A stretch of 64,000 bases of DNA from assembly GCA_963989385.1 (NCBI GenBank), contig OZ022513.1, positions 20,381,928 to 20,445,927 of the forward strand, read 5' to 3'. How positions within the stretch are numbered: the first letter of the stretch is position 1; the number at the start of each line of letters is the position of its first letter. A model generated the notes under the pieces. It had not been told where the DNA came from and did no database searches. It saw nothing but the letters and a program-made list of their open reading frames with translations. The position numbers and the translations under genes were made by a program. This document shows positions 1-64,000 of this stretch, one piece after another. Source of the stretch: Ctena decussata (Eukaryota; Mollusca; Bivalvia; Lucinida; Lucinidae).

Positions 1-248
1 GAGGAAGACTTACAGGTGCTGGACCTAAATTAGAAACTTTGTTTCTGAAATAATTTCGGTCCGGAGCTGGACTATCACTCACCCTAAGTTTTCAGAACAC
101 TGTTTTTAACCTATTTTTACCTTCATCTCATTCTGCACTGACACCTGTCATCTTTCATCATACTACACTATTACGCTTTCATGTCTTCTGTCATCTTGCT
201 TTTATTCTTGCACAGTCTGCGCGAGGGCACATAATACTGACAAGAGGG
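1..248. other. No feature recognised
   Basis: AT-rich sequence without a credible reading frame, RNA gene or repeat that recurs elsewhere in the window. Confidence 0.4.
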
Positions 249-311
249 CAATCGGAGCACCGCTCGGCCAATTCCGTGAATCACGGAATTGACCGAGCGG
301 TGTTCCGATTG
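249..311. repeat. 63-nt near-perfect hairpin
   Basis: Arms of about 30 nt are complementary around the centre TTCCGTGAATCACGGAA. The arms read caatcggagcaccgctcgg on the left and its near-complement ending ccgattg on the right. No similar copy is seen elsewhere in the window and no clear target duplication flanks it. It could be a very short foldback element or the core of a larger decayed one. Confidence 0.6.
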
Positions 312-660
312 GCTCGAGGGTGCTGCAGTATGAAGAGAGTTAAGCATTCAATCGGAAAGCTACAAATTTTTATTAACATTTCAATATAAAACGGTGACTC
401 GGAAAAATAATGTCTTTTCAACGATTTGTTTCCATGCCTTCTCTGTCGAACTCCTGTAGGATTCTCAACCCTTCCAATTTATAATGGCATACAACATCTC
501 GACTACGGCATTGACACTTTACTTCTGTGATCAAAGGAGAAAACCTCTGGCTGTTTGGCATACATGCGTTGCACAAAATCAATTAATTGTACATGACATC
601 GACATAGTCATATCTAAGAATAGCATTATCTTATATGTGGGTGGGGGATGTTTAAGTTAA
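312..660. other. Stretch downstream of the 661-1242 ORF
   Basis: No gene is seen. On the minus strand this is the 3' side of the ORF at 661-1242. An AATAAA motif (tttatt on plus, about 368-373) could serve as its polyadenylation signal, giving a 3' UTR near 290 nt. This is only a possibility. Confidence 0.3.
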
Positions 661-1242
661 TTATATACAATTTACTTTGTCTCCTATCCAATTGCCCTGT
701 TTGGCGAAATGATTGATTTGGATTATGTCTGGAGAGAAGTTTTTAGTAAAACCAATGGTAATACTTGCCACATCACTGCACTCGCAGTTACCAATGCCAA
801 CGCCTGTGTCACTCCATCGTATATGCCTCATCACCGCCACTTTTGTATTCGCGAAATGACAATCAGTTGCGAACCTATCCATTGGGATGATGAACTCCCA
901 GGAATTCTGGTACTGTCCTGGATTCGCATTATGATAATACTGCCTAACGATGTGTGCCAGGCACCCTTTAATCTCGCCCTTGTTCTTGGCTAGGTTTAGA
1001 ATGAATGTATTTGTTCTTCTTGGCCTAATTCCTGCCAATGCCAACTGTGGCCAGTCCTCGCGAGTTGCCTGTAATTCCTGCCTAAACGGTATTGTTGCAT
1101 CGCCGGCAATAATACCGTAACAGCTTCCCTGTCGAATATGTCGACGTTCAAAGTTCGCAGTAACTGTTGCATCCGGCTGTCCTGCTCCCCCACCCACAAA
1201 GAGAGTCCAAGTAATCACATGGAATACGCCCCATCCAGTCAT
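661..1242 (-). CDS. Possible secreted single-exon protein, family not recognised
   Basis: Reads 193 residues from an ATG at 1242 to a stop at 661. I prefer this ATG over the in-frame one at 1299. It has an AAAATGA context and puts a hydrophobic stretch (MTGWGVFHVITWTLFVGGGA) at the very N-terminus, as expected for a signal peptide with cleavage near residue 22. The mature part has about six cysteines (in SCYG, KGCLA, TDCHF, GNCEC and the penultimate residue), suggesting an extracellular disulfide-stabilised fold, and no further membrane segment. I do not recognise the domain. No intron is needed, but the last 30 residues could be read-through past an unseen splice donor. The overlapping plus-strand ORF at 709-993 has no such features. 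The main alternative is a chance or decayed ORF. Confidence 0.4.
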   Translation of the reverse strand: MTGWGVFHVITWTLFVGGGAGQPDATVTANFERRHIRQGSCYGIIAGDATIPFRQELQATREDWPQLALAGIRPRRTNTFILNLAKNKGEIKGCLAHIVRQYYHNANPGQYQNSWEFIIPMDRFATDCHFANTKVAVMRHIRWSDTGVGIGNCECSDVASITIGFTKNFSPDIIQINHFAKQGNWIGDKVNCI

Positions 1243-1377
1243 TTTGTAACGCACTATTTGGAAAGAACTCCAAGAATGCGAGAGTCTAATACCCCGCACA
1301 CGTAACTTTAAGCAGAATATGCGACGATATGTTCAATCCTATTAAAGTTTTTTGCGACTTTCTAGGAATTTCAACTT

Positions 1378-1584
1378 GAGCCGCGACACGATAAAACCTA
1401 CAAAAATGCATTTTTGTCTGGGCATCCATCCAGTCTGATCAGTCGTCGATGTCCGCAAAGAGCTAGCTTAATTCCTTAGCAACCCTGAAAGTACACAGCG
1501 AAGACTCAGATCAGCCTGGGCGGGTACCTCTGAGTATTCGTTGTACACACATGCCACTTTGTTTATTTTGTCGTGTCGCGGTTC
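1378..1584. mobile_element. Diverged copy of palindromic MITE (W4 family)
   Basis: Starts GAGCCGCGACACGATAAAAC and ends with gtgtcgcggttc, the inverted terminus. Internal parts (tgggcatcc, cagtctgatcag, cagatcagcctgggcgg) match the other copies in the window. It is the most diverged copy and has lost a clear target duplication. Confidence 0.75.
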
Positions 1585-1886
1585 ATATGATAGAATTTAC
1601 ATATTCCTGGAAAGTTTAGGCTATTTTTGTTACAGTAAAAGTGACTTCACCTAATACGAGTACAGCCTTGAACTCCAAATGCGACCTGTCGGACACAACA
1701 ATGAATTAGTGTAAGCATGTCAATGACATTTTCCTGCCTAACACAAAAAATAAATAAACGTGACTAAACCTGTTTCTTGTCATAGATGCCAAGAATAAAG
1801 GTTCTGACCAGCCTGCGCATCCGTACAAGCTGATCAGCGACTGTCATTCTCGGAGCAGACAGTATAATGCACCAGTCATTTGTAAC
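1585..1886. other. No feature recognised
   Basis: AT-rich spacer with a short remnant of the cagcctgcgcatccg type near 1810 that resembles part of the W4 MITE. No gene is seen. Confidence 0.3.
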
Positions 1887-2935
1887 TGTCAGAGAGTGGT
1901 TTTACCCCCTTTCCCCCCGGAAAAATGGCTATAGGAAAGACGACCATATAGCGGATTGTCCGGAACTCATAGAGCCACTTTTCCCCCATAGTCCCTTTTC
2001 CCCCCTCCGGGAAATTGACTATTAGTGAATTTGTATGGCTATTGGTATTTTGCGGAACGGAACGAAACGGACCGTAATGGTACAGAGACATTTCACGGAA
2101 TTAATCGCATTAGACATGCATCGGTTTTTCGACGAAGGTAATAAACGTGATTAATTCCAAAAAATCAATATATGCAAATTTAGCAACCGTATTTTTATAA
2201 TAATCAATAATTACTAATTTAAGAAATGAGCAATGTGCGATTTCTTCCCATCGCAGATATTTATATAGGTACACATACGCATGCAAGCTTACAGGAAGAT
2301 GTACGAACGGGTGTTTTGTCCAGTCATGTTTGATATAGCAGGCAGTTTATTACATTGAAAATAATAATCGGAGGTGTGTCACGATGGGAGTCGACCCCAC
2401 GACTCCTGCATGAAAAGGCGAACACTAGTCCAGGCACTCCGCTGCGCGCACGCACAGACGAACGCTTGTACAATCACAAAATTATACATATTTATGCACA
2501 CAACCACGTACACTCATAGCTTTTTTGTTTAAGATGGAAAAGCAAAATGCCTGCCTGTTTTCCCCGAAACAAAAGTCAGACTGATGGACACATTCATGCG
2601 GTTCTAGCATCTGTTATCCATCGATGTTTTACGGACACACACTCGTATTTCTGTTTCACCTCACTATTATGATTGGAGAAGGAGCAAATTCCACTATGTA
2701 GCATGTTTTCCTGCAATCATATTACCAGGGGGAAAATCCACTATAGAGGAGAAAAACGGCTATGCAAAAACACCTATAGTAGAGTTTCCCCGGGGAAAAT
2801 TGGCTATATAGTCATATTTCCGGGGGGAAATTCTACTATATAGCCATTTTTCCGGTGGGAAATTCTACTATGGAAAAAACATAGTCATTTTTCCGGGGGG
2901 AAAAACTACTAGGGGGGAAAAGCTACTCTCTGACA
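1887..2935. mobile_element. Non-autonomous DNA transposon, 1049 bp, TSD GTAAC
   Basis: Terminal inverted repeats begin TGTCAGAGAGTGGTTTTACC on the left and TGTCAGAGAGTAGCTTTTCC on the right (complement). Both lead into runs of ccccccgg aaaaatg. The 5-bp direct repeat GTAAC sits at 1882-1886 and 2936-2940. Subterminal segments repeat a motif of the form gg(g)gaaattctactatatagccattttt several times near 2710-2920. No transposase reading frame remains. The superfamily is not determined; a 5-bp duplication fits several. Confidence 0.75.
2373..2455 (-). repeat. Possible tRNA-like SINE head
   Basis: On the minus strand a GC-rich segment carries a B-box-like GGGGTCGACTCCC preceded by a stem-like gactagtg...agtcgtgg arrangement. 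It lies inside the 1887-2935 element. No full cloverleaf or target duplication was established, so this is weak. Confidence 0.25.
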
Positions 2936-2940
2936 GTAAC

Positions 2941-3234
2941 CACGCCTCCTATGGGGCCGGAGAAAAGCAGGAATTTTTTCTCGGTGCATAAAATTAAATA
3001 ATTAAAGCCCTAAGGCTTTTTTTCGGCTTTAGCCTTATAACCTCGTATTGACCTACGTTTTAAGTACAGTATTTCAATGGCCAGCCTATAAACAGTGTCG
3101 TGATGAATCGAGATATACATCTCGACAAAAGTTTGGCATATTTCAGTTTCCCGGTAGTTCTGTTATTCATCTTGCAGAACAATTGCAAAATATAATGAAC
3201 GATAAAATTTATTGATTTTGAAAGACAATATATA
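2941..3234. other. No feature recognised
   Basis: AT-rich spacer between two inverted-repeat elements, with a short aagccctaaggctttttttcggctttagcctt hairpin-like tract near 3004-3036 (written in two halves: aagccctaaggc and ggctttagcctt). No gene is seen. Confidence 0.3.
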
Positions 3235-3824
3235 CTCAAAAAAATATTAAAGGGTCAAACTTTTACCCTGCGATTTCTGGAACATTTCAAACATTGGTAA
3301 AATAAATCATTTCTACTTTCCATTTTATTCATTTTACAAGTTTTATACACATGAAGCTTGAACCTATAGCCTTTGTCGTGACTAAGGTCAAGCTTTAAGT
3401 CAAACTACCCCTAAAATGAAAGTTGTTTGAATTCCCATAGAGAATTGATAGTGTGTCAGTTTGGTCGGGAATAACTTCTACATATGTAAAATTGCTATGA
3501 GTTTTAAACTTCTTATAGCTTGCTGACGTTAAAAATGATTAAACTTGATGACTATTTAGCAATTTTTTAAGAAAAATTCATGAATTGGCGAAATCGAAAA
3601 TTTTGGTGAATTTGTTCCCTATGGACTTCAAAAAACTCTGATTTTGAGGGTAGTATGAATTGAAGTCTGGACTTGGTCAAGATACGGGCTATTTTTTCAA
3701 ACTTCATGTGTACAAAACTTGTAAAATGAATGAAATGGAAGATGGAAATGATTTTGTTACCAAATGTTTGAAATGTTCAAGAAATCGCGGGGTAAAAGTT
3801 TGACCCTTTAATATTTTTTGCGAG
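3235..3824. mobile_element. Foldback element, 590 bp, TA target site
   Basis: Two arms of about 160 bp (3235-3400 and 3670-3824) are inverted copies. They share ATATTAAAGGGTCAAACTTT near the termini and further inverted matches (attcattttacaagttttatacacatgaag and complement). Termini CTC/GAG are flanked by TA on both sides (3233-3234, 3825-3826), as in Tc1/mariner-type MITEs. It has no coding potential. Confidence 0.75.
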
Positions 3825-3832
3825 TAAACTTA

Positions 3833-4066
3833 AACTCCGTTCATAAAGTCTGAAACTGGGGTTTTCGCTGATCATACTTTTATTATCTAATCAATCCAGG
3901 TAAGACTTTGCATAGTGATAATACTAGACTTCCGCCGATTTCTCATCAACGTGTCCTCTGACTCTGCCCTTCGTTTGATGCTGGGCCTACCTGCACGAAA
4001 GTGCAAACAACAGATTTTCAATCCGAGACTAAGTCCATCGGACAGGTTGGAAACGCCTTTTAATAC
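3833..4066 (+). mobile_element. Left-end fragment of the AACTCCGTTC element
   Basis: About 230 bp matches the left end of the complete element at 53566-55309. It starts AACTCCGTTCATAAAGTCTG and runs through cttccgccgatttctcatcaa to ggacaggttggaaacgcctttt. The right end is missing, so this is a truncated or solo end. It abuts the foldback element ending at 3824. Confidence 0.7.
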
Positions 4067-4422
4067 CAGTTCAGTTCAGTTCAGTTCTATTCTCTTATCG
4101 ACGTTACTCAAGTGGCTCAACGGTACGTAACCATAGTTGCACACACGTTTAATACCATATCACGCAGTACAATCTTTAGGCCCAAAATTTACCGGCGTTG
4201 AACAAATTAGGCGAACTTCCGGGTAAGTGAGGCTACAAAAGTTATGTAAACAAATCGAGGATTGATTTAGCTGCCAGGTAAAACTTATATTTTACACATT
4301 ATCTACGATCCATTGCATTTCCTTTTTTATCGTCTATCTGGCGAGATAAGATATTACTGCATCCGCATAATAATACAGGATGAACATGTACATACAGGAA
4401 GAGATTTTAGAATAACAACACC

Positions 4423-4528
4423 AACCAGGCACATTGCGTCGAAATGACGTCGAACTGACGTCGATGCGACATAATTAAGTTGCATCGACGTCAGTGCAAA
4501 GTCATTTCGTCATTTTGTGCCCGCTGGG
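4423..4528. mobile_element. GACGTC-rich palindromic MITE, copy 1
   Basis: About 106-bp palindrome with termini related to CCCAGCGGGCACA (left end diverged, right end tgtgcccgctggg). The body is made of inverted aatgacgtcga / tcgacgtcag motifs. Four further copies are in the window. Confidence 0.65.
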
Positions 4529-4548
4529 CCCTGACATTTTAGACTGTG

Positions 4549-4655
4549 CCCAGCCGGCACATTACGTTGTCATGACGTCATACTGATGTCGATGGGACGA
4601 CATAACGTCGCTTCGACATCAATACGATGTCAATTCGACGACATGTGCCCGCTTG
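4549..4655. mobile_element. GACGTC-rich palindromic MITE, copy 2
   Basis: Starts cccagccggcacattacg and ends gacgacatgtgcccgctt. The body carries TGACGTCA (a CRE-type octamer) and mirrored gatgtcg / cgacatc motifs. It is 20 nt from copy 1. Confidence 0.65.
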
Positions 4656-4844
4656 TAGGCCTGTTCAACAATGTGAGCACCCGCAGAACTTTGTTTTATT
4701 TACATGTATCGAGCTGTTCACGCTATTTCATACCTTTGAGAAACTCCCCGCAAAGCACATTATTTGTGTGTATATTCAGAATACGTATCCGAATCCGATT
4801 AAGTTGGAAATGGCCTATAGTTGATAGTCGAGCGCTATTTAAAG

Positions 4845-5180
4845 TCTCCATAGTCCTATCAAAGGTAAACACCGTCAAAATACAAATCATTATGAAACCT
4901 GTACAGCTTTCAGAATTGATAAAAATATGTCGGTTGGTGTGCTTTTTGTAGCATACAACTGGCAAAAAAGAAGGAACAATGTATTTTTAAAAAAATGATA
5001 AGTCTCTCCATAAAAATACGAGTTTCATCTCTGGTTCCCCGTTAGGCAATGCAATAATGCAACAGCGGCACAATCAATGGGATCCTTGCCTAATTTTTTT
5101 GTACATTATATTTTTATCACCTGTTAAACGCCTGTACCTTATATTTTTACCGCCTGTACGTTGTATTTTTATCATGAAAT
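4845..5180 (+). repeat. Dispersed repeat, member 1
   Basis: Shares ordered motifs with 7945-8160 and 46720-46910: agtctccatagtccta, caaaatacaaa, cggttggtgtgc, then an atacgagtttcatctctggttccc-like tract. The end holds three imperfect copies of cctgtacnttatatttttacc. Function and class are unknown. Confidence 0.45.
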
Positions 5181-5666
5181 AAAGCTTGTGAAATTGAAAG
5201 TAGGTCATTTTGGTTGGCAACTAAAATGACCTAGTTATTTTTTCAAAACTATTTTATGATAAACGAAAGGACGTTTTGATTTTCCAAAGCCGGCCAATCA
5301 CGATAATAATCAATGGCGAAACTGTAGTGAGAAGTTTGCAGCGTTACCTCATGATAAAATATTTCATGCTGATAGAGCAATGGGGCCTTTAAACTAGTCT
5401 ATTAGTATACTGAAAGGATTTAAAAACTTCCACTTTTTATTGCCGGCTGCTGATCTGTTCACTCATGACAGTGTTGAATATTTACCGACTGGAAGACTGG
5501 AAAACTCTCTTTGTCAACCAAGCAGTAAATGGGTAAGGATAAGACAGCGAAAGGAGAGGGATGAGTTCCTCCTTAAATATGATGTGCCCAAGGCGCAGTC
5601 GGCCTCTAACCCCACTGCTCCTAAGGTTTTAGGTTATGGGAAACCTTTACCTTTTCTTTTTTTTTT
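5181..5666. other. No feature recognised
   Basis: Spacer between the two copies of the 1.3-kb duplication. A 109-codon plus-strand frame at 5440-5769 runs into the repeat copy and shows no recognisable domain. Confidence 0.3.
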
Positions 5667-5770
5667 TCGTCCATCTGGCGACGTAATATACCACTGCTGT
5701 CACATTAGTGACAACATGAACTATACAGGCAGGACTCACATGTATATGCAGGAAGAAATTTTAGAATAAC

Positions 5771-5853
5771 AGCCCCAAGCAGACACATGGCGTCGTAATG
5801 ACGTCGCGCTAACTTCGATGCGACGTAATATAGTCCTTGTATGCTTACTGGAC
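5771..5853. mobile_element. GACGTC-rich palindromic MITE, partial
   Basis: Left end ccaagcagacacatggcgtc and body gtaatgacgtcgcg align with the other copies. The right half is shortened and ends tgcttactgg. Confidence 0.5.
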
Positions 5854-5874
5854 CCTAACATTTAAGACTGAGCG

Positions 5875-5980
5875 CAACCGGCACATTGCGTTGAAATGAC
5901 GTCATCCTGATGTCGACAGGACGACATCACGTCGCATCGTCGTCTGTACGATGTCATTTCGACGGCATGTGCCCGCTGGG
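5875..5980. mobile_element. GACGTC-rich palindromic MITE, copy 4
   Basis: Reads from ccggcacattgcgttgaaat to acggcatgtgcccgctggg. It contains tgacgtcatcctgatgtcg and its near-complement, so the whole unit can fold back on itself. Confidence 0.65.
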
Positions 5981-6168
5981 AGGCCTGTTCAACAACGTGA
6001 CTACTCGAAGTTGTTTTATGTACATGTACCGAGCTGTTCACGCTATTCTATACCTTTGAGAAACTTCTCCCAAAGCATATTATTTTGTCTATATTCAGAA
6101 TACGTATCCGATTCCGATTTAGTTGGAAATGTCCCCTACGATTACTACCACTCATTCATCTGGGACTC

Positions 6169-6383
6169 AATCCATTTCTTTTCGGTCGGTCTTTTATAGT
6201 AATATGTGCGATATTGTTTCAGCCTATTTCACGTTTTTCTGTATTCAGTATCATGAGATATGAGTGAGTTTCTTATCGCACGATTTGCTAGTCTTTTAAA
6301 ATGATTGTTTTGAGTGTTTAAGTCAGTCGACCGCTTCGCTACGTAGAGACAGGTCTGTGTATTTTCTTTTGTTTCTGAAATTT
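6169..6383 (+). repeat. Block B: 215 bp identical to 11401-11615
   Basis: By reading base by base I find no difference between 6169-6383 and 11401-11615. The block runs from aatccatttcttttcggtcg to ttgtttctgaaattt. Flanks are unrelated on both sides except for the AAT junction bases. It has no long ORF and no obvious termini or target duplications. Confidence 0.85.
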
Positions 6384-7176
6384 TCTAGCCTTTGGATTTC
6401 GTTGGTATAACTATTTGTAAGTTTTAACTTCTTTAAATTACTTCGAAAGATCTCTGAAAGATTGCTTTTTATTTTAATGCCGTTAAGCATTTGGGTAAAA
6501 ATTGTAGACCCAGATCAGCGGATCAGTCTGTTCCTATGGGAATCTCAGACCAGGCCCTGTACTGTTTGCAGTTTGGCTAGGTCGGATTTTGTTTATTTCT
6601 CTCTAAAATGAAAAGAGTTTTCAGATATTAGTGTCTTAGGATAATTGGCAAAGCTATCCCATTACATGCGCTAGTTATGGTACTTGTGGCGATATTTATT
6701 TGAAAATATGGAGTCCGGTTTCATACACGTCTATTTTGTAGTTCTCACAATTTAGATTAGATTTTAATTCATATGCTTACATAAGCTATAACTGTATTTT
6801 AGCCGTTGTATTTAGTAACATTAATAGTTCATTTTAAGACTGGTAACTTACTCCCTCCTTTGAGTCACCGTGGATCTTTTAGCAGACGCTTGCCATCGAT
6901 AGGGCGTTAAGTTTATTTTAGTTCTTCGAGGCCATGCGCCCATGCGAAGTTCAACTAGTTTCAGTTCAGTGTTTCAGGAATACGCAAGCCGTCAACGAAG
7001 TTTCAGCGACAGTCCGCGCCAGTAGATAAATACAAGACCAATTCTACACAGACGAATGAGCAGCTCAGGAGGGTCTACTATTTTTCAAGCTGATTATATG
7101 AAGCGGCTTCAAAGTTAAGTAGACCTATATTTTTCTTAATTACCGCAAGTGCAACGTGCATTCTAAGAATTTACCA
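6384..7176. other. No gene; possible MITE remnant
   Basis: AT-rich sequence. Near 6508-6590 a tract with gacccagatcagcggatcag and ccctgtactgtttgc resembles a decayed cagatcag-type palindromic MITE, related in style but not identical to the W4 family. Nothing else was recognised. Confidence 0.3.
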
Positions 7177-7224
7177 GTTAGATGTTAGATGTTGATGTTA
7201 GATGTTGATGTTAGATGTTGATAA
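7177..7224. repeat. Short tandem repeat (gttagatgttgat)n
   Basis: About three and a half copies of a 13-nt unit, gttagatgttgat. Confidence 0.7.
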
Positions 7225-7944
7225 AAGTACATGATAAAGTGATTTCCATTTACCGCTAGGGGCGCTGTACCAAGGTAGATAATTTCACCAAAAAAAAAAA
7301 AAATGCGAAACGGTAGAGATCTCCTTTTGCATACTTCAGTATCAAATATTTTATTTCTGGTCCACACATTGTCGGTTACGCCTCATTTAAGCGAGTTTAG
7401 AAAGTTTAATATTTGTCATGATAAATTTCACTGCTTTCCAAGGCCACCAACATGGGCAGTTGGAATTAATAATACATTTCTCAAAGATTCTGAGCATGTT
7501 CAGGGAGGCACATTGCAGCGCAATGCATGTATTTCTCCCTCAGTGTTCTGCAGCTGAACTTATGTATGAAAATCAGGGCGGCAGTATTTTGGTCATTGAA
7601 ACCAAAATTCTAGTTTTGTGATAACCGACTAGCACATGAAGAGATCGGTTGAATGAAACCTGATTCAGCAAATTCCTTCGCTTTGAGATTCTTATATTTT
7701 CATTTTTTGTTTGTTTAAGGTGACATGCATCATGTTAAAAGATAAATACAACATCTTGCAACTCATTTCATCTAGTAATATTGGATTTGGCAGCTATACC
7801 CAGAAGTGGTATTGGTACTATAAATTCTTAGAGTTCATATATCTTTTTGATTTCTGTTCTGATGTATAAATTGTCTGATCTGGAAAGGAAACTGAGGCTG
7901 CAACACCTTTTACTAAAATGAAAGTTCATTTAGAGATATACGTT
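7225..7944. other. No feature recognised
   Basis: Contains a 13-nt A-run near 7290 and short overlapping frames without domain character. No gene is seen. Confidence 0.3.
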
Positions 7945-8160
7945 AGTCTTCATAGTCCTAACAGTCAAAGCGTTTAAACACAAATACAAAAGGCGGTTTA
8001 ACCCTCACGTTTGGTGTTGTAATGTTGGTTGATGTGCTTGAAATGAGTCCTATATAATTGCCTAAAATTTGGGGGAACATATTTTTGAAAGATAAATTTC
8101 CGTATCTGGTTTCCCATCTGCCATTATATACACAATTAACAACTCGTGCTCTTTTCAAAC
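7945..8160 (+). repeat. Dispersed repeat, member 2
   Basis: Aligns in order with 4845-5030: tagtcttcatagtcctaaca, cacaaatacaaaa, ggttgatgtgc, tccgtatctggtttcccatc. The copies are old and gapped. Confidence 0.45.
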
Positions 8161-9537
8161 AGGTAGACCAACCTAATTTTCAAATAACGGGCCGTTTATC
8201 AACAGTCTTTCGATTTTGATTAGTCCTTGTCAGGGCTTTTGACGATTCACATTTTCACAGTTTAATAATTTCAGTTCAGTTTTCAGGAAAATAGAGCGCC
8301 AACTAGTATTACAATCCTCTACAAGCAGATTTTGTTGGTAGACATCCGCAAAAACTCATTCAGTTCCAGTCAGCTGATGGCTCGGTCCAGTTGCTAGCTA
8401 CAAGATCATTTGTATACAGCTGCTATGTTCGTCCACAACAGAAGCTCTGAAACTACAGACATCAGATGCAGGCAGCATAAAGCTCATCAAAGTTGAGTAT
8501 GATTTTGTGTTACTAATCAAGAGTTGTGTACAGTCAAAGCTATGTTAGTTAAACTATTCGTTCTTCGACAATGCTATAATGGCATTTACGCAACATTTGT
8601 AATCATTGTTTTTTCTGACGCCTTTTCTCCGCATAGAGCATCCACTTACTTGTAGTATATTCTATAGCTCAACTCGTTAAGATGACTTCTTTAACATTTT
8701 GTAATGATGTTCCGTAGCAGCCCAAAGAGAATAATTTTAGATCAGAGACAAGCTTGTGACTTTACCAGCTTTTTCAACGTCAAGTTTTAAAAATGTACTA
8801 TTTTTCATCCTTATGAAAAGTATTATGACAAAATGTTGATATACTATAATATTTAAACAGTAAGATTAGACCGTCGCTCATTTGATTTTGGTGTATTGCA
8901 ATTTAATCTATATAAAGTTAAGCTGGAAGAAAACGGATTGCGATTGAAATCACATGATTGCATAGAACATGTCACAGGATGTCACGAGTATGTGCTCTAG
9001 TGAGAATGCTCTCTGCATAATCACATGATCGTTAGAAGAGAGTTCGATTTTTCTACTTGCTTTAGATTTCGCTAATTTGCATATCAGTCGCAGAAATTAC
9101 TATGACTTCAGTTTGTATGCGACTTAAACCGTGGTGTTTTCTGGAAACTTATATGTAAAATTTAGATATAACAAAAATGCCTAACAAAATTAGAAAATAT
9201 TTTGTTTGTCAAATGGAGATATAGGGAGACAGCATCTTTAATAAAAGTATCTTAATTCACAATCTGGAGTTTTACTTAAGTTCGAACGTCAACAAGAAAT
9301 ATTATCTACTTTGTTTGTTTACCCACTTTTGAAGCTTGTATTCAAATGTTTGATTAGAAAAAGTGGTATGTATGATGGTTTATTTAGATGATCAGTTATC
9401 AGTTTTATTTGTTTTCAAACATGTCAAATATCTTAGTTTAAATCAATTTGTTGCACGCCGCTTTCATATTTAATCAAATCGCATTTTGGAAAGCAAAATC
9501 TAATAGTCATGTTATGGCTTAGCGTTTTTGAGACATT
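8161..9537. other. No feature recognised
   Basis: About 1.4 kb of AT-rich DNA with no credible coding region, RNA gene or repeat shared with the rest of the window. A direct repeat atcacatgat occurs near 8950 and 9019. Confidence 0.3.
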
Positions 9538-9647
9538 TTGTTACTTTTTCGAACGTGGTTCATGATATGTTTAAAAAAAAAAAAAAGGGGAAAAGACAAG
9601 TTTTTTGCTGGTTCAGAGGCGTTTGGCACATTGTTGTTGTGGAGAAA

Positions 9648-10060
9648 AGTTTGTGTGGCACTTTACCAGTTTGTGGTCGTGGGCCACGGTGACTTAAAAA
9701 AACAAAAAAAAAAACAGAGAAAAATATATAGCTTAGGCGGGGCACTTTGCCAATTTGTGATCGTGTGTCACGGTATTGTCAAAAAAAGAAAAGAAAAGAA
9801 AGGGAAGAAAACAAAAAGAGAATGCATCATGGCCCTTTGCCAGTTTGTGATGGAGGGTCACGGTATTGTAAAGAATAAAAAGAAAAAAAAAAAAGAAAAA
9901 AGGGAAGAAAACAAAAATAGATTGCATCATGGCTCTTTGCCAATTTGAGATCGTGGGTCACGATATTGTCAAAAAAAAAATAAGAATAGAAAAAGAAAGG
10001 GAAGAAAACAAAAAGAGAATGCATCATGGCACTTTGCCAATTATTTGAGGTTATTGGTAT
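9648..10060. repeat. Minisatellite, unit about 90-100 bp
   Basis: Four to five units each contain ggcactttgccagtttgtga, then gtgggtcacggtattgtc, an A-rich gaaaagaaaggg tract and gaatgcatcat. Decayed, more widely spaced relatives continue to about 10430 (ggcatttgccagttt, ggcagtttgccag). The ORFs that run through this array on both strands are products of the A-rich repeats and not genes. Confidence 0.75.
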
Positions 10061-10449
10061 CGTCAAAGAGATGCTCTTGAAAACTGTTTTGGCTAAAAGC
10101 CGTTTTATGATCACGAGCAAAACATGATGGGCAATAGGGAAAACAGTAATATAATCATTGACGCATTTTGCAGATTTTACTCACGTGTTACGTTTTACAT
10201 TAAATGAGTTCTCGAATTTTTGTGGCATTTGCCAGTTTACCAGTTTGTGATCACGTGTCATGGTCTTATCAAATAAGAAAAACTGTAATAAAGATGACAT
10301 GATTTGAGGAGGAAAAGAAAAATTACGTGGCAGTTTGCCAGATTTTGGTAGCATGTCAGGATATGATTAAAGTAAAATGGAAGAGCAGTCATTGGGTTTT
10401 TGTGACAGTTTATCAGTTAACAGTCACAGGTGCACGTAAATAAGAGAGA

Positions 10450-11270
10450 AAAGATTGTCGCTGTTTGTGCTTAATTTCTGTTAAGAGTCACCATGTCTGT
10501 TCAGTTTTGTTTTTCAGTTGTCATAAAACATTATACTTTGCACGTTGGCGCACAGCCGATAATAGAACTTACATTTGCTCCTTATATTCTAGTCTTTTTT
10601 CCTGGCTGAACGATGGACAGAGACAGTGATGCATGAAGGCGTTTAAGATTTGTTTATGATTGTTCTGGTGCTGCGGTCATGACGATTCCAGTTTAAAGCT
10701 TATCAGCTAACAAGATCTTCTGATGGTTTGATTCAGATCTTTCAAAGTGTTATAAGTCGAAAAAATTTAGTTCTTATTAAGTTGTGTCGTAATATATGGA
10801 CTGTGACGGAGCTGGTGTGGAACATTTAATTGCGTATTTTACGCTAAGAACTGGAAGAAAGAGGCACTGTTTTACATTTATTGTGAGAAGAGGTAATAGA
10901 TCCAGCACAGGTTCTCGTTACTGTAAGGCAAAGAAATCAGTGACATTGGTCGGCCTTTATAATAGTACCAGCTTTCACCACAATACGATTCTTATGTCTC
11001 TTAGTATTTGTATTTTTTTATAGTGGCACTTCAATCACTGTTTTTATTAAGGCGATTTCTCAATTAATTTTGAGTGATTATGTTATTCTACAGATGGCAT
11101 TGCCAATGTATTTGCTTTACAAGTTTTACGTTCAGATACATGAACGCAGCTATTTTAGCCAAGTCCGATCATTTCTTGTTACATTAGAGATTACGTAGGG
11201 ATCGTTTATTTTCTGTCATTTGTGGGAGATTTTAAACATCATCAGTTCTTTTCCCCTTCTTTGTCTTGTC
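10450..11270. other. No feature recognised
   Basis: No coding region or repeat is supported here. Confidence 0.3.
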
Positions 11271-11615
11271 GAACCGTAGCGAACAGCGGCATTCCTATTC
11301 ACAATTCGTTGTTTCTTTATTTCTTAATCAGCATTTTGTTTTAAGACATGTTAGAAAAGACAATATTTATTTTCGGACAAACGAAGTGCGGGAGAAAATA
11401 AATCCATTTCTTTTCGGTCGGTCTTTTATAGTAATATGTGCGATATTGTTTCAGCCTATTTCACGTTTTTCTGTATTCAGTATCATGAGATATGAGTGAG
11501 TTTCTTATCGCACGATTTGCTAGTCTTTTAAAATGATTGTTTTGAGTGTTTAAGTCAGTCGACCGCTTCGCTACGTAGAGACAGGTCTGTGTATTTTCTT
11601 TTGTTTCTGAAATTT
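11271..11615 (+). repeat. Composite block A+B
   Basis: 11271-11402 (block A) matches 12339-12470 with one visible difference. 11401-11615 (block B) is identical to 6169-6383. A and B are contiguous only here. Block A at 12339 leads directly into the non-LTR retrotransposon, so A may be a 5' UTR or promoter part of that element and A+B a differently truncated relative. No LTR-type TG...CA ends are seen. Confidence 0.7.
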
Positions 11616-12338
11616 CTGACCGATTTTGCAGCTAATTGAATGATATTGATTTCAAAGATAGAAAAGATAGGCCTAGTTTTGGTCCAAAATTTCACTTGTG
11701 CCACATGAACCAATTATCTTATTTCGCAAATGGTTTAAAATCTTAGTAGTCAACCTTTGCTGTTAGTATAGAAAAAGCAGATTTTCAAAGCGTATATATA
11801 TGAAAAACAAAACCAAAAAAAAAAAAAAACCAAAAAAAAAAAAAACAAGGGTGTTTATGTGTAACGGTATACAATTTCAGTTGATATTACGCTATAAATG
11901 TGCGATATTTGAATGGTGAAATGAGACTGAAAATAGTTGAGTGAGACAACACTCTAGAACGGGAGCACTTGTTTGGCATTCAGTGGCTGAAGTTCGCAGT
12001 GGAGGAGCGTTCGTTTAGTACGGACATTTTTGCACTGCGGGATTAGCTTATTGACAGAAACTTGTGTGAACGGTCTTGCTGGTCTTGAGCATGGATTAAC
12101 CTACCTCCCCCTCCCAAAAATATAAAAAATATAATTAAAGGGAGTAGGGTTGGGTAGCCCGCTCGCAGCGTTTCAGTCTCAACTTGACACCAATTCAGCT
12201 ACTTGCAGACCTGTCATTTTTGTGAGATTTTGAATATGTCAGTGACTTTTGATGTCAGATATCATTGTACAGAAATTATGAGTTTGTTTAAATTGTTACT
12301 TATGTAACGTAGGTTTTGTGTATGATATGTAATAAACG
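11616..12338. other. No gene; simple A-tracts
   Basis: Contains paired A-runs at about 11815-11845 and an aataaa near 12332. Nothing else was recognised. Confidence 0.3.
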
Positions 12339-12470
12339 GAACCGTAGCGAACAGCGGCATTACTATTCACAATTCGTTGTTTCTTTATTTCTTAATCAGC
12401 ATTTTGTTTTAAGACATGTTAGAAAAGACAATATTTATTTTCGGACAAACGAAGTGCGGGAGAAAATAAA
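12339..12470 (+). repeat. Block A, upstream of the LINE
   Basis: 132 bp nearly identical to 11271-11402, from gaaccgtagcgaacagcggc to cgggagaaaataaa. It immediately precedes the coding remnant of the retrotransposon and may be part of its 5' region. Confidence 0.65.
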
Positions 12471-12564
12471 AATATCATAAATACTAGTGTGGGAAATAAC
12501 GGGACTGTGCCACGTGGACAACTCACCTATACAAATCTATAGGACAGACGGGAGAGTGTGCGTT

Positions 12565-13500
12565 TTTCTTTGTTAAACGTTCAAGGATTAGTAACAAAGT
12601 TCACAAACAAATTGCATTCTGATGAGTTGATTGAATTATTTCAAAATAACGATTTTATATTATTCACCGAAGTAAAATGACCTATGTGATTTGTCAGTTG
12701 ACGGATTTTCTATCTATCAGTTAAATAGGACATATAGAAAATACAATGCTAAGCGCGATTCCGGTGGCATTGCCTTATATGTGAAAAATGACATAAATCA
12801 ATATTGCAAACTCCTCAAAAAAGACAATGACGATATTATCTGGTTAAGAATTGATAGGATTATACGATCTTTATCTTTGTCTTTGTTATATAATACCAAC
12901 ATGTTCAAGTAGAGAAGCGTAAACTGAAATCAGTGTCTTAGATCGAATTTCAGATTTTATTGTTAACATTGCTATGTTACTGATAATTGTTACAACATTT
13001 TGATTTGTGGGGACTTAAATTCTCGCGTAGGGGCTTAGCATGATTTTGTAATATTAGATAACTCAAATCATCTGCCAGACGATTACGTTCCTGACGATTT
13101 TTTGCCAAGGTGTTCGGAAGACAAAAAAATAAATGCAAATGGCAGAAAATTACTAGATTTCTGTAAGCAAATTGAACTACGAATTTGTAACGGCAGATTA
13201 GGGAGTGACAAAAATAATGGAAAATTTACTTTTACTGGTAGTTCAGACAGAAGCGTAGTCGACTATGTAATAACAAGTCCCTCAATGTTCAAATTATTTA
13301 AAACATTCAGTGTTGGCGAACCAAATATTTTGTCTGACCACTGCATAATCAAATTCTCTATGTTGAAACATACAAATACATATACTGTTCAAAATGAAGA
13401 AACGGAACCCAGTGAACGCCTGTATAAGACGTACAAATGGGATGATACCAAAAAAAGATCAATATTTTTAACTGAAATGGGGCAGAACATAAATTTTTGA
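12565..13500 (+). pseudogene. LINE AP-endonuclease domain, broken
   Basis: A reading frame from about 12572 gives NVQGL...KL and ends in FTEVK, corresponding to the N-terminal NxQGL and ETW-type motifs. After a stop, 12691-12912 gives RKYNAKRDSGGIALYVKN, and near 13003 ICGDLNSRVG (the D-x-N motif) appears in another frame. Then 13102-13500 gives GRKLLDFC, a T-S-x-S-VVDYVI segment and LSDHCIIKF, the C-terminal SDH motif of this endonuclease family. At least three frame breaks or stops are present, so it is not functional. Confidence 0.8.
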
Positions 13501-13505
13501 ACTTA

Positions 13506-15462
13506 GGGACCGACCATTTGATATTCTGGGGGGGGGGGGGGGGGGGGGGGTGGGGGCTGGTGTTCTTGATGGAGACACGACATTTTATTTCACTGGCCTC
13601 TGCAAACAATTTCTTTTTTTTCACCTTGTGGGAGCTAATTCATTTTTTTTACAAACTAACTCAAACAGGTTATTTTTTTTTTAAATTTTATAGCTGAACT
13701 ACCAGATCCTTGTTTACTTGACCTTAATATCCTATTATTTTACCCACATCAGTAATTTTTACACCTTTTTTCTCACTAAAAGAACATGCTGCTGTCTGTA
13801 AACAGGCTAAGGGCATGGTTTAGCTTGCTTTTGCAAACCAGTGCCTGGAGCATGTTACTCTTTTCATCTAAGGTACAGATACAAACATCCCTGTATGAGT
13901 TTGGCAAAAACTTAGGCCTTAAATTAGGTATATTTTGGCCAAAATTTAGGGCTATTTTGGCAAAGTTTTAGGGCTAACATTAGGAATTTAAGGGTTTTTT
14001 TTTCTAGCCCAATATATGCCCCAAACATGCTTTATTTGCACTTTAGAAAGTTTGATAAATACTTACTTATAGAGTTCACATTCTACATGAATAGCAGTTT
14101 AATAAAATGGCCGAAAGTTATGTGCTAAGAAGTTAACTAAGGGGGGTCTGGGGGGCAATCCCCCCAGAAGCTAAAGCAATATCCCAATTTTAATGGCAAT
14201 TTTAAGACTGGAAACAATAGAGAAACACTAGGAATGATGATAAAAATAAGATTTTTTTTTATATCAGGACTTTTGCCTTTTAAAGTGTTTATTTTGCCAT
14301 AATGGTTTTGTCTTCCTTAAGCTAGTGACTCTTTTGCAATTCAGTTTTAATGGAAAAATTTACTTAGTAATGTGGCAGATCAATAATACATGTATATGAA
14401 TGTTGTGTAGGATGTTTTTGTAAATGTATGCACATGCGGCCCGCTGGTGTAAACCAATTGTAGATAAAATTAAAATATTACTATAAATATGGGGGTCAGG
14501 GGGGCAATGCCCCCCAGAAGCTAAAGCAATATCCCAATTTTAATGGCAATTTTAAGACTGGAAACAATAGAGAAAAACTAGGAATGATGATAAAAATAAG
14601 GGTTTTTTTATATCAGGACTTTTGCCTTTTAGAGTGTTTATTTTGCCATAATGGTTTTGTCTCCCATAAGCTAGTGACTCTTTTGCAATTCAGTTTTAAT
14701 GGAAGCATTTACTTAGTAATGTGGCAGATCAATAATACATGTATATGAATGTTGTGTAGGATGTTTTTGTAAATGTATGCACATGCGGGCCCGCTGGTGT
14801 AAACCAATTGTAGATAATATTAAAATATTACTATAAATATGGGGGTCAGGGGGGCAATGCCCCCCAGAAGCTAAAGCAATATCCCAATTTTAATGGCAAT
14901 TTTAAGACTGGAAACAATAGAGAAAAACTAGGAATGATGATAAAAATAAGGGGTTTTTTATATCAGGACTTTTGCCTTTTAGAGTGTTTATTTTGCCATA
15001 ATTGTTTTGTCTCCCATAAGCTAGTGACTCTTTTGCAATTCAGTTTTAATGGAAGCATTTACTTAGTAATGTGGCAGATCAATAATACATGTATATGAAT
15101 GTTATGTAGGATGTTTTTGTAAATGTATGCACATGCGGGCCCGCTGGTGTAAACCAACTGTAGATAAAATTAAAATATAACTATAAATATGGGGGTCTGG
15201 GGGGCGCCCCCAGACGCCAGAGACAATATAAAAACTCAATTCCAATGGAATTATCAGCAGACAATTTTTTTTTTTTTTTTTTTTTAAATTTGGGTGGAGA
15301 CAGGTTATTTTTTTCTCTTACTTTTGAGGCCAGATTATTTTTTTGAACCCCCTTATGAGCCAGGTTATTTTTTTCTTGCATATCCAACACCAAAGACAGG
15401 GAATATTTTGATAAATATACCAGGCCCCCCCCCCCCCCACAGAATATCAAATGGTCGGTCCC
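13506..15462. mobile_element. DNA transposon, 1957 bp, TTA duplication (PIF/Harbinger-like by TSD)
   Basis: Perfect 23-bp terminal inverted repeats start GGGACCGACCATTTGATATT and then meet a G-run (left, 13529-13550) or C-run (right, 15423-15438). The 3-bp duplication TTA is at 13503-13505 and 15463-15465. Insertion was into the LINE body between endonuclease and RT, whose coding sequence resumes at 15466. The interior holds three 350-bp tandem units (14141-15190) and, near the right end, three short tracts of the form caggttattttttt. No transposase is seen. Superfamily assignment rests on the TWA-type duplication alone. Confidence 0.8.
14141..15190 (+). repeat. Three 350-bp tandem units inside the transposon
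   Basis: The motif ctaaagcaatatcccaattt recurs at 14171, 14521 and 14871, and ctataaatatgggggtc at 14481, 14831 and 15181. The period is therefore exactly 350 bp. Units differ at a handful of positions. Each contains ggggggcaatgccccccag, a small inverted repeat. A partial fourth unit start follows at 15181. Confidence 0.9.
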
Positions 15463-15465
15463 TTA

Positions 15466-17983
15466 TCTTCAAATTTACTGCAGGCTAGTGAGTCAAGAGA
15501 TATAGTTAAAAACGTTGGTCTTTTCTTGAATTTAATGGAAAACGTGTGCGACCCGATATTTGCAAAAAGAAAAAAAAAGTACCAAGTGAAGGATGCACCA
15601 ATCCAAATTAGTACCATCAAACAAATAGACACTGGTTCGACGAAGAATGTCAAGCATTCAGAGATCGCTTTTACAGGGAACTAAACATTTACAGAGAGAA
15701 TAAAAATAACATAAACCAAAATATGATAACTGCTCGGTCGAATTTTAAAAATCTGATAAGAAGAAAGCGGTATATCTATGACAAATCTCAAACAGAGAAA
15801 CTGATTTTCACAAAATATAATAATGCAAAAGCTTATTGGCGTTTACTTAAACATACTGCTAATCTAAATGTTAAACACTCGATTAAGGCAAAGCAATTTG
15901 CGGACTATTTTAAAGCCATAAACGACCCGGATGACAGATTTTACCAAGTTGATGAGGACATATTATTTTTCAACGAGCGGTATGGTATGTTAGAGGCGAA
16001 TTTCAAATTATGTTCGACGAACTAAATAGGGAAACATTAAGAAGCGAATTACAAACCGCTATCCGATAAACAATTACGAAACGGAGCAAGCGCTGGCCCC
16101 GACTTATTACTGAATGAGTTTTTCAAGAATGGGTCCGAAAATTTGATTAACTATCTGCACGTTTTACTTAATAAATTGTTTCAAATGGGGTATTTTCCAG
16201 AAAAATGGTCAAAGGGTTTTATTGTACCGATTTTCAAAAAGGGAGACATTAATGAGGTATCGAACTATAGGGGCATAACATTACTGAGCACATTAGGAAA
16301 GTTATTTACCAGAATACTTAATAACAGATTGAATAAATGGGCTGAGGATTATGGTGTTTATATTGAAGCACAGGCGGGTTTTCGAAAACATGAGCACAGT
16401 CGATAACATTTTTGTATTAAATGGTCTAATTAATAGTAATAAATATCTATACTGTTGTTTTGTGGATTTCACTAAGGCTTTTGATTATGTCGAGAGGGAT
16501 ATTTTGTGGTACAAACTGATTAAAATTGGGGTGAGAGGTCCGATGTTAGATATTATAAAACCAATATATAACACTGTAAAATCCAAGGTTAAAAGCAACA
16601 ATACACTGAGCGAAGCATTTTCATGTAATATTTGGGTACGTCAAGGGGAGTGTCTTTCGACGTTTCTGTTTGCCATGTATGTAAATGATCTAGAACAAGA
16701 ACTGGGTAATAATGGGATAAATGAAATTGATATAGGCATGGTTAAGCTTTTATTGCTCCTTTATGCAGATGATATTGTTCTTTTCGGCAAAACGCCTGCT
16801 GAACTGCAAAAATCCCTAGACATACTTGAAACATATTGCAATAGATGGAAGTTAACAGTGAACATCGCTAAAACCAAGGTAATCGTATTTCGGAAAGGGG
16901 GAAGATTGCTAATTAATTTAGCGTTCACTTTTAAAGGAAGTAATATAGAAATAGTAAACAAATTTTGTTACCTTGGCATAGTCTTTACTGCTGGAGGCTC
17001 ATCTCTTGAAACACAAAAAAATTCTTTCGGGTCAAGCACTTAAAGCGATTTTTACGCTTAATAAATGTATTAATAATTTCACGGTTTTAACGCCTGCTCA
17101 TGTTCTTGACCTATTTGACAAACTGATTTCCCCAATTTTAAATTATGGAAGTGAAGTTAGGGGTTTTCATAAAGCTAAATCAGTCGAAACGGTCCATTTA
17201 TCTTTTTGGAAAAGAATGTTGGGAATCAAACAAACCACACAAAATGATTTTATATATGGGGAATTAGGTAGAATGGATTATCAGTCACTTAGATACATCA
17301 ATATCGTAAAATTTTGGTTAAAAATTATTCATACTGATGAGCGAAAATACATAAAATGTATATACAATACGATGCTTAATGATATTGAGTTAAAACCAAA
17401 TAAACAAAATTGGGCGTCAATGGTAAGGCATTTATTAAGCAGATTCGGGTTTTTGGAGGTTTGGTATGCAAAAGGGGTTTGAAATATAAGCAATTTCTTA
17501 GGTACATTCAAAACACGAGTTAAAGATGTCTTTATGCAAGATAAGCATGCAAGACTCAAAAATTCTACAAGAGCAAGGTGTTATATAAATGTAGCGAAAT
17601 TTCAGTTCCAGAAGTATCTAGAAATATTAAAAATAGAAAAATATAGAAAAAGCATGTGTAAACTTAGAGTATCTTCGCATAGGCTTGAGGTTGAAACTGG
17701 AAGATGGGCAAAGCCATAAAAAATACCTCTGGAAAATAGATTATGTATGAATTGTTATTTATTAGAGGACGAGTTCCATTTCGTACTTGAATGCTTTCTT
17801 TATAAAGAACTAAGAAAAACCTATATTAAACGGTATTATTGGCAAAGACCAAATATGCCAAAATCTATCGATCTACTCTCATCCGAAAATTGTCGTATTC
17901 TAAAGAATCTTAGCATTTTCATCGATAAAGCGTTTAAATTGAGGGATATACAGATCAAATTGGCTGCAGGTAATTATAATTAA
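15466..17983 (+). pseudogene. LINE reverse transcriptase and C-terminal region, broken
   Basis: Frames in order: linker 15466-15684, 15723-16025, RT start 16143-16406, RT core 16351-17043, post-RT 17006-17482, 17534-17719 and 17747-17983. RT landmarks are IVPIFKKGD and NYRGITLLS (fingers), AQAGFR, FVDFTKAFDYV (motif A, first catalytic Asp), VRQGECLSTFLFAMYVNDL (motif B, with the usual G-x-S/L-P region altered) and YADDIVLF (motif C with both Asp residues). The thumb follows as NRWKLTVNIAKTKV. The C-terminal piece has C(6)EDEFHFVLEC, resembling the terminal Cys/His motif of these elements. Frame changes occur near 16385, 17010 and 17480 and stops elsewhere. Confidence 0.85.
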
Positions 17984-18820
17984 ACACGAACAATATTCTG
18001 TTCCGAACAATCTCGATGTGCAGCACAGCCTCCGGGGAGGGGGTATGCTGTTTGGACATTGGTTTCCGCCACATGTCCCCTCCCAGGCTGGGTACATTTA
18101 TACCATAGGGAATGCTGGGTACAGATGTTTTGGTTCTCTTTGTACGAAGTAGGATACTCATGTTAGAACTGAATTGTATTTGTGGTTAAAAGTCTCACAA
18201 AATAATGTGAAATAAGGGCATATGTAATATATTATGTGAAAGATGACAGGGAGGCAAAATGTTATAGCATCCAGGTCGCACACTCTGGGACTGCCGTTTG
18301 CTCTGGGCACAATGTTTCCTCGAGAAACGGGGGTGGTACGCGGAGAAGCTCAAAGTGACACTCCGGTACCAAATCCAGTGGTGAATCAGGTTCTCTAAAG
18401 GTTCGCAGGGTTTCCCCATGGTTCTTTTGTGTGTGGCGTGGAGGTTCATCAAATAGATGCATCCCTTTTATCTTGCTCAGTATTACAGTTAATAACGACT
18501 TGAACGTATAATGTTGTGTCAAATATGAACGACAACTTCGTTTTGCTGGGTATAACTATATACCCGTGTGTTCATATATGTTCGGATGGTGAAATATGTA
18601 ATGTATTATGTTAGATTTCAGATAGCGCTTCTCCTGAATTTGATTCTAAATTTGCACCTCTCCCGAGGATGTAAAAATTACTTATTATCTTATTTGCTAT
18701 CCTGTATAACATGTATGTTGTTATATGTATATGTGCTCAAGGGCCTTATGGCTTTTTGCATTAATAAATTACTTACTTACTTACATAATTACTTCAAATG
18801 GGTAAAACCGAGCAATATAT

Positions 18821-19056
18821 GAGCCGCGACACGAGAAAACCAACTATGTGGTTGTGCGCCCAGCGCAGACTCAGATCAGCCTGGGCATCCGCCCAGTCTG
18901 ATCAGAGTCTTCGCTGTCCGCATGGCAGTAACTTAGACCCTTGGCTACCCTTTGAGCACTGAACGAAGAGTCTGGTCAAACTGGGCGGATGCCAAGGCTG
19001 ATTTGAGTCTGCGCTGGGCGCACAACCACTTTGTTGGTTTTCTCGCGTCGCGGCTC
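18821..19056. mobile_element. Palindromic MITE, W4 family
   Basis: Full-length copy from GAGCCGCGACACGAGAAAAC to tctcgcgtcgcggctc. Flanks ATAT/GTAT are an imperfect 4-bp duplication. It was inserted immediately after the 3' tail of the LINE. Confidence 0.9.
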
Positions 19057-19189
19057 GTATCTTTGTGAAGCTTAGAGGAATACCTTAGTATTATTCGGGT
19101 TTACCCATTGAATATACCGTACATGCCCTGTTTCACAGATATCCCAATAGGAGACACGAGAGACCACATTTTATTTCTAGAAATGTCAT

Positions 19190-19522
19190 CACAGGGTATA
19201 ATCGATTCCGCCAATTTTCGCTTCCTGCAGATACTGTACATCATATCTGGCTTCCGCCGAGATTGTCCGCGAACTCTTGCTTCCTGCCGAGACTTCTGTA
19301 CATGATAAATGGCTTCCTGCAGAGACTGTCCGCGTGATTCTGCTTCCTGCCGAGGCTCTCGGCAGGAAGCAGAGTCACGCGGACAGTCTCGGCAGGAAGC
19401 CATTTTTCGAGGACAGTAGTCTCTGCAGGAAGCAAGAGTTCGCGGACAGTCTCGGTGGAAGCCAAATATGACGGACAGTCTCTGCAGGAAGCGAAAATTG
19501 GCGGAATCGATTATACCCTGTG
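19190..19522. mobile_element. 333-bp near-perfect hairpin element, TSD GTCAT
   Basis: Two 165-bp arms, about 90% complementary by eye, meet around a 3-nt loop at 19355-19357 (cgag-gct-ctcg). Termini CACAGGGTATAATCGATTCC are identical in both arms. The 5-bp direct repeat GTCAT lies at 19185-19189 and 19523-19527. Each arm carries four to five copies of a motif close to gcttcctgcMgagactgtcc. The overlapping ORFs on both strands are this repeat read in frame and not genes. Superfamily not assigned. Confidence 0.85.
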
Positions 19523-20192
19523 GTCATCAGTACTCTCAGTGGTAAGTTTTTAAACACACATCTTTTTGAAATTCGGTTCAGCATTCACGTATGGTAAAAC
19601 AAGTCCGCTTGTTTAGCAATTTGAGTCATATAACCAGAGGTGTCTGAGAGACCGCAATATTCACAGAACGCATTTTTCACACGTGTGTGATGAATACGGT
19701 CGTATTCTTCACATTTTGCCAGTGTGACAAATGCGTTCGGATTTTGTAGCGATTTTTAATGGAAACGCATTTTTCACAAATACGGCAAGAGAAGCTTGAG
19801 AATGAATGATTTGTTATTCCTTTCCAGCTACGACTATGAGTTGAGCCCCAACTGCACTGAGCATTCGGCACTTGGGGAGTTTATAGGAAAAGCAGTACCC
19901 GCTGTCCGTCGTCCGTCGCCTGACGTCGTCTGTCAACACCTTCGAGCTATTATATCTCTTAAGCGTCTGGGCCAATCACAACCAAATTTCATATATAGCG
20001 TTCTCAAGGCTGGAGAACGATGCCATGTCCTTTAAGACAGTTGCTTCAGATTTTGGTTGCTATGGCAAGTAAAATACCCCGTCGACTTATAACTGAGAGA
20101 TGCTTCTGACCTGCCTAGCTTCTCGAAACTTGCCGATAACTCAGATAGGCATTAAATCTTAGACAAACTGACAACTGTTCAGATTCGACCGA

Positions 20193-20450
20193 GCCGGTCC
20201 GCGTAGCGCAATCGATAGGGCACCTGACTCATAAGTCAGAGGTCCTGGGTTCGAAACCCGGTCAGGCCACATACTTTCGTTTCTCCTTCCGCTGATTCAA
20301 GAAGGGCAGTTGTCAGTTACTGGCGAAAGTATGTGCACTTAGTACTGGTTAACCGCTTAGGAGGTCTAAGCCTGCGCAGGAATAGTGTGGCTAGGTTAAC
20401 TGACCGTCCCGACATGACCATAGCTGTTTACCGTTGATCAATCAATCAAT
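20193..20450 (+). mobile_element. tRNA-derived SINE, V-SINE/RUDI type
   Basis: The head contains tRNA-like A-box (gtagcgcaatcgataggg) and B-box (gggttcgaaacccgg) sequences. The body shares a conserved central part with the copy at 34818 (gttactggcgaaagtatgtg, ggttaactgaccgtcccgac). It ends with an (atca)n tail. A perfect 13-bp duplication CAGATTCGACCGA sits at 20180-20192 and 20451-20463. The name RUDI rests on my recollection of the molluscan V-SINE family; tRNA-SINE status is shown by the sequence. Confidence 0.85.
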
Positions 20451-21698
20451 CAGATTCGACCGATAATGTCGAAATTATGTGTCCCCACGATTGCCAATAA
20501 AGCCTACTAGTATAACTAACCTTATGACAAGTCTAACAACTTCCATTTATTGACTTTATTATTTTACTGGTAAATTCTTTTCCAAAAGGGAAGATAAATC
20601 ATGCAATACTGCTTGAATATTTGTAACAGTTCATCTATTTTCCGGGGCGAAAAACCAGAGTTTGACTTATACTTATATCCAATTCGACCAGAGTTTGACT
20701 TTGTTGGGTCTAGATGTGATCTGGATTGGATTCAAGAATCCCGGCAAAAGCATTTAAGTTTATTCTTATTATTACCTGGTTCCTCACGGTGAAAACAGAA
20801 CTGTGTCCCCAGTTTCGAAATAATTTGTGGGAACATGTTGATTCTGGCTCATCCGTTCGTTCGTCCATTCGTGATGCTTTATATTTGTGCAAAGTTTTCT
20901 CAAACTACCTTTTAAAGTTATGAAGCGGAAACGATTCGTGACGGACAGACAGGCAGACAACTATGGGGAAAAGATATGTCTTCCACCCTATTTCTATTCA
21001 GATACAGATTTCCCCCATGAAACCATATACCAACACGCAACATAATATACCAATACCTTTAACCTTGATGCAACATAGGGGACTGTTACGAAGGAGCTAC
21101 CTCCCAAACTTTTTTATGTGAAATGCCTAAAATTGCTCAGAAATACCGCAAGATCTCCTCCCGCCGGATTGTGGCACCGCCCAACAGTTAGTACTAGACG
21201 CTGTGCACTACAGCTTACGTCATCAGCATAGGTGTGAATAAAACAAACAAGGTAAATGTTTTCAACAGTCTTGTGGCCTTAGGGACAGTGGTTGTTGGAG
21301 CCTACAATGTCTTAGGCACAGGTTCTGAAAGAGGGAGCTTATCCCTTTCCTTTCGCAGCCTAACCTTCCCTGATTCGAAACAGGTACCCATTTACTGCTG
21401 GGAAGACAGGGTCAGTTGTTTAGTCGCTGACCCGGCTGGCAACTTGAACCTGCGTCCTTCTGCGCGGAAGAGCAGAGCAGATTTCTAGTCTTCTTTTTTG
21501 TTTACTGTACCGTTTTTTCCGTCCACTAACTTTCATAAATTCAGGGTTATAAAAATGTCAAGAAGTGAAAAATGCGTTTTTGTGATATTTTGTCATATTT
21601 TGGGGGTGTTGCATGCATTTGGAAAATTACGTTTTCATGGTACTTATCGAACGCAAATTTCACAGATATGTGAAAAATGCGGTCGAATTCTGTGAAAA

Positions 21699-21757
21699 AA
21701 TGCGACCGGATTTGTCACATGTGTGAAAAATGCGACCGGATTTGTCACACATGTGAA
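21699..21757. repeat. Tandem copies of gaccggatttgtcacatgtg unit
   Basis: Two adjacent copies of gaaaaatgcgaccggatttg followed by tcacatgtgtg or tcacacatgtg, just inside the right end of the 19645-21787 element. Such subterminal repeats often serve as transposase-binding sites; here that is inference. Confidence 0.6.
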
Positions 21758-22031
21758 AAATGCGTTCTGTGAATATTGCGGTCTCACAGGTGTCAGTATA
21801 TGTATATTTTATTGTGTATGTAGTTCATAGTAGTTATTTGGTCATGTCTGTTGTTATGCCTATATGGGCCCGATAAGGAAATGAAAGATATTCTAATTCT
21901 ATTCTAATTCTAATTCTATTTCTATAACTGGCATAAAGTAGACAAAACTTACTTTTCAGTTTTGTCATCGAATATAGGTTTAGGAATCCATTGCTCAACA
22001 AGTAAATGTCTTCGAGGGACATTTCAGAAAT

Positions 22032-22267
22032 GAGCCGCGACACGAGAAAACCAACAATGTGGTCGTCCGCCCAGCGCAGACTCAGATCAGTCTGGGCATT
22101 CACCAAGTCTGATCAGACTCTTTGCTAAGCGCTTAAAGGGTAGCTGAGGGACTAAACTACCTTCATGCGGAAAGCGAAGACTCTGATCAGACTGGGCGGA
22201 TGCCCAGGCTGATCTGAGTCTGCGCTGGACGCACGACCACATTGTTGGTTTTGTCACGTCGCGGCTC
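22032..22267. mobile_element. Palindromic MITE, W4 family
   Basis: Full-length copy, GAGCCGCGACACGAGAAAAC to tcacgtcgcggctc, flanked on both sides by AAAT (perfect 4-bp duplication). Confidence 0.92.
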
Positions 22268-22894
22268 AAATAATGTAAATAAGTTCAGTGTATCCTATCG
22301 CTTGATATTTAGCAGTGGTCTATATATCATAAGAAAGATAAATTCAAGTGCTTTAAAACGGTATGTAATAAAAGAACTTCTAAGTCATTCATGCATGACA
22401 GCATGTGGTTATACGTCACAAGGGTGTGGATACTGGAAACTGTACATTTTCGTTGACAGTCCCTTGCGTTCTTTCGCCATTTTCTAAATGAGAAAATGAT
22501 AAATTTAATATAGAAACACGTACATGTAATACTGTCTTTCAAATGTAAGAAAGGAAATTAATGCAGAAATCATTTCAGGATTCTATACAAGTAACATAAT
22601 AAACGAGCCGTTTCCTCTGTCATGCGGATTTAAATGCAACGTTTTTTATAAATGCATTTTATCAATAAATTGTGGTTTTTTGCTTATTCTCATCAAATTT
22701 CAACAAACGACAGGCAGTTTAGTACTGAAATGAATAGGTCACTATGTTTTCTTACGACTGACATGATATGACTCGTGAAACTGGATGATACAAGTGCAAA
22801 CTGCACGCCGGAAGTTGCTAAATAGCAGCAATTCAAATAAAATACTAAACAATTAAATGAAATTATCTTCTTATAAAACGACACCAGCTAAATA
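22268..22894. other. No feature recognised
   Basis: AT-rich sequence without support for a gene or repeat. Confidence 0.3.
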
Positions 22895-23366
22895 AACTGG
22901 TCAAAATAAGTTAAGCCCCATGTCAGTTTTTTTCCACAGGAATAATGTTAAATTTCCAATGTTTAGTTGTTTATTTTTGAAATGCCTAAAACAATTGAAC
23001 ACTCCAACTCAAATCAAACAAGACAACAGTTTCTTAGGTGTAATTTGACAAAGTTTCAGTTGAAAATACCGATTGCCTTTTGATATGTGCTAAATGTTCC
23101 AAGAGTACCCATATCTTTGCCAATTTTACTATAGGAATGATAGGGAATGAAACGGGACATTTACTGAAATGTGTGAAGCTCTATAGAAAATTTATCAATA
23201 CAAATGAAACCTTCAACATCTTGAGAAGACACATTGCTGTTACTTCGCTAAAAATCTTATGCAAAAATCTTTATTCAGTAAAAAGTTAGGATAAAACAAA
23301 CAAGGAAGTTTTTGCATAAAGTCTATGGGAAATTTTCGGCTGGGGCTTAACTTATTTTGACCAGTT
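22895..23366. mobile_element. MITE-like element with 26-bp perfect inverted ends
   Basis: Ends aactggtcaaaataagttaa (plus gcccca) are perfect inverted copies at 22895-22920 and 23341-23366. They are flanked by ATA on both sides (candidate 3-bp duplication). The 472-bp interior has a weak 69-codon frame and no recognisable protein. Confidence 0.7.
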
Positions 23367-24094
23367 ATATTCAACGTTGTCTAATATCAAAAGTTAGAAA
23401 GACAAAATGAAAACAAAATGTATACATAAAGACTTGAAAGAGTGTTATTTCATATGAAATACTGACATTGAAATATGTGGGTGGGTGGGATAACTTATCG
23501 TTAAAATTCAGGTAGGCAACTGATAAAAGAGCGTAGTGTGCCGTAAAAGATCATTTATTACAGAAATCAAGCATGACGAATTAAATTTAATCATTTTTTG
23601 TTTCACAGCTGCCATCAAACAGTCACTTTTACTTTAAATGATCTCAAAAAAGAAGTTTTGAAAGCTTACTTAAAATTTCAATTTAGCACAGGAAGTGACG
23701 TCATAAAAAATGAACACAGCTCCATGATTAGCATATCTTGCAAAAGAAATCTTATGTTTTAGTAAGCTGATATTATGACATATACACTGAAAGAAATTCA
23801 GTATAAAAGACATTACAGGTATCAATTCAGAGCGATTGATATCCAGAGATAGGAAAATTTGAATTTGTCTTTACATAAATATTTCGTCCAGTTCTACTCA
23901 GTGTCCCTACCTTAACAACCATTGTCAAGGCATATTTTGAAGAAAATATCAATGACTGAAATTTTCTAAGTGAAGGTCTTTGGGTGATATGTAAAGCTAA
24001 ATGTTAAGACATAAATGTCAAAAATAGGTCAACATTCCTAGGAATTGCAGACCCATTTACACTATTTCTGCCCCTCGGAAAGTCACGATTTTCG
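23367..24094. other. No feature recognised
   Basis: AT-rich spacer. No gene or repeat supported. Confidence 0.3.
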
Positions 24095-25270
24095 CAATAA
24101 GAGAATTGCACAACCCGCAGGTTAGCACTATAATCACTGTGTGAGTCCGTCCGTCCGTTATCAGTTAGCGAAAACCGTTATCAGTTAGCGAAAACGCTTA
24201 TATCTCTTGAACCGCATGGGATATTTTGACAAAATTTTGCATACTCGTACCTGTCAACATTGTCTAACGACCCGCATGCATAACAACCATATTTGATAGA
24301 CGAGGCTTTGCTGAGCACAAATTGAAAATTTACGGTCAACTACTGAAAATGCTCATAAGTCTTGAACATCGTGGTAAATATGGTTCGAATTTTGTATGCT
24401 TATGTATTTTGACATAGTCCAGCCACCGGCATGCAAAAAAGTGACGAGGCTTCACCGAGCATCAATTTGGCCGGTTCAGCTCTTTCATTGAAAATGCTCA
24501 TAACTCTTGGACCGCTTGGTATATTTGCTTCAAATTTTGTATACTTATGTAATTTAACATTGCCCAGCCACTGGTATGCAAAACATTGACGAGGCTTCAC
24601 CGAGCATCAATTTGGCCGGTCAAGCTCTTTTATTGAAAATGTTCATATCTCTTGGACCGCTTGGTATATATGCTGTGTATACTTACATGTATGTAATTTA
24701 ACATTGCCCAGCCACTGGTATGCAAAACTTCTTATTGCACAACGCGCAGGTTTGCACTATAATCACTGTGTGAGTCCGTCCGTCCATCCGTCCGTCCGTT
24801 ATTAGTTAGCAAAAACGCTTATAACTCTTGAACTGCATTCTATATTTTGATAAAATCTTATTGCACAACCCGCAGGTTTGCACTATAATCACTGTGTGAG
24901 TCCGTCTCTTGAACCGCATTCTATATTTTGATAAAATTTTGCATACTTATACATGTCAACATTATCTAACGACTCGCATGCATAACCGTCTTTTTTGATG
25001 GACGAGGCTTTGCTGAGCACAAGTTGAAAATTTACGGTCAAGTACTGAAAATGCTCATAACTCTTGAACCCCGTGGTGATATGGTTTAAATTTTGTATAC
25101 TTATGTATTTTATTATTGTCCAGCCACCGGCATGTAAAACGGTGACGAAAGTCTAAACAGTATTGCACGACCCAGAGGTGTGCACTTTAATCGCTGTGCA
25201 AGTCCATCAGTCCTTCCGCTGTAGTCAGTGAGTGAAATTGCTCATAACTCTTAACCACATGGTGTAGTTT
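24095..25270 (+). repeat. Cluster of molluscan gtccgtccgt-type dispersed repeats
   Basis: At least four partial units share ttgcacaacccgcaggt, cactataatcactgtgtgag, tccgtccgtccg, cataactcttgaacc and atattttgataaaattttgc. Two more subunits share gacgaggcttcaccgagcat. Arrangement suggests repeated insertion or unequal exchange within one family. The type is common in bivalve genomes to my knowledge; no coding function is seen. Confidence 0.7.
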
Positions 25271-25429
25271 GATAAAATATGCATCATTCTACAAGAAATG
25301 ACCAATTTCATTTCCATACATTCCTTCTGGCACCAGAAACTGATTATTCTACATTCACCACGGATTGTGCACATTACCATCAGTTGATTTCGCATTATAA
25401 TTTGGCATAAAAAGAGTTTGTGGGCTTTT

Positions 25430-25960
25430 TAGCTCACCTGAGCCAAAGACTTACAGGTGAGCTTTTAGTATAGCCATGGTCCGTCGTCTATACGTCCGCC
25501 CGTCCGTCCATCGCTCACCATTTTAAAAGATCCTCTTCTCTCAAACCGCTTGGCCTATCAAAGCCAAATTACATACGATGCATATGTGAAATTAGGGCGC
25601 AGACTCTGGGTCACAATGCCTCAAGATGGCCGCCACGCCCATATATGGTAAAACCCTTCAGTAATGTTTTTCTGTAGAACCGAAAAGCCAATGACCTTGA
25701 AACTTTGTATGTTACATCGGGGACACGACCCCATCATGATTTATTCACATGCTGACCTTGACCTATTTAGGGCAAGGTCAGCTATGGTACCTTATGTTTT
25801 ACACGAGAAAATGCTTTAACAGTACATTTCTCAGAAACTGTTGAAGTCCAAGGTATAATATATAGTATATATGAGTGGCTAAATGACCACATAAAGCTAA
25901 TATGAAATAGGCACTGCCTATGGGCGAGCACATCGCTCTTTACAGTTCTCACCATAGTTC
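25430..25960 (+). repeat. agctcacctgagc-type molluscan repeat
   Basis: Begins with a short inverted pair (agctcacctgagcc and acaggtgagctttt), then gtccgtcgtctatacgtccg, ctcaaaccgcttggcctatc and caagatggccgccacgccc. This is a recurring family of mollusc genomes by my recollection. No coding function. Confidence 0.6.
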
Positions 25961-26055
25961 AGAGTAGTGCCATAGTATTGTACTATTTTTTTTTTCATTG
26001 CAGGATTCGTTCATAAATACTGTTACAGCATTGTTATCTATACAGATGATACTTC

Positions 26056-26229
26056 TGTTACAATTTCAGGTATATAAACACTTCAACAACCTTGCTGTAG
26101 AAGACGGCTTTTATGGCAACGCGGGTAGAGTGGCAGGCTCTTTCACGAAGATAAGCAACGGAGATCGCGGTTACTACCTGGTTGTGTGAGCGGTTGCTTG
26201 ACTTGGTGTACGTCCGGACTTACGCTACA
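26056..26229 (+). repeat. 5' LTR of the 5S-containing TRIM
   Basis: 174 bp from TGTTACAATT to CTTACGCTACA. It contains TATATAAA at 26071-26078 and the 5S-like segment at 26144-26193. Here the 5S boxes are damaged: aagAtaagcaacg instead of aagttaagcaacg, and ggttCtaccTgg changes in the C-box region. Confidence 0.85.
26144..26193 (+). pseudogene. 5S rRNA-derived segment in 5' LTR (damaged)
   Basis: Aligns with the internal control region of animal 5S rRNA: cacgaagataagcaacg (A-box), then cgcggttactacctgg and gtgtgagcgg (C-box). There are several changes relative to the 3' LTR version, including in the box C core ggatgggtgacc. As a Pol III promoter it is probably weak. Confidence 0.75.
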
Positions 26230-26231
26230 TT

Positions 26232-26247
26232 TGGTGGCAGCGGTGAG
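26232..26247 (+). promoter_or_regulatory. Primer-binding site, tRNA-Leu type
   Basis: TGGTGGCAGCGGTG begins 2 nt after the 5' LTR. It is complementary over 14 nt to the 3' end of a tRNA-Leu (acceptor ...caccgctgcca plus CCA), as I know those tRNAs. This marks the start of minus-strand DNA synthesis. Confidence 0.75.
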
Positions 26248-26397
26248 ATAGGAGATGACATCTCCATCATCTCCGGACCCAGGCTTACAGGGAAAGGTGT
26301 CCCTGGTTGGATTGCATAAGCGCCGCCCTCGGGTCTGCTATGGGGCTATGGGAGCAGCTGGTGACTTCAGGACGAAGTCAAGAGAAGAGGTGGAGGC

Positions 26398-26410
26398 GGG
26401 GGGGAGGGAA
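26398..26410 (+). promoter_or_regulatory. Polypurine tract of the TRIM
   Basis: Uninterrupted purines gggggggagggaa immediately abut the TGT of the 3' LTR, the expected plus-strand priming site. The upstream 15 nt are also purine-rich (gagaagaggtggagg). Confidence 0.75.
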
Positions 26411-26584
26411 TGTGACCGGTTCAGGTATATAAACACTTCTACAGCATTGCTGTAGAAGCCGGCTTTTATGGCGACGCGGGTAGAGTGGAAGGCTCTTTCA
26501 CGAAGTTAAGCAACGGAGATCGCGGTTAGTACCTGGATGGGTGACCGGTTGCTTGACTTGGTGGGCGACCCGTCTTACGCTACA
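26411..26584 (+). repeat. 3' LTR of the 5S-containing TRIM
   Basis: 174 bp from TGTGACCGGTTC to CTTACGCTACA, with TATATAAA at 26426-26433. It preserves the 5S-like promoter better than the 5' LTR. Confidence 0.85.
26499..26548 (+). pseudogene. 5S rRNA-derived segment in 3' LTR (boxes intact)
   Basis: cacgaagttaagcaacg followed by cggttagtacctggatgggtgacc reproduces the A-box and C-box region of animal 5S rRNA with few changes. The rest of the 120-nt gene is not recognisable, so this is not a 5S gene but a captured promoter region. Confidence 0.8.
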
Positions 26585-26588
26585 CTTC

Positions 26589-26999
26589 ATCACAAACTTG
26601 AAAAGACTCAAACGTTACATAAAATACACTTACTAATGCGATGTCCCATTGGAAAAATATGTGACGGCATGTTCTCTACGGCGCTTTCTATTTCCTTTAA
26701 ATTTCACCCGACTTTCGGCCTCTTGCATTTCGATTGGTGAATATGTAGTGATCTACCGTCACAGAAGCGGTTAACTTTTGACGTCATCCTGTTTTTCTCA
26801 AACGGAACGTTTGGCTTCATTACATAACGTAGCGACAGACAGACTGTACGACCTCTTTTTCTTACCATTTTATTGATTTCTATTCAAACCAGTCTAATTT
26901 GGATAACAATTTCCGTTTTGGTGTCGTAACGAATGAAATTTCATTGTGTGGTAATTGTAAAACAATATGCCTTTCCACGCGTCTACCATAGAGCTCCCG
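26589..26999. other. No feature recognised
   Basis: Spacer after the TRIM; no gene or repeat identified. Confidence 0.3.
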
Positions 27000-27480
27000 C
27001 TCTTTCAAAGCTCATACGGAGCTTTGAATTGCAGGCGCTACGCACCTGCAAGCGAGTGCTCGTAATTATGTTGCTAAAGGTCAAGGTTATTCTTTGATCT
27101 TTGTTCAAGGTCACAAAGAATCTATTGCCTGTCAACATTTTCAAACATCTCCTTGAAACAGCTGGGCTGATTGAAAACATATTTCATATGGAGTCTTTCT
27201 TGGTCGTGGGGTGGGGGGGGGGGGGGGGGGGGGGGGAGGGGGGGGCGCAAAAGTTGGTTCAGATGGTCTTGGTCACAAGACTAAGATGGCGGCCATGTCC
27301 GTATTTAATAAAAATCTTAAAACATTATTCTCCTCCAGAACTGGATTTGGCCAGTTCAACCAGAGCAGCTGAAAACAGGACAAAGCGAAAAGAGATTGTT
27401 GTTGCGAAGTCATCTGTGGTGCCCCAACGACCTTGCAAGGTTAATGGATGAAATAGAATAGAATAGATGTAGTACACGTT
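27000..27480 (+). repeat. Fragments of molluscan repeats and a G-run
   Basis: Contains caaagctcatacggagctttg (hairpin-like), ggtcacaagactaagatggcggccatgt (related in style to 25620), and a G-tract of roughly 35 nt at 27209-27246. It ends with a LINE-tail-like stretch (ctgtggtgccccaacgacc, aatagaatagaatag). Individual boundaries were not determined. Confidence 0.45.
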
Positions 27481-27535
27481 TGTATTAGCGATATATTTGC
27501 CAGTGTTTGAAACCTAAACGCTGTTGGTTAAAAGA

Positions 27536-27771
27536 TGATTGATTTGGGTTAAACGGCCCATTGAGACAGTGTTTCAGTCTATATCGGGCCGTCTTCCAGG
27601 GAGAGAGAGGAAGAAAGAAGAAACACGATAGACGAGAGAAGAAATGTCCAAACACCCCCACCCGCACATACTGATGGCACAGTAGGCCTTTGCCCTACAT
27701 TGTTCCAAATCAGTAGGACACCCTGGCACTTGAAGTTACTCACAGCACCATCGCACCACCCGGCCGCCCCA
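27536..27771 (-). mobile_element. SINE-like retroposon (family with CAATC/AACC tail), full copy
   Basis: Flanked by a perfect 10-bp duplication GGTTAAAAGA (27526-27535 and 27772-27781). Read on the minus strand it starts TGGGGCGGCCGGGTGGTGCG and ends in accCAAATCAATCA, a short AATC tail. Copies at 61479-61695 and 47424-47588 share the body (atttggaacaatgtagggca, cgggccgttt region, ggacatttcttctctcg). I see no clear tRNA A/B boxes in the head. Confidence 0.75.
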
Positions 27772-27899
27772 GGTTAAAAGAAGTGGGTGAAATAGAATTG
27801 CGAATAAGATCCATGACCATTTTGACTATTATCTACATTGACTACTAACAATCGCACAGTCACTTGGAAATGATACCTTTCAGGGCCATACCGTTTCTA

Positions 27900-27968
27900 G
27901 GAGCCCCGGTAGCTCAGTAGGTTAAGGGCTACTGATCTAGCCGTCCTGGGTTTGAGCCCCGCTACTGG
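27900..27968 (+). repeat. tRNA-like segment, probably a SINE head
   Basis: gagccccggtagctcagtagg has a consensus A-box (tagctcagtagg), and gggtttgagcccc resembles a B-box 40 nt on. The anticodon arm would have a 6-nt loop and the acceptor stem is imperfect, so it is not a functional tRNA gene. No tail or duplication was established. Confidence 0.5.
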
Positions 27969-27989
27969 GCCGCTAGAGGCGAAAATCTT

Positions 27990-29737
27990 TCTAGCAGTAA
28001 ACGGGGTTCCATTGCACGCAGCATTTCATTATCACCCTCCCATCTTCCTGATATGATTAAAATACTGTTAAAAAGGATGTAAAATTACGTCATCCACCCA
28101 TCCATACCGTTTCTGCTTGAGCAAGTGATTGGCTGTTGTATATACAGTAGTGAGGGTAATGTAAATGACTGGAATGATTACGGTTTTAAGCATCTGTTTG
28201 TGACCATTTATTCAAATTTGACATGCAGTTACATCAGATGCAGCAGACGACACTGACGAGGTCCTGATTGAAAACCGGCTACTAAACTGTATACGACACT
28301 GCAGCAGACCTTTCTATGGGATTCTTTTTAAAGAATCCAACTTGTTTATTTTGATTTATATTTACCCTACTTTTTGGCGCATCAAGACCAGTAAGAGAAA
28401 TTATCCAAATCTCTGAAGAAAAAAATATGCTCCTGATGGAAACATTTAGTTTCTTTAAGCAGCCCCGGATCCAGGGAGTGGGATTTGGGGCTTCAGCCCC
28501 GCCACTTGGGTGTGGTTAGATTAAAATTTATGTTGTGGCATCTCATTAGAATTGCCTCGGCGAGGCGATTCTTATGTGATATCACAACATATAGTTCAAG
28601 ACAAAAAAAGACTTTATCAAAAAATCTCATCAAATTTATCCTTTATTGTGTCATTTTCAACCCCTCCCCCTCCACCCCTTCCTTCCCAAATACATATCGA
28701 AACCCCCAGCCCCACCAGTATATGGTGGTCTGAATCCGGGCCTGTTAAGAGTCTGCGCCAATTTAAGGCCACATGTTTAAGTTGGCCACTAATAATCACC
28801 TCAAATAGGCCGTTTCCAGTACCAGACATCAATGGATTCTCTTTATCTTAGAAGTTATCCATGTCATGAAATCCCTTCGCTCTAGACTCTACACGTATGA
28901 AAGGAGAGTTTCTCTCTAGAATCCATGTTATTCCTTATCTTAAATCTCCATATTCCAAAAAGTGGATATTGGGGAGTTATGAAACCCAAAATGTGTCTTG
29001 AAAAAGTAACAAAATACAAAAGAGTTGTGGCTTGTAATACTAAAGACAATTACTTCCGTTGCAAGTGTATCCATAAAGTTTGACTTTTCTATCCGATCAT
29101 ATTTCAAACTTTTCTTTGTTGTGAAATGGTAAACCAGATTATACTGCTCTTTCAGATGCAATTCGCTTTGTATTTACAAGATTTGCTTTGATGAACTTAA
29201 CGTTAACAAAGACAAAATTAAGCACTTAAACTGGCTCTATAAGGATTATTGTTTCACCTTTTATTTTCTGTTGTGTCTTTGAAGGTTTAGGATTAACTGC
29301 AATCTGAAACCCATTGCAACTTCACTAGGAACGGTTCTGTGTTTAGATTCTAGCTACATTAAACATATCCTCCCTTATGTCCGTGTTTTGCAACTTTCAG
29401 GCAATGGTAGTTAAGGTTGTTCGCGTTTGAGAGATTATATATGGCTATCTAAAATTTGATGTCTTTTACTGCTATGTCTAGCAGATTACGACGGTAAGAA
29501 TTGCTCGGAGAGTAATGTCCATTGCCTGCCGAGATCTGCCCATAAATTTGTGTTTCAAACGTACAGGGCTTAGCGATAATGTAAAAAATAATAATATAGA
29601 AATGATGCACATATATCAAACAAAATTTAGTTAAGGGACATTTATGACGTTACCAGCATTATTTGATAAAACGTCTGCTCAGTAGATGTAAGTCATGGGG
29701 GAAAAAAAACAGGATTAAACTAATTGAAAAATTCTGG
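27990..29737. other. No gene recognised
   Basis: About 1.7 kb. Short frames at 28485-28851 come from a C/T-rich tract (cccctccccctcc) and have no domain character. No RNA gene or repeat family shared with the rest of the window was found. Confidence 0.3.
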
Positions 29738-29970
29738 TCAGGACATGCGCACTCCGCCCAGATGCCCATTCAGGACATTTGCACTCCGGACAGATGACAG
29801 TTTATGACATGCACACTCCACACAGATGACATTTTAGGTCATGCACACTCTGCACAGATGACAGCACATGACGTGCTTACTTCGTAAAGATGGCTGTTTA
29901 GGACATGCACACTCTGCACAGCTGTACAATGCAGGACATGCGCACTCTGCACAGATGACCATGCAGACAT
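29738..29970. repeat. Minisatellite, unit about 36 bp
   Basis: Six to seven degenerate units of aggacatgcacactctgcac followed by agatgac and a variable spacer. The Cys-rich minus-strand ORF over it (AECACP repeats) is a by-product of the repeat. Confidence 0.75.
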
Positions 29971-30328
29971 GACAATACATGCCGAAATCAACTATACATT
30001 TGGATATGTTTTTGAGCAAACAGTGCAGACCCAGATCAGACTGTTCCTGGAGGAAGAGTTTGATCAGGATATTCAGTGTGTGTCAGTCGATAAGCATTGT
30101 ATAACTGCTTTGAAGATGAAAAGCTTACATTTTAAGGGCCGTTATAAATTTACTTTAGGTATCCCAATATTTAGAATTTTGCGACAGACTAAGTGATTGT
30201 TACGAAATCAAGTGAGGTCAGAAATGTGCCGTCAATCCTCCCTTTTAGTAAGTACGGGAATTTGCCGTGCTCCCTCTTTTAAGCATATTTTGTTTCTGAT
30301 TGTACTCAGCGCATATACGGTTATAATT

Positions 30329-30400
30329 GAGCCGCGACACGACAAAACCAACAATGTGGTTGTGCGCCCAGCGCAGACTCGGATCAGCCTGGGCATCCGC
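30329..30400. mobile_element. Palindromic MITE, W4 family, left part only
   Basis: Matches the first 72 bp of the family (GAGCCGCGACACGACAAAAC to gggcatccgc), then stops abruptly. The missing remainder is not found beyond the neighbouring 30441-31939 element, so this is a truncation rather than a simple interruption. Confidence 0.8.
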
Positions 30401-30440
30401 GATGTGTTCGGGTACAAAATTGGGACAGGTTTATTTTACA

Positions 30441-31939
30441 TGCCAATAGGAGATAACGGGAATCCCCGCAGTGACGTCATCGGATGATCACGTGGGTAGC
30501 TTGGTTGGCAACAGATTAGCCAGCGGACAGTGTTTTTCTATAGGATAGTCTGAAGTGTAATCACTAAAATGCGTAAAAGATGATTAAAATAAGTGCGAAT
30601 AAATAGCTACTGATTTAAAACAATTGGAAATACTGTCATATGAAAAAGAAATCATTAAATTGAATTCATCTAGTAAAACGCGTATTTGGATAAACCCATT
30701 AACGTAACCGGACTTTTTTTTCTCAATAACTACGACTGAAAAAATATTAACAGAATAAAATGAAAATACTGCAGATCAGTATTTTAATCTTTTCTACTAT
30801 AAATTGTATTTATTAGTATAAATAGGATAAGATGAAGAAAAAAATAGAATATTATATCTAAGAGAACTTAAGCGGAATTACTGTAAAATGTCGGTCGGAT
30901 TTAGGGACAAGAAAATTGAAAATAAAAATAATAGACATAATAATATATATCGATGGTTGCGATTTCTTAAAATTCTGTGAACAATAAAGAAAGAAAGAAA
31001 AATAAATAAAATAGAGGGAGCCATACGTTTGTGCTAACGGATAATTAGCCGCACTCGGCGCACAAACAGTTTATTTTAGATACATGTTTATTTCAAATTG
31101 TCACCACAGGACACCCGCGGCGTGTTTTGAACTATAATACGACGTCCTTGATCAAAGGATCCACTAAAGACCGCGAATATACTATTATACAATAGGAAAC
31201 AAACATTTTCAATTCAGAAAATTAACAAAGGATACAGACTCAGATCCTTTTTATTAGAGTATCTATGATAAAAAGTATATAATTGTATTTTGTGAATATG
31301 AGATCTAACAAGTTAAGAACAGTTTAATGCTAACAAAATTGAATTTCGCATTTCATCTCGTTTCAGTGTATCCTAAAACAAGTAAATGCCACCTAAAATA
31401 TTGATTTTATAACAGTTTATAAAATTCTATAATAGAGCTAAGCCAACAGTACTTTTTGGAAGTTACATGAAGTTCAAAAGCTTGAACTAAGAAATATAAA
31501 AGAAAAAAGATATGCATCTAGTCATTCATCAACGATTCACTGCCATTTATTCAGTCATTCATTCATTTAATGGTTTGTTTGTCCGTTCGTTCATTCATTG
31601 TATTTTTCGTTTCCCCTTTCAGTACACGCTACATCATCTAGACTTTTATAAATTTGCGCTATGAACATTTGTGATATAAAGGAAAACAAAATACATTTTT
31701 GAAGCATTTTAGCACGCAAGTAAATCATGAAATTCAATTTCATTAGAGAAAATGTAAGCCTTACATATTATCTGTCTAAAACATTAACATTTTGCTGTTT
31801 TAAATTGATAATTTACACAAACAATCACGCGTATTAACTATATTCTATAATGCTGTATCAACCTTTCTGCCAACCAGACTCGGGGAATCCTCCAGGTATC
31901 TTATCAGTGACGTCACGCTTTTATCTCCTATTGTTGGCA
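30441..31939. mobile_element. AT-rich element with complex inverted ends, 1.5 kb
   Basis: Left end tgccaataggagataacggg, gcagtgacgtcatcgg and cttggttggcaacag is mirrored at the right end by ctgccaaccagactcgg, atcagtgacgtcacgc and ttatctcctattgttggca. The arms are about 70 bp with indels. The interior is very AT-rich and non-coding. No certain target duplication. Probably a non-autonomous DNA transposon. Confidence 0.6.
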
Positions 31940-32489
31940 CAATTCTTTCTTTTTCTGATATTTGTCTACTTTGGAGACGTACTTTAGACTGGATGCGCTA
32001 CTTATGTTTCCGGTGGTACAGTAAATGGGTTTTGCCGTGAGACTTAGTCATAAGATGCAGTCTATTTTTACCACAAATCATCTGCTTGTAACCAACGTCG
32101 ATCGTTTCATAAATTTCATATGAAATTACCACTCGTGTAAGATTCCCTTTTTGTGTGTTCCAGTTTTCGATTTAGGCTTTTTAAACTTGGCATCAAACTT
32201 AGAAACCGACAGCAATAAATTCATTTAAGCAGTAGTCTAAAATAAAAACAGACACCCCGTATAAAAAGTGAAAGGCTGTTAAATAAAACGGGTTTTCCAA
32301 ATTACGAATTTCAAAATGTAAAGAAGCAACAGACCAAAACAAAAAATAATCACAAATGGTAAGATACCGACAAATGCAATTTATCAAACTTTGCCCTTTA
32401 AAACCCCGAGCAAGGCATTCCCAAAACCAATGCACATGTCTAGTTTCAAGAAAATCTGTCAGAAAATTCTCAAGTAATCAAAAGGAAAA

Positions 32490-32600
32490 AAGTGCTCAGT
32501 GCCGGACGGAGAGACATACGACGGACGGACAACTACACGGACAGTCAGGGTGAAAACATAATACCCCAGCACTAACGTATGACAGGGTATTGAAACTGAC
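32490..32600 (-). repeat. taccccgct/gtccgtc-type repeat fragment
   Basis: The inverted run gacggacggacaactacacggac and aataccccagcac...acagggtatt correspond in reverse to 62560-62700. A related fragment with gacggacagacaggcagac lies at 20930-21000. Confidence 0.5.
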
Positions 32601-34032
32601 AACATATGGAAAACTTGACTGTGACAGAAAGCTAGTCCAGCATTTTAGCAGATGAATCAACTGTCTTCATAAAACTAGTAGTCGAACAAAAGCGTTGATA
32701 CGACTATTAGCCGACTTTAATATAGAAATGTTTCATAAAATGATATGTTAGCATTACATAATGATAATTACATGATTCTGGAAATAAACATCACGCTATA
32801 CCATCTTATGATTAAGTGAGCCGTATCGCATAAAAAGAACATTAGGGCGTGTGCAATCAATAAATAATTACAAAATCGTGCTAATCCGCCCATCGATATC
32901 TCTCGTTTCAAGAATAAAAACGCTGTTTTGTTCAATCAAACAGGAATGAATATGTTTAGACCTCCGTGGATGCGCAAAGTTTTCCCTGGACTAAGCACGC
33001 CACAGAAGTCTGTGCACATGGCATCACTTATGTTTGTATATGTATACCGATGTCAGTACATTTGTATAGAAAGCGCCAGTTGAATGTGTGGCAAGGGCAT
33101 AATATTGAAGCAGGTACGGCACCCGGTATGAAAAGGACACTGAACTCCTTGTAAGATTCAAAAACTGTCGCGATATGTATAGGTAGTTTGCGGAACGGAA
33201 AAGAACATTCAATTCCGTTGCGCAAAATACAATTAGCTAAACAGGCTATATGTTTCCAAATTGCTAAATGCCACATTTAATACGACACATCTACTCTTTC
33301 GCCCACTGTTTTACAATATAAAAGTAGTGTAAAAGGACAATAAACAGAAAATGATACTTTAAGTACATTTCATGGGTGTATGGCGTAGATAGAAAAATCC
33401 ATCAAGAGGGGCACTGATCAGCATCACGAGTTTTTTTTTCCTTTTTTTTTCTTGCATACCTTTTTGATTTACAATATTCGATTTTCAAGATAGCGCTTGC
33501 TACAGAGTGTAATTTATGTCACTAAAGGGTTTCTACTCAATTTCAACGAAGCCGACGCTACTGATGACTTCTGTTCGTTTTTTAACGTTAACGTTTATGT
33601 ACATAAACTGACGTTATTTTTTCCGTATTCATGATATATTGCCTGTAAACACAAACGTCACTTGACAACGTGGATACGTGACCTCCTATACAACCAATGC
33701 GATTGGATCTCTTCATTTTTTCCAGTCTCGAATGAGATAACAGGGATGAGATAAGAATCGTTCTTTAAAACCAAACATACGGTTGGGGCATAGTGTTTGA
33801 TAAACACATTTTCTAGTTTAAAGAAACTTAAATCTTGTTATAAAGGCCTCACCTGGCATTGGCTTGGCGCTACAAAATTATGCATGTATGTTTCTAGATT
33901 TATGATGCTTTGAAAGAATTCATTAGAATGAAGTCTTTGAGAAATGCTATCAAATTTTCATCGTGTTGTTACTATGGATAAAAACTGATTATAATGTCAT
34001 TTTAGTGCGTCAAAATATTATAGATAAAATTT
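32601..34032. other. No feature recognised
   Basis: AT-rich, no gene or repeat identified in 1.4 kb; a gttaacgtttatgtacataaactgacg hairpin-like tract (two halves: gttaacgtttatgtac and gtacataaac) lies near 33587. Confidence 0.3.
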
Positions 34033-34242
34033 GAGCCGCGACACGAGAAAACCAACAAAGTGGTTGTGCGCCCAGCGAAGACTCAGATCAGCCTGGGCAT
34101 TCGCCCAGTCTGATCAGAGTCGTCGCTGTCCGCATGGACACTTAGCTACCCTTTAAGCGCTAGCAAAGTGTCTGATCAGACTGAGCGGATACCCAGGCTC
34201 TGGGCGCACAACCACTTTGTTGGTTTTCTCGTGTCGCGGCTC
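34033..34242. mobile_element. Palindromic MITE, W4 family, internally deleted
   Basis: Begins GAGCCGCGACACGAGAAAAC and ends tcgtgtcgcggctc. About 25 bp are missing from the second arm (caggctctgggcgcac), and the flanks no longer show a clean duplication. Confidence 0.85.
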
Positions 34243-34817
34243 TCGTGGATAAAAAAAGATACCTAGGAAAGGCATCAGTTACCAAAAGCAACCTACCTAA
34301 GACACCGAAATAAGACGGAAGAAACCCAAACATAAATACGAAACAGTACATCTTTGGTAACAGACTATTTTAACCGTTCAAGCGCCAAAAAGCAGACGAC
34401 AAAATTTACGTCTTCAAAAATTTCAAAATATGTTTCATCCAAGCTATATCATATTGAAAATTCAAAAACTAGAGGGCAAACATTGTAGATCTAGATGAGG
34501 TGGCTCATAATGAACCACCTCATCAGGATCTGCACTGTTTTCAAATTCTGCCATTTTCATTACTGGCGCGTTCAGTGTTAAAACCACGAGACAAAACAGG
34601 AAGCGAAAAAGACAGCTAATCAGTTGACCACACTGCTAAACATACTACATCACGGGTTTCTGCTTTGGAATCAACGGAAGCTGCTGGTTATGCGTGCAAT
34701 CTCACACTCCCTTCTGATGCAGCTTCAAAACAAGCACGTGTTCGGTCTGAGTAAACGCATCCTCACTCATCATTGAGACATCACAATAGTAAGCTCATCA
34801 GAAACACTTTCCATAAA

Positions 34818-35095
34818 GCCGGGCCGTGTAGCGCAATCGGTAGGGCACCTGACTCGTAAGTCAGAGGTCCTGGGTTAGAATCCCGGTCTGGCCACATACT
34901 TTCGTTTCTCCTTCCGCTGATTCAAGAAGGGCAGTTGTCAGTTACTGGCGAAAGTATGTGCACTTAGTACTGGTTAACCGCTTAGGAGGTCTAAGCCTGC
35001 CCAGGAATAGTGTGGTTAGGTTAACTGACCGTCCCGACATGACCTTAGTTGTTTACCGTGGACGTTAAGCATCGAATCAACCAACAAACCAACCA
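34818..35095 (+). mobile_element. tRNA-derived SINE, V-SINE/RUDI type, second copy
   Basis: Highly similar to 20193-20450. It has the A-box (gtagcgcaatcggtaggg), a B-box with one change (gggttagaatcccgg), the same central domain, and a longer tail gttaagcatcgaatcaacc plus aaccaac repeats. A perfect 12-bp duplication ACTTTCCATAAA lies at 34806-34817 and 35096-35107. Confidence 0.88.
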
Positions 35096-35198
35096 ACTTT
35101 CCATAAAAAAATGATGAAGCGAACTCGAAGGCTAACCCAGAGCAAAAGAAACCACTAACAAAATTCTTCTATAATAGAGATTTAGCAGACTGTCTCAT

Positions 35199-35390
35199 TT
35201 AGTCTGAGACCCGGCTCACCGTCGTGCAATAGAAGAGGGAAGCAAAGATCGCCACCGATATTAAAGTAACCATCGTCACGAGGAAAGTAACAATTTGCCA
35301 ACCTGTGCTGTCGACCGAGCACACCTGGTCCAGTACAGTCACAAGTGCCTGTCGACAGTGACAATCGACAGCAGTATCAGCTCGTTCGTC
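35199..35390 (-). CDS. Possible terminal exon with one membrane helix
   Basis: On the minus strand a frame ending at 35199 gives a short Cys-containing segment, then WQIVTFLVTMVTLISVAIFA leading to SLFYC and a nine-residue tail, SRVSD at the stop. This is the pattern of a type I membrane protein C-terminus. A second frame over the same DNA is also open and Cys-rich (TCDCTGPGVLG). A splice acceptor gtcgacag exists near 35350. Neither upstream exons nor a family could be identified, so this could be chance. Confidence 0.2.
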   Translation of the reverse strand, partial: DERADTAVDCHCRQALVTVLDQVCSVDSTGWQIVTFLVTMVTLISVAIFASLFYCTTVSRVSD

Positions 35391-35784
35391 TGTCATTAAC
35401 AAAAGTATTATTTACAATTATTGGAACTCTGTCGACAACCATTATGCACAGTACTGGAGTTGTCAACGTCACAGGTAAGCGAATTGGTACGAGGTGTGAT
35501 CATTTCAAAAAGGAAACTACCATTTATCTCATTAGCTATGTGTCCGAACAGTATTCAAGACATATAATACCTAAGAAGCATGGATATGAGATACAATTAA
35601 GTTCCAAAGTACTGTTTAGGAATACCGTTGCCATGACAACGATGCCTTAAACTTCTAAGTGTTTAGTTTCTAATTTTTTACATAATTCCATGTATATTTG
35701 CTGCTGATAAGTTACAAGGAATGGTGGATAAAAGTTTGTGATGGTGTGATGGCTTGATGCATAGTCGTTTCTCATAATATCAAG

Positions 35785-36563
35785 GGTTCCTTAATATCAC
35801 GGCATTTACATTTCTTCTTGTATCTCAATAAACTTACTGTGTATTGAGTAGTGACAAAATACTTCATCAACCACAGGTTTTAACTTCTATGCTGTAGAAA
35901 ATATTTGGGAAATTGTCTTGATTCCTTCCGAGTACCTTTCTTTTATAAGAACCATGAAATTAGCATGTTTTCCACACGGTTCTATCCCCTGGCCCAAGAA
36001 AACTCATAGCTCACTTAAGTAGTGGCCATAATTTTATTTTTGTCTGTGACTTCTCATATCTGGTATCCCAATCTTTTATTTGAAAACAACAAATCTCCAG
36101 ATTACAATATTTATCAATCCGAAGTTTTGCTAGAAACTATGGGAAGCCATTAAGACAAAAAACTTGAATGTTTGTAATATATAAATCAAAGCACATGAAG
36201 TTTCTTTGATGAGCCTGAGGTATTTATAGACATAACTGACAAAAAGTGTTTTTGAAATATTAGTACATAATTGTTAGAACTAGAAAACAATTATTTAATA
36301 GATGATCATGATTCATCAAGAAATTATTTACTGCTTATACAGCCCCTATGCCACCTAGTTGTAATTTTTGTTTGGAAATCCCACGTGAAGTATATTCTGA
36401 TATAAAATTGTGTTCAAATTTCAATAACATTTGATTTAGCTTGTACAAACTGGTTTAGAATATTGATGAACACCTTCCTTATTACAGCATTAAATTTTAA
36501 GAATTTTGATACTACTTGCTTTCCATACTTGCCACTTTTATAAATACCGTGATATTATGGAAC
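35785..36563. repeat. Inverted-repeat bounded segment (taatatcacgg ends)
   Basis: ggttccttaatatcacggca at 35785 is mirrored by taccgtgatattatggaac ending at 36563 (about 22 of 24 positions). A third, related end (taccgtgatattaggggaa) lies at 36745-36764. It may be a non-autonomous DNA element with a duplicated end. No target duplication found. Confidence 0.45.
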
Positions 36564-36769
36564 TCTCCATTGGCTTAAGCTGAAACACCATGGTGGCTTA
36601 TCATTTCTTGTTCGAAAACAAAGATGAGAAAGATATGATTTTCCATAGTGCAAGAGAATATGGGATGACCAAAGGATCATAACTGAAATATTATTTAATC
36701 AGGCCAGCTCTGTTTATTTATTTCTAGCTGTCATTACAATTAACTACCGTGATATTAGGGGAATACTGT

Positions 36770-37547
36770 CTAAGTCTTGGATACTAAAATAAATATATAG
36801 GTATTCATGACCTGCTCTCCAACCTGGCAGAAATACAGAACGTGAAAGACTTTTCTTCGTGCAAAATGTGAGGTTTTTTTGATGATTTTAAACCGGAGAC
36901 ACCAGAATTGCACTTTAACAAGCAAAGTCTTGGTAGAATTGTATAGCAAAAAGAACCAAACTTATCCGATACTTGACAACTGAACAATTAACTTTAGCAT
37001 AAAACTGAAATAAATGTCAAACTCTCGAAAAATTAATTATTTCAACCCCTGCTTTAGCTTTAATTTATGTCAGATTTCAGATCAAATTCATTAACAATCA
37101 TGTTATGTGTGTTCCTCAAGCCAAAACCTAACTTACACGGAAGGTGTTCCTAACTTTTAGCTTCTCTTTAAATATCGTACATAATAAGCATTACACTAGC
37201 GCCTCCTTACCAAAATGACGTCGTATTTTGTTATGAAAGAAATTTCAGAGCTTCTGTTTCTAATGATAAATTAGCTAAAAATACTGAAATATTTAACTCT
37301 AAATCTAAATATCCAGCGATCTATTGAATATTGACAATCCTTACTTTGAGGGCATGGTGAATCGAATTTATCCATCTGAGCTGCAACAAAGCAAATGCAT
37401 CCTATACTGAAGCTCCAATTTCGGATTTACATTTATCTATTTCGAAAGGATTTGTTTCATCCAGAATTTATGATAAATGCAATAACTTTGATTTTGACAT
37501 AGTAAATGGTGACATTCCTAGTTGTGACTCTTACTGATTATACATTT
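36770..37547. other. No feature recognised
   Basis: AT-rich sequence, no gene or repeat supported. Confidence 0.3.
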
Positions 37548-37780
37548 GAGCCGCGATACGAGAAAACCAGTGTGCTTGTGCGCCCAGCGTACACTCAGCT
37601 CAGCCTGGGCATCAGCACAGTCATATCAGACTCTTCGCTGAGCGCTTAAAGGGTAGCTTAGGGTCTAAGCTACATCCATGCGGACAGCAAAGACTCTGAT
37701 CAGACTGGGCGGATGCCCAGGCTGATCTGAGTCTGCGCAGGACGCACAACCACTTTGTTGGTTTTCTCGTGTCGCGGCTC
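37548..37780. mobile_element. Palindromic MITE, W4 family
   Basis: Full-length copy flanked by ATTT on both sides (perfect 4-bp duplication). Termini gagccgcgatacgagaaaac and tcgtgtcgcggctc. Confidence 0.92.
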
Positions 37781-38113
37781 ATTTCTCAACTTATTCGGTT
37801 TGTTAAAATGTCTAGTCATGTGACTGACATCAATGCCCGTAATAAAATTTTAACTACTAAACTTCTCCAACAGGGCTATCGGTATCATAAACTTCGAATA
37901 CCTTTTTTCAAAATTTTATAGCCGACACTATAAATTGGTTTCTAAATTCAAGGTCGGATTAAAAGAAAAAACTATTTTGCAACAGGGCCTATCGTGCCCA
38001 GAATGTCATGGTGACTGAGTCTATATATTCAAAACAATTGTAAATAGGGCTGATGTTCCTGATGTATTCAGAAAAACTATCATACGTTACAAAGCATTGA
38101 TTATAACATAAAT

Positions 38114-38342
38114 GAGCCGTGACACGACAAAACCAACAATGTGGTTGTGCGCCCAGCGCAGTCTCAGATCAGCCTGGGCATCCGCCCAGTCTGATCAGAG
38201 TCTTCGCTGTTCGCATGAAGGTAGCTTAGACCCTTAGCTACACTTTGAGCACTTAATGAAGGGTCTAATCAATTTTAGCGGATGTCCATGCTGATCTGAG
38301 TCTGCACAGTGCCAGCAACCACATTGTTGGTTTTGTCGTGTT
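38114..38342. mobile_element. Palindromic MITE, W4 family
   Basis: Copy with a worn right end (tttgtcgtgttc), flanked by AAAT on both sides. Confidence 0.9.
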
Positions 38343-38479
38343 CAAATGTAATGCTGCAGTCTGCATGCTAAGGGGTTAGTTCAGTCGAGGTTAATAACTT
38401 TGCTTTCCACTTTAATTGCACGCTGCTTGGTCGGGTATCAGACTCAGTGATGGACCAGACATAAAGCTATTTATTTTAG

Positions 38480-39460
38480 CTGGCTGGGGCCGGAGCTTGC
38501 CTTGTCAGTTGCTTGGTCATTTGGGGTTCAGCTGGTGGTTTTCGTTTGCTTCGGTATTTCAGTGGTGTTGTTTGTCACCAAAGGGATCTCCAGATGACAC
38601 AAAACGTTGTTTCTGTCGATTCCTCATCTCTGATTCATCATAAGTCTTACCTGTGGTTTGTTTGTTTACTGTGATGATAAATTGATGGGTTAGGAAACCT
38701 TTACGCGGACCGATTAGCTGACTTAAATGTTTCGAATCACTGCAGAAGCAGAGGGCTAGGATTTGGATCTAGTAAAACTAGTTTAAGGCCCCAGGTAAAG
38801 GCAAATTATTACGGACCCTTCTGTGGGGGATCGTCCCTATTGTTCTTGTGATTGTCTGTAGTCCGCTAGCAATGTGGCCACCTATGCCAACTTCGCTTTC
38901 TTATGTTAGGTAATAAAAATAGAAAATAGGTAAAATAGATGTAAAATGTTTTTCGTATAATTTGTTCTTCTTGTCGAAATTGATGCTTTCGTTGATCTGC
39001 TTTCTGGGTGGTAATTGTTTTAGTTTGTGTGAACCATGGCGGAAGCAAAGAGCAAGGGTTTGGATCCAAGTAAAACTAGTTAAAGACACCCCAAGTAATC
39101 TTTTACTGACTGTTCAAAGGCGATGCTTCTGCTGTGGTTTCCCAATGTTACATCTTATGTCTGCTTTCTATGCGGTCACCGGAATAGCTGCCCATTTCGC
39201 TCTGTTTTGTTTTGTGATTCAAAATAGAATATAGGTGAAATATCTAAATTAGAGTAGCTGTGTGATCACCTGTTTGGGATAGAGAGCTTTGTTCACTTGG
39301 GTTTACCGTGTGTGTCTGTAGTGCACTTTTGTCAATTTGTTTGACATGTGTGTACTTCTTTCACTTTTGGTTTTAAGGGCGGGATGTGGGTTCTGATTGT
39401 ATTCATTCCTGATCCTTTCCTATCTTTTTTTCCCTTTGAATGCATTTGGTACTACTCCTT
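38480..39460 (+). repeat. Dispersed repeat, longest member
   Basis: Its 5' part (38505-38730; ggtgttgtttgtcacc, cgttgtttctgtcgat, ctcatctctgattca) matches 50110-50300 in reverse. Its 3' part (39115-39460; cttctgctgtggtttccc, gagtagctgtgtgatcacctg, cattcctgatcctttcctatc) matches 48630-48970 in the same direction. An internal duplication of about 300 bp (ctaggatttggatctagtaaa and caagggtttggatccaagtaaa) is visible. Class unknown; no ORF of note. Confidence 0.6.
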
Positions 39461-39533
39461 TTCAATCCACAAGGCTAAGGATATTAAAGTGTATGGTAAC
39501 ACATCCGTGTTCTTCCACCATTTTTTTCTAAAT

Positions 39534-39769
39534 GAGCCACGACATGCGAAAACCAACAAAGTCATTGTATGCCCAGTGCAGACTCAGATCAGTCTGGGTA
39601 TACGGACATTCTGCTCAGACTCTTCCCTAAGCGCTTTAAGGTCAACTCATGGTCTAAGCTATCTCCATGCGGAGAGCGAAGACTCTGATTAGACTGGGCG
39701 GATGCCCAGTCTGATCTGCTACTGCGCTGGGCTCACAACCACCTTGATGGTTTTCTCGTGTCGCGGCTC
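39534..39769. mobile_element. Palindromic MITE, W4 family
   Basis: Complete copy with diverged left terminus (gagccacgacatgcgaaaac). Flanks AAAT/AATG are a decayed duplication. Confidence 0.88.
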
Positions 39770-40029
39770 AATGTTTCGTGACTTCCGTTTTGCGTCTCCG
39801 GATACTGAATCCCTTCCAAAAGGAGATATACTCGAAACGAAACAACTAGCTCCGAGAGGTGCAAATGTTTCCCTCTTGCAGTTGACAACCGACAGAATTG
39901 AAATGGCTGAATAGCTCCTAAAAGCATATCCATTGTTTTTAAGAGGATTATTTTCTATCAGATCGAAACTCCCATTATATTGCTCTTCTTACATAGTGGG
40001 AACGGTAAGTTATTCCCGTTTTAAGGCTG

Positions 40030-40180
40030 CCCAAAAATTAAAAAACAAAACAAAACAAAAAACAACAACAAAAACAAACAAAAAAAAAAAATAAAAATAA
40101 AAAAACACACACACACAAGCGCGCGCAAAAAAAAAAAAAATAAATAAATATAGAAAAAGAAAAAACAACAACAATAACAC
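40030..40180. repeat. A-rich simple sequence
   Basis: Runs of A interrupted by C and T, including a short (CA)n. The hydrophobic minus-strand ORF here is translation of poly-T and not a gene. Confidence 0.8.
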
Positions 40181-40269
40181 GACATAATTTACGACTGCAA
40201 AATCTAAAAATGAAATGACTCATCCAAGCTAACTGTCGCACTCTCCTGCCTCCAGTTTCAGTTTGGTCT

Positions 40270-40700
40270 AATTAGTGGCATTGGCAACCGTAAACCCTGC
40301 ACAGTATCGGCAGCCAATGGTGCCATTGGCAACCGTTGGCACCACTGGCAAAATTGACAATGTCACCACTGGCAGTTCTATTGGTAGAGCCAATAGCGCC
40401 AATGGTACCATTGGTAAAGCCGATGGCAACATTGCGGAGCCAATATTTTTCTGTGCTTAGAAATTTTTAGTTTTTCTAATTTTCTTTCATTATTGTGGGG
40501 GAAAATCTCCTGTGTTAACTCGAGTGTTTATGATGGGTTCAATAAATTGCAATATTGAATGACGCAAATTTCCCGCCATGGTAATATTTCCCTTGGCCTA
40601 AGTTGTGTGCGGTATTGGCAGTCAATGGTCGGCAATACTGTATTCAATGGTGGAGCCAATGGTGCCAATAGTAAAACTCAGAGCGGCACTTGCATGCCAA
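40270..40700. repeat. TTGGC/CCAAT-rich degenerate repeats
   Basis: Two clusters (40275-40440 and 40605-40670) consist of short alternating inverted words: ccaatggtgccattggcaac, gttggcaccactggcaa, agccaatagcgccaatgg. The pattern includes TTGGC-N-GCCAA-like (NF-1 type) arrangements. It may be a degenerate simple repeat; a regulatory role is speculation. Confidence 0.5.
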
Positions 40701-40819
40701 CGGTGACCGAGGCAGAACCCCGAATGCAACCAGTACTGGTTTTGACGCCACACATAAAGCATGCACCGTCACACGTGTGCTGCAACCAATCGATTACTAA
40801 TTTATTTATATAACTGAGG

Positions 40820-41630
40820 GAAAACCGATAGGCCTAGCGAAAGTCATAAGCTGTTTTGCAGAGACTCCATTTCTCAGACAGCCCATGTCGTTTCTAGATA
40901 GTTGTTAAGCTTGCTAGCTACATCACGTGTGCACCTGCCTGCTGCCGACATAGAAATATAATGCGTGTCACCAATAAACAGGTGTCGAAAAGCCGCAGTG
41001 TGGAGGTAAGGGTTGTTTTTCTTCGAGCTGTACGGCCTTCTAGCCCAATTCTGACGGCCATCATAGGATTTTGTTTTGGAACACAACCGCGTGTTACCAG
41101 GGAAGTGGCGGAGGAAGTTCAGGAATTTATTTTCGTCCAATAAAAATGCCAGCGTCTCATTTCTCCGAAGAAAAAACAACGCGGACCGGAAATTCAGTGA
41201 CAGGAAAAATGCGAAGCCTTAGTGGTACAGAATAGAATAGAACAGAAATACGCCTGATATCGTAAAGCAACCAACACTCGTTGTTTGCCGCCTGGGGCGG
41301 CAAACAACTCGTTGGTTGGTAGCTATGACCGTTATGTTCTCTTGAAACTCAATAAATTGAATAATCAAGATAAAAAGGTAACATTCTGTACCAGATTTCC
41401 TCAAAATTATGTGTTTTTTTTTGTCATTTTAAATTGGAACTATCTGTGGTCACTGGAGTGGCCCTCTGGCACAGAGCTGGTTAAAGGAAAGAATTTGATC
41501 CTAGGGGAGAGAATAATTTCATTTCAGAGTATATACCCAATAAGAAGTGAGACAAAACGTAATTGGAAGAGTTGACCCATTCTTTTTTAAGCAGTGTCAT
41601 ATTTAATATAATAATTCCGCATTTGAATTA
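40820..41630. other. No feature recognised
   Basis: Short frames exist on both strands at 40874-41179 and 41285-41575 but show no recognisable domain. This region lies just downstream of the transporter gene's 3' end. Confidence 0.3.
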
Positions 41631-41636
41631 CCTATT

Positions 41637-41642
41637 TTTATT
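41637..41642 (-). terminator. Polyadenylation signal of the SLC16-like gene
   Basis: AATAAA on the minus strand (tttatt on plus), 38 nt past the stop codon at 41680. A 3' UTR ending 15-30 nt further would be very short; later signals cannot be excluded. Confidence 0.4.
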
Positions 41643-41679
41643 TTTCTAAAACGAAAAATAACATCGCAGACACAAGTCT

Positions 41680-42044
41680 CTATACTGAAGCCGTGGACTG
41701 AAACTTTTTGAGCTCCTTAAGCCTCTTAGTTGCAGGTATGATATCTGCAGAGCCTAATTTATTTGTGTCTTTTATATGATCTAGGGAACCAAGTTTGTTA
41801 ATTGCTGGATTAATGTCTAATGAAACTGTCATTCTTGACACATTAAGTATAGATGGATATTGCGTCTCAGAAAACTCAATCGAAGATGCTAACGCCTCTT
41901 TTTCTGGAATGTCTAGCACAATGTCTTTTAGATGTTTCTTGACATAGAAGTAAGGATGTATCATTATCATTGCACTTGCTATGCACAGAGAACCGCCCAA
42001 TACAAAGGACAGAGTGTAGGATTGTGTCAGATCAAACATGAATC
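41680..42044 (-). CDS. SLC16-like transporter, terminal exon
   Basis: Acceptor tctctttacag precedes GA at 42044; the first two bases complete a glycine codon begun in the previous exon (phase 1). It encodes 121 codons including the TAG at 41680-41682. The start, GFMFDLTQSY, continues TM11-TM12 of the major facilitator fold (TM12 about YTLSFVLGGSLCIASAMIMI). It is followed by a basic HPYFYVKKHLK and a 70-residue cytoplasmic tail with an imperfect internal repeat (NKLGSLDHIKD / NKLGSADIIPA). A palindromic MITE ends 24 nt upstream of this exon (see 42069-42292). Confidence 0.88.
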
Positions 42045-42068
42045 CTGTAAAGAGACAAAAACACAAAT

Positions 42069-42292
42069 GAGCCGCGACACGAGAAAACTAACAATGTGGT
42101 TGTGCGCCTAGCGCATACTCAGATCAGCCTGGGCATCCCCCTGTCTGATCAGAGTCTTCGCTGAGCGCTTAAAGGATAGCTAAGCGTCTAAGCTACCTCC
42201 ATGCGGACAGCGAAGACTGGGCGAATTCCCAGGCTGATCTGAGTCTGCGCTGGGCGCACAACCACATTGTCGGTTTTCTCGTGTCGCGGCTC
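42069..42292. mobile_element. Palindromic MITE, W4 family, next to a splice acceptor
   Basis: Complete copy flanked by AAAT on both sides. It lies in the last intron of the SLC16-like gene. On the sense (minus) strand its end ggctc is followed by only 24 nt (atttgtgtttttgtctctttac plus ag) before the terminal exon, so the branch point must lie in or at the edge of the MITE. Confidence 0.93.
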
Positions 42293-43607
42293 AAATGAAT
42301 CAAGGAAACTGCGTCCTGTCGACACACACAAACATGCGTGCACATGCAAACCCGTACGTAAACACACGTTTTAATCCAAAAAGGCAATTAACAGAAAAAC
42401 TGGCTACATCCATATGGTTCTGGAGAATGCTTTTATTGTAATTATAATAGTCTCGAAACTTTAAACTATTTCATTAGCCAGCACATATTACAAAATCACT
42501 GCAAATGAACACAAGCTTATCCAAAAGCTTTAGAAGACTGGAAAAGTTTGCAAATGCCTAATAATAATGCAAACTTTTACAACACTCTTTCAATAAAGTG
42601 AATTGCTCTCGTTATTTTACAGATATTTCAATTTCTTCAATGCGGAATAAGGAAATGGCATCAATAAAACTAGTCATTTTTAGCTATTACAATTCAAAAT
42701 ACTGCTAACTAGTAGCAACGGCAGATAAGGAGATGAGAAAGGAAAGTAACAATGGTTAATAATTTGTTAAACTAAAGCTGTCAAAAAAGTAAATGCTTTG
42801 GGTGTAACATAAACGATATTTACTGTTTGTAATCTAAAAGAAAAAGTCAATCGATAGATGGAGGAAAAAGGAGTGCCGTTTTGGCTATAAAAGAGCTAAA
42901 TGTCTCATTGAACGTTTTCTTTGATACTGCGGAGGCCTCATAACTTCATTTTTTATTGCATTTTCTATAAAAGATTTCCGAATTTGGACAGACTTTCATT
43001 CCAGTAACTATATTTCAGTACATGTACATGCATTTTTTTCAAAATATTTGGGAATTTTCAACATGAAATGGCCAAAACAAACTGCCATTTATTCTTAAAA
43101 CTGGCTTTGGGAGCAAAATAATAATAGTTTTGGATGACCAAACTACATGTACACTCTAAAATCCAATAACAAAGAAGACATTTATACTAACTCAAGGTTA
43201 TTATTAATCAACAAGGGATTCGAAGTATTGACGAGATATAAGAAGAACTTGTCCACTTTTGAGGTAGCTCCAGTCTCAATTTCTTACAGAAACCGATAAC
43301 CAGTAAGCCTAGAAGGGTTGAGACTTTCAGTCCTATTCAAGAGGGAGTCACAAAATTTTGAACAGACGGAAATTGTTTGAAGTTGAGACATAGGTCGATC
43401 TGGTTTTAAAACTGGTGCTTCTACTTATGTGTTTTGTTTTCTATAAACTAAAATGTTTCATTCTCATCACGTTTTGGGACTCCTATTTATCAACAAATAA
43501 AATACAAGCAATTTTAAGGAATTTTGGAAGCCACTTTTGACTTTTATTTACTTTGATGAACCGAACTTTTATCAAGACGAAACACTATGAAGATGAATTA
43601 TACATAC
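42293..43607 (-). other. Intron of the SLC16-like gene (rest)
   Basis: Remaining 1.3 kb of the 42045-43607 intron, bounded by GTATGT at the 5' end. AT-rich; no further exon or repeat identified. Confidence 0.6.
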
Positions 43608-44342
43608 CAGCTAGGGGCCCGCCAGTCAGTTGACCTGCTGCTTCAAACAATAACAGACATCCATACCCATTGGCAAATCGATGTAGTCCTAAAATTTGGA
43701 TCTGAATAGACACCAGCAGTGTTCCTATGCAACCAGAAAACAACCCGAACATCACAGCAATACACAGTAAGGCTGGAAATGTTTTGCCATAAGGAGTCAA
43801 ACAGACGAATATTCCGGCAATAAGAAACGACACACCATACAGAACAATCACATTAACTCTAGGGTGATGTGCTATAAACCCGTATCCGAATCGGCTTATA
43901 AGATTTGCCACACCAAGTCCTGATAGTAGATAAGCGCTTTTATCTGGATCAATACCCTCGGATTCCGCCAGCGCAGTGAGGTGTATATACAGGACAGAAA
44001 TTCCACAGCACCACAGTAAATTATTCAAACATAGTGTGAGGTATCCTCTTTTTCTAAACGGAGTGATGTCTATAATTGGTCGGTCCTTCTGGTACATGCC
44101 AGGTCTATCAATTGGCCGTATCAACGCGCCAAATACACACATATTAAAGCTAAGAGCGCCAAGGATTAACAGGCTAGACTTCCACTCATAGGCAGTAATA
44201 AGGGATCTGATTAGAACAGGGTACAGAAAGTTCCCAACGCCGATCCCGGACGCAGCTATCCCCGCGGCAATAGTTAATTTCTTTTGGAAATAGTAGGAAA
44301 CGGCAGTAATTGCTGGTATATATGCTAGTCCCAGACCAACAC
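43608..44342 (-). CDS. SLC16-like (monocarboxylate transporter family) central exon
   Basis: 735 bp, phase 1 at both ends: acceptor ttatcatttcag at 44343, donor ctgGTATGT at 43607. It encodes 245 residues covering the end of TM3 through most of TM11. Family signs: GVGLGLAYIP followed by the conserved YYFQKKLTIAAGIAASG segment of the TM4-5 region; a short (about 30 residues) TM6-TM7 loop ending TPFRKRGYL; TM8 with LISRFGYGFIA, whose Arg matches the conserved TM8 Arg; and TM11 FANGYGCLLLFEAAGQLTGG. In proton-linked MCT1 an Asp precedes that Arg by four residues; here it is Asn (VANLISR). This is compatible with the MCT9/12/14-like group, whose substrates vary. Plasma-membrane location is expected. 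Substrate not inferable. The N-terminal exon with the usual D-G-G-W-G-W signature is not seen. Confidence 0.92.
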
Positions 44343-45172
44343 CTGAAATGATAATAATAGGAAATTCAAGACACAACGTAGTTTATACCAACTGACGTAT
44401 ACTGTCTTGTGTGGCATGCGTAACCGTAGACAGATAATGACAATTTCATTTCTCCTTCAAACTGGTTGCTGCGTCCTGTCAAATGTTTACCATGCCCTGC
44501 CTCTGCAAAACACGATTTGCTCATGCACCGATAGATGCACACAAACAGCGAGCTTGCTCTCATGCAATTCTTCATACGAACCCAGCAGCCAAACAACGTC
44601 AAGATAACGTCCTATCAATGTTGATCCGGAAGTTGACTTTGTGTGTCCGCTTGCAGTGGACAGTTCACACCAGACAACTACAGAACGTAGCAGACAGCAA
44701 CTAACACAGAAAAAATGTGTACATGGTAAGCGTATGCTTATGAGAATGCACAAAAACAATATTTTCATACAGTACAAGATTATACCGAAATTAGGGATAA
44801 TGGTAGAATATACTGTATGTTATACTGATGCAAACCATTAAACTATAGAATAGTATTGTCCTTATGGGTCTAAAGGGGTTAGCCACATTTCGTTTTTCTC
44901 TAGGGTGACCTTTAAATATAGGTCCTAATTTCGGATCATGCTGCTAAACATAAAAGTGACCCTCTGCAGGCAGGTTTGACTGTACATATACCTCTAAGTA
45001 AATGGAAACATGAATGACGATACCCAAGAAAAGCCGTCCGGAAACACAAAATATAACTCACCCAAAGTAAACCCAAGACTAAGAAAAAGAATCATTATTA
45101 CTCATCACCTTAAACATAATGCTCATTATTACCTTCTACAATGTTTATATTAATTTGACTAGGACTTTTCTA
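44343..45172 (-). other. Intron of the SLC16-like gene, 3' part
   Basis: Non-coding portion of the 44343-52757 intron. Short frames at 44366-44841 on both strands have no domain character. Confidence 0.5.
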
Positions 45173-45279
45173 CCCAGTGTCCGCATGGCGTTTAATTGAC
45201 TTCGTACTGACGTCGATCCGATGTTATCACGTCACATCAACATCAAAACGATGCATTTTGACGTCATGTGCCTACTGGG
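45173..45279. mobile_element. GACGTC-rich palindromic MITE, copy 5
   Basis: Best-preserved termini of the family, cccagtgtccgcatgg and catgtgcctactggg. The body has inverted ctgacgtcgatccgatg / catcaaaacgatgc motifs. Intronic. Confidence 0.65.
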
Positions 45280-46132
45280 CAAGTAAATCTTATTAGCCAG
45301 TCTCATGAGAGTGTAAGGTAACATAGCGGAGCTTGCAGTTTTTAGAGTGTGTTTACTCAAGGCTCACTGAATCCAATGTTGAAAGCCCAAACGTTCTCTT
45401 AATGGTGCAAGCGTTTCAACATATGAGCCCGTCCAGATAGAAATCGATCTTATGACATAAAAAATCGATTTTTAGGTTTTCTGTTATCTGAATGCGCATG
45501 CCATTATAGAACAAAAAGGTAAAAACCGTTTGAAGTTATCTAGATTTTTAAGGTTGTTATGGCTGTTTTAAACACACTGGTATCTAAGGAAATTTGCCAG
45601 AATTAATAACGTTACGTGACGTCATGTTATACTGTTATGGATAACGCCATTTTCAATGTTTTCCCTTGAAACGCATATCACTATTATTAACGTTAACACA
45701 GCAAGCGCATGTAATCAGTATGAGTAAATTTTGCAGTAACACAGCTCTAGACTTCGGTCCCACCCTGGGACATCTTAAGATATCTTGCCCCTGAGATAGG
45801 TAGAAAAGATGGAAAGGCTCCGGGTGTCATATACCAAGTATGATCCCTTTACCTCGAAAGGTAATCAAGAAATATATTTTCCGAAGAACAGCTTTAACAA
45901 GCCATAAACTTCGGACTGACCGACATGCTTAAGTACTGCCGTTCGCCCGTACGGACAATCCGGAAACTTCATATCTCGGGTGCTCCTATGGCTTCGAGTG
46001 CATACAGCAAAAAAAAACTTCAAAAGATATCTTTGATGTTTTAAAATACTTCAACTGTTTCTAAAGATGAGTAAGCAATTAGCTTAAAGTTTGTCATTTT
46101 CTTTTTGATAGAGCAAAGAATTTATTTCTCTG

Positions 46133-46444
46133 AACTGTTTAAAACCCGTAGATTTTACGGTAAAATACCTGGCAACCAGCTGCCAGTCCATTTCCCGTTA
46201 TTTTTACGGGCATCTGCCTGTAGATCATTTTTTTGAAATTACGATAAGGTAGAATTATAACTCAAAAATACCTTTACTGTGTTGAAAGGCTATAGAACCA
46301 AAACAGTATCTTTCTTATTCTGCTCTGTGACTCGGCGTGTTGATTCCTGCCAATCTTTACGGGCGCCCGTAAAATAGCGGGGAATGGACTGGCAGCTGGT
46401 TTCAAGGTATTCTATCGTAAAATCTACGGATGTTTTTTACAGTG
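46133..46444. mobile_element. CACTGTAAAAA-type palindromic MITE
   Basis: Inverted arms of about 65 bp: cgtagattttacgg, aaaatacctgg, aaccagctgccagtccattt on the left, mirrored on the right up to cagtg. Sequences of this look (CACTGTAAAAA, cgtaaattttacgg) are widespread in fish and invertebrates to my knowledge. Superfamily not assigned. Confidence 0.7.
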
Positions 46445-46719
46445 TGCAGGAGTCCTTCAGCAGCATTTTAACTTTTAAGAGTAGACAGCATTTTCGAAGA
46501 GCTACGTCGTCCGAGGAAGCAAAGAAGAAAGTCACAAAAGTTGTGTCCCTTTGTAAAAAGGTGGGAAAACATAAACATGTGGCATACGCCACGTCACTAG
46601 AAATATGACTTCTGTTCACCATACAATTTACCAGGCCCAAAGGCCGAGATTATATATGCAACTAGTTGATGCGAAGACTAAGTTTATTTGCATACAAATG
46701 ATTGCATGCATGTTCTATG

Positions 46720-46910
46720 AAAGTCTCCGTACTCCTATCACTTGTAAAATCGCCTAAACAAAAATTGTTTTGAAAAGCAGTTCAACCTTCATGATTGGTG
46801 AGAAAATGTGGGTTGATGAGCATATACTGTGCCAGAAAACTAGTTTCCCGCCCAGCACTGCAATATAAACAAAGGAAGACCAGACTTGTACGTTGTATTT
46901 TTACCATTTT
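46720..46910 (+). repeat. Dispersed repeat, member 3
   Basis: Ordered matches to 4845-5180: gtctccgtactcctatcac, caaaaattg, gtgggttgatgagc and cttgtacgttgtatttttacc. Confidence 0.4.
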
Positions 46911-47423
46911 GTTCAAGCTAAAAAGCTCGAAAGGAGGTACTTAAAACACTCAAATATTTTTTCAACCTTTTTATGTGAAACTCAGTGACGTTTTATTATG
47001 AGTTCCTCCCCTCCCGCTTTTCCACATCCACAGCTATGCCAGCTTTTGCTTAAACAGGAATTTCTTGATCATAGAGGCGTCTTTTTAGAAAGGGGACGAG
47101 ATCTTATATTTTCTTTGTCCGTAACAAAAATAAAATCGTCACTATTGTACACGGAAAAAATAAATATAAAAAAAAAACTATATAAGCTTAAGGAAAAGAC
47201 AAAACAACCAGACGGACTTTTGACTTAAACTCGCAATTTTCATCTCATTGGAGAGGGAATTGTAATTAGATCAAAATGGCTCAGGATCTCTGAAAACTGT
47301 GTTAAAATTGGAAAGCGTTTTGTCTTCCACCATTTACAGACATTACGGTTATGACGACACTTCTTTATGCCACCCTTTGCCGTTTGTCACCCGGCATTCA
47401 TCAGAGCTGACAGGCAGGAGAGG

Positions 47424-47588
47424 ATTGATTGTTTTGCGTTTAACGGCCCTTTGAAAGAGTATTTCTGTCTATATCGGGCCGTCTCGCAAGGAAATTATAG
47501 ACGAGAGAAAAATGTCCAAAACAAACAACCCACCCGCAACTACTGCAAGCACAGTAGGCCCTTGCCCTACAATGTTCCAAATCAGACT
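47424..47588 (-). mobile_element. SINE-like retroposon, 5'-truncated copy
   Basis: Same family as 27536-27771: body catttttctctcgtc, gggcaagggcctactgtgct, tail gttaaacgcaaaacaatcaat on the minus strand. The GC-rich head is missing. Possible duplication ggagagg/ggagaagagg is imperfect. Confidence 0.65.
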
Positions 47589-47918
47589 GGAGAAGAGGAA
47601 AACATCGCATTGGAAATTTACCTTCGACCTGGCAGTCTGTGGTATAGAAAACAAGCAGTGCATGAAAACTTGAAATTGCTTTTTCACAAGATTTTTCATA
47701 CATTTTGTTTGTTGTCTTGCAGTTTAGACTGAAAAAATGTTAACAATGTCAGTGAATGCATGAATAAGCTGACGATATTTGTAGGCCTATACCTAAACAA
47801 AGCTATTGGCTTGGATTTTTTTCCGTTCGGGATTTTACTTTTGATATTAATAATATAGTTATTACTGTTATTATTATTATTATTATCCAAGATTGAAAAT
47901 TATTTTCTCTAGATCCAA

Positions 47919-47988
47919 GCTGAAAATTTATGAACATGAACTAAAACGGGACCGCTGAAAATTTATGAACATGAACTAAAACGGGACC
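47919..47988. repeat. Perfect 35-bp tandem duplication
   Basis: The unit gctgaaaatttatgaacatg followed by aactaaaacgggacc occurs twice head to tail without a difference. Confidence 0.9.
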
Positions 47989-48599
47989 AGAACTGTCGCA
48001 AGTCTGAACCTTTTTTACGCATCTGCGAATAAAAGATTTTTTCAATTCATTAAATTCGGTTATAAACGCAAACTGCACTTTTGGTGATGCATAATGCTCC
48101 AAAGAATCATATTTCTGGATTCCTGGCAACAAATATGCGGCTACGGTGGTTTCCCACACAATTAAGATTCATATTAACGTTCAATCACATGCCGTGTGAA
48201 ACAGCGGGAAAATCGTCTGACGTAACGTCAAACTTTGACGTCATTTATCTCAGTTTCACGTCGCGTGTCATAAGGTCGATTTCTAGCTGGACGGGCTCAT
48301 ATAACACTTTAAGAACGAGCGGTCGCTGTGGAATTTAAACAAACGAAAAACAATGAGAGGAATTTTGCGTCTCTTTTCTTGTTTATACTATATATTAAGG
48401 TTTACGATAGCGAAATAGGTCCTTTTTAGGTTTCCCACCAAAATGACACAAATAATTTTCCTGCACTTTTATGGAAAATAACTGTTTAAATCTGAGTAAC
48501 CACGGTCATTTACAACAATTTAAGAAGTGCAGTGAAAACGAATTCGTACAGTTTTGGTAGAGTAGTGCTGACTTTATGGTGAATGGGTAGACCACCAAG

Positions 48600-48970
48600 T
48601 CTTTTTCCATTTTTTTTTCTAACAAAAAAACTTCTGTTGTGGTTCCCTGTGTAACATATTGTCTATGGGCTTCAGCAGTCTAGTCACCTGAGTAGCTGCC
48701 CATTTTGCTTCGTGTTTTGTTTTGTTTTGTAATTTAAAACATAAAATAGATAAAATAGATGTTGCTGCTGTTTTTAGTCAGAGTAGCTGTATGACCACCT
48801 GTTTGGGAAATAGATCCTCATTCGGTTTGTCGTGCGTATCTTACGTGAACTTGTGTCATATTTGCATGTGTGCTTCCTTCCCTTTTGATTTTAAGAGTGG
48901 GATGTGAGATTTGATTGTATCCATTCCTGATCATTGCCTATCTTTTTTACTTTTTGTAACTTTCTGGTTG
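48600..48970 (+). repeat. Dispersed repeat, 3' part
   Basis: Matches 39115-39460: cttctgttgtggttccct, gagtagctgtatgaccacctg, ttaagagtgggatgtgag, cattcctgatcattgcctatc. Confidence 0.6.
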
Positions 48971-49444
48971 CTATCCTGTATGTCACAACCCTTCCAATAT
49001 CGGGTCTCCTCTTAAAAAAAAATATTTCTTCCTGGTGAGACATTTTTTTTCTATAAGAGTTGGCGCCTATCGAGAAGGGAGGGAATGTCCTGGTTGCTTT
49101 TCATGAAAGTGTACCAATTTACCTTTAATCAAAAGATTCATCGTCTTTAGATGCTATGCTACATTTGCAATATATATGATGAATTTTATGTAATGCGCAC
49201 TTCTATCAAAGATGTCTGTCGCCTTTATAATGAATGGTTTTGATGTCCAGAATTAGACTTTAATCCTACATTGTCTGGAGATCGGATGATGAGTCATTAA
49301 TCTTGAAAACAAATAGTATATAACAGTGCAACTGAAATATGGTAATGTGACCCACTAATATCTAGGCAAGTAGTATCAGGATATTCAGTTTCAAAACATC
49401 TAAGTAAACCCTTATCAGTTAGCTGTAGCAGTAAAAAGCGAAAT
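48971..49444 (-). other. Intronic, no feature recognised
   Basis: AT-rich stretch within the long intron of the SLC16-like gene. Confidence 0.4.
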
Positions 49445-49675
49445 GAGCCGCGACACGAGAAAACCAACAATGTGGTTGTGCGCCGTGCGCAGACTCAGAT
49501 CAGCCTGGACATCCGCCTATTTGACAGACTCTTCGTTAAGTGCTCATAGGGTAGCTAAGAGTCTAAGCTACCTTGCGGACAGCGAACACTATGATCAGAC
49601 TGGGCGGATGCTCAGGCTGATCTGAGTCTGCGCTGGGCGCACAACCACATTGTTGGTTTTCTCGCGTCGCGGTTC
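49445..49675. mobile_element. Palindromic MITE, W4 family
   Basis: Full copy, flanked by AAAT on both sides. Intronic; the first of three copies within 2.2 kb. Confidence 0.92.
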
Positions 49676-49899
49676 AAATAAATATGCGTTGCGCGTATAC
49701 TAAGAGTAAACCTATTAAGCTAGAACTAAATTTTGTCAAAAGAGGCATAGAACCCTGACAATGAACAGATTTTACCTATCTGTGCTTTCTTGGCATGTGA
49801 CATTTTCTTTGAAAATTGCTCTAAGTTAACATGTTAACCTAAGAAACTTGCTGATTCTGGAACCTGCTGCGGCCTTAAAGTTGAGATCAAGGACACCGA

Positions 49900-50040
49900 A
49901 ATTGTCAAACATTTTCACTTGTCCCACCAATGTAGTTCACCTTAGTTTATTCAGATTTTCACTTGTCCCACCGATGTATCATGGATACATTGGTCATAAA
50001 AACTGAAAATTTGAATGAATGAACTAAGATGACCTTGACC
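49900..50040. repeat. Short hairpin with repeated ttcacttgtcccacc
   Basis: ttttcacttgtcccaccaatgta and ttttcacttgtcccaccgatgta are near-identical direct repeats. ttagtttattcagattttca pairs with tgaaaatttgaatgaatgaactaa to give a stem with loop. Confidence 0.5.
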
Positions 50041-50109
50041 TCTGTTTATCGTAGCATCTCATCCATTGACAATATCTTTAATTATGTGACCTTGCTTTTG
50101 CGGTGGCTG

Positions 50110-50300
50110 GAAACAATTAGTTAGGTGTTTGGTCCGCATGAAGTTTTACAAACCCATCATCGAATCTTCACAGAAAACAAATCATGAGTAAGACCTACGT
50201 TGAATCAGAGATGAGGACTCGACAGAAACAACATTTTGCGACACCTGGAGATTCCTGGGGTGTCAAACAACACAACTGACATACAGGAGAAGAATGAGTT
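50110..50300 (-). repeat. Dispersed repeat, 5' part, inverted
   Basis: In reverse complement matches 38505-38730: gttgtgttgtttgacacc, aatgttgtttctgtcgag, cctcatctctgattcaacg. Confidence 0.6.
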
Positions 50301-50505
50301 AAACCACGAATAACCAAGCAACAGACATGGCACTTGACAAGATTAACATGAACACATCCATCAGTCCCTTTAGGAGCTAGGGTGCAGACAAGGAGCCAAC
50401 ATCGATGCCGATGCCGACGCCACTGCCGTCGGGATCCATACTAAAGTAATATGCAACTCCCACACCACACCGCCCCTTCCCCTATCTCTGCTCACCCATA
50501 CATAT

Positions 50506-50730
50506 GAGCCGCGACGCGACAAAACCAACAAAGTGGTTGTGCGCCCAGCGCAGACTCAGATCAGCCTGGGCATCCGCCCAGTCTGATCAGAGTCTTCGCT
50601 GTCCGCATGGAGGAAGCTTAGTCCCTTAGCTACCCTTTAAGCGCTTAGCAAAGAGCCTGACTAGACTGGGTGGATGCCCAGGCTGATCTGAGTCTGCGCA
50701 GGGCGCACAACCACATTGTTGTCGCGGCTC
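50506..50730. mobile_element. Palindromic MITE, W4 family
   Basis: Near-complete copy lacking about 12 bp of the right terminal arm (cattgttgtcgcggctc). Flanked by ATAT on both sides. Confidence 0.92.
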
Positions 50731-51364
50731 ATATGGTTAAGTGACATGAATGTACCTTTCGCTATTGAAACACTGGTTTTAAGTTTCTATTCATTCATCA
50801 TTGCCCTCTCAATTTCAAATATTATTTATCTAGACAAGACGTAAAGTCAGCATAATACTCAAATTGTCGCCCATTGGTATTAAGTGACCCAGTCATAGGT
50901 CCGTTTCAGTAGGTATGTGTTTGTTTTACCTGTAACTGAGAATAGTACATTAGTACTGATATAAAAGAAATCATGATAGTTATGTACATTATTATAAAAG
51001 TGGACCCCCGCTGACCAAAGTGACACACCGTGTGTTCTGTAGCAGAAACAATATAATTTCAAACGTTGACTGCAATTTGCGGATATATTTCTCACATAAA
51101 ATGCAAAAGCGATTTTCTGGTACATTCTGGAATTTACATATTCATGTTTTGGTAATGACCCAGTTATAAGTTTGAGGTATGCTGTATAAACCTAAATCAA
51201 TGAACCAAAGGCTTATAACTGGGCCAGTGAAAAACTCTTGATTCATGATATTTTTTATTTATTAACTGTCTTCTAACAATGAAGTGTTCATCTATTTTGT
51301 TAAAGAAAATATCATGTCCTTTCATAGATTGCTTTATCACACATACATTTTCATAATTATAATT

Positions 51365-51600
51365 GAGCCGCGACACGAGAAAACCAACAAAGTGGTTGTG
51401 CGCCCAGCGCAGACTGAGATCAGCTTTTGCATCTGCTTCGTCTGATCAGACTCTTTGCTATTAGCTTCAAATGTAGCTATGGGCCTAAGCTATCTCCATG
51501 CGGCCAGCGAAGATTCTGATCAGACTGGGCGGATGCCCAGGCTGATCTGAGTCTGCGCTTGGCACACGACCACTTTGTTGGTTTGCTCGTGTCACGGTGC
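51365..51600. mobile_element. Palindromic MITE, W4 family
   Basis: Full-length with a worn right end (gctcgtgtcacggtgc). Left flank AATT; right flank no longer matches. Confidence 0.88.
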
Positions 51601-52757
51601 ATATTACATAAAATGCGCTGATTTTAAAATTAAAATGATTTCACAGATTGACAGATTTTTTGCCACATGCCATGCATTACATGAACGGTTGGCGAAACCA
51701 TCCACACACTGTAGTTAAATAACGAAGTCAGTCGCATTACTTTATTCTCATGAGATCTAATTAAGAAAATGAATCGTCACACTTATGTCTGTGATGAGTA
51801 ATAAGAGAGATGGTAGCTCAGAAAGAACATGAGTACAACTTGTAAAGACATCGACATTCTTACAACTGTGCCATAAAGACACATATCCCATTTCAATTTT
51901 CCAAAGCTTTCAGCTAATTTTCAAGCCAAAATACTAGCTGAAGTAAGAGACCCATGGCAAGCACCAACAGAAAATGACAGATTTGGCTGCCAGGTCACAC
52001 TTAATTAGCATGTGTCAGTCTGTATTAGCATGAGGTCTCTCGTGTTAAATTGAGGTCATCTGAGTAGGCCCACTTTGTCAATTCATATGACAAACGAAAT
52101 ATTCTTTATAAAATATATTAATAACAATTAATTTATAAATTGTTGTACTAAGGAAAACATGCATACATGTAATACACTGTTAATCTACTGAAATATTATT
52201 CTCATTTTTAAACATGACCTTAATAAGAGTGAATGCATAGAAATAAGGATGGATTGTTGTTGACTTAAGGTAAATGGATACACCATCATGCCGTTTTCGC
52301 CATTTTTACAACAGCATTAAAACTTCTTATTTTTGTCCCTGGACAATATAGCGCTGTCCCAATATAGTCTACAAAAAATTGCCCCTAGTAGTAGAGGAAA
52401 TTATTTCCTTTAAGCGTTTACCTTTATTGAGATGAGAGGCAAAACTGAAAATGGTAGAGTTGCCTACCTATTATTGTGTTTACCTCCAATATACTATTTC
52501 ATTTTTGCCCCACAGCCCCCTCCCCCTCCCCCTCGCGCCCCTCCCCCGCCCGCACCACAGACACACACCATTCACACATTTAATGTGATTCAGCTCTTAA
52601 AATGAAAAACGTGTTTCCTTTCTCGAGATTTTTCCTTTCAAAATGACTCTCGTTTTAGAAAAGTTTAGTTGTCAACAGGGACAAACAGGAAACAAGCAAG
52701 TGGTTTCCCTTTGTAAAACTTAAGAATCCGGTGTATCCGTTAGCCTTAAAAGCTTAC
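51601..52757 (-). other. Intronic, no feature recognised
   Basis: 5' part of the long intron of the SLC16-like gene, starting with the donor GTAAGC at 52757. Contains a C-rich tract at 52512-52552. No other feature. Confidence 0.5.
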
Positions 52758-52901
52758 CTGCCAAGGCCCCGAAAGTAAAGAACAGGAAGTATAAACTAGG
52801 AGCAAAATAGCTGACAGATAATCCGATGCCTGAAATGGCTCCTCCAAGCATTATGACTGGCCGGCAACCATATTTATTTGTAAGCATACTGGATATTGGA
52901 C
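52758..52901 (-). CDS. SLC16-like transporter, 144-bp upstream exon
   Basis: Acceptor atcttttgctag precedes 52901, donor gcagGTAAGC follows 52758. The exon is 144 bp with phase 1 at both ends, matching the phase of the next exon. It encodes PISSMLTNKYGCRPVIMLGG and then a hydrophobic TM3 (SGIGLSVSYFAPSLYFLFFT). The motif N-K-x-G-C-R-P-V between TM2 and TM3 is typical of SLC16 proteins. Splicing joins FGALA to GVGLGLAYIP in the central exon. The preceding exon (N-terminus, TM1) was searched for up to 64000 and not found. Confidence 0.9.
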
Positions 52902-53005
52902 CTAGCAAAAGATAAAAATGAATTAAAACATAAAAAATAAGATACATTGTAAATTATCCCCGTTATTAATTAATTGCTTTATACTGAAATATCACAACTG
53001 AATGA

Positions 53006-53172
53006 GGAGCGGCTGTAGTATAGTGGATAACACTCCGGACTACCAATCCAGGGGTCGCAAGATCGACCCCCAGCTTCTCCGGTCTTTCGGATGAGACTTT
53101 AAACCGAGGCCCCGTCTCCATATGACCTCGTTGTTGGTGGGACGTTAAACCCGAGTTCTCTCACTAACTCAC
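53006..53172 (+). mobile_element. tRNA-derived SINE, short family, copy 1
   Basis: The tRNA-like head ggagcggctgtagtatagtg has an A-box (ctgtagtatagtgg), and gatcgaccc serves as a degenerate B-box. The body cggatgagactttaaaccga and gacctcgttgttggtggg follows, then a tctctcactaactcac tail. A perfect 14-bp duplication TCACAACTGAATGA is at 52992-53005 and 53173-53186. Confidence 0.85.
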
Positions 53173-53186
53173 TCACAACTGAATGA

Positions 53187-53565
53187 AGAATGTTTACTTG
53201 ATCATATGAAAATAAACGCATGGCTGTGAAAAGGGTGATGTATCATTTAAGAAATATACTTGGAGGATCGTGCAGGAGTGCTCATTTAATATGAATGACC
53301 ACAAGTGCAAAAATCTGTTCCTCATATGACCCTTTACAATGGGATTTTATCGCCTCCAAACTGTGCACAATTTCGATAAGAAAATGCATTGCTGACACGG
53401 TCGTTGTCAATGACATTACATGTTTGCACAAAAATTTATTACGCGTGCGTTCTTAAGATTTTTATGACGCGACGTTATCCACTGAATATCAGCGACGTCA
53501 TATGATAAACACATTTTTAGTATAAAGTGTATAAGTATGAGACACAATTTACATGTATGACACTA
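53187..53565. other. No feature recognised
   Basis: Spacer between a SINE and the foldback element; upstream-intron sequence of the SLC16-like gene if its first exon lies outside the window. Confidence 0.3.
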
Positions 53566-55309
53566 AACTCCGTTCATTAATTCTGAAACTGGGTTTTTCG
53601 CTGCTCATACTTTTATAATCTAATAAATCCAGATAAGACTGTGCATAGTGATAATGCTAAACTTCCGCCGATTTCTCATCAATGTGTCCAGTGACTCTGA
53701 CTTTCGTATGATGCTGGGCTAACCTGCACGAAAATGCAAATAACACATTTTCAACCAGAGACTAAGTCCATCGGACAGGTTGGAAACGCCTTTTAATACC
53801 ATATAAAGTGGTCACTATAAATAGTTTTGTGTACGGGTGTGGTTAGTATTCTAACACATGTTCTGCGCGTGCGAAATCAGTCAGCGTGACAACAAGCTTT
53901 TCATCTAGATAATTCTATCTCGATTTGAAATTGATCACACCGCATAAATTTACACTGGACAAGGTTTTCAGTGTTTTACCGTAGTCCTCACCACCGACAA
54001 ACAACGTCTGAACGACGTTATATCAGCGTCCGTGCGGCGTAATGATGTTCACTGGCGCTACTTTAACGCAACTATTACAGCTTTCCGCAGTTTCTAATAA
54101 ATTTCTGAATTTCCAAACATTTAATACAGAGGTTGCGTTAGAATTGCGAAATTAAATACAACGACCAAATCGTGCATCTCTTAAATTATTACAGCTCCCC
54201 TCAATCGATCTGCTCCTCCTCCCCCCCCCCCAACCAAACTCTAAAAAAAGAAAAATAATCCCCCCCCCTCACCGCACTACCTACAACCCCTCCCCCATTT
54301 GTCTACCAGACAAACTCCCACCCCTCGATATGACCCCCTCGCAAACATAAACCTTATTCAGTCTACCACCCGAACCTCCACCCTAGTATCTAGACACGCT
54401 ACCCCCCTCGCCCCCGCCCCCACCACTTTTCAACAAACCACTATTCCCTCGGTCTATCACCCGACCTCTACACCTCGACACTAACAATATATACGCAAGG
54501 AAGATCTCAATGTAAATACTACATCCTCGAACCTCACGGGCTTGCGAAAACAGGAGGCAGTCTGATCAGAGTCAAACGGGGTAGAAGTCAACCTCACGGT
54601 ACTGAGTTTAAGTAAAAGCTGAGAGGTTCACATATTTGATTTGCGTCATCTGGAAAGGATATTAAGTCATGTGCATACTGTTACTACTCAACTGTACAGG
54701 CTTTTCACTATGATCTCTTTATATTGTCTAAGAAAGTTAATGCAAAAATGTAGACTCTGATATGACTGCACAGTCTGAGCCTTCTCTGTTTGTACAATAC
54801 AAGGGTACCTTTTCACAAGCGTGCAAATCAACTTGTCCTGGCCTCAATGTAGGGAATATATACGCGAAAGCTAATCTGAGCGTTTGCTTTTCGCACATCC
54901 GATGTGTGGCTGTGTGGGCACAGAGGAAAAAATGTAGCTCATGCAGTATTTTTTAAGCAGCCGGGTTTCAAAGCGTTTTTTTCTGGAATCATCCTTCGTG
55001 TGACTTTGCTGGAGGGCCAACACTTATTATCCAAATGACCAGCGTGATATCCACGTGGAAAGTATGTGAATATGTATGACTTTAGGCTGTCAATTTTCAT
55101 CAAATGCTCTTAGTTTGCGGACGAGTTTTTGAAATTTGCTGTTTCACGCATGTAACTACAGCATCAGGCGCCAGGCTAAGGTACATGAGACCTTTATGAG
55201 AAATCGGCGGAAGTCGAGCTTTATCACTATGCACAGTCTTACTTTCATTGATTAGCTTATAAAAGTATAAGCAGCGAAAAATCCAGTTTCAGAATTAATG
55301 AACGGAGTT
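53566..55309. mobile_element. AACTCCGTTC foldback element, 1744 bp, TA site
   Basis: About 130-bp inverted ends: AACTCCGTTCATTAATTCTG, cataagtataagcagcg-type and tgcatagtgataa plus cttccgccgatttctcat are mirrored at 55185-55309. TA flanks both ends (53564-53565, 55310-55311). The interior has a pyrimidine/proline-rich tract at 54200-54490. A left-end fragment of the same family is at 3833-4066. No transposase. Confidence 0.75.
54200..54490. repeat. C/T-rich low-complexity tract
   Basis: Irregular runs of C with short (ctctaccccctc) words. The 61-codon Thr/Pro-rich frame here is a composition effect. Confidence 0.7.
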
Positions 55310-55311
55310 TA

Positions 55312-55759
55312 GTAGATTGTCTTCTACCTATCAAACTGACTATAGTTTTGTTAGGATTTTACTATAGTATTGCAAGGCTTATTATCTGAGCCTTGGAAAA
55401 CTATGTCATGTCAAACTCCTCCGTATATCAGAGTTTCTTTAGTGCTAAACTGGACCTTAAACCCATTAGCTAATTGGTTTATGAAACATTAGGTATTCAA
55501 GCACTAGTGATGTTACAACTATTTTGTTAGCAATAATTAATATTTTCATACCAAAAGTATGAGCCAATGTCTGAGGGATAACTATTTCGTCGCTAAGCGA
55601 CACAGTCTTTTTTCCCTTCCAAAAAAAAAAATAAAAAATAATAATCTCAAAAATCGAACTATGTCATGTAAAAAGGATCTATCTATGTTTCTGGAATGAA
55701 AACCCATCTTTCAGCAGACTTTCATAGGGCTTATTCATATACATGTAATATATATCTGT
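55312..55759. other. No feature recognised
   Basis: AT-rich with an A-run at 55620-55640. Confidence 0.3.
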
Positions 55760-55998
55760 GGGCCTCGACACGAGAAAAGCAACAAAGTGGTTGTGGACCC
55801 AGCGCAGACTCAGATCAGCCTGGGCATCCGCCCAGTCTGATCAGAGTCTTCGCTGTCCGCATGGAGGCAGCTTAGACCCTAATCTTCCAAAGCTTTAAGC
55901 CTACACGAAGTTTCTGATCGGACTTGGAGGATGCCCAGGCTGAGCTGAGCCTGCGCTTGGCGCACAACCACTTTGTATGTTTTCTTATGTCGCAGCTT
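55760..55998. mobile_element. Palindromic MITE, W4 family
   Basis: Diverged but full-length: gggcctcgacacgagaaaag to tcttatgtcgcagctt. Interior cagatcagcctgggcatccg and cgcacaaccactttgt intact. Confidence 0.88.
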
Positions 55999-55999
55999 A

Positions 56000-56386
56000 T
56001 ATCTGAAGCAGAATTTCAAAAGACTGGTACTGATATATGTAGTACCAATAATTAGCATGCATGCCCACGGGGACAATCTGCTTGATCCATCTTAGTCAGG
56101 CAATCATATTCGGCTTACTTTTGTTGTTTCTTTCGCACCACTGATGATAATTACGACTTACTTGAGACATCCTAACCTGGTTTAATCTGGCCATCTTAAT
56201 GCCTAACGGCGATCGTGAGACAGAAAATCATTCTTCATTTCGTTTTTTTCTACTCTGCATGACTCAAGTGCATATTTTCATTTTTGTCATGCCTTTAGCT
56301 ACGCAACTGGGCTCATGGGTTATGGCGAGCTAGCGAAGTCTTGCATACGCATCTGAAATTGTCTTACCCTGTCAATCAATTAAGCA
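56000..56386. other. No feature recognised
   Basis: Spacer; no gene or repeat identified. Confidence 0.3.
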
Positions 56387-56813
56387 ATACACAGTTCCGA
56401 GCCACACCCAGAATGTCACACAAAATCACATGATATCGTATATCTGGCCAATGCAACGACAACTTAGCACGTGACATAGTCTCACAAACAAATCGCACGT
56501 GGTCAATACCAATATAAGTCCGTGATTTTACCTTTCAGTTAATGAAGGGATATACACCTGTTTAAAGAAAACAAACTAACACCACTTTTAATAAATTTAC
56601 CCTGCTTTGCAAGAGCAGAACGCATCGGAAATGCACGATGCGCCAACTGCCAGGTGTAGGCCACGAGGAGGCTGATTCTTGCCATAGATCGCCAACATTT
56701 AGCAGACACTTGCATTTGTCATTTGTTTTTCCGCCATCTTTGTGTAAGCTTGTGAGACATAGTAACAGTAACTAAGCAGGCGGAGCTTAGCGGCTATTCT
56801 CGGAACTGTGTAT
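56387..56813. mobile_element. MITE-like element with 15-bp inverted ends
   Basis: ATACACAGTTCCGAG at 56387-56401 is perfectly mirrored at 56799-56813. The 427-bp interior is non-coding. No sure target duplication. Confidence 0.5.
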
Positions 56814-57498
56814 CCTTGCGGGTCTCTCAAGGATATCGCAATCAATGGTGAAATGGTAAAGACTAAAGAAGGCTGTTTGGGTTTCCTGACCTAGATGTGT
56901 GCATCACGGGCCTGGTTTGGCCACAAATTTCCTGAGGCTCAAGCCTTAACTGACTGACATGTTAATTAAACGTGGGTTGACACGGCAGACAGTGGCAGAG
57001 TTGATTTCCCGCAAAAATATTCATTTACCCAAAAACAATGTGGATGGGTGCATAGTTTTCAGAGTGTATATGACAACTACAAATTAACGTCTTTCTGACA
57101 TTAATGTGGTTTGAAATTCTTGGCAGTCGGTGAAAAATAAAGAATAATGTTTCCTAAGCCTGTCATGTATGGACAGTATTTATTTTCTGCTTCAAACCTT
57201 TCAAGATTGCTACCCATTAGTTTTGAGAAAACAATGAGAGTTTAATCAGTGTGCGGTAAATTATTTAATGATAAATGAGGATGACTCTTCTACCAAGCAC
57301 ATAACAGTCTTAAGTGTACAGAGTACGTATAAACTAAAAAAAAGCAAGTTGTTGCCTTTAATTAGTGCACGTGCTTTGTGAAATAAGGCTAATGCACAAC
57401 TGCTGTTCCTTTAGATGACATAGAAAAAAATTCATACTCATGTTTTCAACCTTAATGTCTTCTATTACGCAATGAAGTTGGTCAGGATGTACACAATT
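56814..57498. other. No feature recognised
   Basis: AT-rich spacer; no gene identified. Confidence 0.3.
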
Positions 57499-57734
57499 GA
57501 GCCGCGACACGACAAAACCAACAAATTGGTTGTGCGCAAAGCGCAGACTCAGATCAGCCTGGGCACCCACCCAGTCTAATGAGATTCTTCCCTAAGCGTT
57601 TTAAGGGTAGCTAAGGGTCTATGCTACCTCCATGCGGACAGGGAATACTCTGATCAGACTGGGCGGATCCCCAGGCTGATCTGAGTCTGCGCTGGTCGCA
57701 CATCCACTTTGTTGGTTTTCTCGTGTCGCGGCTC
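57499..57734. mobile_element. Palindromic MITE, W4 family
   Basis: Full copy, flanked by AATT on both sides. Confidence 0.92.
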
Positions 57735-57920
57735 AATTTATACTGAAAGTAATATATAAGAACTGCTAGCCAAAGCAGACAAAGAGTCTCATTTAATACT
57801 ATGCATTCTAAATTGGAAGAATTCCAAGATTCAAAGTACATTTTAATAGAACATTAAAAGACGAGTAGACACAGTAACGAACTCTTACAGGATATGCTCT
57901 GTACCGTTTTGCTGTTATAT

Positions 57921-58140
57921 CAGCCGCGACACGAGAAAACCAACAATGTGGTTGTGTGCCCAGCGCAGATTCAGATCAGCCTGGGCATCCGCCCAGTCTG
58001 ATCTGAATCTTCGCTGTCCGCATGAAGGTAGCTTTGACCCTTGGCTATCCTTTAAGCGCTAAGCAAAGAGTCTGATCAGACTGGGCGGATGCCCAAGCTG
58101 GGCGCACAACCACTTTGTTGGTTTTCTCGTGTCGCGGCTC
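57921..58140. mobile_element. Palindromic MITE, W4 family
   Basis: Copy with a 17-bp deletion in the right arm (gcccaagctgggcgcac), flanked by ATAT on both sides. The left terminus begins cagccgcgacacg instead of gagccgcg. Confidence 0.92.
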
Positions 58141-58900
58141 ATATGTGTTTTACCCTTTTAAGACAAGAAACATCTTTTTGCGGACATATGCAAATATTGG
58201 AAACTCAGTTCAGACATCGCAGGACGCGGCGTCTGATCAGGATCAACACTGTTTGCTTACAGTCATTTCTGTACAAAATGCAATAAGAATAAAAGTATCT
58301 ACAAGAAACCCGAAAACTCGAAAATTATTTAGCAATTAGAAATCAAACGGTATTTGTAAAACTTTATTTCAGCTGGTCGGTTTAAGGAGGCCGACTCTAA
58401 TTTCGATTGCGCAACGTTCTGCGCATTGCCGTCATTCGGCGCTCTGACGACATTCTCTTTACAAAGTGAGCACGACAGGTCGGCCTGATATTTTCAACGC
58501 GATACTTTCTTTCGTTTCTTACCGTTTCTTACCGTCGACTATAGAACAGAATAAATTTTACAACTTATTTATGCCCACACACTGTACTTGGAACTGCGTT
58601 TTGCAATTACGTCACCGGTTATCATTTCCGGTAGCTGTCATCAACGAAGTCAGAAGTGAAAGTAGAAAAAACAACAATGGAAAGAGAAGTTCCTGAAGAA
58701 AAAAAAGTGTCGATCACAACAGGATAAGGATTGAAAAGTCATTCAAGGTGGACGCGGCAAAGGAGAAGGTGTTTTATTCAGATCAGCATGATTTTTACCG
58801 GTCCCTGGCAGCACCTTCTCAGCTTCTTGTTTTGATACATGTTCATTTAAAAATATCAAGAGCTCTTTCTTTTCCGGCAGACTGAAGACATAAGACTTTT
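58141..58900. other. No gene recognised
   Basis: Near 58210-58265 a gtctgatcaggatcaacactgttt tract looks like a remnant of another cagatcag-type MITE. Nothing else. Confidence 0.3.
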
Positions 58901-59321
58901 GCTTATATGTTGTAGATCACCCCCAAGTCCCACCAGAATTTTTTTTCCGATCCCCCCACCCCAGATAGGTAACAAAAAGTTATGACCCCCCCCCCCCAAC
59001 CGACGTACCCCATCCAAGCTACCCTCCACACTCACCATATAACTTATTTTATGTATGACTGAAACTGAGACGCTCTTTAAAAATGAAGACTTATGGAAAA
59101 ATTCTGACATTCCCTCCCCTCACCCCAATATGCCTATTAAAATACATGACCCCCCCCCATCCCAAGGCTTATTTATTTTATTTCCGACTCCCCCAGTACA
59201 TCAACAAAATTCCTTTTGCTTATATGTTGTAGACACTCCCCCAGTCCCGCCAGATTCCCCCCTCCCCCAAGATAGGTGATAAAAAAGTTTATGGCCCAGC
59301 CCCACCCCATCCCAGCTACCC

Positions 59322-59355
<34 letters not shown>

Positions 59356-59535
59356 ATATAACCTATTTTATGCCCAACTGAATATGAGACATTTTTTTTA
59401 AAAAATGAAGACTGTAAGACTGAGGGAATAATTCTGACCCCCCCCCCCCCCATATGCGTATAAAAATATATGACCCCAGCCCCTGCTCCCAGGCTTATTT
59501 ATTTCCCCCAGTACCATCAACAAAATTGCCCCCCC
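58901..59535. repeat. Pyrimidine-rich tandem duplication, period about 317 bp
   Basis: Two units start gcttatatgttgtaga at 58901 and 59218. Each has cccccagtccc(a/g)ccaga, gataggt(a/g)a, cacaccatataac(t/c)tatttta and gaatgaagact-like segments with intervening C-runs. The second unit includes a (CA)11 at 59333-59354. The Gly-rich minus-strand ORFs are composition effects. Confidence 0.75.
59333..59354. repeat. (CA)n microsatellite
   Basis: Eleven CA dinucleotides. Confidence 0.95.
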
Positions 59536-59639
59536 CCCCTCTCCCCCCAATGTACCAGGCCCACACCTGTTAATAAATGACTGGCCCCTAACATGAAATG
59601 TGTTTTCTGTGTGAACTCCCAGCTCATCTTCTCTAGCCA

Positions 59640-60142
59640 AGGGTACTAAGTCCACTTTGTTCCTAATGTACCACTGGCTGACAGCCTATTCATAAATCAA
59701 ATTTCCAAATAGGCCATTTCATTGGATGTGAGCAGCTTCCATTGTTTTCTGCATGCAGGCGCTCTTGTCAATAGAAAATAAGTTTGCTTTGAACAATTAC
59801 CAACAAGAGTAGTAACTAATTCATCAGTGGTTTTGAACAATTACAATTTTGCAATGTTGTAGGACAATTGTGTTTTGCAATGGACCTTCTGATTGGTCTT
59901 AAAATAACACGCACCAAGGGGAGGAACTCGCTGCAGCCGAAAAGCGGCGCTTTCCGACTTGCAACTTGGCCATCGGCCAAGGGTATGTTAGGAACAAAGT
60001 GAACTTATATTTAAACTCCACGGGGCCCATGTTAGCTCAGAGGATTTTTTGCATGCCAAAGGTACTAAGGAACACAAAGTGGACGTATTAGTACCATTGG
60101 CTTGCAAAATTGCTCTGAGCTCAGATGGGCCCTGTGGAGTTT
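59640..60142. repeat. Nested inverted repeats around ccactttgttcctaa
   Basis: agtccactttgttcctaatg at 59650 is mirrored at about 59977-60003 (aggaacaaagtgaact). A second palindrome of about 130 bp (60013-60142) has arms actccacggggcccatg / gatgggccctgtggagt with ggtactaa inside. It probably represents one foldback element inserted next to or into another. Confidence 0.6.
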
Positions 60143-60680
60143 CAGGATATCTCATTGTGAGATGCAGGATTGTTCCTCATTTGTCTGAGTGGCCATAGAG
60201 AAGCTTCACTGCTGAAAGTGGGCAACAAGAGGAGTGAAGGCCTTTGATGTCAACACAAATTGTCATTTCAGATGTTGTCATTATTTGTAAACAAATGTGC
60301 AAGATTCATGAAAAGCCATGAAACACAAGGAACTTCTGGAAAATCCCTGTTAAACATGTTTAAAATATGTAAAAATACATACAGTACAGGTTAATAAATT
60401 GTTGCTGTGATCTGGTCACAGCCAAAGTTGCCTGTTTCTTTCTATCTCAGTATATCTCATCTCATCCTCAGTCTCAGTTTCATCAAATCAAATCTCAACT
60501 ACATCAAATCCGTCCATCCATCTATGTTTATATCTGTTGGTTTTTAATGATGCCAGGCACCAAAGGCACCTGGAGGCAATGCCGGTGGAACTAGATTGAT
60601 TTTTAGTAGCTCACAGTTAGCCATGAATGAGGCTCAAATAAAGTTCTGACTTGGGCTTTGCGCTCAGACACCCTAAATAT
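60143..60680. other. No gene recognised
   Basis: Contains simple ctcatctcatc/tcaaatcaaatc tracts at about 60455-60515. No coding feature. Confidence 0.3.
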
Positions 60681-61468
60681 GATTAAGGTGGCTTGTCGCT
60701 AGTGAAATTCTGTGGAGAAAGTGTTATAATTATGCTGATAGCAGGACCGTTGTGGAATTATGAGTACAGGCTGATAGGTGGGGATGGAGATGATTTTTAT
60801 GCATAGAATAGTGGTATATGTTCTTAACCTTATAATGGTTTAGTTAGTGTCCAAATATTTTAGTCCTCATGCATGATTAAGGTTGCCTGATACAGATGAA
60901 ATTTTACCCTAGGACTGTAGTGGAATTTTGAGTACAGGCTGATAGGTGGGGATGGAGATGATTTTTATGTGTAGAAAAGTGGTATATGTTCTGAACCTTA
61001 TTATGGTTTAGTTAACGTCTAAATATTTTAGTCCTCGTGTATGATTAAGGTTGCCTGATACAGATGAAATGTTACCCTAGTGTCTGTAGAAGAAGAATTG
61101 CGACAAGACCATAGTGGAATCCTGATTAGAAGCTAATATTTAGGGAGAAAGATTCTCTAATGATCTGGGATTGTGGTATATGTTTTAAACCTTACTATTG
61201 TTTAGTTGGTGATCATGATATGCATGTGTTTTGATCCTTATGTTGGATTAAGGTTGTATGGTATAGGTTAGATTTTGCCCTCTGGTGTGTCTATATGAGA
61301 AAGGATAGTGTGGCATGACCAAAGCAGAATTCTAACTGTAAGCTATCAGTTGTTTTGTTTATGGTAATGAGGTATGGATGTTGAACCTTCATACAATGTA
61401 GTTAGTGTTCAAGTATATTGGGTCTAGTGTGCGATTAAGGTAGTCGGAGACATATTAAATTTTTCCCT
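60681..61468 (+). repeat. Tandem array, four to five units of 168-203 bp
   Basis: attaaggt(t/g)g starts units at 60682, 60876, 61044, 61247 and 61434. Units share gtggaatt(a/t)tgagtacagg, ctgataggtggggatggaga, agtggtatatgttctgaacc and atattttagtcct. Divergence rises from the centre outwards. Not related to the 350-bp array. Confidence 0.8.
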
Positions 61469-61478
61469 ATTGCCAAGA

Positions 61479-61695
61479 TTTGGTTGGTTTGTTGTTTTTG
61501 GTTTAATGGCTTTCAGTCTATATCAAGCTGTCTTCCCAGAGAGAGGGAGAAAGATAAGAAAGAAAAATGGCGAGAGAAAAAATGTCCAAACAACCCCAAC
61601 CCACATTTACCGCAAGCACTGTAGGTTCTCCAAATTAGGAGGACGGCCCGGCACTGAAGGATACCCAGCACCATCGCCCAACCGCAACCACCCCA
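61479..61695 (-). mobile_element. SINE-like retroposon, second full copy
   Basis: Perfect 10-bp duplication ATTGCCAAGA (61469-61478, 61696-61705). On the minus strand starts TGGGGTGGTTGCGGTTGGGC and ends in an aaccaaccaaa-type tail. Diverged from 27536-27771 but co-linear over its length. Inserted at the end of the tandem array. Confidence 0.75.
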
Positions 61696-61705
61696 ATTGC
61701 CAAGA

Positions 61706-62071
61706 GAGAGAGATAATATAAAGCACAAACATAAAATTATAATTATAGTCTGATAGATGTTATTGGGTCAAGGACCTTAGTGCCAGTGATAAACCATACA
61801 AAAATTTCATTGGTGTCTAAATATTTTGGAAGAAGAGGGATAGTTATTTGAGAATGTGTGTTAGTATTCCTTTACACAGGACAGATGTGGTAACAGAATG
61901 CTTAGTAGGGTAAGATATGGATTTAGGTGTATATGATGTCCTAGTGTTGATGATAAATATGGTACATAGATGTCGATGTAGTGGGAGCAATTTTTGGGGT
62001 GTTAGGATAAATTGTAGAAAGATGGTAATTAGGGCTCAAGTTAGGGAGAATTTTGGGGATTTTAATAGTGT
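61706..62071. other. No feature recognised
   Basis: Possibly a further decayed unit of the 60681-61468 array (gtgtctaaatattttgg near 61813). Otherwise nothing. Confidence 0.3.
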
Positions 62072-62084
62072 TGTAGCTCATTGA

Positions 62085-62226
62085 TCGGGTTTAATCCCAC
62101 CAAATACGAGGTCATATGAAGACGGGACCTCGGTTTAAAGTCTCATCCAAAAGACCAGAGAAGCGGGGGATCGATCTTGCAACCTCTGTATTGGTAGTCC
62201 GGAGTGTTATACACTACATCCGCTCC
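62085..62226 (-). mobile_element. tRNA-derived SINE, short family, copy 2
   Basis: Reverse complement of the 53006-53172 type: ggagcggatgtagtgtataa, cactccggactaccaat, gggatgagac-like body, ending gtgggattaaacccga without the long tail. Duplication TGTAG(C/T)TCATTGA at 62072-62084 and 62227-62239, one mismatch. Confidence 0.82.
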
Positions 62227-62239
62227 TGTAGTTCATTGA

Positions 62240-62554
62240 ATGAATTCAAATACAGTATTTTGTATGATGCTGGCAATTTGTTTCTCTGGGGGAAAAAAGA
62301 ATTGTTCTCAGGTCTAAACAGTAGACTTTGAATGGCTCAAACCCCTGATGGCTGTCCAGAACTAGTTTTTGGGTCCCTAGAGTAAAGTTTATACAGAAAC
62401 TAGTCCAACTCCGGACTGAAATTATTTAAGGATTTTCTGTTTTCGCAGAACATATGTAGTAAGATCACCTAACCATCATAAAATTATATAGCACAGAAGT
62501 TACTTTAATTAATATTGGAGATCTTGACAAATAAATTGTGTCCTGCATGTAATT
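62240..62554. other. No feature recognised
   Basis: Spacer; a 71-codon frame starting in the SINE has no domain character. Confidence 0.3.
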
Positions 62555-62760
62555 CTTACTATTTATACCCCGCTACATGTAAGTGGCAGGGTATTTTGTT
62601 TTCACGTTGGCTGTCTGTCTGTCTTTCCATCTGTAGTGCACCCGTCCATCCATCTGTCTGTCCGTCCATCCATCCGCATGTCGTTTCTGTTCGATCACTT
62701 AAGTATTTATGAACAGATATTTTTTCTTCAAATTTTGCATATGCATTTGTACCAAGGTTG
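62555..62760 (+). repeat. taccccgct/gtctgtctgtcc molluscan repeat
   Basis: tataccccgctacatgtaag, ggcagggtattttgtttt, then (gtctgtc)n and (gtccatcc)n, followed by attttttcttcaaattttgc. Corresponds in reverse to 32490-32600. Confidence 0.55.
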
Positions 62761-63240
62761 TCTCACTTGGGATTGTTAATGGGCTAACTTCGATCATTTC
62801 TGACAGAGTTATGGCACTTGTCAATGTACAAAAAACTCTACTTCCATTACTGTGTGGAATATTATGGTGAAACTTCAAAAAAATGATAAAAGCAACAACT
62901 TTATGTTACCATAGAAATTTTGTCCTCAGGGATTAGCTGCCCCTGCCCCAGGGGTTCTATACATGTGTAACATCTTGAAAAAATCAAGATAAAATCAGAA
63001 TTTGAAGTGTTTTTTTTTCTGAAAGTTACAGTAAATGTTTACAGGAACAAAAGCATTCTGTGACGCTCAAAATTTACCCCATCTGAGCTATCTCCCTCTG
63101 ACCCTATGCTTTATACCTGCATAAAATGATGATAAAATCTGTATAAAATCATAATTTAGATAGACATTTCTGAAACACACAGTCGTTTGCGATGCTTTTA
63201 TTTAGATATACCCCACTTACTTATATGAAAGCTGACCCCC
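62761..63240. other. No feature recognised
   Basis: Probably the 3' continuation of the molluscan repeat above; boundaries unclear. Confidence 0.3.
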
Positions 63241-63254
63241 CTAGTGAAAACTAG

Positions 63255-63790
63255 AGCATGTTTGATGTTGAAACATGTTAAAACATTTTAGCTGATCATG
63301 TTAAAAGAACATGTTTGATAATCAAATTCAGTAAATTAGCCTTCTGCACTAAAAAGACAATGATAAATTCTGCAATTCATTGTAAAAGTTGGAAGTACAA
63401 TACAAAGATGCCAGTTATTACTTTGTTTTTCAAAATTATGCTTAATGACAATCAACATATTCAAACATGATTGAACTTGATAGATTTATGGTTGAGTTTT
63501 TAACATTAACTGCTGCATTAGAAGGTTCTTATTCATGTTCAAACATGTCTGATAATGTTCTGTTAATCCTTTACCCCATGGCATTTTAGATTACAAGGTT
63601 GTAACAAATAAGAGGAATACATGTATCTAGAAGACAAACAAGCATTGTTGGATAATTTGGAAAACACTGTGGGAAAATAAGCATTTGCTTGTTATGTCAG
63701 AGCAAATGCTCCTACCCTCACAATATGTGAATAGATGCATGTCCAAACATGTTCAAACATGATATATTGGTGCATGTAACACGTTTGAAC
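63255..63790. repeat. Cluster of catgtt/aacatg palindromic words
   Basis: Near-palindromes aacatgtt recur: aaacatgtta (63271), gaacatgttt (63308), ttcatgttcaaacatgtct (63532), and gtccaaacatgttcaaacatg (63741, split as gtccaaacatg and ttcaaacatg). Several pairs are decamers of RRRCATGYYY form with no spacer. May be a decayed simple repeat or protein-binding array. Confidence 0.45.
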
Positions 63791-63795
63791 ATCAT

Positions 63796-63981
63796 GTGAC
63801 ACTTGATGATGTCATAACCAGATGGATGATGGGAAAAAAACATGGTTGCCAGACATGGAGGAAATTTGAAGTCTCAGATAAAAAATTAATTGTGAAGCAA
63901 TTTCTACATGGCAAACATGATAGGAAGTTAGCTGACATAGTGAGAACACCTGAAGCCACAATTTCTAAGGTTTTAAAGTAA
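63796..63981 (+). CDS. Short ORF with helix-turn-helix-like segment
   Basis: 61 codons ending before the window edge at a TAA. The C-terminal half, DKKLIVKQFLHGKHDRKLAD followed by IVRTPEATISKVLK, has the spacing of a psq/CENP-B or transposase-type helix-turn-helix. Domain identity is a guess from pattern alone. It could be the start of a transposase fragment. No supporting partner sequence within the window. Confidence 0.2.
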   Translation: MTLDDVITRWMMGKKHGCQTWRKFEVSDKKLIVKQFLHGKHDRKLADIVRTPEATISKVLK

Positions 63982-64000
63982 AACTTTTGCTTGGGTTGTG

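Follow-up and report, generated by a model that had tools for sequence, protein, structure and literature searches.

A TRIM with 5S rRNA promoter boxes in both LTRs in a probable bivalve genome

The DNA analysed here is a stretch of 64,000 nucleotides (the window) in which a 529-bp gene-less element with the anatomy of a TRIM lies at positions 26056–26584. The element and the features described within it are given on the plus strand. The window also contains, at 43585–44382 on the minus strand, an MFS_1 (monocarboxylate-transporter-like) exon for which a homology search returned 91 matches. The five best organism-named matches of this exon are all molluscan (Mya arenaria, 62%; Mactra antiquata, 61%; the unionids Potamilus, 58%, and Sinanodonta, 57%; Lottia, 50%), as expected from the bivalve-type host proposed in the original prediction. 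The remaining organism-named matches are bacterial with far weaker scores, and other matches have identities of up to 79%, and of 96% with 68% of the query covered.

The two LTRs, each with TG...CA ends, occupy 26056–26229 (LTR1, the 5′ LTR) and 26411–26584 (LTR2, the 3′ LTR) and enclose an internal region of 181 bp (26230–26410). Copies of CTTC, a target site duplication (TSD) to which no strand applies, flank the element on the left (26052–26055) and right (26585–26588). Both CTTC copies are preceded by an A, which on the right closes the LTR; the 4-bp length of the TSD therefore depends on the canonical CA end. Two nucleotides (TT) past LTR1, at 26232–26245, begins the predicted primer binding site (PBS), TGGTGGCAGCGGTG. 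This site is complementary to a reference tRNA-Leu 3′ end over 14 consecutive nucleotides and at 15 of 16 positions overall, a yardstick from which the host's own tRNA may differ; the tRNA-Leu type proposed for the site is thus supported. The TG...CA ends, the CTTC duplication, the length of the interior and the placement of the primer site two nucleotides past LTR1 had all been predicted and were all found. Two other statements need qualification. The purine-rich tract said to lie directly before LTR2 (26380–26410) does abut it, but the full tract includes two pyrimidines and is unbroken only across 26398–26410. Likewise, the LTRs described as two equal 174-bp repeats are equal in length but not in sequence: 154 of 174 positions are identical (88.5%), with 20 differences, no gaps and a K2P distance of 0.125.

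Eleven reading frames (stop-to-stop, at least 40 aa) overlap the element, the longest of 76 aa, and some extend into the flanks. Protein searches with two of these 11 chance frames, aimed at copies in assembled contigs, yielded no homologues. A structured internal RNA was considered and rejected, as the 181-nt internal region is matched or surpassed in folding by 157 of 200 of its shuffles (z 0.79). In its short TG...CA LTRs, PBS, purine tract, small size, want of coding capacity and flanking duplication, the element has the features by which TRIMs are recognized.

The TRIM reading had been declared to fail if the two repeats proved to be part of a longer tandem array. A self-search of the 64-kb window revealed no further copy of the LTR or of the internal region, other matches being 27 nt or shorter, and with only two units in 64 kb a tandem array in the window is rejected. 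Beyond the window, a 21-mer gave no matches in prokaryote genomes and viral contigs, and the A-box to C-box pattern described below gave none in viral contigs. An LTR 16-mer found 35 stretches in IMG/VR, the best of which extend to 23–27 nt among the matches listed and are taken as chance; a search with the PBS pattern found five stretches whose likeness never goes beyond 15 nt. The element copy is thus known here from one locus, and it is probably old and dead, given the LTR divergence of 0.125 and the damage to the LTR1 boxes.

A segment derived from 5S rRNA and running from A-box to C-box lies in LTR1 at 26147–26191 (A-box 13/14, C-box 17/23) and in LTR2 at 26502–26546 (A-box 14/14, C-box 21/23). 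We scored A-box, 8-nt gap and C-box at the fixed 5S spacing (maximum 37) over 127,880 positions on both strands, using box positions that, like the invertebrate-type and human 5S yardsticks, are general references and may differ from those of the host. LTR2 (35/37) and LTR1 (30/37), both at exact spacing, hold the first and second ranks, and the next best position scores 21; the 5S boxes predicted for each LTR are therefore present. In a local alignment to human 5S, none of 5000 dinucleotide shuffles equalled LTR2, while 472 equalled LTR1 and 4492 the internal region, so LTR1 taken alone is unremarkable in this test. Amongst 1468 overlapping 174-nt pieces from both strands aligned to human 5S, the LTR2 piece scores 19 and the runner-up 12.5. 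Printed 5S primers from oyster and copepod carry TTGGATGGGTGACC, one base off the LTR2 C-box.

The likeness to 5S is confined to the internal promoter. Over 5S positions +48 to +95 LTR2 agrees with the invertebrate-type sequence at 39 of 48 positions and with human 5S at 35 of 48; on either side it is near background, with 13/47 over +1 to +47 of the invertebrate-type sequence (other registers average 11.2 and reach 16) and 6/23 over +96 to +118 (other registers average 6.1 and reach 12). Within the fragment, the intermediate element (IE) would fall in the 8-nt gap that separates the boxes, but there LTR2 matches 5S at only 3 of 8 positions, most of this stretch being lost. A search of 26000–26640 against Rfam gave no 5S match even at E 10, the sole match being a snoRNA model on the opposite strand (E 6.4), and we rejected a full 5S gene on this ground. 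We also rejected a tRNA-type promoter, since neither Rfam nor ARAGORN gave a tRNA match within the element.

That both the repeat and its 5S likeness are chance events is a reading to which we give almost no credence. The missing Rfam match and the 472 of 5000 shuffles equalling LTR1 would suit it, but the two top-ranked positions of 127,880 sit at the same offset in the two LTRs, and for LTR2 the rank test and the shuffles (0/5000) refute a chance likeness. The original prediction, which would have given up the promoter claim had the similarity not exceeded chance, stands on this point. Each LTR thus carries a small-RNA gene promoter, with A- and C-boxes at exact spacing and a weak intermediate stretch, and judged from its sequence 26056–26584 is a real TRIMp3-type element, that is, a TRIM with Pol III promoter sequence in each LTR.

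The 20 differences between the LTRs are unevenly distributed. Within a 66-nt 5S stretch, LTR2 holds the 5S letter at all six differing positions and LTR1 is the changed copy (two-sided p 0.03). Five of the six lie inside the boxes and one beyond them, where the likeness to 5S equals background; the five alone give p 0.06. Only 4 of the 20 differences are transitions (p 0.012 if half are expected, 0.24 if a third are), the other 16 being transversions. One-sided changes in the 5S stretch and a scarcity of transitions are not well predicted by simple neutral ageing. Both would be easier to understand if two LTR-like units from different insertions had been joined by recombination, in place of a single retrotransposed copy, and bivalves are known to have tandem TRIM arrays (PMC6934838). 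We nevertheless regard such a join as distinctly improbable, because CTTC matches on both sides of the element and the window holds no additional unit.

The 5S register predicts where transcription would begin. The predicted +1 falls at 26100 in LTR1 and at 26455 in LTR2 and is a G in both. The motif TATATAAA stands at 26071–26078 in LTR1 and, in the same register, at 26426–26433 in LTR2, in each case at −29 to −22 of the predicted start; TATAWA within the 15-nt slot from −33 to −19 occurs at 1.5% of window positions. LTR2 also contains a perfect 10-bp hairpin with a 3-nt loop (26436–26458), followed downstream by CCGGC and then by TTTT at +10 to +13 (26464–26467). We propose that the hairpin is part of a stop signal and that the TTTT is the Pol III stop for an RNA started in LTR1. 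The 39-nt stretch with the hairpin folds at −14.3 kcal/mol, a value equalled by none of 200 shuffles. Perfect 10-bp hairpins with loops of 3–5 nt occur at five loci in the window, and only the LTR2 hairpin has TTTT within 15 nt downstream, counting both strands. The LTR1 counterpart (26081–26103) has decayed such that the 10-bp stem does not form, and the 5′ end of the predicted RNA (26100–26139) contains no comparable hairpin (z 1.08). An RNA from 26100 to 26467 would be 368 nt long with GAAGNCGGCTTTT at both ends, the 5′ end repeat (R) being predicted at 26100–26112 (+1 to +13). Of ten poly(A)-signal forms sought in the element nine are absent, and the tenth, TATAAA, occurs solely within the two TATA motifs. 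The position of the TATA motifs together with the LTR2 hairpin and TTTT suggests a Pol III RNA with terminal repeats of about 13 nt.

Our main reading, which we put at a probability of roughly 0.7, is that the element is a gene-less LTR retrotransposon with the outer boxes of the 5S promoter in both LTRs, likely transcribed by Pol III and likely dependent for its copying on the enzymes of an autonomous element of Gypsy type. According to this model, TFIIIA would bind the LTR1 boxes, the TATA motif would help to place the start of transcription near 26100, and from there a Pol III transcript of about 368 nt would extend to the TTTT at 26464–26467 in LTR2. The hairpin–TTTT stop would act only at the far end, where the whole LTR2 hairpin would be transcribed just ahead of the TTTT; it would be silent at the 5′ end because an RNA beginning at +1 does not include the 5′ arm of the LTR1 hairpin. 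The RNA would carry the same approximately 13 nt at either end for use in strand transfer, and tRNA-Leu and the purine tract would provide the primers for minus- and plus-strand DNA, respectively, with a putative autonomous Gypsy-type helper supplying the copying enzymes. Tentatively, and with the odds against it, we extend this to a mollusc-specific lineage of 5S-promoter TRIMs in which A-box and TATA place Pol III initiation within the hairpin's 3′ arm, leaving the hairpin–TTTT stop blind at the 5′ end and active at the 3′ end and producing the 13-nt end repeats; this would be a new solution to the problem of starting and stopping within the same LTR.

Several observations weaken the Pol III model. 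TTTT terminates Pol III only weakly, and a role for hairpins in such termination is contested. TTTT is present at +10 in LTR1 too, so the stop model requires Pol III readthrough there. The LTR1 hairpin is broken, and little survives of the intermediate stretch between the boxes (3/8). This last loss also tempers the suggestion that the truncated 5S segment reflects selection for Pol III transcription: the outer boxes are indeed near intact in LTR2 and the 5S sequence is limited to the promoter, but most of the stretch between the boxes is gone.

TATA motifs also serve Pol II. The element could accordingly be a TRIM with a Pol II promoter built around the TATA motif, in which the 5S segment is a disused passenger, for example one left by a 5S-derived SINE that had jumped into an LTR of an ancestor. 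The presence of TATATAAA in each LTR, the loss of the intermediate stretch and the lack of an Rfam 5S match would all fit such a history, and plant relatives of Cassandra with TATA and without a 5S promoter have been described (PMC10853983). However, boxes matching at 35 of 37 positions in LTR2, at exact spacing and with flanks near background, are hard to explain without constraint until the time of insertion, and apart from the TATA motifs themselves the element has no poly(A)-signal form. We therefore consider the Pol II reading unlikely, though it deserves to be kept in mind.

The closest published element is Ajax, a 5S-promoter TRIM of the nemerteans Notospermus geniculatus and Lineus longissimus, described together with the proposed name TRIMp3 (Kojima 2024, PMC10886601). 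Ajax elements are 421–434 bp long, have a tRNA-Leu primer and a 5-bp TSD, and carry a promoter-only 5S fragment that comprises boxes A and C and the IE (PMC10886601). The present element has in common with Ajax the TRIM organization, promoter-only 5S sequence in both LTRs, a tRNA-Leu primer site (here the 14 consecutive nucleotides against the reference tRNA-Leu end), a purine tract and the absence of genes. It differs in its likely heterodont bivalve host, its length of 529 bp and its weak IE, a motif named for Ajax: in LTR2 boxes A and C are near intact and the stretch between them is not. Its TSD is of 4 bp, taken with the canonical CA end, and not of 5 bp, although this is a weak test given a single copy with A before both CTTC copies. 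By description, then, the element is close to Ajax in design; we do not claim membership in Ajax, since the TSD size differs and the comparison is one of published design. The shared design would also be expected if a nemertean-type Ajax element had entered a bivalve genome through horizontal transfer, and horizontal spread has been proposed for another bivalve TRIM (PMC6934838), but the differences in TSD, length and IE, with Ajax compared by description, make such a transfer very unlikely.

The original prediction had called the element Cassandra-like. Its TRIM anatomy with a 5S promoter supports the comparison, but Cassandra is no longer the only point of reference, as the animal Ajax has been in print since 2024 (PMC10886601). 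Cassandra elements, of 565–860 bp, produce an RNA whose start and end both fall in the 5S portion of the LTR, with 18-bp end duplications (PMC10886601). The two designs thus share a 5S promoter in the LTRs of a TRIM and short RNA end repeats arising from start and stop in the LTR (PMC7215508, PMC10886601), the latter as predicted here. Cassandra belongs to vascular plants and ferns and has a 5S part with terminators; in the present element the likeness to 5S covers only +48 to +95, the predicted hairpin and TTTT stop lie outside the 5S fragment, and the host looks molluscan. We treat the resemblance to Cassandra as an analogy only. Independent origins of Ajax and Cassandra are called "almost certain" by Kojima (PMC10886601), and in the light of that argument the idea that a shared design might be far older than thought finds no support here; the present element likely arose independently of Cassandra, as argued for Ajax.

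Other TRIMs and LTR elements are known from bivalves. Animal Helenus elements have 4-bp TSDs and primer sites shared with Gypsy elements only (PMC10886601), which favours a helper of Gypsy type for the present element. Bivalve Helenus, from Pteriomorphia, uses primer tRNAs for Lys, His, Ile, Pro, Glu and Ser, not Leu (PMC10886601). Helenus is thus a bivalve TRIM with a small-RNA gene promoter in its LTRs and the TSD size found here, but its promoter is tRNA-like with boxes A and B, and the present one is of 5S type with no tRNA match by Rfam or ARAGORN. The biv-TRIM elements of bivalves, heterodonts included, have terminal repeats of 202–218 bp around 77–80 bp and an unclear primer site (Satovic 2019, PMC6934838), and so differ from the present element in their lengths and in the want of a clear primer site; the early Results and the Discussion of that report make no mention of 5S likeness. 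The bivalve Gypsy element Steamer has in Mya an LTR of 177 bp and a tRNA-Leu primer site, TGGTGTCAGAAG (PMC8905726). It resembles the present element in LTR length and primer type and differs in being autonomous and in the sequence of the primer site (TGGTGTCAGAAG versus TGGTGGCAGCGGTG). A mussel relative of Steamer has a putative Asn primer site (PMC11046912).

Among the matches listed in a search of titles and abstract openings in the open-licence literature, no 5S-promoter LTR element of a mollusc was found, though one may already have a Repbase entry, and in the searched text of a bivalve transposon survey (PMC10294476) the terms "cassandra", "sine3" and "5s rrna" have no occurrences. The methods of the Ajax screen name two nemertean assemblies only (PMC10886601), so that screen does not speak against such elements in molluscs. 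The 5S-promoter TRIM is therefore likely new for molluscs, the design itself being already published for Cassandra of plants and for Ajax of two ribbon worms, which supply the 5S-promoter TRIMs in the literature searched. A mollusc case whose TSD differs in size suggests that LTR elements have captured 5S promoters repeatedly. The 174-bp unit also makes testable how a Pol III element sets both ends of its RNA from identical LTRs. Finally, partial 5S matches in bivalve genomes should be treated with caution as they may be LTRs.

The window contains several other repeats, which we record as separate observations. Pieces of a LINE lie in several frames at 13039–17482, with an endonuclease-like piece at 13039–13497 (just below the Pfam cut-off) and a reverse transcriptase at 16333–17040; a 350-bp tandem repeat (14089–15205) lies between the two. 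A read-through translation of repeats at 24203–25150 matched no Pfam family. Two 246-nt copies at 20192–20437 and 34817–35062 are 95% identical, and an Rfam tRNA match at 34822–34894 within the second copy makes a tRNA-headed SINE likely. A repeat of some 250 nt is dispersed between 18813 and 58163; a single 137-nt reference finds 14 members in direct orientation, and many copies pair inverted as well. This is possibly a palindromic MITE-like family. A 215-nt direct repeat (6169–6383 and 11401–11615), its copies 5.2 kb from each other, has a listed identity of 100%, and a tandem repeat with a 32-bp unit lies at 29742–29933.
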